From assembly GCF_029760955.1 (NCBI RefSeq), contig NZ_CP121682.1, forward strand, positions 3,224,001 to 3,288,000: a stretch of DNA of 64,000 nt, in the 5' to 3' direction. Of this stretch, positions 1 through 64,000 are shown piece by piece; the stretch's first letter is position 1, and every line of letters begins with the position of its first letter. Below the pieces are notes generated by a model. The model was given only the letters and a program-made list of their open reading frames with translations. It had not been told where the DNA came from and made no database searches. Source of the DNA: Streptomyces cathayae (GTDB lineage Bacteria > Actinomycetota > Actinomycetes > Streptomycetales > Streptomycetaceae). Both the position numbers and the translations under genes were made by a program.

Positions 1-1678
1 AGCGCAGCCAGCCGCGCAACTCCTCGAAGTCCAGCCGCTCGGTGGGGTCCTGACGCAGCAGCGACTCCACGACCGGCCTGAGCGGTCCGCACTCCTCGGC
101 GAACGCGGGGGGTTCGGCGCACACCATCTGCACCAGTTCGGCCGTCGACTCCTCCGGGTAGGGCGCGTGGCCCTGCACGGCCCGGAACAGGAGCGCGCCC
201 AGCGCCCACAGATCGGTCGCGGGGCCGATGGGCGCGGCCAGCTGCCAGTTCTCGTGCACGGGCCCGGCCTGCTCCGGCGCCCACCGCTCCGTCACGGGGC
301 CGACGACGGCCATCCGCGCCTGCCGTGCCCGCTCGGCGGCCAGCGCGGTGGTGGGGGCCCGGCGCGCGGGCGCGTGGGCCGCCGGATCGTCCCAGCGGGC
401 GGGCGGGGCGGCCCCGCCGGACGGGGCGAAGCCTCCCGAATCCGCCGCATCGGTCGCGGGGGCGGTCGCCGGGCCGGTCGCCGGGCTGAGCGCGGGTGCT
501 GACGTGGAACCGCCGGGCGGCAACGCGGCTGGGGGTCCCCCCTGCTCGAAGAGCTTGGGGGAGGGCCTGCCGGTGGTTCCCACGCCGTAGGGGTCGGCTA
601 TCTGCCCCGGCGGGACCGCACCGGTCTGCTGTGCCTCCTGCACCCGGGCGGCGGCGCGGGTGCCCGCCCGGTACGCGGCGATCGCCCCCGCGCGTGCGGC
701 CCTGACCTCCCCGGCGCTGTCGACGGGCCGTGGGGCCGCCGCGGCGGAGGTGCCGTTGGCCGGGTTCGCCGTCCCGTCACCGGGCAATCGGCCGGCCCGC
801 GCCTCGATGGCGGCCCGCCGTGCGGCGTCGGGGTTCGGGTCCGGCTCGGCCGTGAAGCCGGGGGGCCACGACGGGGTGCGCTGCGGAGCCGAAGCGCCCC
901 TGCCCGTGCCTGTACCCGTGGGCGCCACCGGTCCCAGCTCCCCGGGCTCCCCCGCCCCCGGCACCCCGGCGTTCGGAACGACGGCATCCGGAACCTCCGT
1001 GCCCGAAACGGGAGCACCCGAAGCGGGAGGGGACGCGACGAGGGGATCCTCGGCAGGCACCGGGTCGTACCCGCACAGCGCCTCCTCCGCCGCGCCGACG
1101 GCGAGACCGGTGAGCATCACCCGGCCGTCGTCGCAGACCAGCACCGTGCGCGGGGTGATGTTCCGGTGCACCCAGCCGTGGGCGTGCAGGACCCGCACCG
1201 CCATCAGGACGTCCGAGGCGACCTCGGCCGCCCGGTACGGAGTCAGCGGCTGCTCGGCCAGCAGCGCCGCCAACGGTCGGGCGGACACCAGTTCGCTGAC
1301 GATCCACAGGGAACCGCCCTCCGCGAACACGTCGAAGACCTGGTCCAGCCGCGGATGGTCGGGGATGGCCGCCGCGGCCTGCGCGGCCTCGACCGCGCGC
1401 CGCGCCACGGGGTCGGTGGGCCGCCGCACACCCGCGCGGTCGCCGGTACGTCCGGCGGCCCGCCGGACGCTTCCGTCACGCGCCGTGAAACCGTCGGGCA
1501 GCCCCTCCGCGTCGAGCACCTCGGCCTCGACGACCTCCGGCAACGGCACCTGCCTGACCAGGACTTCCTGCCCGCTGTAGGTGTCGAAGGCGCGGGTCTC
1601 GGTCAGTTCGTACTCGTCGGAGGGAGGCAGCGGCAGGCGGTAGCGATCGGCGAGAACTCGTCCCGCGTATTCGTCCAC
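1..1678 (-). CDS. Ser/Thr-kinase-fold protein, probable pseudokinase (C-terminus off the window)
   Basis: The protein has the kinase fold but not the catalytic residues. The position of the HRD motif reads HRN (residues 171-173), the DFG position reads TGL, and there is no glycine-rich loop or VAIK lysine near the N-terminus (the strand reads EVLVRQVPLP). The later subdomain motif DLWALGAL, near residue 488, is intact. About 270 residues of Ala/Pro/Gly-rich linker separate the two halves of the fold, and a dispersed DNA repeat lies inside that linker (positions 518-566). The GTG start at 1678 is chosen because GGGGGAGG precedes it. The neighbour downstream of its start is a complete kinase in the same orientation, so it may act as a regulatory partner of that kinase; this is inference. 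The gene continues past base 1. Confidence 0.85.
   Translation of the reverse strand, partial: MDEYAGRVLADRYRLPLPPSDEYELTETRAFDTYSGQEVLVRQVPLPEVVEAEVLDAEGLPDGFTARDGSVRRAAGRTGDRAGVRRPTDPVARRAVEAAQAAAAIPDHPRLDQVFDVFAEGGSLWIVSELVSARPLAALLAEQPLTPYRAAEVASDVLMAVRVLHAHGWVHRNITPRTVLVCDDGRVMLTGLAVGAAEEALCGYDPVPAEDPLVASPPASGAPVSGTEVPDAVVPNAGVPGAGEPGELGPVAPTGTGTGRGASAPQRTPSWPPGFTAEPDPNPDAARRAAIEARAGRLPGDGTANPANGTSAAAAPRPVDSAGEVRAARAGAIAAYRAGTRAAARVQEAQQTGAVPPGQIADPYGVGTTGRPSPKLFEQGGPPAALPPGGSTSAPALSPATGPATAPATDAADSGGFAPSGGAAPPARWDDPAAHAPARRAPTTALAAERARQARMAVVGPVTERWAPEQAGPVHENWQLAAPIGPATDLWALGALLFRAVQGHAPYPEESTAELVQMVCAEPPAFAEECGPLRPVVESLLRQDPTERLDFEELRGWLR
518..566. repeat. Dispersed palindromic repeat inside a coding region, copy 1
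   Basis: 49 bp that are identical, in inverted orientation, to 13265-13313. The core pairs CCCCC-type arms around CTCTTCGAGCAG-type sequence. Read in the kinase gene it encodes the peptide SPKLFEQGGPPAALP. It adds an in-frame segment to the low-complexity linker. Confidence 0.9.
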
Positions 1679-1831
1679 TGTGCCTCCCCCGGCGATATGG
1701 TCGGTCGGTTCCGCTCGCCCGGCGGCCCGTTCCGGCTGCGTACGGTCTGCGAACACTCACGATACGTGCCGGAGGCAACCCGCAGTGAGGGGATGCCAGA
1801 TCTCACTCCCCAATCAAGCGGCCGTCCATGC

Positions 1832-3952
1832 TCAGGACTTGGGCTCGAAGGACTGCGTCAGCACCTGCCACGTCCCCTTGCGCTGCTCACCGTCCCACTC
1901 GGCGGCCTTCGCCGAGTACATCAGCGCGTACCCGTACCGGCCGTCGACGACGAAGCCCCGGTCTATGGTCCGGTACTTCGTCCCCCCGTCCATGGAGGTG
2001 AACTCCCAGTCGGCGGTGTTCCACCCCCGGTAGTCCACCGCCTCTATGCGGATCCTCTCGTACTGCGGACGCACCATGCCGCGTTCCTGCCTCTTCCAGT
2101 CGGCCACCGGGTCGCCCTGCGGCGTGGACGTCCAGGCGACGAGCAGCCGCTGTCCGTCGGGCCCGGTGAAGCGGTCGCCGGCCCCGTCCGTCGACCGGTA
2201 CTGCCAGCCCTCGGGCAGTCCGATCGAGTAGCCCTGGCTCCCGTTGTGCGTCGCCTTCACCGCCGAGGCGCCGTCCCCGTCCCCGGCCGCGTCGTCGGCC
2301 TCGCTCTCCTCCGAACCGGCGTCGCCGGACTCCGGTTCCCCTCCCGCGCCGGTTTTCGGGTCCACCGACTCGTTCGCCGCACCGTCGGTACCGGTTTCGT
2401 CCTCGGCGTTCTTGGTGCCGGTCTCGGCCCCGGTGTCCTCGGCGTTCTTGGTGTCGGCGCCGGGTGCCTGGCTGGAGGCGACCTTGTCCGCGCCGCCGCC
2501 CTTCGCCCCCGCGCCGTTCTCGTCGCCATCACCGCTGAGCACGATGGCCAGCACGGTGCCGAGCACGGCGAGCACCACGACCGCCGCGATGACGACCAGC
2601 GTCCGCCGCGGCACCACGTCGGTGAGCGACGCCTTCGGCGCGGACCTCGCCGGCAGATCCGGCGGCGTCATCACGGGCCAGCCCGAACTCCGCCCGCCGG
2701 GAGCCTGGTTCGACGCCTTGCCGGGTGCCGGGTGCGGCGTCGGACCCGAGCCCGCACCGGAGCCACGGGGTGAACCCGGTGTCGAGGCCGAGGCCGGCCC
2801 GGACCCCGAGGGGGACCCCACAGCCGGCCTCCCCTCGGCCCGGGTTCCGGCCGCCGCACCGGATGTCGTGCCGGCCGCCGAACTTCCGACGCCACCGCCG
2901 GTCTTGGCGCGTGTCGTCGCCGCGGCGCCGGCCGAGCCGGCGGCCACCGCCGCTTTCCGCATGGAACGCATCGCACCGCGCAGTCGCTCCCCGGCCTCCT
3001 CGCCCCGCCTGCTTCCGCCACCGGCACGCCCATCGGGCTGTTCGGGCAGCGGCACGACCTTCGTCGCGTCCGCAGGTTCCGGGTCGCTCCGCTTGCCCCC
3101 GGGTGCGTGGATCACCGCGCTCAGCATGGCCCGCGCGCGGGTGTCGTCGAGCCGCTGGGCGGGGTCCTTGTTGAGCAGCCCGTAGATGACGTCCCTGAGC
3201 GGTCCCGCGTTCCTGGGCTCCTCGAGCGGCTCGGTCATCACCGCCGTGAGCGTCGCGATCGCGGAACCCTTGTCGTACGGCGGCGTACCCTCCACCGCCG
3301 CGTACAGCAGCCCGCCGAGCGACCAGAGGTCGGCCGCCGGCCCCGGCTTGTGCCCGCGGGCCCGCTCCGGGGAGATGTAGGAGGGGGCGCCGACGAGCAT
3401 GCCGGTCGAGGTGATGGACGGGTCACCCTCGACCTGGGCGATACCGAAGTCGGTGAGCACGACCCGGCCGTCCTCGGCGATCAGCACGTTCGACGGCTTC
3501 ACGTCCCGGTGCAGAATGCCCTCCCGGTGCGCGGAGCGCAGCACGTCGAGCACCGCGAGCCCGACCTCGGCGGCACGCCGGGGCTCCAGCAGGCCGTCCT
3601 CCCGGATGGCTTCGGCGAGCGACTTGCCCTCCACGAGCTCCATCACGATCCAGGGCCGGTCGTCCTCCTGGACCACGTCGAAGACCGTCACGGCATTGTT
3701 GTTGCGGATCCGAGCGATCGCCTTGGCCTCGCGCAGCGTCCGTGTGATCAGCCGCCGCTTCTCCTCCTCGTCGATGCTCGACGGGAACCGGAGTTCCTTG
3801 ACGGCGACCGTCCGGCCCAGGGTCTCGTCCACGGCTCGCCACACCGTCCCCATGCCGCCGCGGCCGAGCACATCTCCCAGCCGGTACCGCCCGGCGAGGA
3901 GACGTGCGCTCTCGTCCTGACGGGGTGTCCCCGCCCGCTCCGGCTCCGACAT
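1832..3952 (-). CDS. Membrane-anchored serine/threonine protein kinase (PknB type)
   Basis: A 706-residue protein kinase that phosphorylates Ser/Thr on target proteins, with an extracytoplasmic sensor-like tail. The catalytic domain (about residues 23-290) is complete: glycine loop GRGGMGTVW at 30-38, ATP lysine K52, HRD with catalytic D150, N155, and DFG at 168-170. A long Ser/Gly/Ala/Pro linker follows, then one transmembrane helix at about 450-475, an acidic Gly/Asp-rich stretch, and a C-terminal domain of roughly 135 residues outside the cell that I do not recognise by name. ATG at 3952 is preferred because GAGGGG lies 4-5 bases upstream; another in-frame ATG lies 12 bases earlier. It lies next to the pseudokinase gene in the same orientation. 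Confidence 0.93.
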   Translation of the reverse strand: MSEPERAGTPRQDESARLLAGRYRLGDVLGRGGMGTVWRAVDETLGRTVAVKELRFPSSIDEEEKRRLITRTLREAKAIARIRNNNAVTVFDVVQEDDRPWIVMELVEGKSLAEAIREDGLLEPRRAAEVGLAVLDVLRSAHREGILHRDVKPSNVLIAEDGRVVLTDFGIAQVEGDPSITSTGMLVGAPSYISPERARGHKPGPAADLWSLGGLLYAAVEGTPPYDKGSAIATLTAVMTEPLEEPRNAGPLRDVIYGLLNKDPAQRLDDTRARAMLSAVIHAPGGKRSDPEPADATKVVPLPEQPDGRAGGGSRRGEEAGERLRGAMRSMRKAAVAAGSAGAAATTRAKTGGGVGSSAAGTTSGAAAGTRAEGRPAVGSPSGSGPASASTPGSPRGSGAGSGPTPHPAPGKASNQAPGGRSSGWPVMTPPDLPARSAPKASLTDVVPRRTLVVIAAVVVLAVLGTVLAIVLSGDGDENGAGAKGGGADKVASSQAPGADTKNAEDTGAETGTKNAEDETGTDGAANESVDPKTGAGGEPESGDAGSEESEADDAAGDGDGASAVKATHNGSQGYSIGLPEGWQYRSTDGAGDRFTGPDGQRLLVAWTSTPQGDPVADWKRQERGMVRPQYERIRIEAVDYRGWNTADWEFTSMDGGTKYRTIDRGFVVDGRYGYALMYSAKAAEWDGEQRKGTWQVLTQSFEPKS

Positions 3953-4123
3953 GCGTCCCCTCATGCAACCCGCCCTGACAGAGACTTCATTGTCCCTCAC
4001 CCGACAAGTGCTCCACGCCCAGGGTGCCCCTGACGACACCTCATACCCGGCGCACCCGGAACCCGGGGGAAGGACGTGTTCCGCCACCTTGCATGATGTC
4101 CCTCCGACGAGAGGGGAACCGGG

Positions 4124-5167
4124 ATGCCGCCGCCTCGGACACTGCTGGCCATCGCTGTGTCCGTGGCTTCGCTCGCCCTGACCCCGACCGCTTCCTCGAC
4201 TCTGCCGGCCCCGCCGGCGGACGCGCTCCTCCCGTTGCTGGTCACACAGGGTGGAGCCCCGGCGGCAGCCCTCCTTGCCCTGGAGGAGACCGGCTCGCGT
4301 TATGCCTCCGCCGGCGAGGGCATCACCCGGGCCGACCACTTCCGCGCCGGCAGCGTCACGAAGACGTTCATCGCGACGGTCGTCCTGCAACTGGCGGACG
4401 AGCACCGCCTGTCGCTCTCCGACACCGTGGAGAAACATCTTCCGGGACTGGTGCGAGGAGCGGGCAACGACGGTCGCGCGCTGACCCTGCGTTCCCTGCT
4501 CAACCACACCAGCGGCCTGTACGACTTCGCCGAGGACACCGGTGGCACCGTCCCCGTCACTCCGCGTCAGGCACTGCGCATCGCACTCACCCACTCCCCG
4601 GCCGACCCCGGCCGCTTCGCCTACTCGAACACCAACTACGCCCTGCTCGGCCTGGTCGTCGAACGCGTCACCGGCCACTCGTACGCCACCGAGGCCGAGC
4701 GGCGCATCATCTCCCCTCTGCGTCTGACGGGCACCTCCTTTCCCGGCTCCCGCACCTCGCTGCCCGCTCCACACGGCCGCGCCTACTCCACCGACGGAAC
4801 CGACGTCACCGAACTCGACCCGCGGGTGGCCGGCGCCGCAGGCGAGCTGGTGACCACGCTCGCCGATCTGGACCGCTTCTACGCGAGTCTGCTCGGCGGT
4901 GGACTGCTCCCCCCGCGTCAACTGCGCGAGATGCTCGACACCCGTGCCGCACACGGCTCGTACGGCATGGGCCTGTTCCCCGTGAAGCTTCCGTGCGGCA
5001 CCACCGTGTGGGGGCACAACGGATACATCTCCGGCAGCTACGTGCGCACCGCAACCACCGCCGACGGTGGGCATGCCCTCACCCTCCGGGTGAACACGGA
5101 CGCGATAGCGGATCCCGGTCTCATATCCGCGGTGCTCGCGGCCGAGTTCTGCCCTCGCACCTGGTAG
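4124..5167 (+). CDS. Secreted serine hydrolase, beta-lactamase / D,D-carboxypeptidase family
   Basis: A 347-residue enzyme of the class C beta-lactamase/penicillin-binding-protein fold (Beta-lactamase family PF00144 type). A signal peptide occupies about residues 1-25. Catalytic SxxK is SVTK (S77, K80), the second motif is YSN within YSNTNY, and the third-motif region reads GHNGYISG. Such proteins act on peptidoglycan stem peptides or on beta-lactams and other esters; the substrate cannot be read from sequence. ATG at 4124 has GAGGGGAACCGGG just upstream. It is divergent from the kinase gene and convergent with glpD. Confidence 0.9.
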   Translation: MPPPRTLLAIAVSVASLALTPTASSTLPAPPADALLPLLVTQGGAPAAALLALEETGSRYASAGEGITRADHFRAGSVTKTFIATVVLQLADEHRLSLSDTVEKHLPGLVRGAGNDGRALTLRSLLNHTSGLYDFAEDTGGTVPVTPRQALRIALTHSPADPGRFAYSNTNYALLGLVVERVTGHSYATEAERRIISPLRLTGTSFPGSRTSLPAPHGRAYSTDGTDVTELDPRVAGAAGELVTTLADLDRFYASLLGGGLLPPRQLREMLDTRAAHGSYGMGLFPVKLPCGTTVWGHNGYISGSYVRTATTADGGHALTLRVNTDAIADPGLISAVLAAEFCPRTW

Positions 5168-5253
5168 AACGCCCGGGTTCCGGACGGAGATCCCAGTTCA
5201 CGACACTCGTTCGAGTGAAATTTGAGTGAAAGCAGCCTTCGGACCCGGGCGGC

Positions 5254-6960
5254 CTACATCGGAACGATGTCCGGCGCTCCCAGCCGTGCCGCGTCCGCCG
5301 TCAGGTCGTCCGGCTGGCGCTGCGACTCCCGTTCGGCCTCCACCCGCTTCTCGTAGTGCTGTACCTCGCGCTCGATCCGGTCCTTGTCCCAGCCCAGCAC
5401 CGGCGCCATCAGCTCGGCGGCCTCCCGTGCGCTGCGCGTACCCCGGTCGAACGTCTCGATCGATATGCGGGTGCGCCGGGTCAGCACGTCGTCCAGGTGG
5501 CGCGCCCCCTCGTGCGAGGCGGCGTAGGTGATCTCGGCGCGCAGATAGTCGTCGGCCGCCTGCAGCGGTTCGCCCAGCGAGGGGTCCTGGGCAATCAGTT
5601 CCAGGACCTCCTCCGCCAGCGTCCCGTACCGGTTCAGCAGATGCTCGACCCTCACCACGTGCAGTCCGGTGCGCGCGGCGATCCGCGCCCGCGCGTTCCA
5701 CAACGCCCGGTACCCCTCGGCGCCCACCAGCGGTGTGTCCTCGGTGACGCAGGCGGCGACGCGTACGTCGAGACCGTGCACGGCCTCGTCCACCGCGTCC
5801 TTGGCCATCACCCGGTACGTCGTGTACTTGCCGCCCGCGACCACGACGAGTCCGGGGACGGGATGCGCCACGGTGTGCTCCCGCGACAGCTTGCTGGTGG
5901 CGTCGGACTCCCCTGCGAGCAGGGGCCGGAGGCCGGCGTACACGCCCTGGACGTCGTCCCTGCCGAGCGGGACCGCGAGCACCGAGTTCACATGCTCGAG
6001 CAGATAGTCGATGTCCGCGCTGGACGCGGCCGGGTGCGCCTTGTCCAGGTCCCAGCCGGTGTCCGTGGTCCCGACGATCCAGTGCCGGCCCCACGGGATG
6101 ACGAACAGTACGGACTTCTCCGTGCGCAGGATGAGCCCGGTCGTGGAGTGGATGCGGTCCTTGGGGACGACCAGGTGGATGCCCTTGGAGGCCCGTACGT
6201 GGAACTGGCCCCGCTCGCCCACCATCGCCTGGGTGTCGTCGGTCCACACCCCGGTGGCGTTGACGACCTGCTTGGCACGGACCTCGTACTCCCCGCCGCC
6301 CTCGACATCCCGCACCCGGGCGCCGACGACCCGTTCACCCTCGCGCAGGAACCCGGTCACCCGGGCACGGTTGGCGACTCGCGCGCCGTACGCCGCCGCG
6401 GTGCGCACCAGGGTCGCCACGAACCGGGCGTCGTCCATCTGGGCGTCGTAGTACTGCAACGCCCCGACCAGGGTGTCCTTCTTCAGACACGGGGCCACAC
6501 GCAGTGCGTGACGACGGCTCAGATGCCGGTGCACGGGCAGCCCGCGGCCATGCCCCGGGGCCATCGACATGGTGTCGTAGAGCGCGACGCCCGCCCCGGC
6601 GTACAGCCGCTCCCAGCCCCTGTGCTGCAACGGGTAGAGGAACGGCACCGGCTTCACCAGATGCGGGGCGAGTTTCTCCAGCAGCAGGCCCCGCTCCTTC
6701 AACGCCTCCCGCACGAGGGCGAAGTCGAGCATCTCCAGATAGCGCAGACCGCCGTGGATGAGTTTGCTGGACCGACTGGAGGTACCCGACGCCCAGTCAC
6801 GCGCCTCGACCAGTCCCGTGGACAGACCGCGGGTCACGGCGTCGAGCGCGGTGCCGGCGCCCACCACACCGCCGCCCACCACCAGGACGTCCAGCTCACG
6901 CTCGGCCATGGATGCGAGTGACTCGGCGCGCTCCGCCGGTCCCAGTGTCGCTGTCCTCAC
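5254..6960 (-). CDS. glpD: Glycerol-3-phosphate dehydrogenase (FAD-dependent)
   Basis: A 568-residue flavoenzyme that oxidises sn-glycerol 3-phosphate to dihydroxyacetone phosphate and passes electrons to the respiratory quinone pool at the membrane. The N-terminal FAD-binding Rossmann motif reads VVGGGVVGAGTALDA at about residues 25-40. The DAO domain and the C-terminal all-helical domain typical of GlpD follow. A longer open frame reaches 7065, but GTG at 6960 has GGGAGG five bases upstream and gives the usual family start (VRTATLGPAERAES). Divergent from the sugar dehydrogenase homologue; the shared upstream region holds two DnaA-box-like sequences. Confidence 0.95.
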   Translation of the reverse strand: MRTATLGPAERAESLASMAERELDVLVVGGGVVGAGTALDAVTRGLSTGLVEARDWASGTSSRSSKLIHGGLRYLEMLDFALVREALKERGLLLEKLAPHLVKPVPFLYPLQHRGWERLYAGAGVALYDTMSMAPGHGRGLPVHRHLSRRHALRVAPCLKKDTLVGALQYYDAQMDDARFVATLVRTAAAYGARVANRARVTGFLREGERVVGARVRDVEGGGEYEVRAKQVVNATGVWTDDTQAMVGERGQFHVRASKGIHLVVPKDRIHSTTGLILRTEKSVLFVIPWGRHWIVGTTDTGWDLDKAHPAASSADIDYLLEHVNSVLAVPLGRDDVQGVYAGLRPLLAGESDATSKLSREHTVAHPVPGLVVVAGGKYTTYRVMAKDAVDEAVHGLDVRVAACVTEDTPLVGAEGYRALWNARARIAARTGLHVVRVEHLLNRYGTLAEEVLELIAQDPSLGEPLQAADDYLRAEITYAASHEGARHLDDVLTRRTRISIETFDRGTRSAREAAELMAPVLGWDKDRIEREVQHYEKRVEAERESQRQPDDLTADAARLGAPDIVPM

Positions 6961-7081
6961 CGCTGCCTCCCGCTCGTCGGTCGCATCGGCCGCACCCGTG
7001 GGGCGAAGCCCGGTCCCCCTCTCCCTCATGCCCAAATTCTGGCCGGGTTGCCCGACTCCAGCCACCGCTCACTCCCAAGCC

Positions 7082-7185
7082 TGTGGACAACCCTCGCGGC
7101 GACTCGCCGAAACTCGACCGACCAATACAGCAAATCGGTCATATTTACTCCTAGTCTGACATTGCGCTCGCTCGTTCTGTCCACA
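7082..7185. promoter_or_regulatory. Two DnaA-box-like 9-mers in the glpD divergent intergenic region
   Basis: TTGTCCACA is present on the minus strand at 7082-7090 and CTGTCCACA on the plus strand at 7177-7185. Both fit the Streptomyces DnaA box pattern. They face each other across an AT-richer segment (CATATTTACTCCTAG). Chance occurrence is possible. Confidence 0.35.
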
Positions 7186-7235
7186 GGGCTTGCGCGCCTG
7201 TCCCGCTTCGGTTACTGGGAAGGACGGCCCACGCC

Positions 7236-8444
7236 ATGCCCGCAGATCTCGCCGTCATCGGACTCGGCCCGTACGGCCTGCCCCTGGCCCAGGCAGCCGT
7301 CACCGCCGGTATCCCCACCATCGGCTACCGGACCGGCCCGGAGGCCGCCTCCCTCAGCCCCGCCGAACTGCGCCGCATGGTCGCGCAGGGATTCCGGGTG
7401 ATGACCAGCCCGGTCGAACTCGGCCGAGTACGGACGGCGGTCATCTGCGCACCGGCCCCACCCGGCGTGGAAGGCGGGCTGGACCTCAGCCAGGTGGAGA
7501 CGGCCGCCCGCACCCTGGCCGCGCGGCTGCGTCCGCACACCACGGTGATCCTCGAGTCGCCGGCCCCACCCGGGACGACCGAGGGGCTCCTGCGCCCCCT
7601 GCTCGAATCCGGATCCGGGCTCCGCGCGGGCCGCGACTTCCACCTCGCCTACTCCCCCAGCCGCGTCGATCCCGGCAACCGCGACTTCACCCCCGCCAAC
7701 ACCCCGCAGGTCATCGGCGGGCTCACCCCGGCCTGCACCGAGTCGGCCGCCGCGTTCTACGGGAGACTCACCGACAAGGTCGTACGCGCACGCGGCCCAC
7801 GGGAAGCGGAGACCGTGCAGTTGCTGGAGACCAACTTCCGGCACGTCAACACCGCCCTCGTCAACGAGATGGCCGTGCTCTGCCACGACCTGGGCGTCGA
7901 CCTGTGGGACGTCATCCGCTGCGCGGAGACCAAACCCTTCGGTTTCCACGCCTTCCGCCCCGGCCCCGGCGTCGGCGGCCACGCCGTCGCCCAGGACCTG
8001 ACCGCCCACACCGGCCGCACCCTGCGGATGGCGGAACTCGCCCAGCAGGTCAACGGACGGATGCCGCACTACGTCGTACAGCGCGCCGCCGCGCTCCTCA
8101 ACGAACACGGCAAGTCGGCCCGCGGCGCACGCGTGCTGCTCCTCGGCGTCACCTACAAGGCCGACCTCGCCGACCAGCAGGGCAGCCCCGCGCAGGAGAT
8201 CGCGACGCGGCTGATGGAGCTGGGCGCCTCCGTCAGCTACCACGACCCGCACGTCCCGTCCTGGAGCGTGCTCGACCGCCCCCTCCCGCGCGCCGACTCC
8301 CTGTACGAGGCCGCCGCCGACGCCGACCTGACGATCCTGCTCCAGCAGCACCGCACCTACGACCTGCAGGGCCTGTCGGTGAAGGCCCAGCTGCTGCTGG
8401 ACACACGCGGGGCCACCCCGACGGGGGCGGCGCACCGGTTGTGA
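7236..8444 (+). CDS. Nucleotide-sugar dehydrogenase homologue lacking catalytic residues
   Basis: 402 residues with the three-domain UDP-glucose/GDP-mannose dehydrogenase architecture: N-terminal NAD motif VIGLGPYGLPLA, helical middle domain with VNTALVNEMAVLCHDLGVD, and a C-terminal UDP-binding domain with LLGVTYKADLADQQGSPAQEI. The usual four-electron oxidation of a UDP-sugar to a uronic acid needs residues missing here. The active-site cysteine of GGxCxPxD is Ala250 (GVGGHAVAQD), the Glu of SPER is Ser142 (YSPSRVDPG), the Lys of KL.EN is Gln195 and the Asn is Thr199. It is therefore probably not a functional dehydrogenase and may bind a nucleotide sugar or regulate. GGGAAGGA lies 12 bases before the ATG. 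Confidence 0.85.
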   Translation: MPADLAVIGLGPYGLPLAQAAVTAGIPTIGYRTGPEAASLSPAELRRMVAQGFRVMTSPVELGRVRTAVICAPAPPGVEGGLDLSQVETAARTLAARLRPHTTVILESPAPPGTTEGLLRPLLESGSGLRAGRDFHLAYSPSRVDPGNRDFTPANTPQVIGGLTPACTESAAAFYGRLTDKVVRARGPREAETVQLLETNFRHVNTALVNEMAVLCHDLGVDLWDVIRCAETKPFGFHAFRPGPGVGGHAVAQDLTAHTGRTLRMAELAQQVNGRMPHYVVQRAAALLNEHGKSARGARVLLLGVTYKADLADQQGSPAQEIATRLMELGASVSYHDPHVPSWSVLDRPLPRADSLYEAAADADLTILLQQHRTYDLQGLSVKAQLLLDTRGATPTGAAHRL

Positions 8445-8527
8445 GAGGGGGCGCCCAGGGCCCGCCGTGCTCCAGGAGCCGGTGGTAGGCGGCATTCTGC
8501 GTGAGTACCTTGGGATTCGGGTGGAGG

Positions 8528-8636
8528 CCACCGCAGCGGCTGACTGCGGCAGGCCCCAGATGGATCACGGAGTGTCCACCCCTATGCCTCTTAGGGGTGG
8601 CCGCTCACCATCCAAAGATCCGCAAGACCCACCTCC
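8528..8636. repeat. 109-bp structured direct repeat, copy 1
   Basis: Matches 8690-8798 with a single mismatch (base 8542), at an offset of exactly 162 bp. It contains the hairpin CCACCCCTA/TAGGGGTGG and the stem CCGCAG/CTGCGG. In the minus-strand sense it repeats the last codons of the small ORF plus its terminator, but the terminator outer stem is spoiled and there is no T-run. A 10-bp perfect inverted repeat (CGGTACCGGA at 8638-8647, TCCGGTACCG at 8663-8672) fills much of the spacer. Confidence 0.95.
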
Positions 8637-8675
8637 CCGGTACCGGACCAGCCGCCGGCGAATCCGGTACCGTAC

Positions 8676-8719
8676 AAAAAAAGTGGGGCCCACCGCAGCG
8701 GCTAACTGCGGCAGGCCCC
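8676..8719 (-). terminator. Intrinsic terminator of the small ORF cassette
   Basis: On the minus strand, the stem GGGGCC-tg-CCGCAG, loop TTAGCCG, and CTGCGG-tg-GGCCCC is followed by AC and seven Ts. This is a textbook rho-independent terminator, rare in such GC-rich DNA. Confidence 0.9.
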
Positions 8720-8798
8720 AGATGGATCACGGAGTGTCCACCCCTATGCCTCTTAGGGGTGGCCGCTCACCATCCAAAGATCCGCAAGACCCACCTCC
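8690..8798. repeat. 109-bp structured direct repeat, copy 2
   Basis: Second copy of the repeat at 8528-8636. This copy carries the intact small-ORF 3' end, the 9-bp hairpin at 8738-8762 and the base of the functional-looking terminator. Confidence 0.95.
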
Positions 8799-8862
8799 TC
8801 CGGCACTTCACCGTCCACAGACGGATACGGTCCCAGCGGGTGGGCTTGCGGTGGCGACCCAT
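8767..8862 (-). CDS. Putative 31-residue Arg/Trp-rich small protein
   Basis: A short frame starting MGRHRKPTRWDRIRL and ending RRWVLRIFGW. It has 9 Arg, 2 Lys, 4 Trp, 1 Cys and only 1 acidic residue, so it is strongly cationic. The ATG at 8862 is preceded by GGAAGGGGG seven bases upstream, which is a good Shine-Dalgarno sequence. The stop codon is followed within a few bases by a 9-bp hairpin (8738-8762) and then by the strong terminator at 8676-8719, an arrangement expected of a real short gene. The last ten codons belong to the duplicated 109-bp unit. I do not recognise it. It could instead be the chance frame of a small RNA gene or a leader peptide. Confidence 0.45.
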   Translation of the reverse strand: MGRHRKPTRWDRIRLWTVKCRRRWVLRIFGW

Positions 8863-9107
8863 GGGCACGCCCCCTTCCACGAGGCCGCCCGTCAGCCCGG
8901 TTGGGCGGTCCGTTCAGAATCGGTCCGGGCCCCGAAGGGCGAGGTCCGGAACGTGTCCTTGGAAGGGGGCGACCCCGAGAGCTGAGCCGCCGAACACGGA
9001 CACTATCGACTCGAAACGGCCTTTCCTGCGGCATTCACCCCGAAAGCAACCGCACGCCCCCCTACCGCCCCACGCGCCCCCACCACCACTCCCCCACCCG
9101 TACACAC
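8863..9107. other. Intergenic stretch with no gene recognised
   Basis: Lies between the small ORF and the guaB3 terminator. It should hold the promoter of the small ORF; a weak TAGTGT -10-like hexamer occurs on the minus strand near 9000 but no convincing -35. The C-rich run near 9050-9100 has no coding character. Confidence 0.5.
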
Positions 9108-9155
9108 GACGGGGCTCGGCCACCCCACATGCCGGTGGGGTGGCCGAGCCCCGTC
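9108..9155 (-). terminator. Terminator hairpin downstream of guaB3
   Basis: A perfect 19-bp stem, GACGGGGCTCGGCCACCCC at 9108-9126 and its complement at 9137-9155, with a 10-base loop, lies 48 bp after the guaB3 stop. No T-run. Confidence 0.8.
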
Positions 9156-9203
9156 ATCACTCTCAAGGGCGTCCGCCGCGCTCAAGGCGAGCGCGGCAGC
9201 ACG

Positions 9204-10328
9204 TCACCGCCGGTGCTGCGAGTCCGCCACCGTCACCTCGACGCGCTGGAACTCCTTCAGCTCGCTGTACCCGGTGGTGGCCATGGCGCGGCGCAGGGCG
9301 CCGAAGAGGTTCATCGAGCCGTCGGGCGTGTGCGACGGGCCGGTGAGGATCTCCTCGATGGTGCCGACGGTGCCGAGGTCGACCTTCATGCCACGCGGCA
9401 GCTCCTCGTTCACCGCTTCCATGCCCCAGTGGTTGCCCTTGCCCGGGCCGTCGGTGGCGCGCGCGAGCGGGGAGCCCATCATCACCGCGTCGGCGCCGCA
9501 GGCGATCGCCTTGGGCAGGTCGCCCGACCAGCCGACGCCGCCGTCCGCGATCACGTGCACGTACCGGCCGCCGGACTCGTCCATGTAGTCGCGGCGGGCG
9601 GCGGCCACGTCGGCGACCGCGGTGGCCATGGGGACCTGGATGCCCAGCACGTTGCGGGTGGTGTGTGCGGCGCCGCCGCCGAAGCCCACCAGGACGCCGG
9701 CCGCGCCGGTGCGCATCAGGTGCAGGGCCGCGGTGTAGGTGGCGCAGCCGCCGACGATCACCGGGACGTCCAGTTCGTAGATGAACTGCTTCAGGTTGAG
9801 CGGCTCGTGCGAGCTGGAGACGTGCTCCGCGGAGACCGTCGTCCCGCGGATCACGAAGATGTCCACGCCCGCGTCGACGACGGCCTTGGAGAACTGGGCG
9901 GTGCGCTGCGGGGAGAGCGCGGCCGCGGTGACGACGCCGGAGTCGCGCACCTCCTTGATGCGCTGCCCGATCAGCTCCTCCTTGATGGGGGCGGTGTAGA
10001 TCTCCTGGAAACGGCGCGTGGCCGACTCGGCGTCCAGTTCGGCGATCTCGTCGAGCAGCGGCTGCGGGTCCTCGTACCGCGTCCACAGCCCTTCGAGGTT
10101 CAGCACACCGAGACCGCCGAGCTCGCCGATGCGGATCGCCGTGGCCGGCGAGACGACCGAGTCCATGGGGGCTGCCAGGAAGGGCAGCTCGAAGCGGTAG
10201 GCGTCGATCTGCCAGGCGATCGAGACCTCCTTCGGGTCCCGCGTACGGCGGCTGGGGACGACGGCGATGTCGTCGAAGGCGTACGCCCGGCGGCCCCGCT
10301 TGCCTCGCCCGATCTCGATCTCAGTCAC
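9204..10328 (-). CDS. guaB3: GuaB3 family protein (IMP dehydrogenase-related)
   Basis: 374 residues of the IMPDH/GMPR TIM-barrel family, without the CBS domain insertion present in GuaB. The loop that carries the catalytic cysteine in IMPDH (GPGSICTTR in the neighbouring guaB product) reads GFGGGAAHTTR here, so no cysteine is available. Family members of this type are widespread in actinobacteria, and a simple IMPDH role is not supported by the sequence. The phosphate-binding region IADGGVGWSGDLPKA is retained. GTG start at 10328. Located directly downstream of guaB but separated by a strong terminator hairpin, so it may have its own promoter. Confidence 0.9.
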   Translation of the reverse strand: MTEIEIGRGKRGRRAYAFDDIAVVPSRRTRDPKEVSIAWQIDAYRFELPFLAAPMDSVVSPATAIRIGELGGLGVLNLEGLWTRYEDPQPLLDEIAELDAESATRRFQEIYTAPIKEELIGQRIKEVRDSGVVTAAALSPQRTAQFSKAVVDAGVDIFVIRGTTVSAEHVSSSHEPLNLKQFIYELDVPVIVGGCATYTAALHLMRTGAAGVLVGFGGGAAHTTRNVLGIQVPMATAVADVAAARRDYMDESGGRYVHVIADGGVGWSGDLPKAIACGADAVMMGSPLARATDGPGKGNHWGMEAVNEELPRGMKVDLGTVGTIEEILTGPSHTPDGSMNLFGALRRAMATTGYSELKEFQRVEVTVADSQHRR

Positions 10329-10408
10329 GTCTGTGGCCTTTCCCTGATGCGTTGCAGCGCCTTCCAGTATCCCCGACGGCCGTGGCAGTCAGCGCGCCGG
10401 ACATACGG

Positions 10409-10444
10409 CGAGGGCGGCCCCGGAGCCATCCGGGGCCGCCCTCG
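10409..10444 (-). terminator. Terminator hairpin between guaB and guaB3
   Basis: CGAGGGCGGCCCCGG pairs perfectly with its complement ending at 10444 around the six-base loop AGCCAT. It starts 11 bp past the guaB stop. Confidence 0.8.
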
Positions 10445-10455
10445 GGGGCCGCTGC

Positions 10456-12000
<1,545 letters not shown>

Positions 12001-12133
12001 CTAACGGGAACCGGGGGTGTCTCATTCCATGGTTCCACCCGCCCCCGGTCTTCGTATGTTCGTACGGAATTGGCCGGGTGGCCGTTCACCACCCAAGGGC
12101 GCGCAGGGCGGCGGATGGTTTCCGCGGGGGTGG

Positions 12134-12811
12134 TCACTGCTCCGCCAGGGCTCGCAGCCGGCTCAGCGCGCGGTGCTGGGCGACCCGGACGGCGCCGGGT
12201 GACATTCCCAACATCTGGCCGGTCTCCTCCGCGGTGAGGCCCACGGCGATGCGCAGCAGAAGCAGCTCGCGCTGGTTCTCGGGCAGGTTGGCCAGCAGTT
12301 TCTTGGCCCACGCGGCGTCGCTGCTGAGGAGGGCGCGCTCCTCCGGGCCGAGGGAGTCGTCGGGGCGCTCGGGCATCTCGTCGGAAGGTACGGCTGTCAG
12401 ACCGGGATGGCGCATCGCCGCGCGCTGCAGGTCGGCCACCTTGTGCGCGGCGATGGCGAAGACGAACGCCTCGAAGGGGCGGCCGGTGTCCCTGTAGCGG
12501 GGCAGCGCGAGGAGCACCGCCACGCAGACCTCCTGGGCGAGGTCCTCGACGAAGTGCCGGGCGTCGCCCGGGAGCCGGGACAGGCGGGTGCGGCAGTACC
12601 GCAGCGCCAGGGGGTGGACATGGGCGAGCAGATCGTGTGTCGCCTGCTCGTCCCCGTCGACAGCGCGGTGGACGAGCGCACCGATCGCCCCTTGGGCAGT
12701 GCCCGCCTCGTCGTCGCGCATCGGTCCATGGTGCCCTGCGGTCCTCTGCTCCGCGGCACCACGTCCCTTGTTGTGCACCGAAGCGTTATGAGCAGGTGCG
12801 CCGGAACTCAT
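12134..12811 (-). CDS. shbA: ECF-type RNA polymerase sigma factor ShbA
   Basis: 225 residues with sigma region 2 ([17 protein letters not shown] ... [20 protein letters not shown]) and region 4 helix-turn-helix ([20 protein letters not shown]). In Streptomyces griseus the orthologue at this locus, next to guaB and bldM, drives transcription of the principal sigma factor gene hrdB; the assignment here rests on sequence plus position. ATG at 12811 has an unusually strong purine-rich ribosome-binding region (GGGAGGGGAGGG, then GGGG). An internal ATG at 12721 would remove 30 residues but has only a weak site. Confidence 0.85.
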
Positions 12812-13220
12812 CCCCTGCGCCCTCCCCTCCCGCTCGACCGACTCGTCCCCGAGGAACTCCACACCTCAAGGATGCGTCATCCGCCGCGAAACAGGCACAG
12901 GGCACCCGGCGGCCGGCTTCGGCGCCCTGGTGGGCCGGGCTTTCCGCGCCTCTGCCGACGAGGCACGAGCGGACGGCCGTAGGACCTGTCGCCCGGATCG
13001 GTCCGGGGCGGCCGAGCAGCGCGCCCGCTGCGCCGGACCGCGGGTCGCACCCGGCGGTGCGGCGGCGGTCCGCACCGGTGGCGCCGCCCGTCATCGGTGC
13101 GGCTCCACGCGGGTGCGGTCCGGCTGGGGACGGTCCGCGCGGGGCATCCGCATGCCCGTACGTGCGGGCCGCCGCTCGATGTCGTACACCGGAGCCGGAC
13201 CGATCCGGAGAACAGGCCTC
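12812..13220. other. Long GC-rich intergenic stretch, no gene recognised
   Basis: Between shbA and the repeat region downstream of bldM. Open frames exist on both strands but none has Streptomyces-like third-position bias or a ribosome-binding site, and their translations are low complexity. It should contain the shbA promoter. Several short imperfect inverted repeats are visible. Confidence 0.6.
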
Positions 13221-13264
13221 AGGGCCTGTCCGGCGGGTCGTGCCGCGGACGCGGGGGCCGACAC

Positions 13265-13313
13265 GCCCTCCCCCAAGCTCTTCGAGCAGGGGGGACCCCC
13301 AGCCGCGTTGCCG
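13265..13313. repeat. Dispersed palindromic repeat, copy 2
   Basis: Identical over 49 bp to 518-566 in inverted orientation. Related but diverged elements follow at 13331-13370 (CCCCAAGCTCTCGACTCCGC core) and 13382-13417. Confidence 0.9.
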
Positions 13314-13479
13314 TCGGTCGCCATGGTTCCTTCCCCAAGCTCTCGACTCCGCTCGAGCAGGGGAGACCCGGACCGACTCCTCCCCCAGCCTCCGGCCGGG
13401 GGGACCCCCACCTCCGCCTTGCAGCCGGAGGCAGCAGCCCCCACTCACCTGCACGGACAGGGCGCCGTCGATTTCCTGC

Positions 13480-13501
13480 GGCCTGTTCCGCCGGACAGGC
13501 C
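13480..13501 (-). terminator. Hairpin directly after the bldM stop
   Basis: GGCCTGT pairs with ACAGGCC around an eight-base loop, abutting the bldM TAG. No T-run; may be a terminator or part of the MITE-like inverted repeat. Confidence 0.5.
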
Positions 13502-14113
13502 CTAGCGCACCAGACCCCACCGGAATCCGAGCGCCACCGCGTGGGCCCGGTCCGACGCGCCGAGCTTCTTGAAGAGCCGCCGGGCGTGCGTCTTGACCGT
13601 GTCCTCGGAGAGGAACAGCTCGCGGCCGATCTCGGCGTTGGAGCGACCGTGGCTCATGCCTTCGAGGACCTGGATCTCACGCGCGGTGAGCGTGGGCGCG
13701 GCGCCCATCTCCGCCGAGCGCAGCCGCCGCGGGGCGAGCCGCCAGGTCGGGTCGGCGAGTGCCTGGGTGACCGTCGCACGCAACTCCGCGCGGGAGGCGT
13801 CCTTGTGCAGATAGCCGCGGGCGCCGGCGGCCACGGCGAGTGCCACCCCGTCGAGGTCCTCGGCGACGGTGAGCATGATGATGCGCGCACCGGGGTCGGC
13901 GGACAGCAGCCGCCGGACGGTCTCGACACCCCCCAGACCGGGCATGCGTACGTCCATCAGAATCAGGTCCGAGCGGTCGGCACCCCAGCGGCGGAGGACT
14001 TCCTCGCCGTTGGCGGCCGTCGTCACGCGCTCGACGCCGGGCACGGTCGCGACCGCGCGGCGCAGCGCCTCTCGGGCAAGCGGGGAGTCGTCGCAGACGA
14101 GGACGGAAGTCAT
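13502..14113 (-). CDS. bldM: Developmental response regulator BldM
   Basis: A 203-residue orphan response regulator needed for aerial hyphae and spore formation in Streptomyces. The receiver domain (about 1-120) has the acidic pair D8/D9, D54, T82 and K104, and the C-terminal LuxR-type helix-turn-helix reads LTAREIQVLEGMSHGRSNAEIG followed by SEDTVKTHARRLFKKLGA. From published work in S. coelicolor, BldM controls early genes as a homodimer and late genes as a heterodimer with WhiI. Divergent from whiD. A promoter matching the sigma-BldN consensus lies 124 bp upstream. Confidence 0.97.
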   Translation of the reverse strand: MTSVLVCDDSPLAREALRRAVATVPGVERVTTAANGEEVLRRWGADRSDLILMDVRMPGLGGVETVRRLLSADPGARIIMLTVAEDLDGVALAVAAGARGYLHKDASRAELRATVTQALADPTWRLAPRRLRSAEMGAAPTLTAREIQVLEGMSHGRSNAEIGRELFLSEDTVKTHARRLFKKLGASDRAHAVALGFRWGLVR

Positions 14114-14236
14114 GGCCGCCCTCCGCAGCTGATGCGCGTCACCTTGTGCCTCCAGGCTGGTACGAAATCGTCACCTGTGCGGTCGACCGCTTCGGACACC
14201 CGCCCGAGCGCTTGTTCCTTCAACCGCCTCGCACTC

Positions 14237-14264
14237 TCAACGACGGTCACTCGAAAGAGTTACG
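14237..14264 (-). promoter_or_regulatory. Sigma-BldN-type promoter of bldM
   Basis: On the minus strand CGTAAC (14264-14259) is followed by 16 bases and CGTTGA (14242-14237), an exact match to the consensus reported for sigma BldN, which is known to transcribe bldM. An inverted repeat with one mismatch, GTCACTC-gaaa-GAGTTAC at 14246-14263, overlaps the -35 and spacer and could be an operator. Confidence 0.85.
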
Positions 14265-14492
14265 GGGCCGTCCGCTGTCTTCGGCACTCTACGTGAGGGG
14301 ACGGACACGATGGAGACACGCGCAGGGGACCCTCGAACTTTCATCACAACCGATGCCCCGTTCGGACCCTTTTCTTCCCATTTGCTGGTGTCTGAGGCTA
14401 GATTCGCAATGAGTCATATTTTCATCTCCTTGGATCGTAGTTGTACGGTCGTGGACACGGATCCGCCCAGAATGGCTACAAGGGGTCACGAA

Positions 14493-14888
14493 ATGGCAGA
14501 TTTCTCTCGCCTTCCAGGACCGAACGCGGACCTGTGGGACTGGCAGCTCCTGGCCGCATGCCGCGGGGTGGACAGTTCGCTCTTCTTCCACCCCGAGGGC
14601 GAGCGCGGGGCGGCACGAAGTGCTCGCGAGAACTCGGCCAAAGAGGTCTGCATGAGGTGCCCGGTACGCGCCGAGTGCGCCGCCCACGCACTGGCCGTAC
14701 GCGAGCCGTACGGCGTGTGGGGCGGACTGACCGAGGACGAACGCGAAGAGCTGATGGGCAGGGCACGCCACCGGCTGGTGTCGCCCTCGGCGTCACCGCC
14801 GGGCTCACCACCAGCGGCATCGGCCGTATCGGCGCCGGTCCCGGCATCGGTCTCGGCCACCGGCGGGCACGCCTCTTCGAACAACTGA
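14493..14888 (+). CDS. whiD: WhiB-family iron-sulfur sporulation regulator WhiD
   Basis: 131 residues. Four cysteines that bind a [4Fe-4S] cluster are C23, C53, C56 and C62, followed by the WhiB signature GVWGG (74-78) and a basic helix. WhiD is required for late spore maturation in Streptomyces and binds region 4 of the principal sigma factor (knowledge of the family). ATG at 14493 has AGGGG seven bases upstream; longer in-frame starts have no such site. The tail after residue 95 is Ser/Ala/Pro-rich. Divergent from bldM across 379 bp of regulatory DNA, with an AT-rich part (14390-14460) just before the gene. Confidence 0.95.
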   Translation: MADFSRLPGPNADLWDWQLLAACRGVDSSLFFHPEGERGAARSARENSAKEVCMRCPVRAECAAHALAVREPYGVWGGLTEDEREELMGRARHRLVSPSASPPGSPPAASAVSAPVPASVSATGGHASSNN

Positions 14889-15076
14889 AGGAACGTTTCT
14901 GCATCATCGGGCGCACCTGTGTCATCGTTTTTGCGCAGGAGGCGCTCCACCGCCCCACCGACGGACAGCCGCCCGGCCCGGACGACCGGTGGACGGACGG
15001 CCGATGGATGGACAACCGCCGGCCGGACGACCGCTGACCGGACGACCGCCGGACAGACGGCCCCGCCGGGCCCGGC
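14889..15076. other. Convergent intergenic region with short imperfect repeats
   Basis: Between whiD and the LysR gene. From about 14975 to 15061 the sequence consists of imperfect repeats built on GGACGACCG and GGACGGACGG. No gene or clear terminator stem recognised. Confidence 0.5.
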
Positions 15077-15973
15077 CTACCGCCCGGCTGCCCGTGCCAG
15101 TTGGTCGAGCGTCGCGCCGACCGCGGGCACCTGGGCGAGGTCGGGAAGCGTCAGTGCCACGATCTCCCGCCGCACCGCGGGCTCCAGGGCCACCGTGCGC
15201 ACCCCCCTGAGCCGTACGGACTCGAGGGCCAGCTGGGGCAGGACGGCCACCCCGAGCCCCGCACCGACCAGGCCGGCCACCGCGGGGTAGTCGTCGGTCG
15301 CGAAGTCGATACGCGGGGTGAAGCCTGCCGTCTCGCACACCTCGATCAGCTGACCACGGCAACGCGGGCAGCCCGCGATCCACGGTTCCTCGGCGAGTTC
15401 GCCTATGGCGAGGGACTTCGCATGCGCCAGCCGGTGCCGCTCGGGCACCAGTCCCACGAGCCGGTCCGTGAGCAACGGGCGCACGACCAGGTCGTGCCAC
15501 TCCTCGGCACCCGCAGCCCCCTCGTACCGGAAAGCGAGGGCGATGTCGCAGTCGCCCTCGCGCAGCATCTCGACGGACCGGGGCGGCTCGGCCTCCTCCA
15601 GGGAGACACGGGTGCCGGGGTGGGCGTCGCGCAGAGCGGCGAGGGCTGCCGGAACGAGCGTCGAACTGCCGCTGGGGAAGGACACGAGCCGCACCCGCCC
15701 CGCCCGCAACCCTGCGATGGCGGCGACCTCCTCCTCGGCCGCGGTCAGCCCGGCGAGAACGCCGGCCGCATGGCGCACCAGCACTTCTCCGGCCTGCGTC
15801 ATGCGCATCTCACGCCCGGTGCGGACGAGCAGCGGCGTGCCCACGGACCCTTCCAGCGCCTTCATCTGCTGGCTGACGGCGGGCTGGGTGCAGCCCAGTT
15901 CCCGGGCCGCCGCGGAGAACGAACCGGTGGTGGCCACGGCGCGCAGCACACGGAGATGACGGGCTTCGATCAC
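15077..15973 (-). CDS. LysR-family transcriptional regulator
   Basis: 298 residues with an N-terminal winged helix-turn-helix (ARHLRVLRAVATTGSFSAAA, then LGCTQPAVSQQMKALEG) and a C-terminal effector-binding domain of the periplasmic-binding-protein type. LysR proteins often control a divergently transcribed neighbour, here the MOSC-domain gene at 16054, but no target can be shown. GTG start at 15973. A TATCCT -10-like hexamer ends seven bases before the start codon, suggesting a leaderless mRNA. Confidence 0.93.
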   Translation of the reverse strand: MIEARHLRVLRAVATTGSFSAAARELGCTQPAVSQQMKALEGSVGTPLLVRTGREMRMTQAGEVLVRHAAGVLAGLTAAEEEVAAIAGLRAGRVRLVSFPSGSSTLVPAALAALRDAHPGTRVSLEEAEPPRSVEMLREGDCDIALAFRYEGAAGAEEWHDLVVRPLLTDRLVGLVPERHRLAHAKSLAIGELAEEPWIAGCPRCRGQLIEVCETAGFTPRIDFATDDYPAVAGLVGAGLGVAVLPQLALESVRLRGVRTVALEPAVRREIVALTLPDLAQVPAVGATLDQLARAAGR

Positions 15974-16053
15974 ACCCTCAAGGATAAGCCGCCCTTTGAC
16001 ACAGTGCCGAATACCGCTTCGATGCTTTGGCCCGTATCGCTTACCGTGCGCCC

Positions 16054-16734
16054 ATGAAACTTCTGTCTGTGAACCTGGGGCGCCCCAAGGCCGTGCCGTA
16101 CACGGACCAGCCCGAGGGTGTGACCGGCATCGACAAGCAGCCGGTGGACGGGCCGGTACGGGTGGCGGCGCCGGGGCCGAAGGGGGTCGGCGCGAGCGGG
16201 CTGGCCGGGGACGCGGTGTGCGAGACGCGGCACCACGGGGGCGACGACCAGGCCGTGTACGCGATGGCCCGCGAGGACCTCGACGAGTGGGAGGGCGTGC
16301 TGGGCCGCACGCTGCCGAACGGCTCGTTCGGCGAGAACCTCACCACGGCAGGGATCGACCTGTCCGGCGCCCTGATCGGTGAGCGCTGGGGCATCGGGGC
16401 CGAGGTGGTGCTGGAGGTCACCTCCGGCCGCATTCCCTGCCGCACCTTCCAGGGCCATCTGGGTGAGAAGGGCTGGGTGAGGCGGTTCACGCAGCGGGGC
16501 GCGCCGGGTGCCTATCTGCGGGTCGTCCGGCCCGGTGAGGTCCGGGCGGGCGACGCGATCCGGAGGGTGCACCGGCCGGACCACGAGGTGACGGTCGCGC
16601 TGCAGTTCCGGGCGGTGACCACGGAGCGGACGCTGCTGCCGCGCCTGCTGGCGGCGGCGGACGCGCTGCACCCGGAGGCACTGGCCAAGGCTCGGCAGTA
16701 CGAGACGAAGTACGGGGCGGACCTGGGAGCCTGA
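16054..16734 (+). CDS. MOSC-domain protein (YiiM type)
   Basis: 226 residues with a MOSC domain, the fold of the molybdenum-cofactor sulfurase C-terminus. Family landmarks seen are GDAVCETRHHGGDDQAVYAM, FGENLTTAGID, and the conserved cysteine in SGRIPCRTFQGHLG. YiiM-type proteins reduce N-hydroxylated bases with a molybdenum cofactor; activity for this one is inferred from family only. ATG at 16054 is preferred over an upstream in-frame start at 16027. A TACCGT hexamer ends six bases before the ATG. Confidence 0.9.
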   Translation: MKLLSVNLGRPKAVPYTDQPEGVTGIDKQPVDGPVRVAAPGPKGVGASGLAGDAVCETRHHGGDDQAVYAMAREDLDEWEGVLGRTLPNGSFGENLTTAGIDLSGALIGERWGIGAEVVLEVTSGRIPCRTFQGHLGEKGWVRRFTQRGAPGAYLRVVRPGEVRAGDAIRRVHRPDHEVTVALQFRAVTTERTLLPRLLAAADALHPEALAKARQYETKYGADLGA

Positions 16735-16894
16735 CGAAGGGCCACGGGGTGCCGCATCGCTTCCCACTTCTCCCCCCTCACTCGCCCGCGCGGTTCTCCC
16801 GCACTTGCTCAGCCGGTTCCAGGGGAAATCCCCGATGCCGAGCGAGGGTTGACTCAGGGCCGGGTCCGGGGAGGCCCCCGATGTCCTGCGGACC

Positions 16895-18526
16895 ATGAAC
16901 CGCGACGCTCGAAGCATGTCTCGCCATACGCCCAAGAGCGAGGTGCCGGCCGGGGAGAGCCCGCCCGGCACCACCCGCCGCGCATTCCGCTGGAAGCGCC
17001 TTGTCATCGTGCTCGGTTCCCTGGTCACCGCGCTCGCCGTGACCGTCGGCGCCCTGTTCGCCTGGCTGTGGACCGGCGCCGCGGTCAGCACGGTGGGCAA
17101 GGCACCGTTCGACAACGCGCTGGCGATACCTCCGCAGGCCGAGTCGACCGTGGAGAGGGACGGCACACGGGTCTTCGACCTGCGCATGCAGGCGGGCGAG
17201 ACGGAGTTCCAGGAGGGGAGGAGGACCACGACCTGGGGGTTCAACGGCTCCTACCTCGGCCCGACGCTTCGCGCGAAGCGCGGCGAGAAGGTGCGCGTAC
17301 GGGTCGGCAACGACCTGGACGAGGCGTCCTCCGTGCACTGGCACGGGATGCATCTGCCGGCCCGCATGGACGGCGGCCCGCACCAGATGATCGCCCCGGG
17401 TGCCGCCTGGACCCCGCACTGGACGGTGGACCAGCCGGCGGCGACGCTCTGGTACCACCCTCATCCACACGGCAAGACCGAGGAGCACGTCAGGCGTGGT
17501 CTCGCCGGCCTGTTCCTCCTCGACGACGAGGAGTCCGCTCGCCTGTCCCTGCCGAAGCGGTACGGCGTCGACGATCTGCCGGTCGTCGTGCAGGACGTCC
17601 GCTTCGACGGTTCACGGCTGTCCGGCGACCGCGGGCTGATGCAGAACGTGGGCTTCCTGGGTGACCGGACCGTGGTCAACGGCACCCTGCGCCCCTACCG
17701 GGAGGTCCACGACGAACTGATACGGCTGCGGCTGGTCAACGCCTCCACCGCCCGCACCTACGCCTTCGGTTTCCCGGGCGACCGTGACTTCTCGCTGATC
17801 GGGACGGACGGCGGACTGCTGGCGCGGCCCGCGGTGATGGACCGGATACAGCTGTCACCGGGTGAGCGCGCCGAGATCGTCGTACGGGTCGAGGCGGGTG
17901 AGCGGGTGATGCTCCGGAGCTTCCCACAGGACAACTACGGCGGCTTCTGGCAGCGGCGGTTCGGCGGGGGCGACGACTCCTTCGACGTACTGGAGCTGCG
18001 GGCGGCCCGGCAGTTGCGGCCGTCGCCGCGGTTGCCGGCCACGCTCACCGAGCCGGAGCTTCCCGACGGTGCCGAGGCGGTGCGCGGGCGGCACTTCGAT
18101 CTGAAGCTGTCCGGGATCAACGGCCGGTCGATGGACATGGGCCGCATCGACGAGACCGTCACCCGCGGGACGACGGAGCTGTGGACGATACGCAACACCA
18201 ACGGCATGCCGCACAACTTCCATGTGCACGATGTGCAGTTCCGCGTGGTGGAGGTGAACGGGTCGGCACCACCGCCGGCGCTGCGCGGGCCGAAGGACAC
18301 GGTGTTCGTCCCGCACGGCACGACGATGAAACTGGCACTGCGCTTCACCGGGCCGGCCGATCCCGACGTCCCTTACATGTACCACTGCCATCTGCTGTAC
18401 CACGAGGACGAGGGGATGATGGGCCAGTTCGTGGTGGTCGAGAAGGGCCAGTCCGCGGGGACCCCGCCGGATCACGCGGAGCACGGGGCCGGACAGGCCC
18501 GAAGGGGCGGGCACTCGGGTGACTGA
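16895..18526 (+). CDS. Multicopper oxidase, CueO/laccase type, exported or membrane-anchored
   Basis: 543 residues with three cupredoxin domains. Copper-binding motifs are complete: HWHGMHLP, WYHPHPHG, HNFHVHD and MYHCHLLYHEDEGMMGQF, the last with the Cys-His pair of the type 1 site. Residues about 33-62 form one hydrophobic segment after Arg/Lys (TTRRAFRWKR), so it is a signal anchor or a signal sequence with a twin-arginine-like start. Such enzymes oxidise phenols or Cu(I) with reduction of O2 to water. Start at 16895 is uncertain; ATG at 16916 is an alternative and neither has a strong ribosome-binding site. The C-terminal tail is His/Gly-rich. Confidence 0.93.
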   Translation: MNRDARSMSRHTPKSEVPAGESPPGTTRRAFRWKRLVIVLGSLVTALAVTVGALFAWLWTGAAVSTVGKAPFDNALAIPPQAESTVERDGTRVFDLRMQAGETEFQEGRRTTTWGFNGSYLGPTLRAKRGEKVRVRVGNDLDEASSVHWHGMHLPARMDGGPHQMIAPGAAWTPHWTVDQPAATLWYHPHPHGKTEEHVRRGLAGLFLLDDEESARLSLPKRYGVDDLPVVVQDVRFDGSRLSGDRGLMQNVGFLGDRTVVNGTLRPYREVHDELIRLRLVNASTARTYAFGFPGDRDFSLIGTDGGLLARPAVMDRIQLSPGERAEIVVRVEAGERVMLRSFPQDNYGGFWQRRFGGGDDSFDVLELRAARQLRPSPRLPATLTEPELPDGAEAVRGRHFDLKLSGINGRSMDMGRIDETVTRGTTELWTIRNTNGMPHNFHVHDVQFRVVEVNGSAPPPALRGPKDTVFVPHGTTMKLALRFTGPADPDVPYMYHCHLLYHEDEGMMGQFVVVEKGQSAGTPPDHAEHGAGQARRGGHSGD

Positions 18527-18603
18527 TCCGGTCGGGCTTCAGTGCACCGGTCGGGCGGCGATGCCGAGCGGACGCCCGGACTCCGGGTAACTAGTCTTGG
18601 GCC

Positions 18604-19377
18604 ATGACAACCGCTCTGATTACGGGATCGACGGCCGGGATCGGTGCCGCGTTCGCGCGGAAGCTGGCAGCCGACGGGCACGATTTGGTGCTGGTGGCCC
18701 GCGACATCGCCCGGCTCCGCGAGCAGGCGACCGAGCTCCACGACCGCCACGGCATCGAGGCGGAGGTGCTGCGGGCCGACCTCGCGGAGGACAAGGGCAT
18801 CGAGGTGGTGGCCGAGCGGCTGGGCGAGCGCAGGAATCCCGTCGACCTGCTGATCAACAACGCGGGTTTCGGCAACAAGGGCCGCTACCTCGAGGTCTCG
18901 ATGGCGGACGAGCTGAGGATGCTCAAGGTCCACTGCGAGGCGGTGCTGCGGCTGACGTCGGCGGCGGCGGAGGCGATGCGGGAGCGCGGACGCGGGGGCG
19001 TCGTGAACGTCTCCTCGACCGCCGCGTTCGTGCCGCGCGGAACCTACGGGGCGTCCAAGGCGTGGGTGGTGCAGTTCACCCAGGGCGCGGCCCAGGACCT
19101 GGCGGGCAGCGGCGTACGCCTGATGGCGCTGTGCCCCGGCTTCGTCCGCACCGAGTTCCACAAGCGGGCGGGGATGGGGACGGACAGCATCCCGAACTGG
19201 ATGTGGCTCGACGCGGACAAGGTGGCGGAGGCGGCCCTCGCGGACCTGGCCCGCGGCAAGTCGGTGTCGATCCCGGACCCGCGGTACAAGGTCCTGATGG
19301 GAGCGGCGAAGCTGGTCCCGCGCGACCTCCTGGGCGGTTTCTCCTCCCGTACGGGCCGCAAGTACGGGCCGCGCTGA
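18604..19377 (+). CDS. Short-chain dehydrogenase/reductase (SDR)
   Basis: 257 residues of the classical SDR fold. Cofactor motif TGSTAGIGAAFA (TGxxxGIG), NNAG as NNAGFGNKG, catalytic Ser in VNVSSTAA and YxxxK as YGASK. The residues after the first strand do not settle NAD versus NADP. The substrate is unknown. A TAGTCT hexamer at 18592-18597 ends six bases before the ATG, and there is no ribosome-binding site, so a leaderless transcript is likely. Confidence 0.93.
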   Translation: MTTALITGSTAGIGAAFARKLAADGHDLVLVARDIARLREQATELHDRHGIEAEVLRADLAEDKGIEVVAERLGERRNPVDLLINNAGFGNKGRYLEVSMADELRMLKVHCEAVLRLTSAAAEAMRERGRGGVVNVSSTAAFVPRGTYGASKAWVVQFTQGAAQDLAGSGVRLMALCPGFVRTEFHKRAGMGTDSIPNWMWLDADKVAEAALADLARGKSVSIPDPRYKVLMGAAKLVPRDLLGGFSSRTGRKYGPR

Positions 19378-19424
19378 CGGCACGGACCGGGCCTGTCGCG
19401 AAAACGACCCCGGGGATTCAGCGG

Positions 19425-19874
19425 TCAGGTCGTGGGCTGCTGAACGGCTTCCCGGTGAGAGCCTGCTCCCGCTGTGACCAGGAGTGCGGCCGTCTCGGGG
19501 TGGGGGCCGTTGTTCGCCCAGTCCAAGGGAGACCAGCCTGTTCCGCGGTCTTCCCGGAGGTCCGGGTCGGCGCCGTGCGCCAACAGTTCGCGCACGGTCC
19601 CGGTGTGCCCCCAGCACGCGGCCGCGCACAGCGGTGTGCCCTCCGAGCCGACTCCCCGGCTCTCGGTGTCGGGGCAGGCCCCGGCTTCCAGGAGCAGGCG
19701 TGCGACCTCGGCCTCCCCCTGCACGGACGCCAGGTAGAGAGGGGTGGTGCCGTCGCTGTCTCCTCGCTCCGGGTCCGCTCCGGCCCGCAGGAGCGCCCGC
19801 ACGCGGGCGGTGTCAGCCGTCACAGTCGCTTCGAAGAGCTGACGGGAGAGCTTCTTCTGCCGACGCCGTTTCAT
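19425..19874 (-). CDS. Ankyrin-repeat protein
   Basis: 149 residues made of about four ankyrin repeats, seen from the motifs DSDGTTPLYLASVQGEAEVA, GTPLCAAACWGHTGTV and GWSPLDWANNG, with ALLRAGADPE and LLAHGADPD between them. No signal peptide. The protein probably mediates protein contacts in the cytoplasm; its partner is unknown. Convergent with the SDR gene. A TAGCCT hexamer lies eight bases before the ATG and no ribosome-binding site is visible. Confidence 0.88.
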   Translation of the reverse strand: MKRRRQKKLSRQLFEATVTADTARVRALLRAGADPERGDSDGTTPLYLASVQGEAEVARLLLEAGACPDTESRGVGSEGTPLCAAACWGHTGTVRELLAHGADPDLREDRGTGWSPLDWANNGPHPETAALLVTAGAGSHREAVQQPTT

Positions 19875-20013
19875 GGTGGGCGAGGCTAGCGATAGCGGAC
19901 GCGGTGGTGCCAGCCGTATCCACCGGCCGGCACCGACGGCAGCACCCCGGTTCCGGGACCGTCATCGACGGCTTCCCTCTGCGGCACCCGCGCGGGTGTG
20001 AGCACGGGGACAG

Positions 20014-20057
20014 CACGCAGGCCCGGCGCCGCTGGGCAGCGGTGCCGGGCCTGCGTG
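20014..20057 (-). terminator. Terminator hairpin downstream of groEL
   Basis: CACGCAGGCCCGGC pairs with GCCGGGCCTGCGTG, with an inner CCGCT/AGCGG stem and a GGGC loop. It lies about 46 bp after the groEL stop. No T-run, as is common in Streptomyces. Confidence 0.8.
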
Positions 20058-20102
20058 TCTGCTACGGGCGTCTGTCACCGACGTCCGCTACGAGCGCGTG
20101 GC

Positions 20103-21819
<1,717 letters not shown>

Positions 21820-21846
21820 TTCGGAGCAGATGTGCTACGAGGTGAC

Positions 21847-22155
21847 TTACTTCTCGATGATCGCGAGAACGTCGCGAGCCGAGAGAACGAGGTACTCCTC
21901 GTTGTTGTACTTCACCTCGGTGCCGCCGTACTTGCTGTAGAGCACGACGTCGCCGACCTTCACGTCGAGTTCGACGCGCTTGCCGTCCTCGACGCGGCCC
22001 GGACCGATGGCCAGGACGACGCCCTCCTGGGGCTTCTCCTTGGCGGTGTCCGGAATGACCAGGCCCGAAGCCGTGGTCTGCTCGGCGTCGAGCGGCTGGA
22101 CCACGATGCGGTCCTCGAGCGGCTTGATGGCAACCTTGGAGCTGGCGGTCGTCAC
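21847..22155 (-). CDS. groES: 10 kDa co-chaperonin GroES
   Basis: 102 residues, the normal length. It forms the heptameric lid of GroEL. The mobile-loop region reads [20 protein letters not shown] in two overlapping pieces and the protein ends in [11 protein letters not shown] start at 22155 has GGGGGAGG seven bases upstream. First gene of the groES-groEL1 operon, with two CIRCE operators upstream, so heat induction through HrcA is expected. Confidence 0.98.
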
Positions 22156-22255
22156 GATCCGACCTCCCCCTTCGGAGATCTCACGGGGTTAACTGTCTGA
22201 GGTGGCGACCAGGTCGATCCGTCGTCGCGGGTGCCGGACCTGCCCGTCGCGCATG

Positions 22256-22282
22256 TTGGCACTCTCCAGGGGGGAGTGCCAG
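22256..22282 (-). promoter_or_regulatory. CIRCE operator 1 (HrcA site)
   Basis: TTGGCACTC, nine bases, GAGTGCCAG. This matches the CIRCE inverted repeat (TTAGCACTC-N9-GAGTGCTAA) at 14 of 18 arm positions or better. It lies downstream of the promoter, in the groES leader. Confidence 0.92.
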
Positions 22283-22289
22283 ACCCGAG

Positions 22290-22317
22290 ACTATGGCCGC
22301 GATTAGCACTCGGTCAA
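22290..22317 (-). promoter_or_regulatory. groES promoter
   Basis: On the minus strand TTGACC (22317-22312) lies 16 bases before CATAGT (22295-22290). The -35 sits inside the spacer of CIRCE operator 2, so a bound repressor would block polymerase directly. Confidence 0.75.
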
Positions 22318-22329
22318 GCGGAGTGCCAA
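22303..22329 (-). promoter_or_regulatory. CIRCE operator 2 (HrcA site)
   Basis: TTAGCACTC, nine bases, GAGTGCCAA, one arm being a perfect consensus match. It overlaps the -35 region of the groES promoter. Confidence 0.95.
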
Positions 22330-22467
22330 TTCACTGCGTTCGCGTCGCCGGATTTCCCGTGTACGCCGGTCCGGGAAACCGGCCCTCGTTCGGGTGATCG
22401 CCCCGGGGACCGGCGCCCCGGACCCCCCTCCGGCCTGAACCGCCTCGGCCCCGAGCGCCGGACAGGC

Positions 22468-23226
22468 TCATGGCCGGACGTGGTCCTCCAGCCTCCCGAC
22501 CCTCAGCCCCTGCTCCTCCAGCTCGCTCAGCAAACGTGTCGTCCGTTCCGCCAGGGTCAGGGGCGGAGCCTCGCCGGCGGGGACGGAGATGATGTCGCCG
22601 GGGGCCAGGCGGCGGGCGCCCCGGGCGTACGTGAGGGTGCCGTCGCCCTCCAGCGTCACCCGCCAGAGCACGACCGCCGCGATGCCGCAGTCGGCGGCGG
22701 CGCGGAGGGTCGTGGCGTCGTACGTGCCGTAGGGCGGGCGGAAGAGGTGGGGGCGGACGCCGAAGCGGGACCGGAGCTTGCGCTGCTGTCCGCAGATCTC
22801 GGCGCGCTGGCCGGCGTAGGGCAGGCCGCGCAGGGCGGGGTGGTCGAGGGTGTGGTTCTGCAGGCTTGCACCGACCGAACGCAGGCGGGCGAAGTGACCG
22901 TAGCCCGGCCCCACCACGCTGTCGGTGAGGAACATGCTGACGGGAAGCCGGCGGTGCCGTACGAGGTCGATGAAACGGGGGTCGCGTTCGGCGCCGTCGT
23001 CGTAGGTCAGGAAGACGACCGCGTCCCGGGTCGGGACCCGGTCCACGACGGGCGGGACGCGGCCGGGCGACTGACCCGCTCCGTCCCCCGTGCCCCCGGT
23101 GCCTTCACCCCCTCGGTCGGCGGGGCCCACGACCGGCCGCCCGGCCGACGGGCCGCACCCCGCCAGCACCGTCAGCACCGCCAGCACCGCCAGGAGGACC
23201 GCCACGGCCGCCCCCCGCCGGATCAC
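22468..23226 (-). CDS. Polysaccharide deacetylase family lipoprotein
   Basis: 252 residues of the NodB carbohydrate-esterase 4 fold. The lipobox VLAGC near residue 24 predicts export and lipid anchoring. Metal and catalytic motifs seen: FLTYDDGAE (the Asp pair), HTLDH (metal histidines) and RPPYGTYD. Likely removes N-acetyl groups from peptidoglycan or another glycan. GTG start at 23226 overlaps the stop of the next upstream gene in GTGA, so the two are translationally coupled. The two proteins are clearly related, suggesting tandem duplication. Confidence 0.88.
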   Translation of the reverse strand: MIRRGAAVAVLLAVLAVLTVLAGCGPSAGRPVVGPADRGGEGTGGTGDGAGQSPGRVPPVVDRVPTRDAVVFLTYDDGAERDPRFIDLVRHRRLPVSMFLTDSVVGPGYGHFARLRSVGASLQNHTLDHPALRGLPYAGQRAEICGQQRKLRSRFGVRPHLFRPPYGTYDATTLRAAADCGIAAVVLWRVTLEGDGTLTYARGARRLAPGDIISVPAGEAPPLTLAERTTRLLSELEEQGLRVGRLEDHVRP

Positions 23227-24155
23227 AGGTAGTCCTCCAGGCGTCCCACCGCGTACCCCTCGGCCGTGACCTTGTCCAGGAAGCGGCGGATCATGTCGGG
23301 CATCGTGCCCTTCCACTCGTTCCGGCCCCGGAAGTGGGTGAGGACGATGTCGCCGGGGTGCAGCTCCCCGTCCCCCTCGCGGTAGTCCCAGCGGTCGACG
23401 AAGACCTCCTCGTTCCACAGCGGGACGTACTCGACGCCGCAGGACTTGGCCGCGCGCAGGGTGTTCTTGTCGTAGGTGCCGAACGGCGGGCGGAACAGGA
23501 CGGGGCGGTGGCCGTACCGCTCCTCGACGACGTCCTGCATGCCGCAGATCTCGCGCTTCTGGCGGGCGTAGGACAGGCCGCGCAGGGGCGGGTGGTTCAG
23601 GGTGTGGTTGTTCAGGCCGACGCCCCGGTCCCGCATCTCCTCGAAGTAGCCGTAGTCGTCCTTGATGACGTAGTCGCTGAGGAACGCGGTGTACGGGATC
23701 TTCAACTCGCTCATCATGCGCAGGAACGCCGGGTCCTTCTCGGCACCGTCGTCGATGGTGAGGAAGACGACCTTCTCGTCCGTGGGGACGGTGGTGAAGA
23801 CCGGGGGAAGGCCCAGTCGCCGGTGGCCGTCTACCTCGAAGCCCTCACGGGTGGTGATCCTCGGTTTCTTCCCGGGCGCCGGCGGAGCGGCCCGGGGCAC
23901 CTGTTCGAGTCCCCAGCGCTTCGCGGCGGCCGCCCGCGCGGCGTGTGCGGCACGCGGTTCGGTGGCGTGGGAGTCGCGATCGCGGGCCGGGGGCGCGGCG
24001 AGGGGCTGTCGGCCGCCCGCGGCCGGGTCCGGGGCGGTGGAGTCCTTTCCGCAGCCCGCGGCGAGCGGGGTGAGGGCCCCGAGGGTGAGCACGGCGACCC
24101 CGGCCCGCACACCCCACCATGACTGTCTTTTATCGTTTTGTCCTACTACTCGCAT
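23223..24155 (-). CDS. Polysaccharide deacetylase family lipoprotein (paralogue)
   Basis: 310 residues with lipobox LAAGC at about residue 35 and the same NodB motifs as its downstream partner: FLTIDDGAE, HTLNH and RPPFGTYD, with a conserved final SYxxGRLED-like end (YAVGRLEDYL). A linker of about 90 residues, Ala/Pro/Arg-rich, precedes the enzyme domain and would span the wall. ATG at 24155 is chosen because it starts a normal lipoprotein signal (MRVVGQNDKRQSWWGV); the longer frame has an implausible N-terminus. It is divergent from and close to the methyltransferase gene. Confidence 0.9.
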   Translation of the reverse strand: MRVVGQNDKRQSWWGVRAGVAVLTLGALTPLAAGCGKDSTAPDPAAGGRQPLAAPPARDRDSHATEPRAAHAARAAAAKRWGLEQVPRAAPPAPGKKPRITTREGFEVDGHRRLGLPPVFTTVPTDEKVVFLTIDDGAEKDPAFLRMMSELKIPYTAFLSDYVIKDDYGYFEEMRDRGVGLNNHTLNHPPLRGLSYARQKREICGMQDVVEERYGHRPVLFRPPFGTYDKNTLRAAKSCGVEYVPLWNEEVFVDRWDYREGDGELHPGDIVLTHFRGRNEWKGTMPDMIRRFLDKVTAEGYAVGRLEDYL

Positions 24156-24268
24156 GGAGTCGGATCCTCGCAGTCCCCCCGCCCCGGAGCCGGTCCGACA
24201 CCGCGGCCGGCGGCGCACCGTCCACCGACTGGCCCACAGCCGGCCCGCACCTGACCCACAATGGGCCG

Positions 24269-25513
24269 GTGAACGACCGCACCCCTCTCTCCGCCTCACC
24301 CCTCGCCCCGCTCCTCACCCCCGAGGGCCGCGCCCTGCTCGAGGAGGTGCGCGACACCGATCCGGCGCGAGAACTCGCCGTCGCGACCCGGCTGCGCCGC
24401 GAGCATCCGGCGGAACTGGTCTCGGCGGCGCTCGGTCAGGCGCGCCTGCGGCAGCGGGCGGTGGCGAAGTTCGGGGCCCAGGACGCCGCGCGCATGTTCT
24501 TCACGCCGAACGGGGTCGAGCAGTCGACCCGGGCGAGCGTGGCGGCGTACCGGGCGCGGCGGCTGAAGGAGTCGGGCGTGACCTCGGTGGCCGACCTGTG
24601 CTGCGGGATCGGCGGGGACGCGATCGCGCTGGCGCGCGCCGGGATCCGGGTGCTGGCGGTGGACCGGGACCCGCTCACCGCGGCGGCGGCCCGCGCGAAC
24701 GCGGACGAGCTGGGTCTGGCCGGGCTGATCGAGGTGCGGGAGGCCGACGTCACGGAGGTGGACCCGGCCGGTTACGACGCTGTCTTCGTCGATCCGGCCC
24801 GGCGGGGCGGCCGCGGTCGCGTCTTCGACCCCGAGGCCTACTCACCGCCGCTGTCCTGGGCGATCGAGGCGGCCCGCGCGGCACCCCGCGCCGCCGCGCT
24901 GAAGGTCGCACCGGGCATCCCGCACGAGGCCGTCCCCGCCGACGCGGAGGCCGAGTGGATCTCGGACGGCGGGGACGTGAAGGAGGCGGTGCTGTGGTTC
25001 GGCAGCGGGCGGACGGCCACCGCCGGGACGGAGGACGCCACCCCGACGACCCCGACGCCCCCGGCGATCCGGGCGACCCTGCTGCCCGGCCCGCGCACGC
25101 TCCTCTCCCGCGGGCTGCCGGATCCCGACGTGCGCCCGCCCGGCCGGTACCTGTACGAGCCCGACGGCGCCGTCATCCGCGCCCATCTCGTCGCCGAGGT
25201 CGCCGAACAGCTCGACGGCGGGCTCATCGACCCGACCATCGCCTACGTCACCGCCGACGAGTACCGCCCCACCCCGTACGCCACCGCCTACGAGATCACC
25301 GACCGGCTCCCCTTCAACGTCAAGAAGCTGAAGGCGCTGCTGCGCGAGCGCCGGATCGGCACACTGACCGTCAAGAAGCGCGGCTCGGCGGTGGAACCGG
25401 AGGAACTCCGCCGCAAGGCCCTGCCCAAACCCCACGGCCCCGAGTCCGTCACGGTCTTCCTGACCCGCGTCGCGGGCGCCCCGACGATGCTGCTGGGGCA
25501 CCCGGTGCGGTGA
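24269..25513 (+). CDS. Class I SAM-dependent methyltransferase with THUMP-like C-terminal domain
   Basis: 414 residues. SAM-binding motif I reads VADLCCGIGGDAIALARAG near residue 105, motif II is LAVDRDPLTAAAARANA, and the post-motif region has VFVDPARR, a DPxR form typical of a small actinobacterial family. The C-terminus (FNVKKLKALLRERRIGTL ... KKRG) resembles the THUMP-like domain of that family, so an RNA substrate is likely but not shown. GTG at 24269 is a better start than the open frame to 24119, which would overlap the divergent gene. Confidence 0.85.
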   Translation: MNDRTPLSASPLAPLLTPEGRALLEEVRDTDPARELAVATRLRREHPAELVSAALGQARLRQRAVAKFGAQDAARMFFTPNGVEQSTRASVAAYRARRLKESGVTSVADLCCGIGGDAIALARAGIRVLAVDRDPLTAAAARANADELGLAGLIEVREADVTEVDPAGYDAVFVDPARRGGRGRVFDPEAYSPPLSWAIEAARAAPRAAALKVAPGIPHEAVPADAEAEWISDGGDVKEAVLWFGSGRTATAGTEDATPTTPTPPAIRATLLPGPRTLLSRGLPDPDVRPPGRYLYEPDGAVIRAHLVAEVAEQLDGGLIDPTIAYVTADEYRPTPYATAYEITDRLPFNVKKLKALLRERRIGTLTVKKRGSAVEPEELRRKALPKPHGPESVTVFLTRVAGAPTMLLGHPVR

Positions 25514-25551
25514 GGCCCGCGGCCGGCCCGCTGAGGCCCCGCGGGGCCGGC

Positions 25552-25725
25552 TCAGGACCCGACCGATCGCCTTGCCGAGGGAGAAGCCTTGGCCGGCCCC
25601 TCCGGGATCACCGCGTCGGCACCGTAGGGGACGCGGTGCTCGTCGGCGTACTCGGCCTTCCTGGGATCGGGGGACGTCAGGACGAGCACGGCTCCACCGC
25701 AGGCGATCCGGGAAGACCGAGGACG
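25552..25725 (-). pseudogene. Possible decayed gene remnant after the LacI regulator
   Basis: Directly after the LacI stop and in the same frame, 57 codons have strong GC3 bias and read VLVLTSPDPRKAEYADEHRV, then PYGADAVIPEGPA. The bias then shifts to another frame, which reads GFSLGKAIGRVLS, as if one frameshift had occurred. I do not recognise the family. It might equally be noncoding. Confidence 0.3.
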
Positions 25726-26781
25726 TCAGGCCCCGGCCGGCGGCGCTCCCGTGCTGCTGCGCACCACCAGGCTCGTGGCCAGTTCCACCCGGGTCGCGGC
25801 CGCCGCGCCCTCGCCCTTGCCCAGGTCGAGGACCAGCCTGGCCGCCGCCTCGGCCATCTCGGTCAGCGGCTGCCGTACGGTCGTCAGCGGCGGCCCCACC
25901 CAACGGGCCACCGGCAGATCGTCGAACCCGACCACGCTCAGATCCTCGGGAATCCGCAGGCCCAGCTCACGCGCGGCCTCGTAGAGACCGAGCGCCTGGA
26001 GGTCGTTGCCGGCGAAGACCGCCGTGGGCCGGTCCTCGCGGCGCAGCAGGGCGAGGCCCCGGCGGTAACCGGTCTCGTGGTGGAAGTCGCCGGTCATGAT
26101 CAGCCCGGGGTCCACCGGAAGCCCGCCGGTCTCCAGCGCCGCCCGGTAACCGTCGATGCGGGCGCGGCTGCACATCATCCGCGAGGGACCGCTGATCGCC
26201 CCGATCCTGGTGTGCCCCAGCTCGACCAGATGCCGGGTGGCGGCGAGGCCGCCCTGCCAGTTGGTCGCGCCGATGGAGGGCACGTCGGTGCCCGGGTCGC
26301 CGGCCGGATCCATCACCACGAACGGGATGGAACGGCTGGTCAGCAGCGCCCGCCCGGACTCGTCGAGGCCGGACAGGACGAGGATCACCCCGTGCGGGCG
26401 GCGCGCGGCGACCTGGTCGGCCCAGGTGCGCCCCGGAGTGAGCCGCCCCGCGCTCTCGGAGAGCACGACGCTCAGTCCGGCGTCCCTGGCCACGTTCTCC
26501 ACGCCCCGGATGACCTCCATCGCCCAGGCGCTCTCCAGCTCGTGGAAGACCAGGTCGATCAGCGGCGAGCGGGTGGCCTCGGCGCGTCGGCGCCGGTATC
26601 CGTGGGCGCGCAGCAGTTCCTCGACCCGGCTGCGGGTTCCGGGGGCGACATCGGCACGCCCGTTCAGCACCTTCGAAACAGTCGGCGCGGAGACACCGGC
26701 CTCGCGGGCGATCTCGGCGAGGGTCGCAGTCTGCGCACTGCGCCCTCGCGTCCGGGTTTCAGCGGGCTGCGAGGAAGTCAT
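25726..26781 (-). CDS. LacI-family transcriptional regulator
   Basis: 351 residues. The N-terminal DNA-binding headpiece has LAEIAREAGVSAPTVSKVLN and hinge helix region VEELLRAHGYRRR. The rest is a periplasmic-binding-protein-like sugar-sensing domain with GFDDLPVARWVGPPLTTVRQP, common in regulators of xylose or beta-xyloside use. No sugar-utilisation genes adjoin it in this window, so its regulon is not evident. ATG at 26781. Confidence 0.92.
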   Translation of the reverse strand: MTSSQPAETRTRGRSAQTATLAEIAREAGVSAPTVSKVLNGRADVAPGTRSRVEELLRAHGYRRRRAEATRSPLIDLVFHELESAWAMEVIRGVENVARDAGLSVVLSESAGRLTPGRTWADQVAARRPHGVILVLSGLDESGRALLTSRSIPFVVMDPAGDPGTDVPSIGATNWQGGLAATRHLVELGHTRIGAISGPSRMMCSRARIDGYRAALETGGLPVDPGLIMTGDFHHETGYRRGLALLRREDRPTAVFAGNDLQALGLYEAARELGLRIPEDLSVVGFDDLPVARWVGPPLTTVRQPLTEMAEAAARLVLDLGKGEGAAAATRVELATSLVVRSSTGAPPAGA

Positions 26782-26949
26782 GGCGGCGATCGTATCCCCG
26801 CGGACCCTCTTACCGAACCCCTTCTCACACCACGGAATTCCCGAACATTCGCCACCATGGTCGAAACATTCGGCACTCATCGGCCGGGCGGGCCACCCCC
26901 TGTTCGAACCGGGCGCCCCGGGACCACGGCCGGCCGCGCGGGGCGCCGG

Positions 26950-27207
26950 TCAGTCCGCCGCCACCGACTCGAAGCGCCAGCGGTGCACCGCGCGTGTGAT
27001 CAGCTCCCCGTCCGGTTCCGGGAGTTCGGGGAGGTCGGCGTCGTACGGGGCGTCCCACCAGGTGATGACCAGAACGCGGTCCTGCGGGGCGCGGAAGGTC
27101 TCGCGGCGCAGCGGAGAGGCGGGCAGTTCCTGGGCCCGCGCCCAGGTCAGCAGCTCCTCGCCCCGATCGGGCACCGCCCGCGCCTCCCACATCAGCGCGA
27201 CGGTCAT
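26950..27207 (-). CDS. Small conserved-looking protein, possibly ferredoxin-like monooxygenase fold
   Basis: 85 residues with no clear motif. The pattern [24 protein letters not shown] followed by [17 protein letters not shown] looks like the short alpha/beta ABM-type fold, though this is a guess. Its ATG overlaps the TGA of tsaD (ATGA), so it is co-translated with tsaD. Confidence 0.75.
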
Positions 27208-28313
27208 GAGTACAGGTTCTCCTTGCTGACCTCATGAACGTGATCGTGGTCGTGGCTGCGGGTGTGGGCCTCGCCCGGGACGTGGGGTTCCGTCACCGGG
27301 AGGGACGAGTCGGCGGACAGGTCCCAGTCGGAGACGGCCCGGCCCCGGGCGACCATCTCCGCGCCCAGGGCGGCCACCATCGCACCGTTGTCCGTGCACA
27401 GCTTGGGGCGCGGCACGCGCAGCCGGATGCCGGCCGCCTCGCAGCGCTCCTGGGCCAGCGCCCGCAGCCGGGAGTTGGCGGCCACTCCGCCGCCGATCAT
27501 CAGATGGTCGACACCCTCGTCCCTGCAGGCGCGTACGGCCTTGCGGGTGAGCACGTCCACGACCGCCTCCTGGAAGGAGGCCGACACGTCACGCACCGGC
27601 ACCTCCTCCCCCGCCGCCCGCTTGGCCTCGATCCAGCGGGCCACGGCCGTCTTGAGGCCGGAGAAGGAGAAGTCGTACGCCGGGTCGCGCGGACCGGTGA
27701 GCCCGCGCGGGAACGCGATCGCCTTCGGGTCCCCCTCGCGCGCGTACCGGTCGATGACCGGGCCGCCGGGGAAGCCGAGGTTCAGCACGCGCGCGACCTT
27801 GTCGAAGGCCTCACCCGCCGCGTCGTCGATGGTGGCGCCCAGGGGGCGGACGTCGGAGGTGATGTCCGAGGACAGCAGCAGCGAGGAGTGCCCGCCGGAC
27901 ACCAGCAGCGCCATCGTCGGCTCGGGCAGCGGCCCGTGCTCCAGCTGGTCGACGCAGATGTGCGAGGCGAGGTGGTTGACGCCGTAGAGGGGCTTGCCCA
28001 GGGCGTAGGCGTACGCCTTGGCCGCCGAGACGCCGACGAGCAGCGCGCCGGCGAGACCCGGACCGGCGGTGACGGCGATGCCGTCCAGGTCCCGGGCGCT
28101 CACCCCCGCCTCCTTCAGCGCGCGGTCGATCGTCGGCACCATCGCCTCGAGGTGTGCCCGGGAGGCGACCTCCGGGACGACGCCGCCGAAGCGGGCGTGC
28201 TCGTCGACGCTGGAGGCGACGGCGTCGGCCAGCAGGGTGGTGCCCCGGACGACTCCGACACCGGTCTCGTCGCAGGAGGTCTCGATCCCCAGCACCAGGG
28301 GTTCGTCAGCCAT
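27204..28313 (-). CDS. tsaD: tRNA N6-adenosine threonylcarbamoyltransferase TsaD
   Basis: 369 residues. TsaD transfers the threonylcarbamoyl group to A37 of ANN-decoding tRNAs, forming t6A. The ASKHA-fold motifs are present: [14 protein letters not shown] at the N-terminus, metal-binding [14 protein letters not shown] and SFSGLKTAV. The C-terminus is extended and His/Asp-rich ([13 protein letters not shown]), unusual for the family and possibly metal-binding. The start overlaps the end of rimI by 8 bases; the stop overlaps the 85-residue gene. Confidence 0.96.
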
Positions 28314-28935
28314 GGGTCTCGGTTCCTTCTACGCCGTTCACGGGGTTCGTCGGGTCCTGCGGGTCCTGCGGGTTCATCGAGTTCGGCGGGTTCTCAGAGG
28401 TCGCCGGGTCGGTCAGCCGCATCACCAGGGCGTCCACGTTCCCCGGCTGGTAGTAGCCCTTCCTGACCCCGATGGTCTCGAAGCCGAAGCGCTCGTACAG
28501 CCTCTGGGCACGGACGTTGTCGATCCGGCACTCCAGGAACACCTCGGCGCACTCGAACGCGGTCGCCGCCCGCAGCAGTTCCGTCAGCAGCCGCGAACCG
28601 AGGCCGGTGCCCCAGTGGTCCCGGGTGACGGCGATGGTCTGGACGTCGGCCACCCCGGCGGTGTCCCCGCCGGAGGCTCCGTCCCCGCCGGACGCCCCGT
28701 CGCCGTCGGGCTGCGCACCCGCGGCGGTGAGCCCCGCGTATCCGACGAGGCGGTCGTCCTCCTCGGCGACCACATACCTGCGGGTCGCGGCGGGCCCGCG
28801 CGCATGGGCCAGCTCGGACCAGAACATCCCCCGTGACCAGGCGTCCTCGGGGAACAGCTCGCGCTCCACCTGGAGCACGGGTTCGATGTCCCACCAGCGC
28901 ATCTCACGCAGTACGGCGTTCTCGGGTCCTGTCAC
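28306..28935 (-). CDS. rimI: Ribosomal protein S18-alanine N-acetyltransferase RimI
   Basis: 209 residues of the GNAT fold. The acetyl-CoA site reads [15 protein letters not shown] and the C-terminal part has [21 protein letters not shown] Gly/Asp/Ala repeat ([14 protein letters not shown]) is inserted before the acetyl-CoA motif and the tail has [11 protein letters not shown]; both are additions to the usual 150-residue enzyme. GTG start at 28935 overlaps the tsaB stop in GTGA. Between tsaB and tsaD, the usual arrangement. Confidence 0.9.
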
Positions 28936-29585
28936 TTGGGGGTGACCACCTTGTAGTTCTTGGGGACCTGGGCATCGGGCCGCCGCAGATACAGCGGCCG
29001 GGGCGCGGGCAGTTCCTCCCCCGCCGCCAGCCGCTCGGCGGCCAGCCGGGCGAGGGCGGCGGCCGACACGTGCTCCGGCTCGTGCGCCCTGGGGAAGGTG
29101 TCGGGGTACAGCAGCGCGCCCGCGCCGACCGCGGGCAGCCCCGCGACCTGCCCGGCGATGTCGGCGGGGCGGTCGACGGCGGGGTCGGTGAGGCGGGTGC
29201 GGGAGTCGGCGTAGCGCGCCCAGTAGACCTCCTTGCGGCGGGCATCGGTCGCCACGACGAAGGGGCCCTCCAGGTCGGCGGCGTAGGCGAGGCCGTCCAG
29301 CGTGCACACACCGTGCACGGGGACGCCGAGCGCGAGCCCGAAGGTGTCCGCGGTCATCAGGCCGACCCGCAGCCCGGTGTACGGACCGGGACCGATGCCG
29401 ACGACGATCCCGGTGACGGCGCCCATCGTCAGGCCGGCTTCGCCGAGCACCCGGTCGATCGCCGGGAGCAGCAGCTCGCCGTGCCGGCGGGCGTCCACCT
29501 GGCTCGAGGAGGCGATGACGTCGTCGCCGTCGTGCAGCGCGACGGTGACGGCGGGGGTGGCGGTATCCAGAGCGAGCAAGAGCAC
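28932..29585 (-). CDS. tsaB: tRNA t6A biosynthesis protein TsaB
   Basis: 217 residues, a TsaD paralogue that acts as scaffold in the t6A complex. Shows LLLALDTATPAVTVAL at the N-terminus and GIGPGPYTGLRVGLM near residue 65, typical of TsaB, and lacks the TsaD metal-binding histidines. GTG start at 29585. First gene of the tightly overlapping tsaB-rimI-tsaD operon. Confidence 0.95.
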   Translation of the reverse strand: MLLLALDTATPAVTVALHDGDDVIASSSQVDARRHGELLLPAIDRVLGEAGLTMGAVTGIVVGIGPGPYTGLRVGLMTADTFGLALGVPVHGVCTLDGLAYAADLEGPFVVATDARRKEVYWARYADSRTRLTDPAVDRPADIAGQVAGLPAVGAGALLYPDTFPRAHEPEHVSAAALARLAAERLAAGEELPAPRPLYLRRPDAQVPKNYKVVTPK

Positions 29586-29699
29586 ACAAACAGCCTACGG
29601 CTCCCCACGGCCCGTGTCGGACGACCCGGTCGGACGGCTACGTACTGCTACCGTCGCATCGGCGTACGCACAATTCCGGTTCATTCCTGACATTCGATG

Positions 29700-29748
29700 A
29701 CAGACGACAGACGACAGACGGCAGCCGGCAGCCGGCAGCCGGCAGCCG
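29700..29748. repeat. Seven tandem heptamers
   Basis: Exactly (ACAGACG)x3 followed by (GCAGCCG)x4, with no interruptions, 49 bp in all. It ends ten bases before the start codon at 29759, in the likely promoter or leader. Confidence 0.95.
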
Positions 29749-29758
29749 TGGGACTGGG

Positions 29759-30343
29759 GTGAGGGCGGTGGCGGGCAACAGCTCGGCGATCGTGGCGGGA
29801 CTGACCGCGGCCGCCCTCGCGATGGTCGCCTTCCTCGGTCACCAGGCGGCGTCGAGCGCCTCGGCCCGCCCGCACGCCGCCCGCGCGGGCACCTCGCCGG
29901 GCGCCGTGCGGGCGGACCGGGGCGCCGATGCCCCGGGCGGCGCAGACGGCTCCGGCACCCTCACCGCGCCACCCGGGGACTCCGGCCGGGGCACCCGGGT
30001 CGTGTACGCGCTGAACACCGACCGGGTGTGGCTCGTCGACAAGAACGACAAGGTCAAGCGCACCTTCACGGTCAAGCCCGGCACGGTGGACCCGGAGCCG
30101 GGCACCTACCGGGTCACCTCGCGCTCCGGGAAGATCACCGGATCGGACGGTGTCCCGGTCGAACACGTCGTCCGCTTCGCCGACAGCGACGGCACGGTGA
30201 TCGGCTTCAGCGCGGCCGTCGACGGCTCGGACCCGGAACTCGACCCGAAGGTCCGCACGGGCGGTGTCCGCGAGACCCGGGCGGACGGCAGGGCGCTGTG
30301 GAAGTTCGCGACGATCGGCCGCACGGTCGTCGTCGTCCGATAG
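29759..30343 (+). CDS. Secreted L,D-transpeptidase-like protein without catalytic Cys/His
   Basis: 194 residues with an N-terminal signal segment (about residues 8-35), an Ala/Gly/Pro-rich linker and a C-terminal domain resembling YkuD. Strand pattern VYALNTDRVWLVDKND, then PEPGTYRVTSRSGKI and RALWKFATIGRTVVVV, follows the L,D-transpeptidase order. Where the family has a His and then GC[VI]R, this protein has GFSAAVDGS and TGGVRET. So peptidoglycan crosslinking is unlikely; it may bind wall or serve as a decoy domain. GTG at 29759 is uncertain; GTG at 29768 is possible. Tandem heptamers lie just upstream. Confidence 0.8.
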   Translation: MRAVAGNSSAIVAGLTAAALAMVAFLGHQAASSASARPHAARAGTSPGAVRADRGADAPGGADGSGTLTAPPGDSGRGTRVVYALNTDRVWLVDKNDKVKRTFTVKPGTVDPEPGTYRVTSRSGKITGSDGVPVEHVVRFADSDGTVIGFSAAVDGSDPELDPKVRTGGVRETRADGRALWKFATIGRTVVVVR

Positions 30344-30367
30344 CCGCCGACAGCCCGCCCTTACAGG

Positions 30368-30556
30368 TCAGGCGGCGTCGCGGTGGGTGCCGACCGGCTC
30401 CGTGGACCGCGACTGCGGCAGCGGTTCGGGGGCGCGGGGCGGGGTGGAGACCGCGGCGGCGGCCGCACCGGCGGCCAGCAGATCCCGCATCGAAACCCCG
30501 GTGAACGGCTGCGGCCGTGTCTCGGTCGTCCGGCGAGAGCTCTCGATGGACGGCAT
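30368..30556 (-). CDS. Small protein of unknown function
   Basis: 62 residues beginning MPSIESSRRTTETRPQPF, with an Ala-rich middle (LLAAGAAAAAV) and a disordered C-terminus. The ATG at 30556 has AGGAGG five bases upstream, an optimal ribosome-binding site, so it is likely real. A perfect 11+2+11 palindrome lies 27-50 bp before the start. I do not recognise a family. Confidence 0.75.
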   Translation of the reverse strand: MPSIESSRRTTETRPQPFTGVSMRDLLAAGAAAAAVSTPPRAPEPLPQSRSTEPVGTHRDAA

Positions 30557-30582
30557 GGACGCCTCCTGGGACCGGGGGCGGA

Positions 30583-30606
30583 CGTGGTTAGGTAGACCTA
30601 ACCACG
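30583..30606. promoter_or_regulatory. TTAGGT-AG-ACCTAA palindrome, iron-box-like operator
   Basis: CGTGGTTAGGT-ag-ACCTAACCACG, perfect over 22 paired bases. It contains TTAGGT and ACCTAA half-sites like those bound by DmdR/IdeR/DtxR regulators, but the half-sites are separated by 2 bases rather than the usual 7. It lies just upstream of the 62-residue gene. Confidence 0.6.
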
Positions 30607-30754
30607 AGCTGGATACCATGTGACCACGCCCGGGACACCGAACGCAACATCATGCCAACACCTCGTCGGAACGTACGGAGAACATACGGGGAAGCCGCCT
30701 CCGCCCGGCCTCCTTTCGACCTCCCCTCGACCTCCCGCGCCGGTGCCTCCCGGC

Positions 30755-31264
30755 TCAGGCCGACAGCACGCTCAGGTCGATGCCCGCCCAGCGCTCGCCC
30801 AGACCGGTCAGCGTCACGTGCCGCACCTCGTCCGTCGTGTCGCCGACCGCGCGGTGGATGACGAGCTGGAGCCGGTCCTCGGTCAGTTCCTCGATCCTTC
30901 CCTCGCCCCACTCCACGACGATCACCGACTCGGGCAGCGAGACGTCGAGATCGAGGTCCTCCATCTCGTCCAGTCCGCCGGAGAGCCGGTACGCGTCGAC
31001 GTGGAGCAGCGGCGGACCGTCCCCCAGGGACGGGTGGACGCGGGCGATCACGAACGTCGGTGAGGTGACGGCACCGCGCACCCCGAGCCCCTCGCCGAGC
31101 CCGCGGGTCAGCGTGGTCTTGCCCGCGCCCAGCTCACCGGTGAGCATCACGAGGTCGCCGGCGCGCAGCAGCTTGGCGAGCTTGCGGCCCAGTTCCCGCA
31201 TCCGCTCAGGGGAGTCGACGACCAACCGGGCGGACGGGGGCGACGCCGCGACTTCTCTCATCAT
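30755..31264 (-). CDS. tsaE: tRNA t6A biosynthesis ATPase TsaE
   Basis: 169 residues. P-loop GELGAGKTTLTRG near residue 45, then SPTFVIARVHP and HVDAYRLSGGLDEMEDL, the TsaE signature. TsaE hydrolyses ATP to cycle the TsaB-TsaD complex. ATG ATG at 31264 and 31261 and a GTG at 31267 are adjacent candidate starts; the ribosome-binding site is weak, suggesting coupling to the upstream hydrolase (83 bp away). Confidence 0.95.
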   Translation of the reverse strand: MMREVAASPPSARLVVDSPERMRELGRKLAKLLRAGDLVMLTGELGAGKTTLTRGLGEGLGVRGAVTSPTFVIARVHPSLGDGPPLLHVDAYRLSGGLDEMEDLDLDVSLPESVIVVEWGEGRIEELTEDRLQLVIHRAVGDTTDEVRHVTLTGLGERWAGIDLSVLSA

Positions 31265-31349
31265 CACTCACTCGCAGTAGTACGGTAAAGACACCGCGCA
31301 AGGGGTCGGTTCGGGCCGGACCGCAGCCGAAGGCCGGAAGCCGCCCTCG

Positions 31350-32585
31350 TCAGGGGGAGGCGGAGTCACAGGCACCCACGGTAGTGGTGGTCACCGCCCC
31401 GGCGCGGGCAAGCAGATCGACGAGGCGGTCGGTGACGACTGCCGGGTGCTCCAGCATGACGAGGTGTCCGGTGTCCGGCACCAGCACCAGCTCTGCGTCC
31501 GGCAGAACGTCCGCGATCGCCTCGCTGTGCTCGCTGGGCGTCACCAGGTCCCGCACCCCGGCCAGCACCAGCACCGGGAGATCGGCGAAGCGGGCGAGGG
31601 CGTCGGCCTTGTCGTGGTCGCTGAACGCCGGGTAGTACTCGGCGACCACGTCGATCGGGGTGGCCTCGATCATCCGCTCGGCGAAGCGGGCGACGGCCGG
31701 GTCGATGTCCCGGGTCGCGAACGAGTACCGCTTGATGACTCCGGCGAACAGGTCCGCCGTGGCCCGGCGCCCCTTCTCCACCAGTTCGGCCCGCTGCCCC
31801 AGCGCCTTCAGCACCCCGGGCAGCACCCGCCGCACCGCGTTGACCCCGGCCACGGGCAGTCCGAAGTTGACCTCGCCGAGCCGCCCCGACGACGTGCCGA
31901 CGAGGGCGACACCGACGACCCGCTCGCGGATCAGCTCGGGGTACTTGTCGGCGAGGGCCATCACCGTCATCCCGCCCATGGAGTGCCCGACCAGCACGAG
32001 GGGGCCCTCGGGGGCGGCGGCGTCGATGACCGCCTTGAGGTCCTGTCCGAGCTGGTCGATGGTGACCGGCTCGCCCCGTTCCGTCTGGGCCGCGCCCCGC
32101 CCGGAGCGGCCGTGGCTGCGCTGGTCCCAGTGCACGGTCCGTACGACGCCCCTGAGCGCGGCCCGCTGGAAGTGCCAGGAGTCCTGGCTGAGGCAGTAAC
32201 CGTGGCTGAAGACGACGGTGGCGGGGGCGGGCGCCCCGCGGCCGAACAGCCGGCGGCGCCGTGCGGGAGCGGGGGCGAGGCCGGGATCCAGGTCGTCGAC
32301 CTCGTAGTACAGCTCCGTGCCGTCCTCGGCGTACGCCGTGCCGGGGGTGCCGCGCAGCGAGCCGTAGGGTCCCGTGGAGTCGAGGGCGAGCCGGGCCTTC
32401 TTGCGCATGCCCCGGCCGACCGTCATCCGTTCTACGGCGACGCCCGCGGCGGCGCCCGTCGCGAGCACGCCCAGCGCGACACCGGCGATACCGGTCGCCC
32501 GGCGCCAGCCGCCGGACGCCGCGGCAGCGGAGTCGGCGGCCGCCGTGACGGCGGTCGTGACGATCTCCGCGCTGCTCTCGCTCAC
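31350..32585 (-). CDS. Alpha/beta hydrolase, membrane-anchored
   Basis: 411 residues. An N-terminal hydrophobic stretch (GIAGVALGVLATGAAAGVAV) anchors it, followed by an alpha/beta-hydrolase domain. The nucleophile elbow is GHSMGG and the catalytic acid/histidine region reads DTGHLVMLEHP; HG of the oxyanion loop is in FSHGYCLSQDSW. GTG at 32585 has GGAGGA eight bases upstream, fixing the start. Position between alr and tsaE in one orientation is typical of Streptomyces. The substrate is unknown. Confidence 0.93.
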   Translation of the reverse strand: MSESSAEIVTTAVTAAADSAAAASGGWRRATGIAGVALGVLATGAAAGVAVERMTVGRGMRKKARLALDSTGPYGSLRGTPGTAYAEDGTELYYEVDDLDPGLAPAPARRRRLFGRGAPAPATVVFSHGYCLSQDSWHFQRAALRGVVRTVHWDQRSHGRSGRGAAQTERGEPVTIDQLGQDLKAVIDAAAPEGPLVLVGHSMGGMTVMALADKYPELIRERVVGVALVGTSSGRLGEVNFGLPVAGVNAVRRVLPGVLKALGQRAELVEKGRRATADLFAGVIKRYSFATRDIDPAVARFAERMIEATPIDVVAEYYPAFSDHDKADALARFADLPVLVLAGVRDLVTPSEHSEAIADVLPDAELVLVPDTGHLVMLEHPAVVTDRLVDLLARAGAVTTTTVGACDSASP

Positions 32586-32656
32586 GTACGCGCTCCTCCG
32601 TTGTCTCCGTGCCTGCCGTGTCCGCGCCCATGGCAGCGCGTCCACGTCCGTCGCGT

Positions 32657-33829
32657 CTACGGCGCCGTATTCACATGGACGCGCGGAACGCGGGTTCCGA
32701 TCCGGGTGACGATCTCGTACCCGATGGTGCCCGCGGCCTGCGCCCAGTCCTCGACGGTGGGTTCGCCGCGGTCGCCGGGGCCGAAGAGGATCGCCTCGGC
32801 GCCCGCCCGGAGTTCGTCCCCGCCCAGGTCGACGGTGAACTGATCCATCGCGATCCGCCCCGCGACCGTGCGCCACTTGCCCTCGACCAGCACCGGACCG
32901 GCGGAGGAGGCGTGCCGCGGGATGCCGTCCGCGTAGCCGAGCGGGACGAGACCGAGGGTGGTCGCACCCGGGGTGACGTAGTGGTGGCCGTACCCGATGC
33001 CCTCTCCGCCCGGGACGTGCTTCACCAGGGCGAGGGAGGCGGTCAGGGTCATCACCTGGCGCAGCCCGAAGTCGGCGGGGGTGCCGATCTCGGGGCTGGG
33101 CGAGACGCCGTAGAGCGCGATGCCGGACCGGACGAGGTCGAAGTGGCTCTCGGGGAGGGTGAGCGTGGCGGCCGAGTTGGCGATGTGCCGGACCTCGGGG
33201 TCGATGCCCTGCTGCTCGGCCTGCGCCACCATCTCCCGGAAACGGGTGAGCTGGGCGTCGACGGAGGGGTGCCCCGGCTCGTCGGCGCAGGCGAGGTGCG
33301 ACCACAGGCCGACGACGCGCAGCAGTCCGTCGGCCTCGGCGCGCAGCGCCCCGGCGATCAGCTCGGCCCAGTCCCCGGGCACGCAGCCGCCCCGCCCGAG
33401 GCCGGTGTCGGCCTTGAGGTGGACACGCGCGGGCCGTCCGGCGAGACGTGCGGCCGCGGTGACCTCCTCCAGCGCCCACAGGCCGCTGACGGACACGTCG
33501 AGATCGGCCTCGATCGCCTCCCGCCAGGGCCCGCCGGGCGTCCACAGCCAGCACATGACGCGTACGTCGTCCGGCACCCCGGCGCCGGGCGCGCGCAGCG
33601 CCAGGGCCTCCTGCGGAGTGGCCGTACCGAGCCAGGTCGCCCCGGCCTCGACGGCCGCCCGCGCGCACGGGAGCGCGCCGTGCCCGTAGCCGTCCGCCTT
33701 GACCACGGCCATGAAGGCGGCGCCGGGCGCGTGGGCGCGCAGGCTCCGCACGTTGGCGCGCAGCGCGGCCAGGTCGATCTCGGCGCGGGCCCGCAGCGTC
33801 GCGCCCCGCACAGCATCTGTCTCGTTCAT
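32657..33829 (-). CDS. alr: Alanine racemase
   Basis: 390 residues. Converts L-alanine to D-alanine for peptidoglycan using PLP. The PLP lysine is in AVVKADGYGHG near residue 43 and the catalytic tyrosine in GEGIGYGHHYV. ATG at 33829 gives the usual length; GGGG lies upstream. Part of the run nnr-alr-hydrolase-tsaE. Confidence 0.97.
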   Translation of the reverse strand: MNETDAVRGATLRARAEIDLAALRANVRSLRAHAPGAAFMAVVKADGYGHGALPCARAAVEAGATWLGTATPQEALALRAPGAGVPDDVRVMCWLWTPGGPWREAIEADLDVSVSGLWALEEVTAAARLAGRPARVHLKADTGLGRGGCVPGDWAELIAGALRAEADGLLRVVGLWSHLACADEPGHPSVDAQLTRFREMVAQAEQQGIDPEVRHIANSAATLTLPESHFDLVRSGIALYGVSPSPEIGTPADFGLRQVMTLTASLALVKHVPGGEGIGYGHHYVTPGATTLGLVPLGYADGIPRHASSAGPVLVEGKWRTVAGRIAMDQFTVDLGGDELRAGAEAILFGPGDRGEPTVEDWAQAAGTIGYEIVTRIGTRVPRVHVNTAP

Positions 33830-33936
33830 CGTGCCCCAGTGTCTCAGAGGGGTAGGCGGCCCCACCGGGAGCGGTAGGCGACTCCCGGGCGGTCCCTCCC
33901 CGGACTCCCCCCTCCCCTCCCCCCGGCCTCCCGGTC

Positions 33937-35403
33937 TCACCCGCGCACGACGTCCCGCCAGGCCGCCGGGAGGGCCTCCGCCACGTCGTGCGCCCCCACC
34001 GGCGCGCCGTCCGCCGCGAACCGTGCGGCGAGGCCGTGCAGGTAGGCCGCCGCACTGCCCGCGTCCAGCGGCGGCAGTCCGGCGGCCAGCAGCGAGCCCG
34101 CCAGCCCGGACAGGACGTCCCCGCTCCCGGCCGTGGCCAGCCAGGACGTGCCGGTCGGGTTCACCCGTACGGCCGTCACCGCCCGGGCGTCCGGATCGGC
34201 GCCCGGATCGGCGACCAGCGTCGTGGAGCCCTTGAGCAGCACGGTCGCCCCGTACCGTCCGGCCAGTTCACGCGCCGCGGCCAGCCGGCCGCCCTCGACC
34301 TCCTCCCGCTCCACGCCGAGCAGCGCGGCGGCCTCGCCGGCGTGCGGGGTCATCAGGGTGGGCGCCCGGCGGGCCCGTACGGCCGAGACGTCGGCCAGCC
34401 GCAGCCCGTCCGCGTCGATCAGCACCGGCACGTCCGCCGCCAGGACCTCCGCCACGGGCCCGGCGTCGTCACCGGCTCCGGGCCCGACGACCCACGCCTG
34501 CACTCGTCCGGCGTGCTTCGGCCCCCGGTCGGACACCAGCGTCTCGGGGAAGCGGGCGATCACGTCCCGCGCGGCGGGACCGACGTACCGCACGGCCCCG
34601 GCACCGCCCCGCAGCGCGCCGGACACCGCGAGCACGGCCGCGCCGGGGTAGCGGGCGGACCCGGCGGCGACCCCGACGACGCCACGCCGGTACTTGTCGC
34701 TCTCCGCGCCGGGCACCGGCAGCAGCCGTGCCACGTCGGCGTGCTGGAGCGCCTCCAGCACCGGCTCGGCCGGCAGCTCCAGCCCGATGTCGACGAGCCG
34801 TACCGACCCCGCGTACTCCCGTGCCGGATCGACGAGCAGCCCCGGCTTGTGCGTCCCGAAGGTCACCGTGAGGTCGGCCCGGAGCGCGGTGCCGCGGACC
34901 TCGCCGGTGTCCGCGTCGACACCGCTCGGCAGGTCGACGGCGACGACCGCGGCACGGGACCGCTCGGCGGCCTCGGCGAGCGGCACCGCGTCCGGCCGCA
35001 GCCCGCCCTTGCCACCGATCCCGACGATGCCGTCCACGACGAGATCGGCCCGCCGGATCAACGCCTCGCCACCGCCGGTCCCCACGGCCCGGCCCCCCGC
35101 CCCGCGCAACGCCGCGAGCCCGGCGGCATGGGCGCGCTCCGGCGCGAGCAGCACCGCCGTGACGCCCGCGCCGCGCCGCGCCAGCCGGGCACCGGCGTAG
35201 AGGGCGTCGCCGCCGTTGTCCCCGCTGCCGACCAGCAGGACGACCCTGCTGCCGTAGACCCTGCCGTGAGCCCGCCCCAGCAGCTCCGCGCAGGCCGCGG
35301 CGAGCCCGGCGGCGGCGCGCTGCATCAGCGCGCCCTCCGGCAGCCGTGCCATCAGTTCCCGCTCCGCCGCCCTGACCGTCTCCACGCTGTACGCAGTACG
35401 CAT
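33937..35403 (-). CDS. nnr: Bifunctional NAD(P)H-hydrate epimerase / ADP-dependent dehydratase
   Basis: 488 residues that repair hydrated NAD(P)H. The N-terminal epimerase (YjeF_N, about 1-215) shows GSGDNGGDALYAGARLA and VDLPSGVDADTG; the C-terminal dehydratase (about 230-488) shows LMTPHAGEAAALLG, VLLKGSTTLVADP and TAGSGDVLSGLAGSLLA. ATG at 35403. Confidence 0.96.
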   Translation of the reverse strand: MRTAYSVETVRAAERELMARLPEGALMQRAAAGLAAACAELLGRAHGRVYGSRVVLLVGSGDNGGDALYAGARLARRGAGVTAVLLAPERAHAAGLAALRGAGGRAVGTGGGEALIRRADLVVDGIVGIGGKGGLRPDAVPLAEAAERSRAAVVAVDLPSGVDADTGEVRGTALRADLTVTFGTHKPGLLVDPAREYAGSVRLVDIGLELPAEPVLEALQHADVARLLPVPGAESDKYRRGVVGVAAGSARYPGAAVLAVSGALRGGAGAVRYVGPAARDVIARFPETLVSDRGPKHAGRVQAWVVGPGAGDDAGPVAEVLAADVPVLIDADGLRLADVSAVRARRAPTLMTPHAGEAAALLGVEREEVEGGRLAAARELAGRYGATVLLKGSTTLVADPGADPDARAVTAVRVNPTGTSWLATAGSGDVLSGLAGSLLAAGLPPLDAGSAAAYLHGLAARFAADGAPVGAHDVAEALPAAWRDVVRG

Positions 35404-35564
35404 ACGTCCGAGTGTCCCGTACCGAACGGTCCGACTCCCGTGTCCGGGAAGCGGTCCCGCGCCTCGCACGCCGGTCGAAAGTTGTCGGGGGCCGTACTCC
35501 CGCCGCATCCGTTGACGGCGTGCCGCGCCCTCGTCACACTCACACGCCCCACCGGATGAATCGA

Positions 35565-35588
35565 TTCAGTCGAATCGGTTCGACTGAA
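35565..35588. promoter_or_regulatory. Perfect 10+4+10 inverted repeat upstream of the beta-helix gene
   Basis: TTCAGTCGAA-tcgg-TTCGACTGAA, about 40 bp before the ATG at 35626. Preceded by GAATCGATTC. An operator or leader hairpin; the binding protein is unknown. Confidence 0.6.
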
Positions 35589-35625
35589 CCGGTCCGACGA
35601 GAGAAGCAGAGGAAGCAGGAGACCC

Positions 35626-36801
35626 ATGGGACGCAGAGCCGCACTCCTCGCCGCAGCCGGCGCCACCGCACTCCTCACCACCACGGGCGTACTGACGGCC
35701 CCGGCCACCGCCGCCCCCACCCCCGCCGCAGCCCCCGCGCAGGCCGCGGCTACCTGCGGCGACGGCTCCTACCAGGCCGAGGCCGTGCAGAGCGGCAGCA
35801 CCTGGACCGCCCGGCGCGGCAGCAGCGTCGTCCACACCGGCACCGACCTGCGTGCGGCCGTCCAGGCGGCGATCGGCAGCCTGTCCGCCGGCCGCACCTC
35901 CAAGGAGCGGGTGGTGGTCCGCGGCTCCGGCTCCCTGTCCGCGGGCTCCCGCATCTCCCTGCCGAGCTACACGGTCCTCGACGTCTGCGGCACCATCAAC
36001 GTCACCGGCAGCGGCTCCGGCGACCAGGCCCCGGTGTACTCCCGCGGCACCCGCGACGTCGAGGTGCAGCACCTGAACGTCACCGGTGCCCCGCTCTACG
36101 GCATCTTCCTGCGCAACGTGCAGAACGTGGTCCTCGGCCAGATCGACATGCGCCTCTCGGGCGGCCTCGGCGTCCGGATCGACAACCGCGGCGACACCAG
36201 CCAGTGGACGCGGAACGTCCGGATCGACGACGTCTACGTGTCCGGCGCGTCCAGCCACGCCGTGGAGACGTACGGGGTCGACGGCCTCACCGTCGGCACC
36301 GTCACCGCCCGCAACGTCGGCGAGTCCGGACTCCTCCTCAACCAGACCGTCAACGCCACGGTCACCAAGGTGGACGCGGAGAACGCGGGCACCGGCACCG
36401 GCTACGCCGCCTTCCGCATGGCCAACCGCAACGGCCGCATCGGCAGCTCGTACGCGACCAACATCCGCGTCGGCGAGGTCGTCGCGCGGGGCGGCGGGCG
36501 CGGCGTGTTCTGCGTCTCGGAGAGCGGCGGCGCGACGATCGACCGGATCAGCCTCTCCCACACGGGCAACAACGCGATCCTGATCGAAAACTGCTACAAC
36601 GTGAACCTCGCCGCGCAGAGCGGCACCGTCACGGGCGGCGGCGAGATCCGGCTGGCCGCGCGCACGGAGTTCGCGAACAACCGGGACATCACCGTCCAGA
36701 ACCTGACGGTGACCAACTCCTCGATCCGTGAGAACCCCTGCGGCGAGAACATCACGTTCCGCAACAACAGGCTGGTCAACAGCAGCCAGTCCATCTGCTG
36801 A
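35626..36801 (+). CDS. Secreted right-handed parallel beta-helix protein
   Basis: 391 residues. Signal peptide at about 1-30 (AALLAAAGATALLTTTGVLT, cut near APATAAP). The body has the short Gly/Asn/Val-rich coils of a pectate-lyase-like beta helix: VQNVVLGQIDMRLSGGLGVR, VDGLTVGTVTARNVGESGLL, and NRDITVQNLTVTNSSI. Four or more cysteines near the C-terminus suggest disulfides. A polysaccharide lyase or hydrolase role is likely from the fold only; no active site could be named. Not related to its neighbours nnr and acpS. Confidence 0.88.
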   Translation: MGRRAALLAAAGATALLTTTGVLTAPATAAPTPAAAPAQAAATCGDGSYQAEAVQSGSTWTARRGSSVVHTGTDLRAAVQAAIGSLSAGRTSKERVVVRGSGSLSAGSRISLPSYTVLDVCGTINVTGSGSGDQAPVYSRGTRDVEVQHLNVTGAPLYGIFLRNVQNVVLGQIDMRLSGGLGVRIDNRGDTSQWTRNVRIDDVYVSGASSHAVETYGVDGLTVGTVTARNVGESGLLLNQTVNATVTKVDAENAGTGTGYAAFRMANRNGRIGSSYATNIRVGEVVARGGGRGVFCVSESGGATIDRISLSHTGNNAILIENCYNVNLAAQSGTVTGGGEIRLAARTEFANNRDITVQNLTVTNSSIRENPCGENITFRNNRLVNSSQSIC

Positions 36802-36821
36802 CAGCACCAGAAGCGGCCGGC

Positions 36822-36860
36822 GACCGGCCGGACGGACGAGATCTGTCCGGCCGGCCGGTC
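36822..36860. terminator. Terminator hairpin between the convergent beta-helix and small membrane genes
   Basis: GACCGGCCGG pairs with CCGGCCGGTC around an inner GGAC/GTCC stem and a short loop. Confidence 0.65.
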
Positions 36861-37026
36861 ACCGGCGCCGCTGACGCAGCAGCCGTACGATCCGCACCAG
36901 CGCGAACACCACGACCAGCACGGCCACGGCGCCGAGGAGCACCTGCCCCCACACCGACAGCTCGGCCCCGGCTCCCCCGACCCCGGGAAACCCCGGCGGG
37001 ATCCGGTCCACGGCGGCCACCGTCAC
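36859..37026 (-). CDS. Small single-pass membrane protein
   Basis: 55 residues: a short Gly/Pro N-terminus, one hydrophobic helix ([19 protein letters not shown], residues 29-47) and a basic end (LLRQRRR), so probably N-out. The GTG start overlaps the acpS stop in GTGA, indicating translational coupling, and codon use is strongly GC3-biased. Unknown function. Confidence 0.7.
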
Positions 37027-37394
37027 CCCTCCGCGACCACGACCGCCGAGGCCACGCCGGCGTCATGGCTGAGCGAGACGTGCCACGACCGCACGCCCAG
37101 TTCGGCGGCCCGCGCCGCCACCGTCCCCTTCACCCGAAGCCGGGGCTGCCCGCTGTCCTCGCAGTACACCTCGGCATCGGTCCAGTACAGCCCGCCGGGC
37201 GCCCCGAGCGCCTTGGCCAGCGCCTCCTTGGCGGCGAACCGCGCGGCCAGCGAGGCGACCCCGCGCCGCTCCCCGCTCGCCAGCAGCAGCTCGCTCTCCA
37301 CGAACAGCCGCCGCGCGAGCCCGGGCGTCCGCTCCAACGACGCCGCGAACCGCTCGATCTCGGCCACGTCGATCCCGACCCCGATGATGCTCAT
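37023..37394 (-). CDS. acpS: Holo-[acyl-carrier-protein] synthase
   Basis: 123 residues. Transfers phosphopantetheine from CoA to acyl carrier proteins. Motifs [12 protein letters not shown] (metal-binding Asp), [13 protein letters not shown] and [13 protein letters not shown] are intact. ATG at 37394 starts MSIIGVGID. Located just downstream of glmS. Confidence 0.96.
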
Positions 37395-37451
37395 GACGAG
37401 CACTTTACGGCGGTGCGGGGCGGTGTACTGCGGTGCCGGGGCCCGGCGGGT

Positions 37452-39299
37452 TCACTCGACCGTGACCGACTTCGCCAGGTTCCGGGGCTGGTCGACCTCG
37501 TTGCCGCGGGCGGTGGCGAGTTCGCAGGCGAAGACCTGCAACGGCACCGTGGCCACCAGGGGCTGGAGCAGGGTCGGGGTCGGCGGGACGCGGATGAGGT
37601 GGTCGGCGTAGGGGGTCACCTCCTCGTCACCGTCCTCGGCGATGACGATGGTGCGGGCACCCCGGGCGCGGATCTCCTGGATGTTGGAGACGATCTTGTC
37701 GTGGAGGACGGAGCGGCCGCGGGGTGAGGGGACGACCACGACGACCGGCAGCCCGTCCTCGACCAGGGCGATCGGGCCGTGCTTCAGCTCGCCCGCGGCG
37801 AAGCCCTCCGCGTGCATGTAGGCGAGCTCCTTGAGTTTGAGCGCGCCCTCCAGGGCGACCGGGTAGCCGACGTGCCGGCCCAGGAACAGCACCGTGTCCT
37901 TGTGTGCGAGGGTGCGGGCGAGTTCCCGTACCGGTCCCATCGCCCCCAGGACGCGCTCCACCGACCCGGCGATGGAGGACAGGTCCCGGACGACCGCGCG
38001 GATCTCGTCGCCGTACTTCGTGCCGCGGACCTGGGCCAGGTACAGGGCGACCAGGTAGCAAGCGACCAGCTGGGTCAGGAAGGCCTTGGTCGAGGCGACG
38101 GCGACCTCGGGGCCGGCGTGGGTGTAGAGCACGGCGTCCGACTCGCGCGGGATGGTCGAGCCGTTGGTGTTGCAGATGGCCAGGACCCGGGCACCCTGTT
38201 CGCGGGCGTGCCGCAGGGCCATCAGCGTGTCCATGGTCTCGCCGGACTGGGAGACGGCGATGACCAGGGTCTGCTGGTCCAGGATCGGATCCCGGTAGCG
38301 GAACTCGCTCGCCAGCTCGACCTCGCAGGGAATCCGCGTCCAGTGCTCGATGGCGTACTTGGCGATCAGCCCGGCGTGGAAGGCCGTGCCGCAGGCGACG
38401 ATGACGACCTTGTCGGCCTCGCGCAGCGCCTCCGGGGGGATCCGCACCTCGTCCAGGGACAGGGTGCCGAAGCCGTCGATGCGGCCCAGCAGGGTGTCGG
38501 CGACCGCCTTCGGCTGCTCGGCGATCTCCTTGAGCATGAAGGAGGCGTACCCGGCCTTCTCGGCGGCGGAGGCGTCCCAGTCGACGTGGTACGTGCGGAC
38601 GTCCGCCGGGGCGCCGTCGAAGCCGGTGACCGTGACTCCGTCCCGGCGCAGCTCGACCACCTGGTCCTGGCCCAGCTCGATCGCGGAGCGGGTGTGGTCG
38701 ATGAACGCGGCGACGTCCGACGCGAGGAAGGACTCGCCCGCGCCGACGCCCACCACGAGCGGCGAGTTGCGGCGGGCGCCGACCACCCTGTCCGGCGCGT
38801 CCGCGTGGACGGCGACCAGGGTGAAGGCTCCGAGCAGACGGCGGCAGACCAGGCGCATCGCCTCGGCCAGGTCGGCGCAGGAGGAGAACTCCTCGGCGAG
38901 CAGGTGGGCGACGACCTCGGTGTCCGTCTCGGAGGCCAGGTCGTGGCCGCGCCCGGCGAGCTCGGTCCGCAGTTCGGCGAAGTTCTCGATGATGCCGTTG
39001 TGGACGACGGCGACCCGGCCCGCGTTGTCGAGGTGCGGGTGGGCGTTGGCATCGGTGGGGCCGCCGTGCGTGGCCCAGCGGGTGTGGCCGATGCCGGTCG
39101 CCCCGGTGGGGAGCGGCCGGGCGGCCAGTTCCTTCTCCAGGTTGACCAGTTTCCCGGCCCGTTTCGCCGTGGCGAGCCCGCCGTCCGCGAGGACGGCCAC
39201 GCCCGCCGAGTCGTAGCCCCGGTACTCCAGCCGTTTCAGTCCGGCCGTCACGACGTCCAGCGCCGACTGCGGCCCCACGTATCCCACGATTCCGCACAT
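37452..39299 (-). CDS. glmS: Glutamine-fructose-6-phosphate aminotransferase
   Basis: 615 residues. Makes glucosamine 6-phosphate, the first step to UDP-GlcNAc. The N-terminal glutaminase begins MCGIVGYVG with catalytic Cys2, and has RTTRWATHG-like GHTRWATHGGPTD and NGIIENF; the two SIS sugar-isomerase domains follow, with ACGTAFHAGL and VSQSGETMDT. The C-terminus ends NLAKSVTVE, as required by the family. No glmS ribozyme is seen upstream. Confidence 0.97.
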   Translation of the reverse strand: MCGIVGYVGPQSALDVVTAGLKRLEYRGYDSAGVAVLADGGLATAKRAGKLVNLEKELAARPLPTGATGIGHTRWATHGGPTDANAHPHLDNAGRVAVVHNGIIENFAELRTELAGRGHDLASETDTEVVAHLLAEEFSSCADLAEAMRLVCRRLLGAFTLVAVHADAPDRVVGARRNSPLVVGVGAGESFLASDVAAFIDHTRSAIELGQDQVVELRRDGVTVTGFDGAPADVRTYHVDWDASAAEKAGYASFMLKEIAEQPKAVADTLLGRIDGFGTLSLDEVRIPPEALREADKVVIVACGTAFHAGLIAKYAIEHWTRIPCEVELASEFRYRDPILDQQTLVIAVSQSGETMDTLMALRHAREQGARVLAICNTNGSTIPRESDAVLYTHAGPEVAVASTKAFLTQLVACYLVALYLAQVRGTKYGDEIRAVVRDLSSIAGSVERVLGAMGPVRELARTLAHKDTVLFLGRHVGYPVALEGALKLKELAYMHAEGFAAGELKHGPIALVEDGLPVVVVVPSPRGRSVLHDKIVSNIQEIRARGARTIVIAEDGDEEVTPYADHLIRVPPTPTLLQPLVATVPLQVFACELATARGNEVDQPRNLAKSVTVE

Positions 39300-39360
39300 G
39301 CCCGGCAGCTTATGATCCGTCAGACGCCGGACAGGGCCGCCGCGTGCCCGAAAGCGGAAA

Positions 39361-39391
39361 TTCCCACCGGTGCGCGAGGCACCGGTGGGAA
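39361..39391 (-). terminator. Terminator of the lipoprotein gene
   Basis: TTCCCACCGGTGC and GCACCGGTGGGAA form a perfect 13-bp stem with a 5-base loop, followed on the minus strand by TTTCC. Confidence 0.85.
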
Positions 39392-39403
39392 CGGAGGGGT
39401 GCG

Positions 39404-40189
39404 TCAGCCGAGCTTGGCGAGCTGGACGTCGGAGATCCGCGTCGGGAAGGGGGCCTTCTCGCCGGCGACGATCGCACCGAAGTTGATCGCCGAGAAGCCG
39501 GTGACGGTGGCGCCGGTGCGCGCGACGACGATCTTGACGGGCGCCTCGACGCCCTCGTCGGCGGCCATCGTCACGGTGATCTCGACGGACTCGTCGGCGC
39601 CCTTCGGCCCCTCGGCCCTGGCAGCCTTCAGGAACTTGAGCTTTTCGCCGGCGGCGGTGGCGGTGAAGCCCCCGGCGCACTTCTCGACGGCGGCGTCGAC
39701 GTCCTTCATGACCTGCTCGGCGCCGCCGTCCTCATAGGAGGCGAGCGTGACGAGGACCTTGTCCACGGCGAGGGCGGCGGCCATGGCCTCCTCCGGGTCC
39801 GTACCCTCGGCGGGCTTCTTCGCCTCACCGGTCCAGGACCGCTTGACGGTGGCGGCGGGCGAGCCGACCGGGACCGCGGCCTGCAGGTTGGCGAGGGTCT
39901 GGCACGCCTCGTCGTCCGCCTTGACCTTGTCGGCGCTCAGGTCGTCCGTCGCGGGCACCTTGGTGACCACCTTGCCGTCCTTCACGTCGGCCTGGACCAG
40001 CGCGGCCTTCTCCAGCTCGGCCGCGGTCAGCGCCTTGGCCTCGGGCGCGGCGGAAGCGGAGGCGTCGGCCTTGCCCTCGTCCCCCTTGCCGCTGTCGCTG
40101 TCGCCGTTGCCACCGCAGGCGGTGACGAGCAGGGCGAGCACGGCGGCGGAGACGGCGAGAGCGGGACGGCGGACGGCAGTGGTTCTCAC
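39404..40189 (-). CDS. Lipoprotein of unknown function
   Basis: 261 residues. N-terminal signal with lipobox LVTAC near residue 25, then a Ser/Gly/Asp/Lys-rich linker and an alpha/beta domain with a conserved-looking EKCAGGFTATAAGEK and TVTGFSAINFGAIVAG. It has the form of substrate-free sensor-like lipoproteins common in Streptomyces; no binding site identified. GTG at 40189. Confidence 0.85.
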   Translation of the reverse strand: MRTTAVRRPALAVSAAVLALLVTACGGNGDSDSGKGDEGKADASASAAPEAKALTAAELEKAALVQADVKDGKVVTKVPATDDLSADKVKADDEACQTLANLQAAVPVGSPAATVKRSWTGEAKKPAEGTDPEEAMAAALAVDKVLVTLASYEDGGAEQVMKDVDAAVEKCAGGFTATAAGEKLKFLKAARAEGPKGADESVEITVTMAADEGVEAPVKIVVARTGATVTGFSAINFGAIVAGEKAPFPTRISDVQLAKLG

Positions 40190-40615
40190 GTGGGAAAACT
40201 CTTTCCTCGAAGATGCGGAGGGCTCCGCGGCACAGGGCACGAAATATAGTCACCGCCCCTTCACGAACGATCATCGAAAGATCACTCGTAGGGGAACCGT
40301 GACAGCCACGTGATCTTGCCTCGTGCCTTCGCCGTTACGGTCAGGTCCGCTCTTCCCGCCGCGCGGGGAGAGGCCGCGCATCCGGCAGCGGACGGCGGGG
40401 CCGATCCGGACCACGGTGCGCTCCACCCGGCGCCCCGGCCGTGACCGTGGACTCGACGGCGGCCCGGGCCGCTGCGAAACGCCACACGCGATGCGCGGAA
40501 AAGCCGGACACGGGGCACGCGGCTTCTCACAACTCCCCTCGGTTCGTCTCCGCTCCCCCTCGCCGCGTGACGCAGCCCACGCACCATCCCGTTCGAACTC
40601 CGTTAACAATGGACC
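40190..40615. other. Divergent intergenic region, no gene recognised
   Basis: 426 bp between the lipoprotein and coaA. Should carry both promoters. The segment next to the lipoprotein (40195-40290) is AT-richer. A minus-strand frame ending KITWLSRFPYE has coding-like codons for about 20 codons, but no start with a ribosome-binding site. Confidence 0.5.
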
Positions 40616-41605
40616 GTGATCTCACCGGCCTCCTCGACTTCCCGGAGCGCCCACCGGCAGCGGTCGGAGGCGACTCCCTACCTCGACCTCACCCGTGCCG
40701 AGTGGAGCGCCCTGCGCCACAAGACGCCGCTGCCGCTCTCCGCCGACGAGGTGGAACGGCTGCGCGGTCTCGGTGACGTCATCGACCTCGACGAGGTGCG
40801 GGACATCTACCTCCCGCTGTCCCGGCTGCTCAATCTCTACGTCGGCGCCACCGACGGCCTCCGCGGCGCGCTGAACACCTTCCTCGGCGAACAGGGCTCC
40901 CAGTCCGGCACCCCCTTCGTCATAGGGGTCGCCGGTTCCGTCGCCGTCGGCAAGTCCACCGTCTCCCGTCTGCTCCAGGCCCTGCTGTCCCGCTGGCCCG
41001 AGCACCCGCGCGTCGAGCTGGTGACCACGGACGGGTTCCTGCTGCCCACCAAGGAGCTCCAGGAACGCGGCCTGATGTCGCGCAAAGGCTTTCCCGAGTC
41101 GTTCGACCGCCGCGCGCTGACCCGTTTCGTCGCCGACGTCAAGGCCGGCAAGGACGAGGTGACGGCCCCGGTCTACTCCCACCTCATCTACGACATCGTC
41201 CCCGGGGAGCTGCTCACCGTGCGCCGCCCGGACATCCTGATCGTCGAGGGGCTGAACGTCCTGCAGCCGGCGCTGCCCGGCAAGGACGGCCGTACCCGCG
41301 TCGGTCTCGCCGACTACTTCGACTTCAGCGTGTACGTGGACGCCCGCGCCGAGGACATCGAACGCTGGTACCTCAGCCGCTTCCGCAAGCTGCGCGCGAC
41401 CGCCTTCCAGGACCCGTCCTCGTACTTCCGCAGGTACACGCAGGTCTCGGAGGCGGAGGCGCTCGACTACGCCGCCACCATGTGGCGCACCGTCAACAAG
41501 CCCAACCTGGTGGAGAACATCGCCCCCACCCGCGGCCGCGCCACCCTCGTCGTCCGCAAGGGCCCGGACCACAAGGTCCAGCGCCTCCGGCTGCGCAAGC
41601 TGTGA
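40616..41605 (+). CDS. coaA: Pantothenate kinase type I
   Basis: 329 residues. Catalyses the first step of coenzyme A synthesis. P-loop [12 protein letters not shown] near residue 105, then [16 protein letters not shown] and [11 protein letters not shown] at 40616 is chosen; the N-terminal extension up to YLDLTRAEW is not strongly conserved. Convergent with glmM. Confidence 0.95.
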
Positions 41606-41762
41606 CGGCCACGCCACCGCCGTGTCCCACCCGCGCCCGACCGCACCGGCCGAGGAGGACGCGGCCGTGGTCCTGAGCCACGGCGGGACGGCGCAGGCCC
41701 GGAGCCCCGCCGAACAGCTCCCGCTCGACCGCCGGGCGTCACCGCCGCCGGCGCTCTGCCCC

Positions 41763-41790
41763 GCCGGCCCAGAAAAGCTTCCGGGCCGGC
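41763..41790. terminator. Hairpin between convergent coaA and glmM
   Basis: GCCGGCCC and GGGCCGGC, 8-bp stem around a 12-base A/T-containing loop. No T-run; possibly bidirectional. Confidence 0.55.
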
Positions 41791-41833
41791 CGAGGGTGCG
41801 CCGGTGCGGACCCCCGGCGTCCCGGCCCGGGGT

Positions 41834-43192
41834 CTAACCCAGCGCCGACTTCACCACGTCCGCCAGGCGTCCCGCGACCGTGCGGGCCTGGTCGATGTCG
41901 GCGGCCTCGACCATCACACGGACCAGCGGTTCGGTGCCCGAGGGGCGGAGCAGCACGCGGCCGGTCCCGCCCAGCTCGCGCTCGGCCTCCGTCACGGCCT
42001 CGGAGAGCTCCGCGGAGGTCTTCACCCGGGACTTGTCCACGTCCGGCACGTTGATGAGCACCTGCGGCAGCCGCTCCATCACCGAGGCCAGCTCGCTCAG
42101 CGGACGCCCGGTCTCGGCGACGCGCGCCGCCAGCAGCAGACCGGTGAGCGTGCCGTCGCCCGTGGTCGCGTGGTCGAGGACGATGACGTGGCCGGACTGC
42201 TCGCCGCCGAGGGCGTAGCCCTTCTCCTTCATCTGCTCCAGGACGTACCGGTCGCCGACCGCGGTCTGGACGAAGTGGATGCCTTCGCGTTCCATGGCGA
42301 GCTTGAAGCCGAGGTTGGACATCACGGTCGCGACGACGGTGTCGGAGCGCAGTGCGGAGCGCTCCCGCATCGCCAGGGCGAGCACGGCGAGGATCTGGTC
42401 GCCGTCCACCTCGGCACCGGTGTGGTCGACGGCCAGGCACCGGTCGGCGTCGCCGTCGTGCGCGATGCCGAGATCGGCCCCGTGCTCGACGACCGCGGTC
42501 TTCAGCCGGTCCAGGTGGGTGGAACCGCAGTCCTCGTTGATGTTCAGCCCGTCCGGCTGGGCGCCGATGGTGATGACCTCGGCCCCGGCCCGCGCGAACG
42601 CCTCCGGCGAGACCCGGAAGGCGGCGCCGTGCGCCTCGTCGAGGACGATGCGCAGGCCGTCCAACCGGTTCGGCAGGACGCCGACGAGATGGGAGACGTA
42701 GGTGTCGAGCCCCTCCTCGTAGTCCCGCACACGGCCCACACCGGCTCCGGTCGGGCGGTCCCAGGGGGCTCCGGTGCGGTGCTCCTCGTACACGGACTCG
42801 ATCCGGTTCTCCAGCTCGTCGGCGAGCTTGTGGCCGCCGCGCGCGAAGAACTTGATGCCGTTGTCCGGCATGGCGTTGTGGCTCGCGGACAGCATCACAC
42901 CGAGATCCGCGCCGAGCGCTCCGGTGAGGTGCGCCACGGCGGGCGTCGGCAGCACGCCGACCCGCAGGACGTCCACGCCGGCGCTCGCCAGCCCGGCGAC
43001 CATGGCGGCCTCCAGGAACTCACCGGACGCCCGCGGGTCGCGTCCGACCACGGCGGTCGGCCGGTGCCCTTCGAACGTGCCCGCCTCGGCCAGTACGTGC
43101 GCGGCGGCCACGGAGAGACCCAGTGCCATCTCGGCGGTCAGGTCCGCGTTGGCGACACCGCGCACCCCGTCCGTGCCGAAGAGTCGTCCCAC
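41834..43192 (-). CDS. glmM: Phosphoglucosamine mutase
   Basis: 452 residues. Interconverts glucosamine 6- and 1-phosphate, the step after GlmS. The catalytic phosphoserine loop reads [12 protein letters not shown], metal loop DGDADR, sugar loop GGEQSGH and phosphate loop [14 protein letters not shown] at 43192 has GGAGGA upstream. Divergent from nothing; upstream lies a 397-bp gap then rpsI terminator. Confidence 0.97.
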
Positions 43193-43524
43193 TTGTCCTC
43201 CTGAGGAAGCGTCAGTATCGAGGCCGTGTCGAAACCGTGTCGACGGCCATGGCGAAAGAGGTACCGAAGGCGGAACCGGGGACGGTGCCGGAAACGGTGC
43301 CGTGGTGTCGGCCGGGGCGTTGTGAGCTGTACCGAGGGGTTCGACCGGTCGGCGCGTTCGACGGTTGCGCTGCCGGTGCGGTGTTCGGGTGTTCGGGGTG
43401 TTCGACGGTCGCGCTGCCCGGGCTGCTCCCGCACCTACGGTCCACGGCGGGCGCCACCCGACCATCCGATCACATTAGCCTTCGAGTGCCTTGTGCCGTT
43501 ATACGCCTGCCGTAGTGAGAAAAC
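43193..43524. other. Intergenic stretch upstream of glmM, no gene recognised
   Basis: 332 bp between the glmM start and the rpsI terminator. Expected to carry the glmM promoter. Near 43240-43330 the sequence consists of imperfect repeats of CCGGAAACGGTGCCG-type. Confidence 0.5.
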
Positions 43525-43564
43525 GAACGCCCCGGCGGCACTGTGACGTGCCGCCGGGGCGTTC
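43525..43564 (-). terminator. Terminator of the rplM-rpsI operon
   Basis: GAACGCCCCGGCGGCAC and its complement form a perfect 17-bp stem with a TGTGAC loop, followed on the minus strand by GTTTTC. Confidence 0.95.
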
Positions 43565-43589
43565 GGAGTACGTGCAGGGGCAGCTGCAA

Positions 43590-44102
43590 TCAGCGCTTGC
43601 TGTACTGCGGGGCCTTGCGGGCCTTCTTCAGACCGGCCTTCTTCCGCTCGACCGCGCGGTCGTCGCGGCGCAGGAAGCCGGCCTTCTTGAGCGCGCCGCG
43701 GTTGTTGTCGACGTCCGCCTCGTTCAGCGCACGGGCGACACCGAGGCGGAGCGCACCGGCCTGGCCGGAGACGCCGCCACCCGAGATGAGGGCGACGACG
43801 TCGTAGCGACCCTCGAGCTCGAGCACCTTGAAGGGCTCGTTGACTTCCTGCTGGTGCACCTTGTTCGGGAAGTAGTCCTCGAGGGTGCGACCGTTGATCT
43901 TCCACTTGCCGGAGCCCGGGATGATCCGGACGCGGGCGATGGCGTTCTTGCGACGGCCCAGGCCGGCGGCCGGCTGCGGCTCGCCGAAGTGGGAGGCCAT
44001 GGACTCCGAGGTGTACTCGCCCTCGACGGGCACCTCGGACTCGGTGGTGTAGCTGTCGATGTCGATCTCTTCGAGCGGCTGCTCGGCAGTGGTCTCGGCC
44101 AC
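43590..44102 (-). CDS. rpsI: 30S ribosomal protein S9 (uS9)
   Basis: 170 residues. The C-terminal tail ends KAPQYSKR, which reaches the P-site tRNA. An acidic N-terminal extension of about 40 residues ([14 protein letters not shown]) is usual in actinobacteria. Second gene of rplM-rpsI. Confidence 0.98.
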
Positions 44103-44144
44103 GATGCTCCTCAGATTCTGTTCGGTCTTAGGGGGTGGCCGGAC

Positions 44145-44588
44145 TTACTGCGCGACCTGGGTGATCTCGAACGGCACCGGCTGCTGGGCAGCGTGCGGGT
44201 GCTGGTCGCCTGCGTAGACCTTCAGCTTCGAGAGCATCTGACGGCCCAGGGTGTTCTTGGGGAGCATGCCCTTGACGGCCTTCTCGATGGCCTTCTCGGG
44301 GTTCTTCTCCAGCAGCTCGTCGTAGCGCACGGAGCGCAGACCGCCCGGGTAGCCCGAGTGGCGGTACGCCAGCTTCTGGGTCCGCTTGTTGCCGGAGAGG
44401 TGCACCTTCTCGGCGTTGATGATGATGACGAAGTCACCGGTGTCGACGTGAGGGGCGTAGATCGGCTTGTGCTTGCCGCGCAGGATGGAGGCCGCAGTGG
44501 AGGCCAGACGACCCAGGACGATGTCCTGAGCGTCGATGACGTGCCACTGGCGCGTCACATCGCCGGGCTTGGGGCTGTACGTACGCAC
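44145..44588 (-). CDS. rplM: 50S ribosomal protein L13 (uL13)
   Basis: 147 residues, normal length. Contains [14 protein letters not shown] and [13 protein letters not shown], the L13 signature. First gene of rplM-rpsI; the AT-rich stretch near 44742-44775 upstream is the best place for its promoter. Confidence 0.98.
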
Positions 44589-44860
44589 GGTTCGTAGCCT
44601 TCGCTTCTTCAGTGAGTGGTCCTGACATGGTCACCGAAGACGATCACGACAGCCCTGACCGCACTGCGGTGACGCAAACCGCGTGCTGGTCGCTGGTCAT
44701 CGGCCCGGTGGACCGGTGTAAGGGCCCCTCACGTGAGAATGAGCAAGCCAATACACATAACAAACATGCAGAATACCCGCCCTCGGCCGGACGGGTCAAA
44801 ACGAGTCCGCCGGGCGTGGGCCACACCGACTCTACAGCCGTCCGCCGCCATGCCGCCGGT

Positions 44861-44922
44861 GTCGCCCGCACCACGACGGCGGCGTCGCCCGCACCACGAC
44901 GGCGGCATCGTCCGCACCACGG
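44861..44922. repeat. 23-bp tandem repeat, 2.7 copies
   Basis: GTCGCCCGCACCACGACGGC-GGC occurs at 44861-44883 and 44884-44906, then a partial diverged copy ATCGTCCGCACCACGG. Lies in the rplM to 45047 divergent region. Confidence 0.9.
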
Positions 44923-45046
44923 TCCACGGGGCGCACCAACCACCCGGAGATGTCGCTTTTGCTCACCGCCGGAGCGGCAACGCCAGGACCCGTGCGCGGG
45001 GTTGGGGCGGTCCGGTACACCCCGCGCCCCGTCTAAGATGCGCCCC

Positions 45047-45931
45047 ATGAGTTATGGGCAGGGGGGACCTCCTTCGCAGTGGGATCCCTGGAAACCGCAG
45101 TCTCAGCAGCCCTGGAGCGGCGGGGACGACAACAGCCAGTCACCCGACTGGGCCGCACTGGCCGAGGCGTCCGAGACACGTCACAAACGGCGCCGGCTGC
45201 TGCTCATCGGCGGCGGCGCGATCGCCACCGTCGCGATAGGCACGGCCGTGGCGGTGGCCGTCGTCTCGGCGAACGGCAGCAACCAGGCCGCGGGCGGACC
45301 GTCCTCCCAGGCGCCGGCGACCGCCGACCTGCCGAGCCCGAGCGGCGCGACCCCCTCGTTCGCCCCGACGAGCGCCCCGCCGCCGCTGGACCCGAAGGAC
45401 TTCGTCTCCAACGTGAAGAAGGACCGGGCGCCGCTGGCCCCGGACGTCCTCTTCCCGGGCACGCAGCTCACCATGGGCGAGACGGTGTACAAGAAGGGCC
45501 CGACGGCCGACACCCGCGACTGCGCCTCGGCCGCGAAGGCCACGCTGCCCAAGGTCCTCACCGACAACGGCTGCAGCCGCCTGCTCCGGGTCACCTACAC
45601 CAAGGACGACGTCGCGGTGACGGTGGGCGTGGCCGTCTTCGACACCGAGGCCCAGGCCGCCAAGGCCAAGCAGCAGGCCGACACGAGGAGCATCATCAAG
45701 TCCCTCGCGGGCGGCGGCGTCAAGGAGTTCTGCGACGGCGCGGTCTGCCGCTCGACCACCAACTCCTACGGCCGCTACGCCTACTTCACCCTGTCCGGCT
45801 TCACCTCGGTCAAGGACGTGACGGAGCAGGACAAGGCCGTCTTCAGCACCGGCGACGATCTCGCCGAGTTCACCTTCCGCCAGATCCGCCGCCGCGGCGA
45901 GGCCCAGGCGTCGGCCGCCGCGAACGAGTGA
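45047..45931 (+). CDS. Single-pass membrane protein of unknown function
   Basis: 294 residues. N-terminal cytoplasmic Gly/Pro/Gln-rich part (SYGQGGPPSQWDPWKPQ), a transmembrane helix (LLLIGGGAIATVAIGTAVAV) at about 51-72, a Pro/Ser linker, then an outside domain with four cysteines (RDCASAAK, NGCSRLL, KEFCDGAVCRS). The last domain looks like a stable disulfide-bonded fold found in many Streptomyces surface proteins. TAAGAT ends seven bases before the ATG, so the mRNA may be leaderless. An alternative ATG is at 45038. Confidence 0.85.
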   Translation: MSYGQGGPPSQWDPWKPQSQQPWSGGDDNSQSPDWAALAEASETRHKRRRLLLIGGGAIATVAIGTAVAVAVVSANGSNQAAGGPSSQAPATADLPSPSGATPSFAPTSAPPPLDPKDFVSNVKKDRAPLAPDVLFPGTQLTMGETVYKKGPTADTRDCASAAKATLPKVLTDNGCSRLLRVTYTKDDVAVTVGVAVFDTEAQAAKAKQQADTRSIIKSLAGGGVKEFCDGAVCRSTTNSYGRYAYFTLSGFTSVKDVTEQDKAVFSTGDDLAEFTFRQIRRRGEAQASAAANE

Positions 45932-46075
45932 CGACGCCCTCGGCGACGACGCCCGCCCGCGGGGCCGACCGCCTCTCCGACCGGCCCCGCACCCCCCGCC
46001 GCACAGCCGCTTCGCGCTGAGCGGGGAATCGAGCCGGGGCTCGAGCGCGGCGCGGGTCGCGGCATCACGTCCCGA

Positions 46076-46936
46076 TCAGCAGCACCGCGCCGTCGCCGGC
46101 AGCGAGCGCTTGTTGCGGGCCTCCTTGTTGCGGGCGGCCAGGAGATCGTCGGCCGGGTAGCCGACCTCCTCCAGGGTCAGTCCGTGCGGACGGACGACGT
46201 GCACCGCCGAGTCCCGTACGCCCGCCGCCAGCACCTTGCCCGGCCAGTCGGGCGCGCGGTGCCCGTCGCCGACGAACAGCAGCGCCCCGATCAGCGAGCG
46301 CACCATGTTGTGGCAGAAGGCGTCGGCCCGGACCGTCGCCGTGATCACCCCGTCCGCGTCGCGCAGCAGGCTCAGCTCCTGGAGCGTGCGGATGGTCGTG
46401 GCGCCCTCCCGCCGCCTGCAGTACGCGGCGAAGTCGTGCTCCCCCAGCAGCCGCCGGGCGGCCTCGTTCATCGCGTCGACGTCAAGGGGCCAGTCGTGCC
46501 ACAGCACATGACCGCGCAGCAACGGGTCCACCCCGCCGGGGTGGTCGGTGACCCGGTACGCGTAGCGCCGCCAGACCGCGGAGAACCGGGCGTTGAAGCC
46601 CGCGGGGGCCTCGGTGAGGGACCAGATCCGGACATCGCGCGGGAGCCGTCCGGCGAGCCGCTTGTGCAGCTTCTCCCGGTGCTCCGCCCACAGTTCGACC
46701 GGCAGGTCGACATGGGCCACCTGACCGCGCGCGTGCACCCCGGCGTCGGTCCGGCCGGCCACGGTCAGCTCGTACGTCGTCTCCCCGGACCGCGTGACGG
46801 TCCGCAGGGCGTCCTCGATCTCCCCCTGTACGGTCCGCCTGCCCCCGGCCTGCTTGGCCCAGCCGGAGAACTCGGTCCCGTCGTAGGACAGATCGAGACG
46901 GATACGGACGTGTCCGGGCTCTACTTCGTCACTCAC
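46076..46936 (-). CDS. truA: tRNA pseudouridine(38-40) synthase TruA
   Basis: 286 residues. Catalytic Asp in [14 protein letters not shown]; also [10 protein letters not shown] and [14 protein letters not shown] at 46936 has GAGAGGA eight bases upstream. Downstream of rplQ behind a strong hairpin. Confidence 0.97.
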
Positions 46937-46961
46937 GTACAGATCCTCTCAGGCACGCGAA

Positions 46962-46993
46962 AGCGGGCCCGCCCCCACAAGGGCGGACCCGCT
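46962..46993 (-). terminator. Terminator hairpin after rplQ
   Basis: AGCGGG-c-CCGCCC pairs with GGGCGG-a-CCCGCT; the minus strand then has TTTCG. It separates rplQ from truA. Confidence 0.8.
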
Positions 46994-47013
46994 CAGCGTG
47001 AAGCAGCGCTGCC

Positions 47014-47541
47014 TCAGGCGTCCTTGGCGTCCTCGGCCGGGGCCTCGGCGGCCTCGTCCTTGGTCAGGTCGGCCTTGGCGTCCTCGGCCGGAGCCTCGAC
47101 GGCCTCGTCCTTCTTGAGGGCGTCTTCCTTGACCGCGCGCTTGGTCGCGGCCTCGGCCTCACCGGTGGCCTCCTGGGCGACGGTCAGGGCCTCGACCAGC
47201 TCGATGACGGCCATGGGCGCGTTGTCGCCACGGCGGTTACCGATCTTGGTGATACGGGTGTAGCCACCGGGACGGTTCTCGTACCGCGGGCCGATCTCGG
47301 TGAAGAGCGTGTGGACGATGCTCTTGTCCGTGATCACCTGGAACACCTGACGGCGGTTGTGAAGGTCGCCCTTCTTCGCCTTGGTGACCAGACGCTCGGC
47401 GTACGGGCGCAGCCTGCGCGCCTTCGCCTCGGTGGTGGTGATGCGCCCGTGCTCGAAGAGCGACTTCGCGAGGTTCGCGAGCATCAGCTTCTCGTGCGAG
47501 GCGCTGCCGCCCATACGGGTACCCTTGGCGGGCTTCGGCAT
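47014..47541 (-). CDS. rplQ: 50S ribosomal protein L17 (bL17)
   Basis: 175 residues; the core is the usual 120 ([19 protein letters not shown]) and the C-terminal 55 are an acidic Ala/Glu/Asp tail with two near-repeats of AEAPAEDAK, an actinobacterial feature. Follows rpoA. Confidence 0.97.
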
Positions 47542-47743
47542 GGTGTATCTCCTTGGTGTCTGCCCCGGCCGTATCAGGTACCGGAGTCAGTATCCGAGCA
47601 GGCGGTCGCCTGTCGGAGATCCGGGCGGCCCCGTAGGGGCGCCCGGAAGGGGCGCGGGCGGTGTCGACATGCGACTCCGTCGCGTGGGCGCGAACAGCCA
47701 CAGCGCACCCGCACCCACGTACGGACCCGTCCGGCCCGAGCTC

Positions 47744-48766
47744 TCAGTACTGCTCGGTCTCTACGAACCCGGCATCCGCGTCGTCGTCCGCGCCGAAGGC
47801 GTCCGCGGCAGCGGTGGGGTCGAATCCAGGCGGGCTGTCTTTGAGGGCAAGTCCCATCCCCGCCAGCTTCGCCTTGACCTCGTCGATCGACTTCGCGCCG
47901 AAGTTGCGGATGTCGAGGAGGTCCGCCTCGGAGCGCGCGACCAGTTCACCCACGGAGTGGATGCCCTCACGCTTGAGGCAGTTGTACGACCGGACGGTGA
48001 GCTCCAGCTCCTCGATCGGCAGCGCCAGATCGGCGGCGAGAGCGGCGTCCGTCGGGGACGGACCCATGTCGATGCCCTCGGCGTCGATGTTCAGCTCACG
48101 GGCCAGACCGAACAGCTCGACCAGGGTCTTGCCGGCCGACGCCATGGCGTCACGCGGACGCATGGCCTGCTTGGTCTCGACGTCGACGATCAGCTTGTCG
48201 AAGTCGGTGCGCTGCTCGACACGGGTCGCCTCGACCTTGTACGTGACCTTCAGCACGGGGCTGTAGATGGAGTCGACCGGGATACGGCCGATCTCCTGGC
48301 CCACCTGCTTGTTCTGCACGGCGGAGACGTAGCCGCGACCGCGCTCGACGGTCAGCTCCATCTCCAGCTTGCCCTTGCCGTTGAGCGTGGCGAGGACGAG
48401 GTCGGGGTTGTGCACCTCGACACCGGCCGGGGGCGCGATGTCGGCGGCGGTGACCTGGCCCGGACCCTGCTTGCGCAGGTACATCACCACGGGCTCGTCG
48501 TGCTCGGAGGAGACGACCAGCTGCTTGATGTTGAGGATCAGGTCGGTGACGTCCTCCTTGACACCCGGCACGGTGGTGAACTCGTGCAGGACGCCGTCGA
48601 TGCGGATGCTGGTGACGGCGGCACCGGGGATCGACGACAGGAGGGTACGGCGGAGGGAGTTGCCGAGGGTGTAGCCGAAGCCCGGCTCCAGCGGCTCGAT
48701 CACGAACCGGGAGCGGAACTCGTCGACGACCTCTTCGGTCAACGAAGGACGCTGAGCGATCAGCAT
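47744..48766 (-). CDS. rpoA: DNA-directed RNA polymerase subunit alpha
   Basis: 340 residues. N-terminal assembly domain ([20 protein letters not shown]) and C-terminal domain ([20 protein letters not shown]) that contacts activators and promoter UP elements, joined by a linker, with an acidic tail [11 protein letters not shown] 262-bp spacer to rpsK carries an inverted repeat and a duplicated piece of rpsK. Confidence 0.98.
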
Positions 48767-48856
48767 GTGTGGATCAAATCCTTCTCTCGTGGACGCCCGC
48801 TATTTGACGCCCGACGGAAACCGCGCCCGGTGAAAGGCGCGGGTACTACAAGGGTA

Positions 48857-48892
48857 CGGGCGGTACGGCCCGAATACGGAGCGTACCGCCCG
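48857..48892 (-). other. Hairpin between rpsK and rpoA
   Basis: CGGGCGGTACG and CGTACCGCCCG form a perfect 11-bp stem around a 14-base loop. No T-run on the minus strand. Attenuation or RNA processing site; unproven. Confidence 0.6.
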
Positions 48893-48904
48893 AAAAAACC
48901 ACTA

Positions 48905-48959
48905 CGACCGAACCGGCGACCGACTCAGACGCGGCGGCGCTTCGGCGGACGGCAGCCGT
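48905..48959 (-). repeat. Duplicated rpsK 3' end, copy 2
   Basis: 55 bp identical to 49009-49063, offset 104 bp. It repeats the last codons of rpsK ([10 protein letters not shown] and stop) and 19 bp beyond. Confidence 0.95.
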
Positions 48960-49008
48960 GCTGCGACACTGCGGGGGACGACCCCCGCACCCCCAGCAGG
49001 AGGCCGAC

Positions 49009-49063
49009 CGACCGAACCGGCGACCGACTCAGACGCGGCGGCGCTTCGGCGGACGGCAGCCGT
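49009..49063 (-). repeat. rpsK 3' end, copy 1 of the 55-bp direct repeat
   Basis: The original end of rpsK plus flank, matching 48905-48959 exactly. Confidence 0.95.
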
Positions 49064-49433
49064 TGTGCGGGGTCGGGGTGACGTCCTGGATGGAGCCGAC
49101 CTCGAGACCGGTCGCCTGGAGCGAACGGATGGCGGTCTCACGACCGGAACCCGGGCCCTTGACGAACACGTCGACCTTGCGCATGCCGTGCTCCTGCGCG
49201 CGACGGGCAGCCGACTCGGCGGCCATCTGCGCGGCGAACGGCGTGGACTTCCGGGAGCCCTTGAAGCCGACGTGGCCGGCGGAGGCCCAGGAGATCACGT
49301 TGCCGGTCGGGTCCGTGATGGACACGATCGTGTTGTTGAACGTGCTCTTGATGTGCGCGTGGCCGTGAGCGACGTTCTTCTTTTCCTTGCGGCGCACCTT
49401 CTTGGCAGCGCCCTGACGACCCTTGGGGGGCAT
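49029..49433 (-). CDS. rpsK: 30S ribosomal protein S11 (uS11)
   Basis: 134 residues. Contains [19 protein letters not shown] and ends [11 protein letters not shown], the conserved C-terminus near the mRNA exit. Between rpsM and rpoA. Confidence 0.98.
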
Positions 49434-49498
49434 CTACAAACTCCTACGGGAGGTGGTCGGTCCTACAGCGAAGACCGTGGACAGATGTCCGCTGCGGA

Positions 49499-49879
49499 CT
49501 ACTTCTTGCCCGGCTTCTTCTTGCCGGCGATGGCGCGACGCGGGCCCTTGCGGGTACGCGCGTTGGTGCTGGTGCGCTGACCGCGGACGGGCAGACCGCG
49601 ACGGTGACGCAGACCCTGGTAGGTGCCGATCTCGACCTTGCGGCGGATGTCGGCCTGGATCTCGCGACGGAGGTCACCCTCAGTCTTGATGTTGTTGTCG
49701 ACGAACTCGCGGATCGCGACGAGCTGCTCCTCGGAGAGGTCGCGAACGCGGGTGTTCGGGTCGACGCCGACAGCGGCCAGCGTCTGCTGCGAAAGGGTTC
49801 GGCCGATGCCGAACACGTAGGTGAGGGCGATCTCCACGCGCTTTTCGCGCGGGATGTCAACACCGGAAACGCGTGCCAT
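49499..49879 (-). CDS. rpsM: 30S ribosomal protein S13 (uS13)
   Basis: 126 residues. [20 protein letters not shown] at the start, [17 protein letters not shown] and a lysine-rich end GKKKPGKK that contacts P-site tRNA. Confidence 0.98.
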
Positions 49880-50086
49880 TCAATGGCTCCAGTTAGTTGT
49901 CGGAGGTCTTCCGCAGAACCGTCCCCCGGCCGCCGTCCTCGCCTGGTGCGGCGATTTGGTACGAACCGGGTCCCCAGCCTCCGAGCCCGGGGGTGTCGAG
50001 CCGTGCGGCTCGGGTTCTGCGTATGAACATGTTGCTCGCGTCGCGCGAAGTTCTGCGGGAAAGTCGCAGAGGGTGGATCGTGCGGG

Positions 50087-50200
50087 TCAGCCCTGGCGCT
50101 GCTTGTGGCGCGGGTTGTCGCAGATAACCATGACCCGGCCGTGACGGCGGATCACCCTGCACTTGTCGCAGATCTTCTTGACGCTCGGCTTGACCTTCAT
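50087..50200 (-). CDS. rpmJ: 50S ribosomal protein L36 (bL36)
   Basis: 37 residues with the zinc ligands of the cysteine-containing form: [11 protein letters not shown], then [11 protein letters not shown] (C-x2-C-x12-C-x4-H). This is the zinc-binding paralogue, expected to serve under zinc sufficiency. Too short for many gene finders. Confidence 0.98.
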
Positions 50201-50264
50201 GGGATGTGAAGTTCTCCGGGCTCAGTGCCCCCGCACCACGAGGGGAGGGGCAAGATCTACTTGC

Positions 50265-50486
50265 TCACTTGTACCGGTAGACGATCCGGCCCCGGGTCAG
50301 GTCATACGGAGAGAGCTCCACCACGACCCGGTCGTCAGGGAGGATGCGGATGTAGTGCATACGCATCTTGCCGCTGATATGTGCCAGGACCTGGTGGCCG
50401 TTCTGGAGCTCGACCTTGAACATGGCGTTCGGAAGAGACTCGACGACAGTGCCCTCGATCTCGATGGCACCTTGCTTCTTGGCCAC
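50265..50486 (-). CDS. infA: Translation initiation factor IF-1
   Basis: 73 residues. OB fold with [20 protein letters not shown] and [19 protein letters not shown] at 50486 has AAGGGCG upstream; the longer open frame lacks homology. Confidence 0.97.
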
Positions 50487-50684
50487 GCTTCGCCCTTCGA
50501 ATCGACTACCTTGATCGACTCCACTGCGCACCGTGATCACATGCAGGCATGCGGATGCACAAGAGCCGACGAGTCAGTCTACGTCAGGGCACCCTGAAAG
50601 ACGAATCGAGAAAGTCTGCCCAGCCCACGAGATCCTTAATCCGCAGGCTTCGCCGAGCCCCCGGGCTCACGCCGGCGGATCCAC

Positions 50685-50717
50685 AGGCGCCCTCACCCCG
50701 TCCGGCGCCGGGCGCCT
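50685..50717 (-). terminator. Hairpin downstream of map
   Basis: AGGCGCCC and GGGCGCCT, perfect 8-bp stem with a GC-rich loop. It lies between map and infA. Confidence 0.6.
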
Positions 50718-50767
50718 CACAGGCTCCGGGGGGCTGCGCCGGCCGGCGGTCGCGGCACGGGCCGCCG

Positions 50768-51604
50768 TCAGGCGAGCGGGTCCGGAGCCGCCGTGATCCC
50801 GTACTCGGCGAGCTTCGCCCTGCCCCCGTCCGGTGCCGTCAGCACCAGCGGCCCCGCCTCCGTCAGCGCGACGGAGTGCTCCCAGTGCGAGGACCAGGTG
50901 CCGTCCGTCGTGATGACGGTCCAGTCGTCCTCCAGCACCTGGGTCTTCGCGGTGCCCAGCGAGACCATCGGCTCGATGGCGAGGCAGAAGCCCGGGACCA
51001 GCTTGGGCCCCTTGCCCCGTCGGCGGTCGACGTAGTTCAGCAGATGCGGGTCCATGTGCATCTCGGTGCCGATGCCGTGGCCGCCGTAGTCCTCGATGAT
51101 CCCGTAGCGCCCGCCGCCGGGCTTCGGCTGCCGGCGGATGTAGGTCTCGATGGCGCGGGAGACGTCGACCAGCCGGTTGCCCTGCTTCATGGCCGCGACG
51201 CCGGCCCACATCGACTCCTCGGTCACCCGGGACAGCTCGACCAGCTCCGGCGCGTGCCCCGACCCGACGAAGGCGGTGTAGGCAGCGTCGCCGTGCCAGC
51301 CGTCGATGACGGCGCCGCAGTCGATGGAGATGACGTCCCCGTCCTTGAGGACGACCTCGTCGGAGGGGATGCCGTGGACGACGACCTCGTTGACGGAGGT
51401 GCAGATCGTCGCGGGGAAGCCGCCGTAGCCGAGGAAGTTCGGCTTGGCGTTGTGCTCGGCGAGCACCTTGCGGGCGACCTGGTCCAGATCCCTCGTCGTG
51501 GCCCCGGGCACGGCCGCCTCACGCGTGGCCGCGTGGATGGCGGCGACCACCAGCCCCGCCTCACGCATCTTGGCGATCTGCTCGGGGGTCTTGATCTGCA
51601 CCAT
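50768..51604 (-). CDS. map: Methionine aminopeptidase type I
   Basis: 278 residues. Removes N-terminal Met. Metal ligands in VISIDCGAVIDGWHGDAAYTAF (Asp pair), GGHGIGTEMH, CLAIEPM and SVALTEAGPLVLT. ATG at 51604. The family usually has 250-285 residues. In the secY-adk-map-infA block. Confidence 0.97.
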   Translation of the reverse strand: MVQIKTPEQIAKMREAGLVVAAIHAATREAAVPGATTRDLDQVARKVLAEHNAKPNFLGYGGFPATICTSVNEVVVHGIPSDEVVLKDGDVISIDCGAVIDGWHGDAAYTAFVGSGHAPELVELSRVTEESMWAGVAAMKQGNRLVDVSRAIETYIRRQPKPGGGRYGIIEDYGGHGIGTEMHMDPHLLNYVDRRRGKGPKLVPGFCLAIEPMVSLGTAKTQVLEDDWTVITTDGTWSSHWEHSVALTEAGPLVLTAPDGGRAKLAEYGITAAPDPLA

Positions 51605-51735
51605 GAGGGCTACGGCCTTTCTGGACCGGAGAGGTATACGGACATCGTCAACGATACGGGGGAGGCCGTCCGCCCCCTCCCTCGCGCACACGTCGGCCGC
51701 GGCCCCCGCAGGGAACCGCGGCCGGACGCGCACCG

Positions 51736-52389
51736 TCACTGATCCCGGTTGAGCGCCTCCAGCGCACGCCCGGTGACCTCGTCGACCGGACCCAGCGCCG
51801 AGATCGTCACTACCAGGCCCTGGGCCCGGTAGTAGTCGATGATCGGCTCGGTCTGCGTGTGGTAGACCTCCAGCCGGGTGCGCACCGTCTCCTCGGCGTC
51901 GTCGTCGCGCTGGTACAGCTCGCCGCCGCAGACGTCGCAGACGCCCTCCTGCTTGGGCTTGCTGTACGTCACGTGGAAGACGTGGCTGGAGTCCTTGCGA
52001 CAGATCCGCCGCCCGGCGATCCGCTTGACCACCTCGGCCTCGGGGGCCTCCAGGTCGAGCACCGCGTCCAGCGTGATGCCCTCGGACTCCAGCAGCTCGT
52101 CGAGCGACTCCGCCTGGGAGACGTTCCTCGGGAACCCGTCCAGCAGGAAGCCGGCCTCGGCGTCCGGCTGCTCCATACGGTCCTTCGCCATGGCGATGGT
52201 GACCTCGTCCGGCACGAGGTTGCCCGCGTCCATGTACGACTTCGCGAGCTTGCCCAGCTCGGTCTGCCGACTGATATTGGCACGGAACAGGTCGCCCGTG
52301 GAGATGTGGGGGATGCTCAGCTTCTCGGCAAGGCGGGTGGCCTGGGTGCCTTTGCCAGCACCGGGCGGCCCGACGAGGACGATTCGCAT
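51736..52389 (-). CDS. adk: Adenylate kinase
   Basis: 217 residues. P-loop GPPGAGKGTQA, NMP-binding SIPHISTGDLFRANI, and a long LID with cysteines (ICRKD, CDVCGG) that probably binds zinc. Its ATG overlaps the last base of secY (TGATG). Confidence 0.97.
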   Translation of the reverse strand: MRIVLVGPPGAGKGTQATRLAEKLSIPHISTGDLFRANISRQTELGKLAKSYMDAGNLVPDEVTIAMAKDRMEQPDAEAGFLLDGFPRNVSQAESLDELLESEGITLDAVLDLEAPEAEVVKRIAGRRICRKDSSHVFHVTYSKPKQEGVCDVCGGELYQRDDDAEETVRTRLEVYHTQTEPIIDYYRAQGLVVTISALGPVDEVTGRALEALNRDQ

Positions 52390-53702
52390 CAGCGGAGGAA
52401 CCCTTCGTAATTGCGCTGCTGGAGCTGGCTCTCGATCTGCCTCACCGTCTCGAGACCGACACCCACGATGATCAGGATGCTGGTCCCGCCGAACGGGAAG
52501 TTCTGGTTTGCCCCGAAACCGGCCAACGCCATCGTCGGCACGAGAGAGATCAGACCCAAGTACAGCGAACCCGGCCAGGTGATCCGGTTGAGTACGTAGC
52601 TGAGGTACTCAGCGGTCGGTCGGCCAGCCCGGATGCCCGGGATGAAGCCACCATACTTCTTCATGTTGTCGGCGACTTCTTCGGGGTTGAAGGTAATCGC
52701 CACATAGAAGAACGCGAAGAACACGATCAAGAAGAAGTAAAAAATGATGTGCGGCGTCGCCCCGGGGTCGGCGAGGTTCTTCGTGACCCAGGTCGCCCAG
52801 CCCGCCGTGGAGTTGGAGAACTGGACGATCAACGCCGGGATGTAGAGCAGCGACGAGGCGAAGATGACGGGGATGACGCCCGCCTGGTTCACCTTGAGGG
52901 GAATGTAGGTGGACGTACCGCCGTAGGACCGGCGGCCGATCATGCGCTTCGCGTACTGCACGGGAATCCGGCGCTGAGCCTGCTCGACGAAGACGACCAG
53001 GCCGACCATGACCAGACCGACGAGCATGACCGTGCCGAACTCGATCCAGCCGTCCGCCAGGTTGCCCTGCTCCTTGATGGCCCACAGGGCGGAGGGGAAG
53101 GTCGCGGAGATCGAGATGAACATCAGGATCGACATGCCGTTGCCGATGCCGCGGTCGGTGATGAGCTCACCGAGCCACATCACGACGGCCGTACCGGCGG
53201 TCATGGTGATGACCATGGTGATGGTCACGAACATGGACTGGTCGGGGACGATCTGGTTCGCCACCGGGCAGCCCTGGAAGAGGCTGCCGCTGCGGGCGGT
53301 GGCCACCAGGCCGGTGCCCTGCAGGACGGCGAGCGCCACCGTCAGATAACGCGTGTACTGCGTGATCTTGGCGGTGCCGGCCTGGCCTTCCTTCTTCAGG
53401 GCTTCCAGACGCGGGATCACCACGGTCAGCAGCTGCAGAATGATGCTCGCCGTGATGTACGGCATGATGCCCAGCGCGAAGATCGTGATCTGCAGCAGCG
53501 CGCCGCCACTGAACATGTTGACCAGACCGAAGATGCCCTGGTTCGCCTGGGCCGCGTCGATACAGGTCTGGACGTTCCGATAGTCGACACCAGGGATCGG
53601 GATGTTCGTACCGATCCGGTACACCACGATGATGCCGAGCGTGAACAGCAGTTTCTTGCGCAGGTCGGGCGTCTTGAACGCCCGGGCGAACGCGGTGAGC
53701 AC
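52389..53702 (-). CDS. secY: Preprotein translocase subunit SecY
   Basis: 437 residues with ten membrane segments. Forms the protein-conducting channel. First helix begins LRKKLLFTLGIIVVYRIGTN, pore region IVYRIGTNIPIPGVD and TM10 end QLQQRNYEGFLR are typical. The 241-bp spacer before it carries a very stable hairpin after rplO. Confidence 0.98.
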   Translation of the reverse strand: MLTAFARAFKTPDLRKKLLFTLGIIVVYRIGTNIPIPGVDYRNVQTCIDAAQANQGIFGLVNMFSGGALLQITIFALGIMPYITASIILQLLTVVIPRLEALKKEGQAGTAKITQYTRYLTVALAVLQGTGLVATARSGSLFQGCPVANQIVPDQSMFVTITMVITMTAGTAVVMWLGELITDRGIGNGMSILMFISISATFPSALWAIKEQGNLADGWIEFGTVMLVGLVMVGLVVFVEQAQRRIPVQYAKRMIGRRSYGGTSTYIPLKVNQAGVIPVIFASSLLYIPALIVQFSNSTAGWATWVTKNLADPGATPHIIFYFFLIVFFAFFYVAITFNPEEVADNMKKYGGFIPGIRAGRPTAEYLSYVLNRITWPGSLYLGLISLVPTMALAGFGANQNFPFGGTSILIIVGVGLETVRQIESQLQQRNYEGFLR

Positions 53703-53873
53703 GGTGCCTCCTGCGACCCCCGCGCAACCGCGTCAAGGGTGGTGGTCGTGAGATTCCGATGAGGACGAATACGTAACGGACAACTTCCCTCCGGAGTGCC
53801 CGCATGGGGCGCCCGGGGAAAGTGGGCAGTGCAGGCCACCTTACCGGCGAGACCACCGCCCTTGGAACGACCA

Positions 53874-53908
53874 ACCGGGGATACCCCAAATCTTGGGGTA
53901 CCCCCGGT
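53874..53908 (-). other. Strong hairpin in the rplO-secY spacer
   Basis: ACCGGGG-a-TACCCCAA, loop ATC, TTGGGGTA-c-CCCCGGT: 15 paired bases with one mismatch. It starts 36 bp after rplO and may attenuate transcription into secY or stabilise the upstream mRNA. No T-run. Confidence 0.7.
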
Positions 53909-53943
53909 AGGGATCGCTCAAGTCATCGGCACGCCTGAATGGT

Positions 53944-54399
53944 TCAGACGAGCTCGGTGACGGTACCGCCGGCGGCGGTGATCTTCTCCTTGGCGGAGCC
54001 GGAGACGGCGTCGACCGTCACCTGCAGCGCCACGGAGATCTCGCCCTGGCCGAGGACCTTGACGAGGCTGTTCTTGCGAACGGCCCCCTTGGCCACCAGA
54101 CCCTCGACGGTGACCTCGCCACCCTCGGGGTAGAGCGCGGCCAGCTTGTCGAGGTTCACGACCTGGAACTCGGTCTTGAACGGGTTCTTGAAGCCCTTCA
54201 GCTTCGGGAGACGCATGTGAAGGGGCATCTGGCCACCCTCGAAGCGCTCCGGAACCTGGTAACGGGCCTTGGTGCCCTTCGTACCACGACCGGCCGTCTT
54301 ACCCTTGGACGCCTCGCCACGACCCACACGGGTCTTGGCGGTCTTGGCGCCCGGGGCGGGACGGAGGTTGTGGATCTTGAGCGGGTTCTGCTCCGCCAT
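53944..54399 (-). CDS. rplO: 50S ribosomal protein L15 (uL15)
   Basis: 151 residues. [20 protein letters not shown] at the start, then [11 protein letters not shown]; usual family profile. Last gene of the spc ribosomal cluster before secY. Confidence 0.98.
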
Positions 54400-54401
54400 G
54401 A

Positions 54402-54584
54402 TCAGTCGACCTCCTCGACCGTCACGAGGTGGCGGACGGTGTGCACCATGCCGCGGAACTCGGGGCGGTCCTCCTTGACGACCACGTCGTTGACCTTCTT
54501 CAGGCCAAGCGAACGCAGGGTGTCACGGTGGTTCTGCTTGCTGCCGATGTAGGACTTGACCTGCGTGATCCTGAGCTGCGCCAT
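54402..54584 (-). CDS. rpmD: 50S ribosomal protein L30 (uL30)
   Basis: 60 residues. Begins [18 protein letters not shown] and shows [12 protein letters not shown], the L30 signature. Confidence 0.98.
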
Positions 54585-54586
54585 GA

Positions 54587-55192
54587 TTACGCACCCGCCC
54601 CGGCACGCGCACGGAGGAGAGCCGCGGGAGCGACGTCCTCGAGCGGCAGACCACGGCGGGCCGCGACCTCCTCGGGGCGCTGCAGGCCCTTGAGGGCCGC
54701 CACGGTCGCGTGCACGATGTTGATCGCGTTGTCGGAGCCGAGCGACTTCGACAGGATGTCGTGGATACCGGCGCACTCGAGCACGGCACGCACCGGACCA
54801 CCGGCGATCACACCGGTACCCGGGGAAGCCGGCTTGAGCAGCACGACACCGGCAGCCTTCTCACCCTGGATCGGGTGCGGGATGGTGCCCTGGATGCGGG
54901 GGACCTTGAAGAAGTGCTTCTTGGCCTCCTCAACGCCCTTGGCGATGGCGGCCGGCACCTCCTTGGCCTTGCCGTATCCGACACCCACGGTGCCGTCACC
55001 GTCGCCCACCACGACCAGCGCGGTGAAGCTGAAGCGACGACCACCCTTCACTACCTTGGCGACACGGTTGATCGCGACGACGCGCTCAACGTATGCGGTC
55101 TTGTCGGCGGCAGCTGCGCCGCCGTCACGGCCCTTCCGGTCCCGCCGCTCGCCGCCACCGGCACCGCCACCGCGGCGCTGGGGTCCAGCCAT
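54587..55192 (-). CDS. rpsE: 30S ribosomal protein S5 (uS5)
   Basis: 201 residues. An N-terminal Gly/Arg-rich extension ([18 protein letters not shown]) precedes the dsRNA-binding domain ([20 protein letters not shown]) and the C-terminal S5 fold. Confidence 0.98.
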
Positions 55193-55231
55193 TGGAATTA
55201 CCTCTCTCTGTTTCCGCTAGCTACGGCAGGC

Positions 55232-55615
55232 TCAGAACTTGAGCCCGGCTTCGCGGGCGGCGTCCGCCAGGGCGGCGATGCGCCCCGCGTACTGGTTGCC
55301 ACCACGGTCGAACACCACAGCCTCGACACCGGCGGCCTTGGCACGCTCGGCGACCAGGGCCCCGACCTGCTTGGCCTGTGCGGACTTGTCGGCCTCGCCG
55401 CCGCGGATCGACGCGTCCAGAGTGGACGCCGACGCCACGGTGTGGCCCTTCAGGTCGTCGATCACCTGCGCCACCATGTGGCGGTTGGAGCGGGTCACGA
55501 CCAGGCGAGGACGCTCGGCGGTGCCGGCGACCTTCTTGCGGATCCGAAGGTGACGACGCTTGATCGCGGCACGCTTGTAGGCGTCGCCCTTGAGGATCTT
55601 CTGCCCGTATGCCAT
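55232..55615 (-). CDS. rplR: 50S ribosomal protein L18 (uL18)
   Basis: 127 residues. [18 protein letters not shown] and [20 protein letters not shown] mark L18, which binds 5S rRNA. The gap of 39 bp to rpsE is normal for this cluster. Confidence 0.98.
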
Positions 55616-55618
55616 GGC

Positions 55619-56158
55619 TTACTTACCCGCCTTTCCGACCTTGCGCCGGATGACTTCGCCCTCGTACTTGACGCCCTTGGCCTTGTACGGGTCGGGCTTG
55701 CGCAGCTTGCGGATGTTCGCCGCAACCTCGCCGACCTTCTGCTTGTCGATGCCCTCGACCGAGAAACGGGTCGCGGACTCCACCTTGAAGGTGATGCCCT
55801 CGGGGGCCTCGATCAGGATCGGGTGGCTGTAGCCGAGGGAGAACTCCAGGTTCGAACCCTTGGCGAGCACGCGGTAACCGACACCGCTGATCTCGAGCTT
55901 CTTCACGTAACCCTGGGTCACGCCGGTGATCATGTTCGCCACCAGCGTGCGGGACAGGCCGTGCAGGGCCTTGTTCTGACGCTCGTCGTTGGGGCGGGTG
56001 ACGTTCAGCACGCCGTCCTCACCCTTGGCGACCTCGATCGGCGCCACCACGGTGTGGGTCAGCGTGCCCTTCGGGCCCTTGACCGCGACCGTGCGGCCGT
56101 CGATGGTGACGTCCACGCCGGCGGGAACCGCGATGGGGAGCTTGCCGATGCGCGACAT
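55619..56158 (-). CDS. rplF: 50S ribosomal protein L6 (uL6)
   Basis: 179 residues. Two L6 repeats; [19 protein letters not shown] at the start and [19 protein letters not shown] near the end are diagnostic. Confidence 0.98.
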
Positions 56159-56182
56159 AGCTGTTTCCTCCGTTCCCTTCCG

Positions 56183-56581
56183 CTACCAGACGTAGGCGAG
56201 GACTTCCCCACCCACGCCCTTCTTGCCGGCCTGCTTGTCGGTGAGGAGCCCGTGCGACGTGGAGATGATCGCCACGCCGAGGCCGCCCAGCACCTTCGGC
56301 AGGGAGGTGGACTTCGCGTACACCCGGAGACCGGGCTTGGAGATCCGCTTGATGCCCGCGATGGAGCGCTCACGGTTGGGGCCGAACTTCAGCTCCAGGA
56401 CGAGGTTCTTGCCGACCTCGGCGTCCTCGACCTTCCAGCCCGTGATGAAGCCCTCCTGCTGGAGGATCTCCGCGATGTGAGACTTGATCTTGGACGCCGG
56501 CATCGTCACAGAGTCGTGGTACGCCGAGTTCGCGTTCCGCAGACGTGTCAGCATGTCTGCGATCGGATCAGTCATGGTCAT
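56183..56581 (-). CDS. rpsH: 30S ribosomal protein S8 (uS8)
   Basis: 132 residues. [18 protein letters not shown], then [19 protein letters not shown] and [16 protein letters not shown] at 56581 has GAAGG upstream and gives the standard length. The 239-bp gap to rpsZ is larger than elsewhere in the cluster. Confidence 0.98.
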
Positions 56582-56820
56582 GAATTGGCCTTCGGCCTCT
56601 CTCGCCGTGGTTTCCTGGTGCGCCATCCCTCTCCCCGATCCGAGACGGGACGGGTGCGGCGCGGTGGACCTACGGCGTAGTAAGCAAACATGAGCGGGTT
56701 GTCGCCCGCGTGCTTCGGGGCACGGCAGGTGCCCAACCCCACAAGCCTAAGCCATGTGGAGCGGGCCTCCCGCCGATTCCCTTTGCTTACCGAGAGCCCT
56801 GGGAGTCCGGAACTACCGGA
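56582..56820. other. Spacer between rpsZ and rpsH
   Basis: 239 bp with no gene. A 5-bp TCCGG/CCGGA hairpin sits right after the rpsZ stop (56806-56820). May carry an internal promoter or processing site. Confidence 0.5.
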
Positions 56821-57006
56821 TTACCAGGAACTCTTGGTCACGCCCGGCAGCTCGCCACGGTGAGCCATCTCACGAAGGCACACGCGGCACAGGCCGAACT
56901 TGCGGTACACGGAGTGCGGACGACCGCAGCGCTGGCAGCGGGTGTAGCCGCGCACTCCGAACTTGGGCTTGCGAGCAGCCTTCGCGATGAGAGCCTTCTT
57001 CGCCAT
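56821..57006 (-). CDS. rpsN: 30S ribosomal protein S14 type Z (uS14)
   Basis: 61 residues, the short zinc-binding form: [20 protein letters not shown] carries the four cysteines. Also called rpsZ. The non-zinc paralogue, when present in Streptomyces, is elsewhere. Confidence 0.98.
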
Positions 57007-57011
57007 CTCGC

Positions 57012-57569
57012 TCACGCCTCCTTGAACGGGAAGCCGAGGTGACGGAGAAGGGCACGGCCCTCTGCGTCGTTGGTCGCCGTGGTGACCACGGTGATGTCCA
57101 TACCCCGGACACGGTCGATCTTGTCCTGGTCGATCTCGTGGAACATGACCTGCTCGGTGAGACCGAAGGTGTAGTTGCCACGGCCGTCGAACTGCTTGGG
57201 GGACAGACCGCGGAAGTCGCGGATGCGCGGCAGCGCGAGCGACAGGGTGCGGTCCAGGAACTCCCACATGCGGTCGCCACGGAGCGTGACGTGGGCACCG
57301 ATCGGCTGTCCCTCACGCAGCTTGAACTGCGCGATGGACTTGCGGGCCTTGGTGACGGCCGGCTTCTGACCGGTGATCGTGGTGAGGTCGCGCACGGCGC
57401 CCTCGATCAGCTTGGAGTCGCGGGCGGCGTCGCCCACACCCATGTTGACCACGATCTTGACGAGGCCGGGAACCTGCATGACGTTCTCGTAGGAGAACTC
57501 CTCACGCAGCTTGCCCGCGATCTCCTCGCGGTACTTCGTCTTCAGACGCGGAGTGGTGGTGGTAGCCAT
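57012..57569 (-). CDS. rplE: 50S ribosomal protein L5 (uL5)
   Basis: 185 residues. [19 protein letters not shown] and [19 protein letters not shown]; binds 5S rRNA. Its ATG shares one base with the rplX stop (TGATG). Confidence 0.98.
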
Positions 57570-57892
57570 CAGATGTCCTCACCCGTCCGCTTGGCAACGC
57601 GGATCTTGTTGCCTTCGTCGTCGAAGCGGTAGCCGACGCGGGTCACGACCTTCTTGCCGTCCTTCTCCACGACGAGCGACACGTTGCTCACGTGGACGGG
57701 GGCCTCGGTGGTCACGATCCCGCCGGCCTGCGAACCACCGGCGGTCGGGGCGGCCTTGGTGTGCTTCTTGACCCGGTTGACACCCTCGACCAGGACGCGC
57801 TCCTCGCGCGGGTAAGCGGCAATGACCTTGCCCTGCTTGCCCTTGTCCTTGCCGGTGATGACCTGGACCAGGTCACCCTTCTTGATCTTCAT
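57569..57892 (-). CDS. rplX: 50S ribosomal protein L24 (uL24)
   Basis: 107 residues. Begins [20 protein letters not shown] (KOW motif). ATG at 57892 chosen; a GTG six bases earlier overlaps the rplN stop. Confidence 0.98.
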
Positions 57893-57894
57893 GC

Positions 57895-58263
57895 TCACAG
57901 CACCTCCGGCGCGAGGGAGATGATCTTCATGAACTTCTTCTCGCGCAGCTCTCGGCCGACCGGGCCGAAGATACGGGTGCCACGAGGGTCGCCGTCGTTC
58001 TTCAGAATGACGGCGGCGTTCTCGTCGAAGCGGATGTACGAGCCGTCCGGACGGCGGCGCTCCTTGACGGTGCGAACGATGACCGCCTTGATGACGTCAC
58101 CCTTCTTCACGTTGCCGCCGGGGATCGCGTCCTTGACGGTGGCGACGATGACGTCGCCGATGCCCGCGTAGCGGCGACCGGAGCCACCGAGCACACGGAT
58201 GCAAAGGATTTCCTTCGCTCCCGTGTTGTCGGCGACGCGCAGTCGCGACTCCTGCTGGATCAC
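57895..58263 (-). CDS. rplN: 50S ribosomal protein L14 (uL14)
   Basis: 122 residues. [20 protein letters not shown] and [20 protein letters not shown]. First gene of the spc block. A 167-bp spacer to rpsQ holds several hairpins. Confidence 0.98.
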
Positions 58264-58291
58264 GTCTATCTCCTGATTGTCTGCCGGTTCC

Positions 58292-58428
58292 CCGACGGGG
58301 CTGACGCACTTTCGGTCGAGCTCGGTCGAGCTCTGGTCAAGCGCGGTAGCCCCGTCGGAGCCTGGCGGAACTGTCCTGCGAGGGGTGCCCCGCAGGAACG
58401 TACTTTTTGCAATTCCCTTGCGGGAATT
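58292..58428 (-). other. Three stem-loops in the rpsQ-rplN spacer
   Basis: In minus-strand order: AATTCCC-gcaa-GGGAATT (58411-58428), directly after rpsQ; TCCTGC...GCAGGA with an inner GGG/CCC stem (58374-58397); and a perfect 11-bp repeat CCGACGGGGCT/AGCCCCGTCGG (58292-58302 and 58348-58358). No T-run. They mark the S10-spc boundary. Confidence 0.7.
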
Positions 58429-58430
58429 AC

Positions 58431-58718
58431 CTACTTGGCCTTCTCGAGGATCTCGACGATGCGCCAGTGCTTCGTCGCGGACAGCGGCCGGGTCTCCATC
58501 AGGAGGACGCGGTCGCCGACGCCGGCAGCGTTCTGCTCGTCGTGGGCCTTGAGCTTGCTCGTGCTGCGGATGACCTTGCCGTACAGCCCGTGCTTCTTGC
58601 GGTCCTCGACGGCGACGACGACGGTCTTGTCCATCTTGTCGCTGACGACGATGCCCTCACGGCTCTTGCGGAAACCGCGAGCCTCGGTGTTCGTCTCAGT
58701 CACGTTGTTCTCGCTCAT
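58431..58718 (-). CDS. rpsQ: 30S ribosomal protein S17 (uS17)
   Basis: 95 residues. [20 protein letters not shown] and [25 protein letters not shown] overlap with rpmC. Last gene of the S10 block. Confidence 0.98.
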
Positions 58719-58942
58719 CAGGCGCTCTCCACCGTTTCGATGCCCAGCTCACGCTCGCGCATCAGGGTGTAGATCCGCGCGATGTCCTTGCGGACCGCCT
58801 TGAGACGGCCGTGGTTCTCGAGCTGTCCGGTCGCCGCCTGGAAACGGAGGTTGAACAGCTCTTCCTTGGCCTCGCGGAGCTTCGCCAGAAGCTCCTCGTT
58901 GCCCAGTTCGCGCAGCTCGGACGCCTTGGTACCGGCCGACAT
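58718..58942 (-). CDS. rpmC: 50S ribosomal protein L29 (uL29)
   Basis: 74 residues. [20 protein letters not shown] and [23 protein letters not shown] at 58942 overlaps the rplP stop by one base; the GTG three bases earlier is also possible. Confidence 0.97.
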
Positions 58943-59361
58943 CACGCTTCACCTGCCTCGCGCTTGACGATCCGGCACTTCATCGGCAGCTTGTGGGCCG
59001 CACGGGTCAGCGCCTCACGGGCGATCTTCTCGTTGGGGTACGACAGCTCGAACATGACGCGTCCGGGCTTGACGTTGGCGATCCACCACTCCGGAGAACC
59101 CTTACCGGAACCCATGCGGGTCTCGGCCGGCTTCTTCGTCAGCGGGCGGTCCGGGTAGATGTTGATCCAGACCTTGCCACCACGCTTGATGTGGCGGGTC
59201 ATGGCGATACGAGCCGCCTCGATCTGGCGGTTCGTCACATACGCCGGGGTCAGCGCCTGGATGCCGTACTCGCCGAACGCGACCTGCGTTCCGCCCTTGG
59301 ACATGCCGCTGCGACTGGGGTGGTGCTGCTTGCGGTGCTTGACCCTACGGGGGATCAGCAT
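58942..59361 (-). CDS. rplP: 50S ribosomal protein L16 (uL16)
   Basis: 139 residues. [19 protein letters not shown] and [19 protein letters not shown], the signature of L16 near the A-site tRNA. Confidence 0.98.
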
Positions 59362-59366
59362 GTCGG

Positions 59367-60194
59367 TCAGGCCTCCGTTCCGGTGCTCTCAGCCGGAGCG
59401 GCGGCGGGAGCCTCGGCCTTGGGGGCCTCGGCAGCCGGAGCCTGCTGCGGCTTGCGACCGCGCCCGCCACGCTCGCCACCGCGGCCACCACGGGCCGGGC
59501 GGTCGGCACCACCACGGGCCGGGCGGTTGCCGGCGCGGGCAGCGGCGTTCTCGGCGCGGACCTCGGCGATGTTCTTGACGTCGCCCTTGTAGATCCAGAC
59601 CTTCACGCCGATACGGCCGAAGGTCGTCTTGGCCTCGAAGAAGCCGTAGTCCACGTTCGCGCGGAGCGTGTGCAGGGGCACACGGCCCTCGCGGTAGAAC
59701 TCCGAGCGGGACATCTCGGCGCCACCGAGACGGCCACCGCACTGGATCTTGATGCCCTTGGCGCCCGCCTTCATCGCCGACTGCATGCTCTTACGCATGG
59801 CGCGGCGGAAGGAGACGCGGGAGGAGAGCTGCTCGGCGACGGCCTGGGCCACGAGCTGAGCGTCCGTCTCGGGGTTCTTGACCTCGAGGATGTTCAGCTG
59901 GACCTGCTTGCCGGTGAGCTTCTCGAGGTCGCCGCGGATGCGGTCGGCCTCGGCGCCGCGGCGGCCGATGACGATGCCCGGACGCGCGGTGTGGATGTCC
60001 ACCCGCACACGGTCACGGGTGCGCTCGATCTCCACCTTCGAGATGCCGGCGCGCTCCATGCCGGACGTCATCATCCGACGGATGGCGACGTCTTCCTTGA
60101 CGTAGTCCTTGTACAGCTTGTCGGCGTACCAACGCGACTTGAAGTCGGTCGTGACACCGAGCCGGAACCCGTGCGGGTTTACCTTCTGGCCCAT
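59367..60194 (-). CDS. rpsC: 30S ribosomal protein S3 (uS3)
   Basis: 275 residues. [20 protein letters not shown] at the start and KH domain [17 protein letters not shown]. The C-terminal 60 residues are an RGG-rich and Ala/Pro/Glu-rich extension ([15 protein letters not shown]) typical of actinobacteria. Overlaps the rplV stop by one base (TAATG). Confidence 0.98.
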
Positions 60195-60541
60195 TACCGG
60201 GTTCCTTCCTTGCTGCTGACGACCACGGTGATGTGGCTGGTCCGCTTGCGGATCCGGTAGGCACGACCCTGGGCGCGCGGACGGAACCGCTTCAGGGTCG
60301 GACCCTCGTCGACGTAGGCCTCGGAAATGACGAGGCTGTCGGCGTCGGTGTGGTCGTAGTTGTGCGCGGCGTTGGCAATGGCGCTGTCCAGCACCTTGCC
60401 GACCGGCACGCTCGCGGCCTGCGGGGCGAAACGCAGGACCGCCTGAGCCTCCGTGGCGTTCATGCCACGGATGAGGTCCACCACACGGCGGGCCTTCATG
60501 GGCGTGACGCGGATGTACCGCGCCTGGGCCCTGGCTTCCAT
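60194..60541 (-). CDS. rplV: 50S ribosomal protein L22 (uL22)
   Basis: 115 residues. [20 protein letters not shown] and a loop that lines the exit tunnel. ATG at 60541 has GGAAGGA five bases upstream. An in-frame ATG at 60571 with a fair GGGGTGG site would add ten residues. Confidence 0.95.
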
Positions 60542-60583
60542 GGTTGTCCTTCCAGTGTCTGTCATGGTCATTCCACCCCGCCT

Positions 60584-60865
60584 TTAGCGGCGCTTCGACT
60601 TCCGGTCGTCCTTGACGTGACCCCGGAAGGTGCGCGTCGGCGAGAACTCGCCGAGCTTGTGGCCGACCATCGACTCGGTGACGAACACCGGAATGTGGGT
60701 CTTGCCGTTGTGCACCGCGATCGTGTGGCCGAGCATGGCCGGGACGATCATCGAGCGACGGGACCAGGTCTTGATGACGTTCTTGGTGCCGGCTTCGTTC
60801 TGGACGTCCACCTTCTTGATCAGGTGGTCGTCGACGAAGGGCCCCTTCTTCAGGCTACGAGGCAT
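60584..60865 (-). CDS. rpsS: 30S ribosomal protein S19 (uS19)
   Basis: 93 residues. [20 protein letters not shown] and [16 protein letters not shown]. Confidence 0.98.
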
Positions 60866-60877
60866 CTCAACCCGTCC

Positions 60878-61714
60878 TTAGCGCTTCTTGTTCGTCTTGC
60901 GGCGGCGGACGATGTACTTGTTCGACGCCTTCTTGGGCGCCCGAGTACGGCCTTCCTTCTGGCCCCACGGGGACACCGGGTGGCGACCACCGGAGGTACG
61001 GCCCTCACCACCACCGTGCGGGTGGTCCACCGGGTTCATGACCACACCACGCACGCTCGGGCGGACACCCAGCCAGCGCTTACGACCGGCCTTGCCCCAG
61101 CTGATGTTGCTCTGCTCGGCGTTGCCGACCTCGCCGATGGTGCCGCGGCAGCGGACGTCGACCAGGCGGATCTCACCGGACGGCATGCGCAGGTGGGCCA
61201 TGGTGCCCTCCTTCGCGAGCAGCTGCACCGAGGTGCCGGCGGAGCGGGCGAACTTGGCGCCGCCGCCGGGACGCAGCTCGATGGCGTGCAGCGTCGTACC
61301 GACCGGGATGTTGCGCAGGGCGAGGTTGTTGCCCGGCTTGATGTCGGCCCCGGGACCGTTCTCGACGCGGTCGCCCTGAGTCAGGCCACGCGGCGCGAGA
61401 ATGTAGCGCTTCTCGCCGTCCGCGTAGTGCAGGAGCGCGATGCGCGCGGTGCGGTTGGGGTCGTACTCGATGTGCGCGACCTTCGCCGGCACGCCGTCCT
61501 TGTCGTGACGACGGAAGTCGATCACGCGGTAGGCGCGCTTGTGTCCGCCACCCTGGTGGCGAACGGTCACACGACCGGAATTGTTACGGCCGCCCTTGCT
61601 GTGCAGGGGACGGACCAGCGACTTCTCCGGCGTGGACCGCGTGACCTCGACGAAGTCGGCGACGCTGGAGCCACGACGGCCCGGGGTCGTCGGCTTGTAC
61701 TTGCGGATACCCAT
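60878..61714 (-). CDS. rplB: 50S ribosomal protein L2 (uL2)
   Basis: 278 residues. [17 protein letters not shown] carries the histidine near the peptidyl transferase centre. [18 protein letters not shown] at the start is standard. Confidence 0.98.
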
Positions 61715-61766
61715 TGTCTCTCAGTCCTCGGAAGTTTGTTCCGAAATCTGGACGTTCCGACCTCCG

Positions 61767-62186
61767 TCAGGAGGTCGGACCGCCGAAGATGTCGATACGG
61801 TCGCCCTCGGCAAGGGTCACGATCGCGCGCTTGGTGCCCGTGCGCTGGCCGAAGCCGGTGCGCGTGCGCTTGCGCTTGCCCTGGCGGTTGATCGTGTTGA
61901 CGCCGGTGACCTTGACCGAGAAGACCGCCTGCACGGCCTCCTTGATCTCCGTCTTGTTGGAGCCCGGAGCGACGATGAACGTGTACTTGTTCTCGTCGAT
62001 GAGCGCGTAGCTCTTCTCCGACACGACCGGCTTGATCAGGACGTCACGGGGGTCCGTGAACGACTTGCTCACCGGGGTGATGACGGTGTTCTTGCCTTCG
62101 GTGGCGTGGCGGCGTGCCTTCTTGAGGCGCGCCTCCTTGGCCTTCTTCGCCGCCTTGGAGGCGACGGAGGGGTGACGGACAGCCAT
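61767..62186 (-). CDS. rplW: 50S ribosomal protein L23 (uL23)
   Basis: 139 residues, longer than the usual 100 by an N-terminal Lys/Ala-rich extension ([16 protein letters not shown]). The L23 core is [20 protein letters not shown], near the tunnel exit. ATG at 62186 overlaps rplD by one base (TGATG). Confidence 0.97.
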
Positions 62187-62845
62187 CAGACCTCGCTCCC
62201 TTCGTTGTCGTTGGCCTTGTTCGGGCCGGCGACGAAGGACTCGAAAGCGGCCTTGGTGAAGACCACGTCGTCCGAGACGAGAACGTCGTACGTGTTCAGC
62301 TGGCCCGGCTCCAGGATGTGCACCTGGGGCAGGTTGCGGGCGGACAGCCACGCGGCCTCGTCGGCGCGGTCGACGACCAGGAGCAGGTTCTTGCGCTCCG
62401 AGATCTTGCCGAACAGCGTCTTGGCGGCCTTCGTGGAGGGGGTCTCGCCCTCGATCACGCCGGTGACGACGTGAATGCGGTCGTGGCGGGCCCGGTCGGT
62501 GAGGGCGTGGCGCAGGGCCGCGGCCTTCATCTTCTTCGGGGTCCGCTGCGAGTAGTCGCGCGGCTGCGGGCCGTGGACGACGCCACCGCCGGCGAACTGC
62601 GGCGCACGGGTCGAACCCTGACGGGCGCGGCCGGTGCCCTTCTGGCGGTACGGCTTCCTGCCGCCACCACGGACTTCACCGCGGGTCTTGGTCTTGTGCG
62701 TGCCCTGGCGGGCAGCGGCCAGCTGAGCGACGACGACCTGGTGGATCAGCGGAATGCTGACCTTCTCCACGCCGAAGATCTCCGCGGGGAGCTCGACGGT
62801 ACCGGCCTTGTCGCCTGCCGGCGAAAGGATGTCAACAGTGCTCAT
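62186..62845 (-). CDS. rplD: 50S ribosomal protein L4 (uL4)
   Basis: 219 residues. [20 protein letters not shown] is the loop reaching the exit tunnel. ATG at 62845; end TGATG overlap with rplW. Confidence 0.98.
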
Positions 62846-62852
62846 CTTTACC

Positions 62853-63497
62853 TCAGGCCCCCTTGGCCGCGGTGCGGACCAGGACGAGGCCGCCGTTCGG
62901 ACCGGGGACCGCGCCCTTGATGAGCAGCAGACCCTTCTCCGCGTCAACGGCGTGGACGGTCAGGTTCTGGGTGGTGACCCGCTCGTTGCCCATGCGGCCC
63001 GCCATGCGCTGGCCCTTGAACACACGACCCGGCGTGGCGCAACCGCCGATGGAACCGGGCATGCGGTGCACACGCTTGGCACCGTGCGAGGAGTTGTTGC
63101 CCTTGAAGTTGTGGCGCTTCATGACGCCACTGAAGCCCTTGCCCTTGCTCTTCGCGGTCACGTCGACCTTCACGCCGGCCTCGAACACCTCAGCGGTGAC
63201 TTCCTGGCCCAGCGTGTACTCGGAGGCGTCCGCGGTGCGGAGCTCGACGAGGTGGCGACGGGGGGTGACGTCGGCCTTCGCGAAGTGGCCCTTGAGGGGC
63301 TTGTTCACCTTGCGCGGGTCGATCTCACCGAAGGCGATCTGCACGGACTCGTAGCCGTCGACGTCGTTCGTACGGACCTGGGTGACGACGTTGGGCCCGG
63401 CCTTGAGGACGGTGACGGGAACAACACGGTTGTTCTCGTCCCACACCTGCGTCATGCCGAGCTTCTCGCCCAGGATGCCCTTGATCTGCTTGCTCAT
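62853..63497 (-). CDS. rplC: 50S ribosomal protein L3 (uL3)
   Basis: 214 residues. [20 protein letters not shown], and [20 protein letters not shown] is the extension to the peptidyl transferase centre. Confidence 0.98.
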
Positions 63498-63515
63498 CTC
63501 TCAGATCACCGGCCC

Positions 63516-63824
63516 TCAGAGCTTGATCTCGATGTCGACACCGGCCGGGAGGTCGAGTCGCATCAGAGAGTCAACGGTCTTGGGAGTCGGGTCGAGGATG
63601 TCGATGAGGCGCTTGTGCGTGCGCATCTCGAAGTGCTCGCGCGAGTCCTTGTACTTGTGCGGCGACTTGATGACGCAGTACACGTTCTTCTCAGTGGGCA
63701 GCGGCACCGGGCCCGCGACCGACGCACCAGTACGCGTCACCGTCTCGACGATCTTCTTCGCCGAGGAATCGATGACCTCGTGGTCGTAGGCCTTGAGCCG
63801 GATGCGGATCTTCTGTCCCGCCAT
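63516..63824 (-). CDS. rpsJ: 30S ribosomal protein S10 (uS10)
   Basis: 102 residues. [20 protein letters not shown] and [20 protein letters not shown]. First gene of the S10 operon; in Streptomyces tuf lies upstream, beyond this window. Confidence 0.98.
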
Positions 63825-64000
63825 GGCTGCTTCGTATTCCTGTCTCTCGTAAACGCTCCGGAACCCGGTGTTCCCGCCCTCCCCTCCGACCCACGCGGTC
63901 GGGCGTGTCGCGCTCCCGCTGACACAGATGTCCCTTGTCGGAACTTCCCTGTATGGGGAGTGCGGACCCTTCCGGAACCGCGGCTGGGGGCGAGAGGCCC
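63825..64000. other. S10 operon upstream region
   Basis: 176 bp with no gene. Should hold the operon promoter or a leader. A CCGACC/GGTCGG stem is near 63890; no convincing -35/-10 pair was found. Confidence 0.5.

Follow-up and report, generated by a model that had tools for sequence, protein, structure and literature searches.

The window (the whole analysed stretch of 64,000 nt from Streptomyces cathayae) contains, in the region between the convergent genes guaB3 and dh, the latter coding for a nucleotide-sugar dehydrogenase, a conserved element of about 400 nt (about 9080–8685, minus strand). The sequence-only reading had placed it at 8528–8862 and had not recognised its 5' leader, the pairing of the Shine-Dalgarno (SD) sequence or the promoter-like box on the opposite strand. 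In S. coelicolor, SCO4771/SCO4772 presumably make up the surroundings of guaB3. The features of the locus, with P1–P6 designating stems and hairpins of the predicted RNA, were as follows:

9108–9155, no strand assigned: hairpin after guaB3, a perfect inverted repeat of 21 bp
9032–9080, minus strand: conserved box preceding the sense promoter; its consensus, built from 76 upstream sequences, has two similar repeats that contain GGGGCGCG, and also GTTGCKTTCGGGGYGAAT
9000–9005, minus strand: promoter-like sense -10 box, TAGTGT
8968–8991, minus strand: P1, 5'-terminal hairpin
8960–8971, minus strand: anti-SD strand, CGCCCCCUUCCA
8925–8949, minus strand: P2, hairpin (RNAalifold and pair counts)
8884–8909, minus strand: P3, hairpin
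8868–8879, minus strand: SD strand, UGGAAGGGGGCG, predicted to be sequestered
8767–8862, minus strand: ORF of an Arg/Trp-rich peptide of 31 aa
8785–8799, minus strand: SD-like AGGAGGU-N6-UUG inside the ORF
8721–8775, minus strand: P4, stem including the last two codons and enclosing P5
8685–8719, minus strand: P6, hairpin, forming a terminator with the T7 run at 8682–8676
8683–8798, minus strand: 3' module, copy 1 (ORF end, P4, P5, P6)
8668–8673, plus strand: second antisense -10-like box, TACCGT, between the two modules, seen in the sequence
8521–8636, minus strand: 3' module, copy 2, a downstream tandem duplicate without T-run (108.6 bits with the module covariance model R1)
8506–8511, plus strand: promoter-like antisense -10 box, TACCTT, located beyond the last module and directed into it
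8482–8486, plus strand: antisense -35-like GTGGT, 19 nt from the -10 box

The hairpin at 9108–9155 is probably the guaB3 terminator, which separates the element from guaB3.

The repeat described in the sequence-only reading was reproduced: the two copies of 109 nt (8528–8636 and 8690–8798, offset 162) shared 108 of 109 bases with a single mismatch, and gapless extension enlarged them to 116 nt with 97% identity (8521–8636 and 8683–8798). The ORF of 31 codons was equally found, starting with ATG (minus strand, 8862–8767) and encoding the basic, Trp-rich peptide MGRHRKPTRWDRIRLWTVKCRRRWVLRIFGW with 11 Lys and Arg, one His and four Trp residues. As had been described, the ORF-linked copy terminates in the long hairpin and the T7 run, and in the other copy the outer stem is altered and the T-run is absent. 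The importance attached to the offset, which as 54 codons was said to keep the frame, was lost because the second copy is located after the stop codon. The folding of the ORF-linked copy was far more stable than that of its shuffles (z = -4.31), as was that of the predicted RNA of ~315 nt as a whole (MFE -181.9, z = -5.37), while the other copy with its flanks reached a z of -1.72, with 12 of 200 shuffles being equally low.

The 109-bp unit turned out not to be confined to the window, recurring in a part of the genus Streptomyces. With a 201-bp query, matches were obtained in 36 of 150 Streptomyces genomes, always in one region per genome and in some of them with adjacent partial copies; in all 30 fully read loci (L002–L031), the element was flanked by guaB3 and dh. 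The exact hairpin pattern was present in at least 119 stretches of the GTDB collection. The 80 loci listed bore the label Streptomyces, apart from two 'Actinobacteria bacterium' and one 'Kitasatospora aureofaciens'. In 65 of them guaB3 and dh were both present and in 15 one of the two, the missing side being truncated by the locus end in 14 of the 15. In 109 of 110 loci nothing contradicted the position of the element between guaB3 and dh, the sole exception being L142 (S. bambusae), where dh adjoins the element and no guaB3 was detected within the preceding 2.4 kb. This synteny disfavors a mobile element. The oriented locus L142 contains at about 2000–2600, in place of guaB3, the start of a gene reading MSQQ.., which is directed away. 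An ORF of 180–217 aa starting with MSQS was seen in the guaB3–dh interval, on the same strand as dh, in four loci lacking the element (L034, L036, L038, L043) and in one possessing it (L029). Plasmid and phage collections gave no match to the element, and R1 gave none outside Streptomyces in 200 family, 296 class and 296 phylum genomes; the genera with matches numbered 1 of 17, 1 of 114 and 1 of 198, respectively, each time Streptomyces, these samples being overlapping and the stricter search filters losing weak matches. Being restricted to one place per genome and to one genus in the samples searched, and having no plasmid or phage match, the element shows no selfish spread.

After pooling and deduplication of the loci, 92 elements with an ORF start and a module were available, and the ORF proved to be conserved in the relatives as a coding sequence. 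It was present as an ungapped frame of 31 codons in 78 of the 92 elements, giving 73 unique ORFs for the pN/pS calculation, while in-frame insertions were found in L024 and L031. Codons 1–16 had a pS of 0.300 and a pN of 0.053 (pN/pS 0.176), as compared to ratios of 1.40 and 1.62 in the other two sense frames and of 1.61, 1.66 and 0.56 in the three reverse frames, which places codons 1–16 under purifying selection in this frame. Further downstream, codons 17–24 had a pS of 0.072, the AGG AGG tandem was kept in 71 and 72 of the 73 ORFs and codon 26 was TTG in 68 of them, so that AGGAGGU-N6-UUG is conserved at the nucleotide level; both codons are rare, occurring once (AGG) and three times (TTG) among the 1279 codons of dh, guaB3 and a neighboring 500-aa ORF. 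The internal AGGAGGU-N6-UUG could start a minigene of six codons or pause ribosomes. The stop codon is changed to TGG and CGA in L003 and L010, respectively, extending the ORF into the module, and L026 has an ATA start codon.

The peptide has a net charge of +9.6, a pI of 12 and a GRAVY of -0.97. AlphaFold2 (with 37 homologues) predicted a single helix for residues 9–30 with a mean pLDDT of 83.3 and a pTM of 0.35. An amphipathic character of this helix was discarded, since the hydrophobic moments of 18-residue windows fell only into the 6th–44th percentile of shuffles. For the membrane activity suggested in the sequence-only reading, the predicted helix and these moments point in opposite directions. 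Neither Pfam, which we take to include an Fst model, nor NCBIfam gave a match to the peptide at E-values up to 10, and homology to Fst or Ldr was not found by these searches; PADLOC had no match at the locus. The lone match in the protein database was a 'hypothetical protein' of 48 aa (E-value 1.7e-4), and in its own genome the peptide matched its own place and two chance-level sites, one of them inside module copy 2.

The suggestion of a structured RNA was borne out by covarying stems in the 3' module. The alignment of this part (A2) included 71 of the 92 elements, i.e. those with a terminator recognised by pattern, and its RNAalifold consensus consisted of P4, P5 and P6. With this structure fixed, 66 double-change cells were counted, compared to 14.0 ± 3.0 after shuffling and to at most 20 in slid versions, and 98.5% of the cells were paired versus 38–49% in the slid versions. 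In P4, changes on both sides occurred in five of the six pairs among the 71 sequences, the peptide C-terminus varying along with the stem. The tandem wobble of P6 was kept as U.G in 65 and as G.U in 68 of the 71 sequences; these pairs would be C.A and A.C on the opposite strand, indicating that the sense RNA is the selected structure. Rfam returned nothing in the element at gathering scores and nothing relevant at E-values up to 5, the matches within 8450–9200 all being below gathering scores with E-values of 0.21 or worse. Elsewhere in the window, at 47560–47616 (minus strand), the L17-Actino-Proteobacteria ribosomal protein leader (RF03132) was recognized with 70.8 bits.

The good ribosome-binding site of the sequence-only reading, GGAAGGGGG, is predicted to be sequestered in the RNA structure. 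This was seen in the leader alignment (A3), comprising the 55 of 92 elements which had a leader, an SD, a recognised terminator and an intact ORF. The helix formed by the anti-SD and SD strands (30–39/132–144 of A3) was paired in 99.8% of cells in the 55 leaders; it is almost invariant and hence not itself supported by covariation. The predicted probability of the SD being unpaired averaged 0.007 over the 55 RNAs (highest single value 0.34), and it rose to 0.337 without the anti-SD strand and to 0.296 with a shuffled leader, using one shuffle each. The 5' segment containing P1 folded below the mean of 20 mononucleotide shuffles in 55 of 55 cases. As an alternative to P1, the 5' GGCG..CC can pair with codons 2–4 (paired in 99.5 and 100% of cells), and the MFE structure of the window RNA adopts this pairing, which closes around the start codon; P1 and the codon 2–4 pairing may represent a metastable switch. 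In P3 (helix 7), six of six pairs varied one-sidedly, C-G/U-G or G-C/G-U. Leader covariation was overall weak, with seven double-change cells in three pairs versus 0.5 after shuffling and up to five in three pairs in slid versions; the pair types numbered 19 versus 18.4 in shuffles, of which 189 of 500 reached as many.

Promoter-like boxes were found on both strands. On the sense side, TAnnnT was located 34–42 nt before the anti-SD strand in 67 of 76 elements and in none at the other offsets tested, the remaining nine lacking it at this place. Further upstream, the conserved box reached 0.75–0.82 in its 20-nt bins in 25 genomes and is a possible operator; it has one site in its own genome with up to two mismatches allowed, and thus no regulon was found for it. 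On the antisense side, 62 of 77 elements had a TAnnnT at a distance of 13–19 nt beyond the last hairpin, as compared to a mean of 0.8 and a maximum of 5 at 56 other offsets; the 77 were those of the 92 that remained after exclusion of 13 elements without a terminator match and two rows that were too short. The strict pattern GTGG[CTA]-N17-21-TAnnnT-like was present in 76 of the 92 elements, compared to 0 of 92 in each of two controls and 1 of 95 element-free regions. Several of the 16 misses have a -10 box with a different -35 box or spacing, or stop at the locus end; L017 has no TAnnnT at the antisense site and L035 has lost the region.

The history of the element was followed through its genomic site, guaB3 being matched in 150 of 150 Streptomyces genomes. 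The region downstream of guaB3 was fetched from 100 further genomes, which together with the first loci covered 130 of the 150, and 111 of the 130 had enough dh sequence to be placed in a dh tree. All carriers fell under one node with 59 of the 111 tips, among which 30 had intact and eight had partial elements, the partial class being assigned by hand and two of its members (L039, L041) being known by a short start motif only. A single gain implies 15 Dollo losses on this tree, and the parsimony count was 15 changes, as compared to 31.9 (at least 26) when the labels were shuffled. This pattern is compatible with a single acquisition by a subclade and repeated loss afterwards. Various remnants were recognised: L033 kept the leader and the modules without the ORF body, L037 kept the leader and the ORF start without the 3' part, L054 retained a single module, and the leader was lost in L018, L028, L035 and L046. 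L032, whose guaB3 is 99% identical to that of the window, has no recognisable element. The number of tandem 3' modules varied from one to five, with two to five in 33 of the 92 elements. Adjacent modules were 86.2% alike versus 81.5% between genomes, and some of the extra modules had decayed down to 65–70% identity. Arrays of five (L137, 5166–5614) and four modules (L186, 2679–3015) had a period of 100–104 nt.

Decay of the two sides was asymmetric. Among the 38 carriers in the 130 genomes, 24 had both the sense and the antisense side complete, none had a complete sense side with a broken antisense side, six had a broken sense and a complete antisense side, and both were broken in eight (Fisher p 6e-5, ignoring kinship); omission of L039 and L041 gave 24/0/6/6 with a p of 5e-4. 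The table was built by hand, its statistics ignore phylogeny, and L003 with its lost stop and L026 with its ATA start were counted as sense complete; the asymmetry rests on few independent events. Dependence in one direction only is to be expected of a toxin and its antitoxin, but shared decay could account for a part of it.

Our preferred reading of the locus is a type I toxin-antitoxin-like system, in which the mRNA of a peptide, taken as the toxin, is locked against translation and overlapped at its 3' end by an antisense RNA; on the sequence evidence, we give it a probability of roughly 0.5. Coding selection, the 3' stems, the predicted SD pairing, the promoter-like boxes on both strands, the distribution and the losses were obtained computationally; the two transcripts, translation, the unlocking step, duplex formation and toxicity of the peptide are inferred. 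The sense promoter (-10 box at 9005–9000) would produce an RNA of ~315 nt ending in P4-P5-P6, whose leader would pair its anti-SD strand with the SD and close around the start codon; with the SD paired and the start codon enclosed, the full-length RNA would therefore stay untranslated until processed or refolded. A promoter situated just past the dh stop codon (-10 box at 8506–8511, plus strand) would drive an antisense RNA that begins at the module and is complementary to the mRNA at its 3' end; through binding to the exposed hairpins and recruitment of RNase III, it would prevent production of the Arg/Trp-rich peptide. The extra tandem modules would lengthen or multiply the antisense target or antitoxin unit. 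Several observations speak against this reading: in contrast to the majority of type I toxins, the peptide is not hydrophobic and its helix not amphipathic; there is no selfish spread; the leader with its nearly invariant anti-SD helix has little covariation support; the decay asymmetry stems from few independent events; nine of 76 elements lack the sense TAnnnT at its place; and the stop codon is lost in L003 and L010, with L026 having the ATA start. The antisense box may also belong to a different RNA. As for the properties usual in type I systems, the length of 31 aa and the pN/pS of 0.176 agree with a coding ORF of less than 60 aa; an antisense RNA and a translationally inert mRNA are predicted, the former from a conserved promoter-like box in the appropriate place and orientation, the latter from the SD pairing; the small hydrophobic toxin, common but not universal, is not represented here, given the GRAVY value.

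Part of the same evidence would also suit a dual-function small RNA, i.e. the RNA of ~315 nt acting in trans or binding a protein and in addition encoding the peptide, with the antisense RNA only tuning its level and no toxin involved. A bare terminator would not require P5 and P6 to be as invariant as they are, the G.U asymmetry reflects selection on the sense RNA, and the AGGAGGU is kept at the nucleotide level; such an RNA alone, however, explains neither the SD pairing of 12 nt nor why a complete sense unit never occurred without the antisense side in the sample, and we consider it unlikely. Still less probable appears an autoregulated ribonucleoprotein, in which the Arg-rich peptide would bind P4-P5-P6, with the tandem modules serving as titrating extra sites. 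The high pI and charge of the peptide, its single predicted helix, the arrays of two to five modules and the greater likeness of adjacent modules are in its favour, but the sequence of P4 changes while its pairing stays and some of the extra modules have decayed.

A set of bidirectional terminators between convergent genes, accompanied by an incidental small ORF, is improbable. Convergent overlapping 'cutoRNAs' are described in Streptomyces (PMC3765725), and the region does lie between the convergent guaB3 and dh, both of them metabolic genes, and does contain strong hairpins; but guaB3 already has its separate hairpin at 9108–9155, and the element has its own conserved promoter-like box, a leader and frame-specific coding selection. 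A leader was also considered in the sequence-only reading. A leader peptide or attenuator, with ribosomes stalling at the tandem AGG or the internal AGGAGGU so as to switch the 3' hairpins and control something downstream, would agree with the conserved rare codons and SD-like motif just before the 3' stems and with the last codons belonging to P4, but was rejected as highly improbable because dh, the next gene, is convergent in the window and in the loci holding it and there is no same-strand gene before dh.

If the type I reading is followed further, the locus may be, somewhat short of even odds, the founding member of a type I family in Actinobacteria, with an Arg/Trp-rich toxin that differs from the hydrophobic ones and an antitoxin gene growing by duplication of a module of ~100 bp from one to five copies; antitoxin dosage would then evolve by array length. 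The natural variants, which differ in module number (one to five) or lack the leader, the stop codon or the antisense side, provide a test set. The locus would also suggest that others of its kind lie unannotated in high-GC genomes.

Among the known systems are bsrG/SR4 and txpA/RatA of Bacillus, in which the antisense RNA overlaps the small-peptide mRNA at its 3' end, the toxins are hydrophobic and there is no module array. The locus would share with them the 3'-overlapping antisense layout and differs in the other two respects. Type III systems (ToxIN) combine a tandem-repeat RNA antitoxin with the gene of an endoribonuclease toxin, and were dismissed as a counterpart, with only the 31-aa ORF without family match preceding the repeats here. 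A literature search by titles and the opening parts of abstracts revealed, among the papers listed, none that describes a type I system for Streptomyces, and nothing on the element was found in passages of PMC3765725, PMC6344877, PMC10654065 and PMC5521070. According to a 2025 paper, in which BsrG/SR4 is also mentioned, type I systems were previously found only in Proteobacteria, Firmicutes and Tenericutes (PMC12390103). The msoT1/msoA1 pair of the cyanobacterium Microcystis described there, whose toxin was tested in E. coli and whose antisense isoforms are able to bind both the coding region at its 3' end and the 3' UTR (PMC12390103), resembles the Streptomyces element in being a type I-like locus outside the classical phyla.

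The par system of pAD1 (RNA I/RNA II, Fst) appears to be the nearest in layout. According to its description, a 33-aa peptide is encoded by an mRNA of about 230 nt, the two promoters converge, the 3' ends carry terminator stem-loops complementary to each other, direct repeats are present, and the SD and the 5' end are sequestered within the toxin RNA; such systems occur on chromosomes too (PMC7472228). Convergent promoters, complementary 3' hairpins, direct repeats and a sequestered SD are recognizable here as well, by sequence and prediction. In contrast to the hydrophobic Fst, however, the peptide here is basic and rich in Arg and Trp, the 3' modules recur as entire tandem units, and the antisense box is located outside the hairpin, so that the antisense RNA is predicted to start with this hairpin instead of terminating in it. 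The aapA/IsoA systems of Helicobacter, with the 30-aa AapA3, a non-translatable primary transcript, anti-SD pairing, metastable hairpins and a cis antisense RNA (PMC6733600), seem, judged by their description, to be the nearest in the translation lock, sharing the small peptide, the anti-SD pairing and the cis antisense RNA, all predicted in our case; they differ in that IsoA3 is opposite the ORF itself and the aapA1 lock is a long-distance interaction of the 5' and 3' ends (PMC6733600). A conserved locus of such layout in Streptomyces would add both a phylum and a new kind of peptide to the type I systems.
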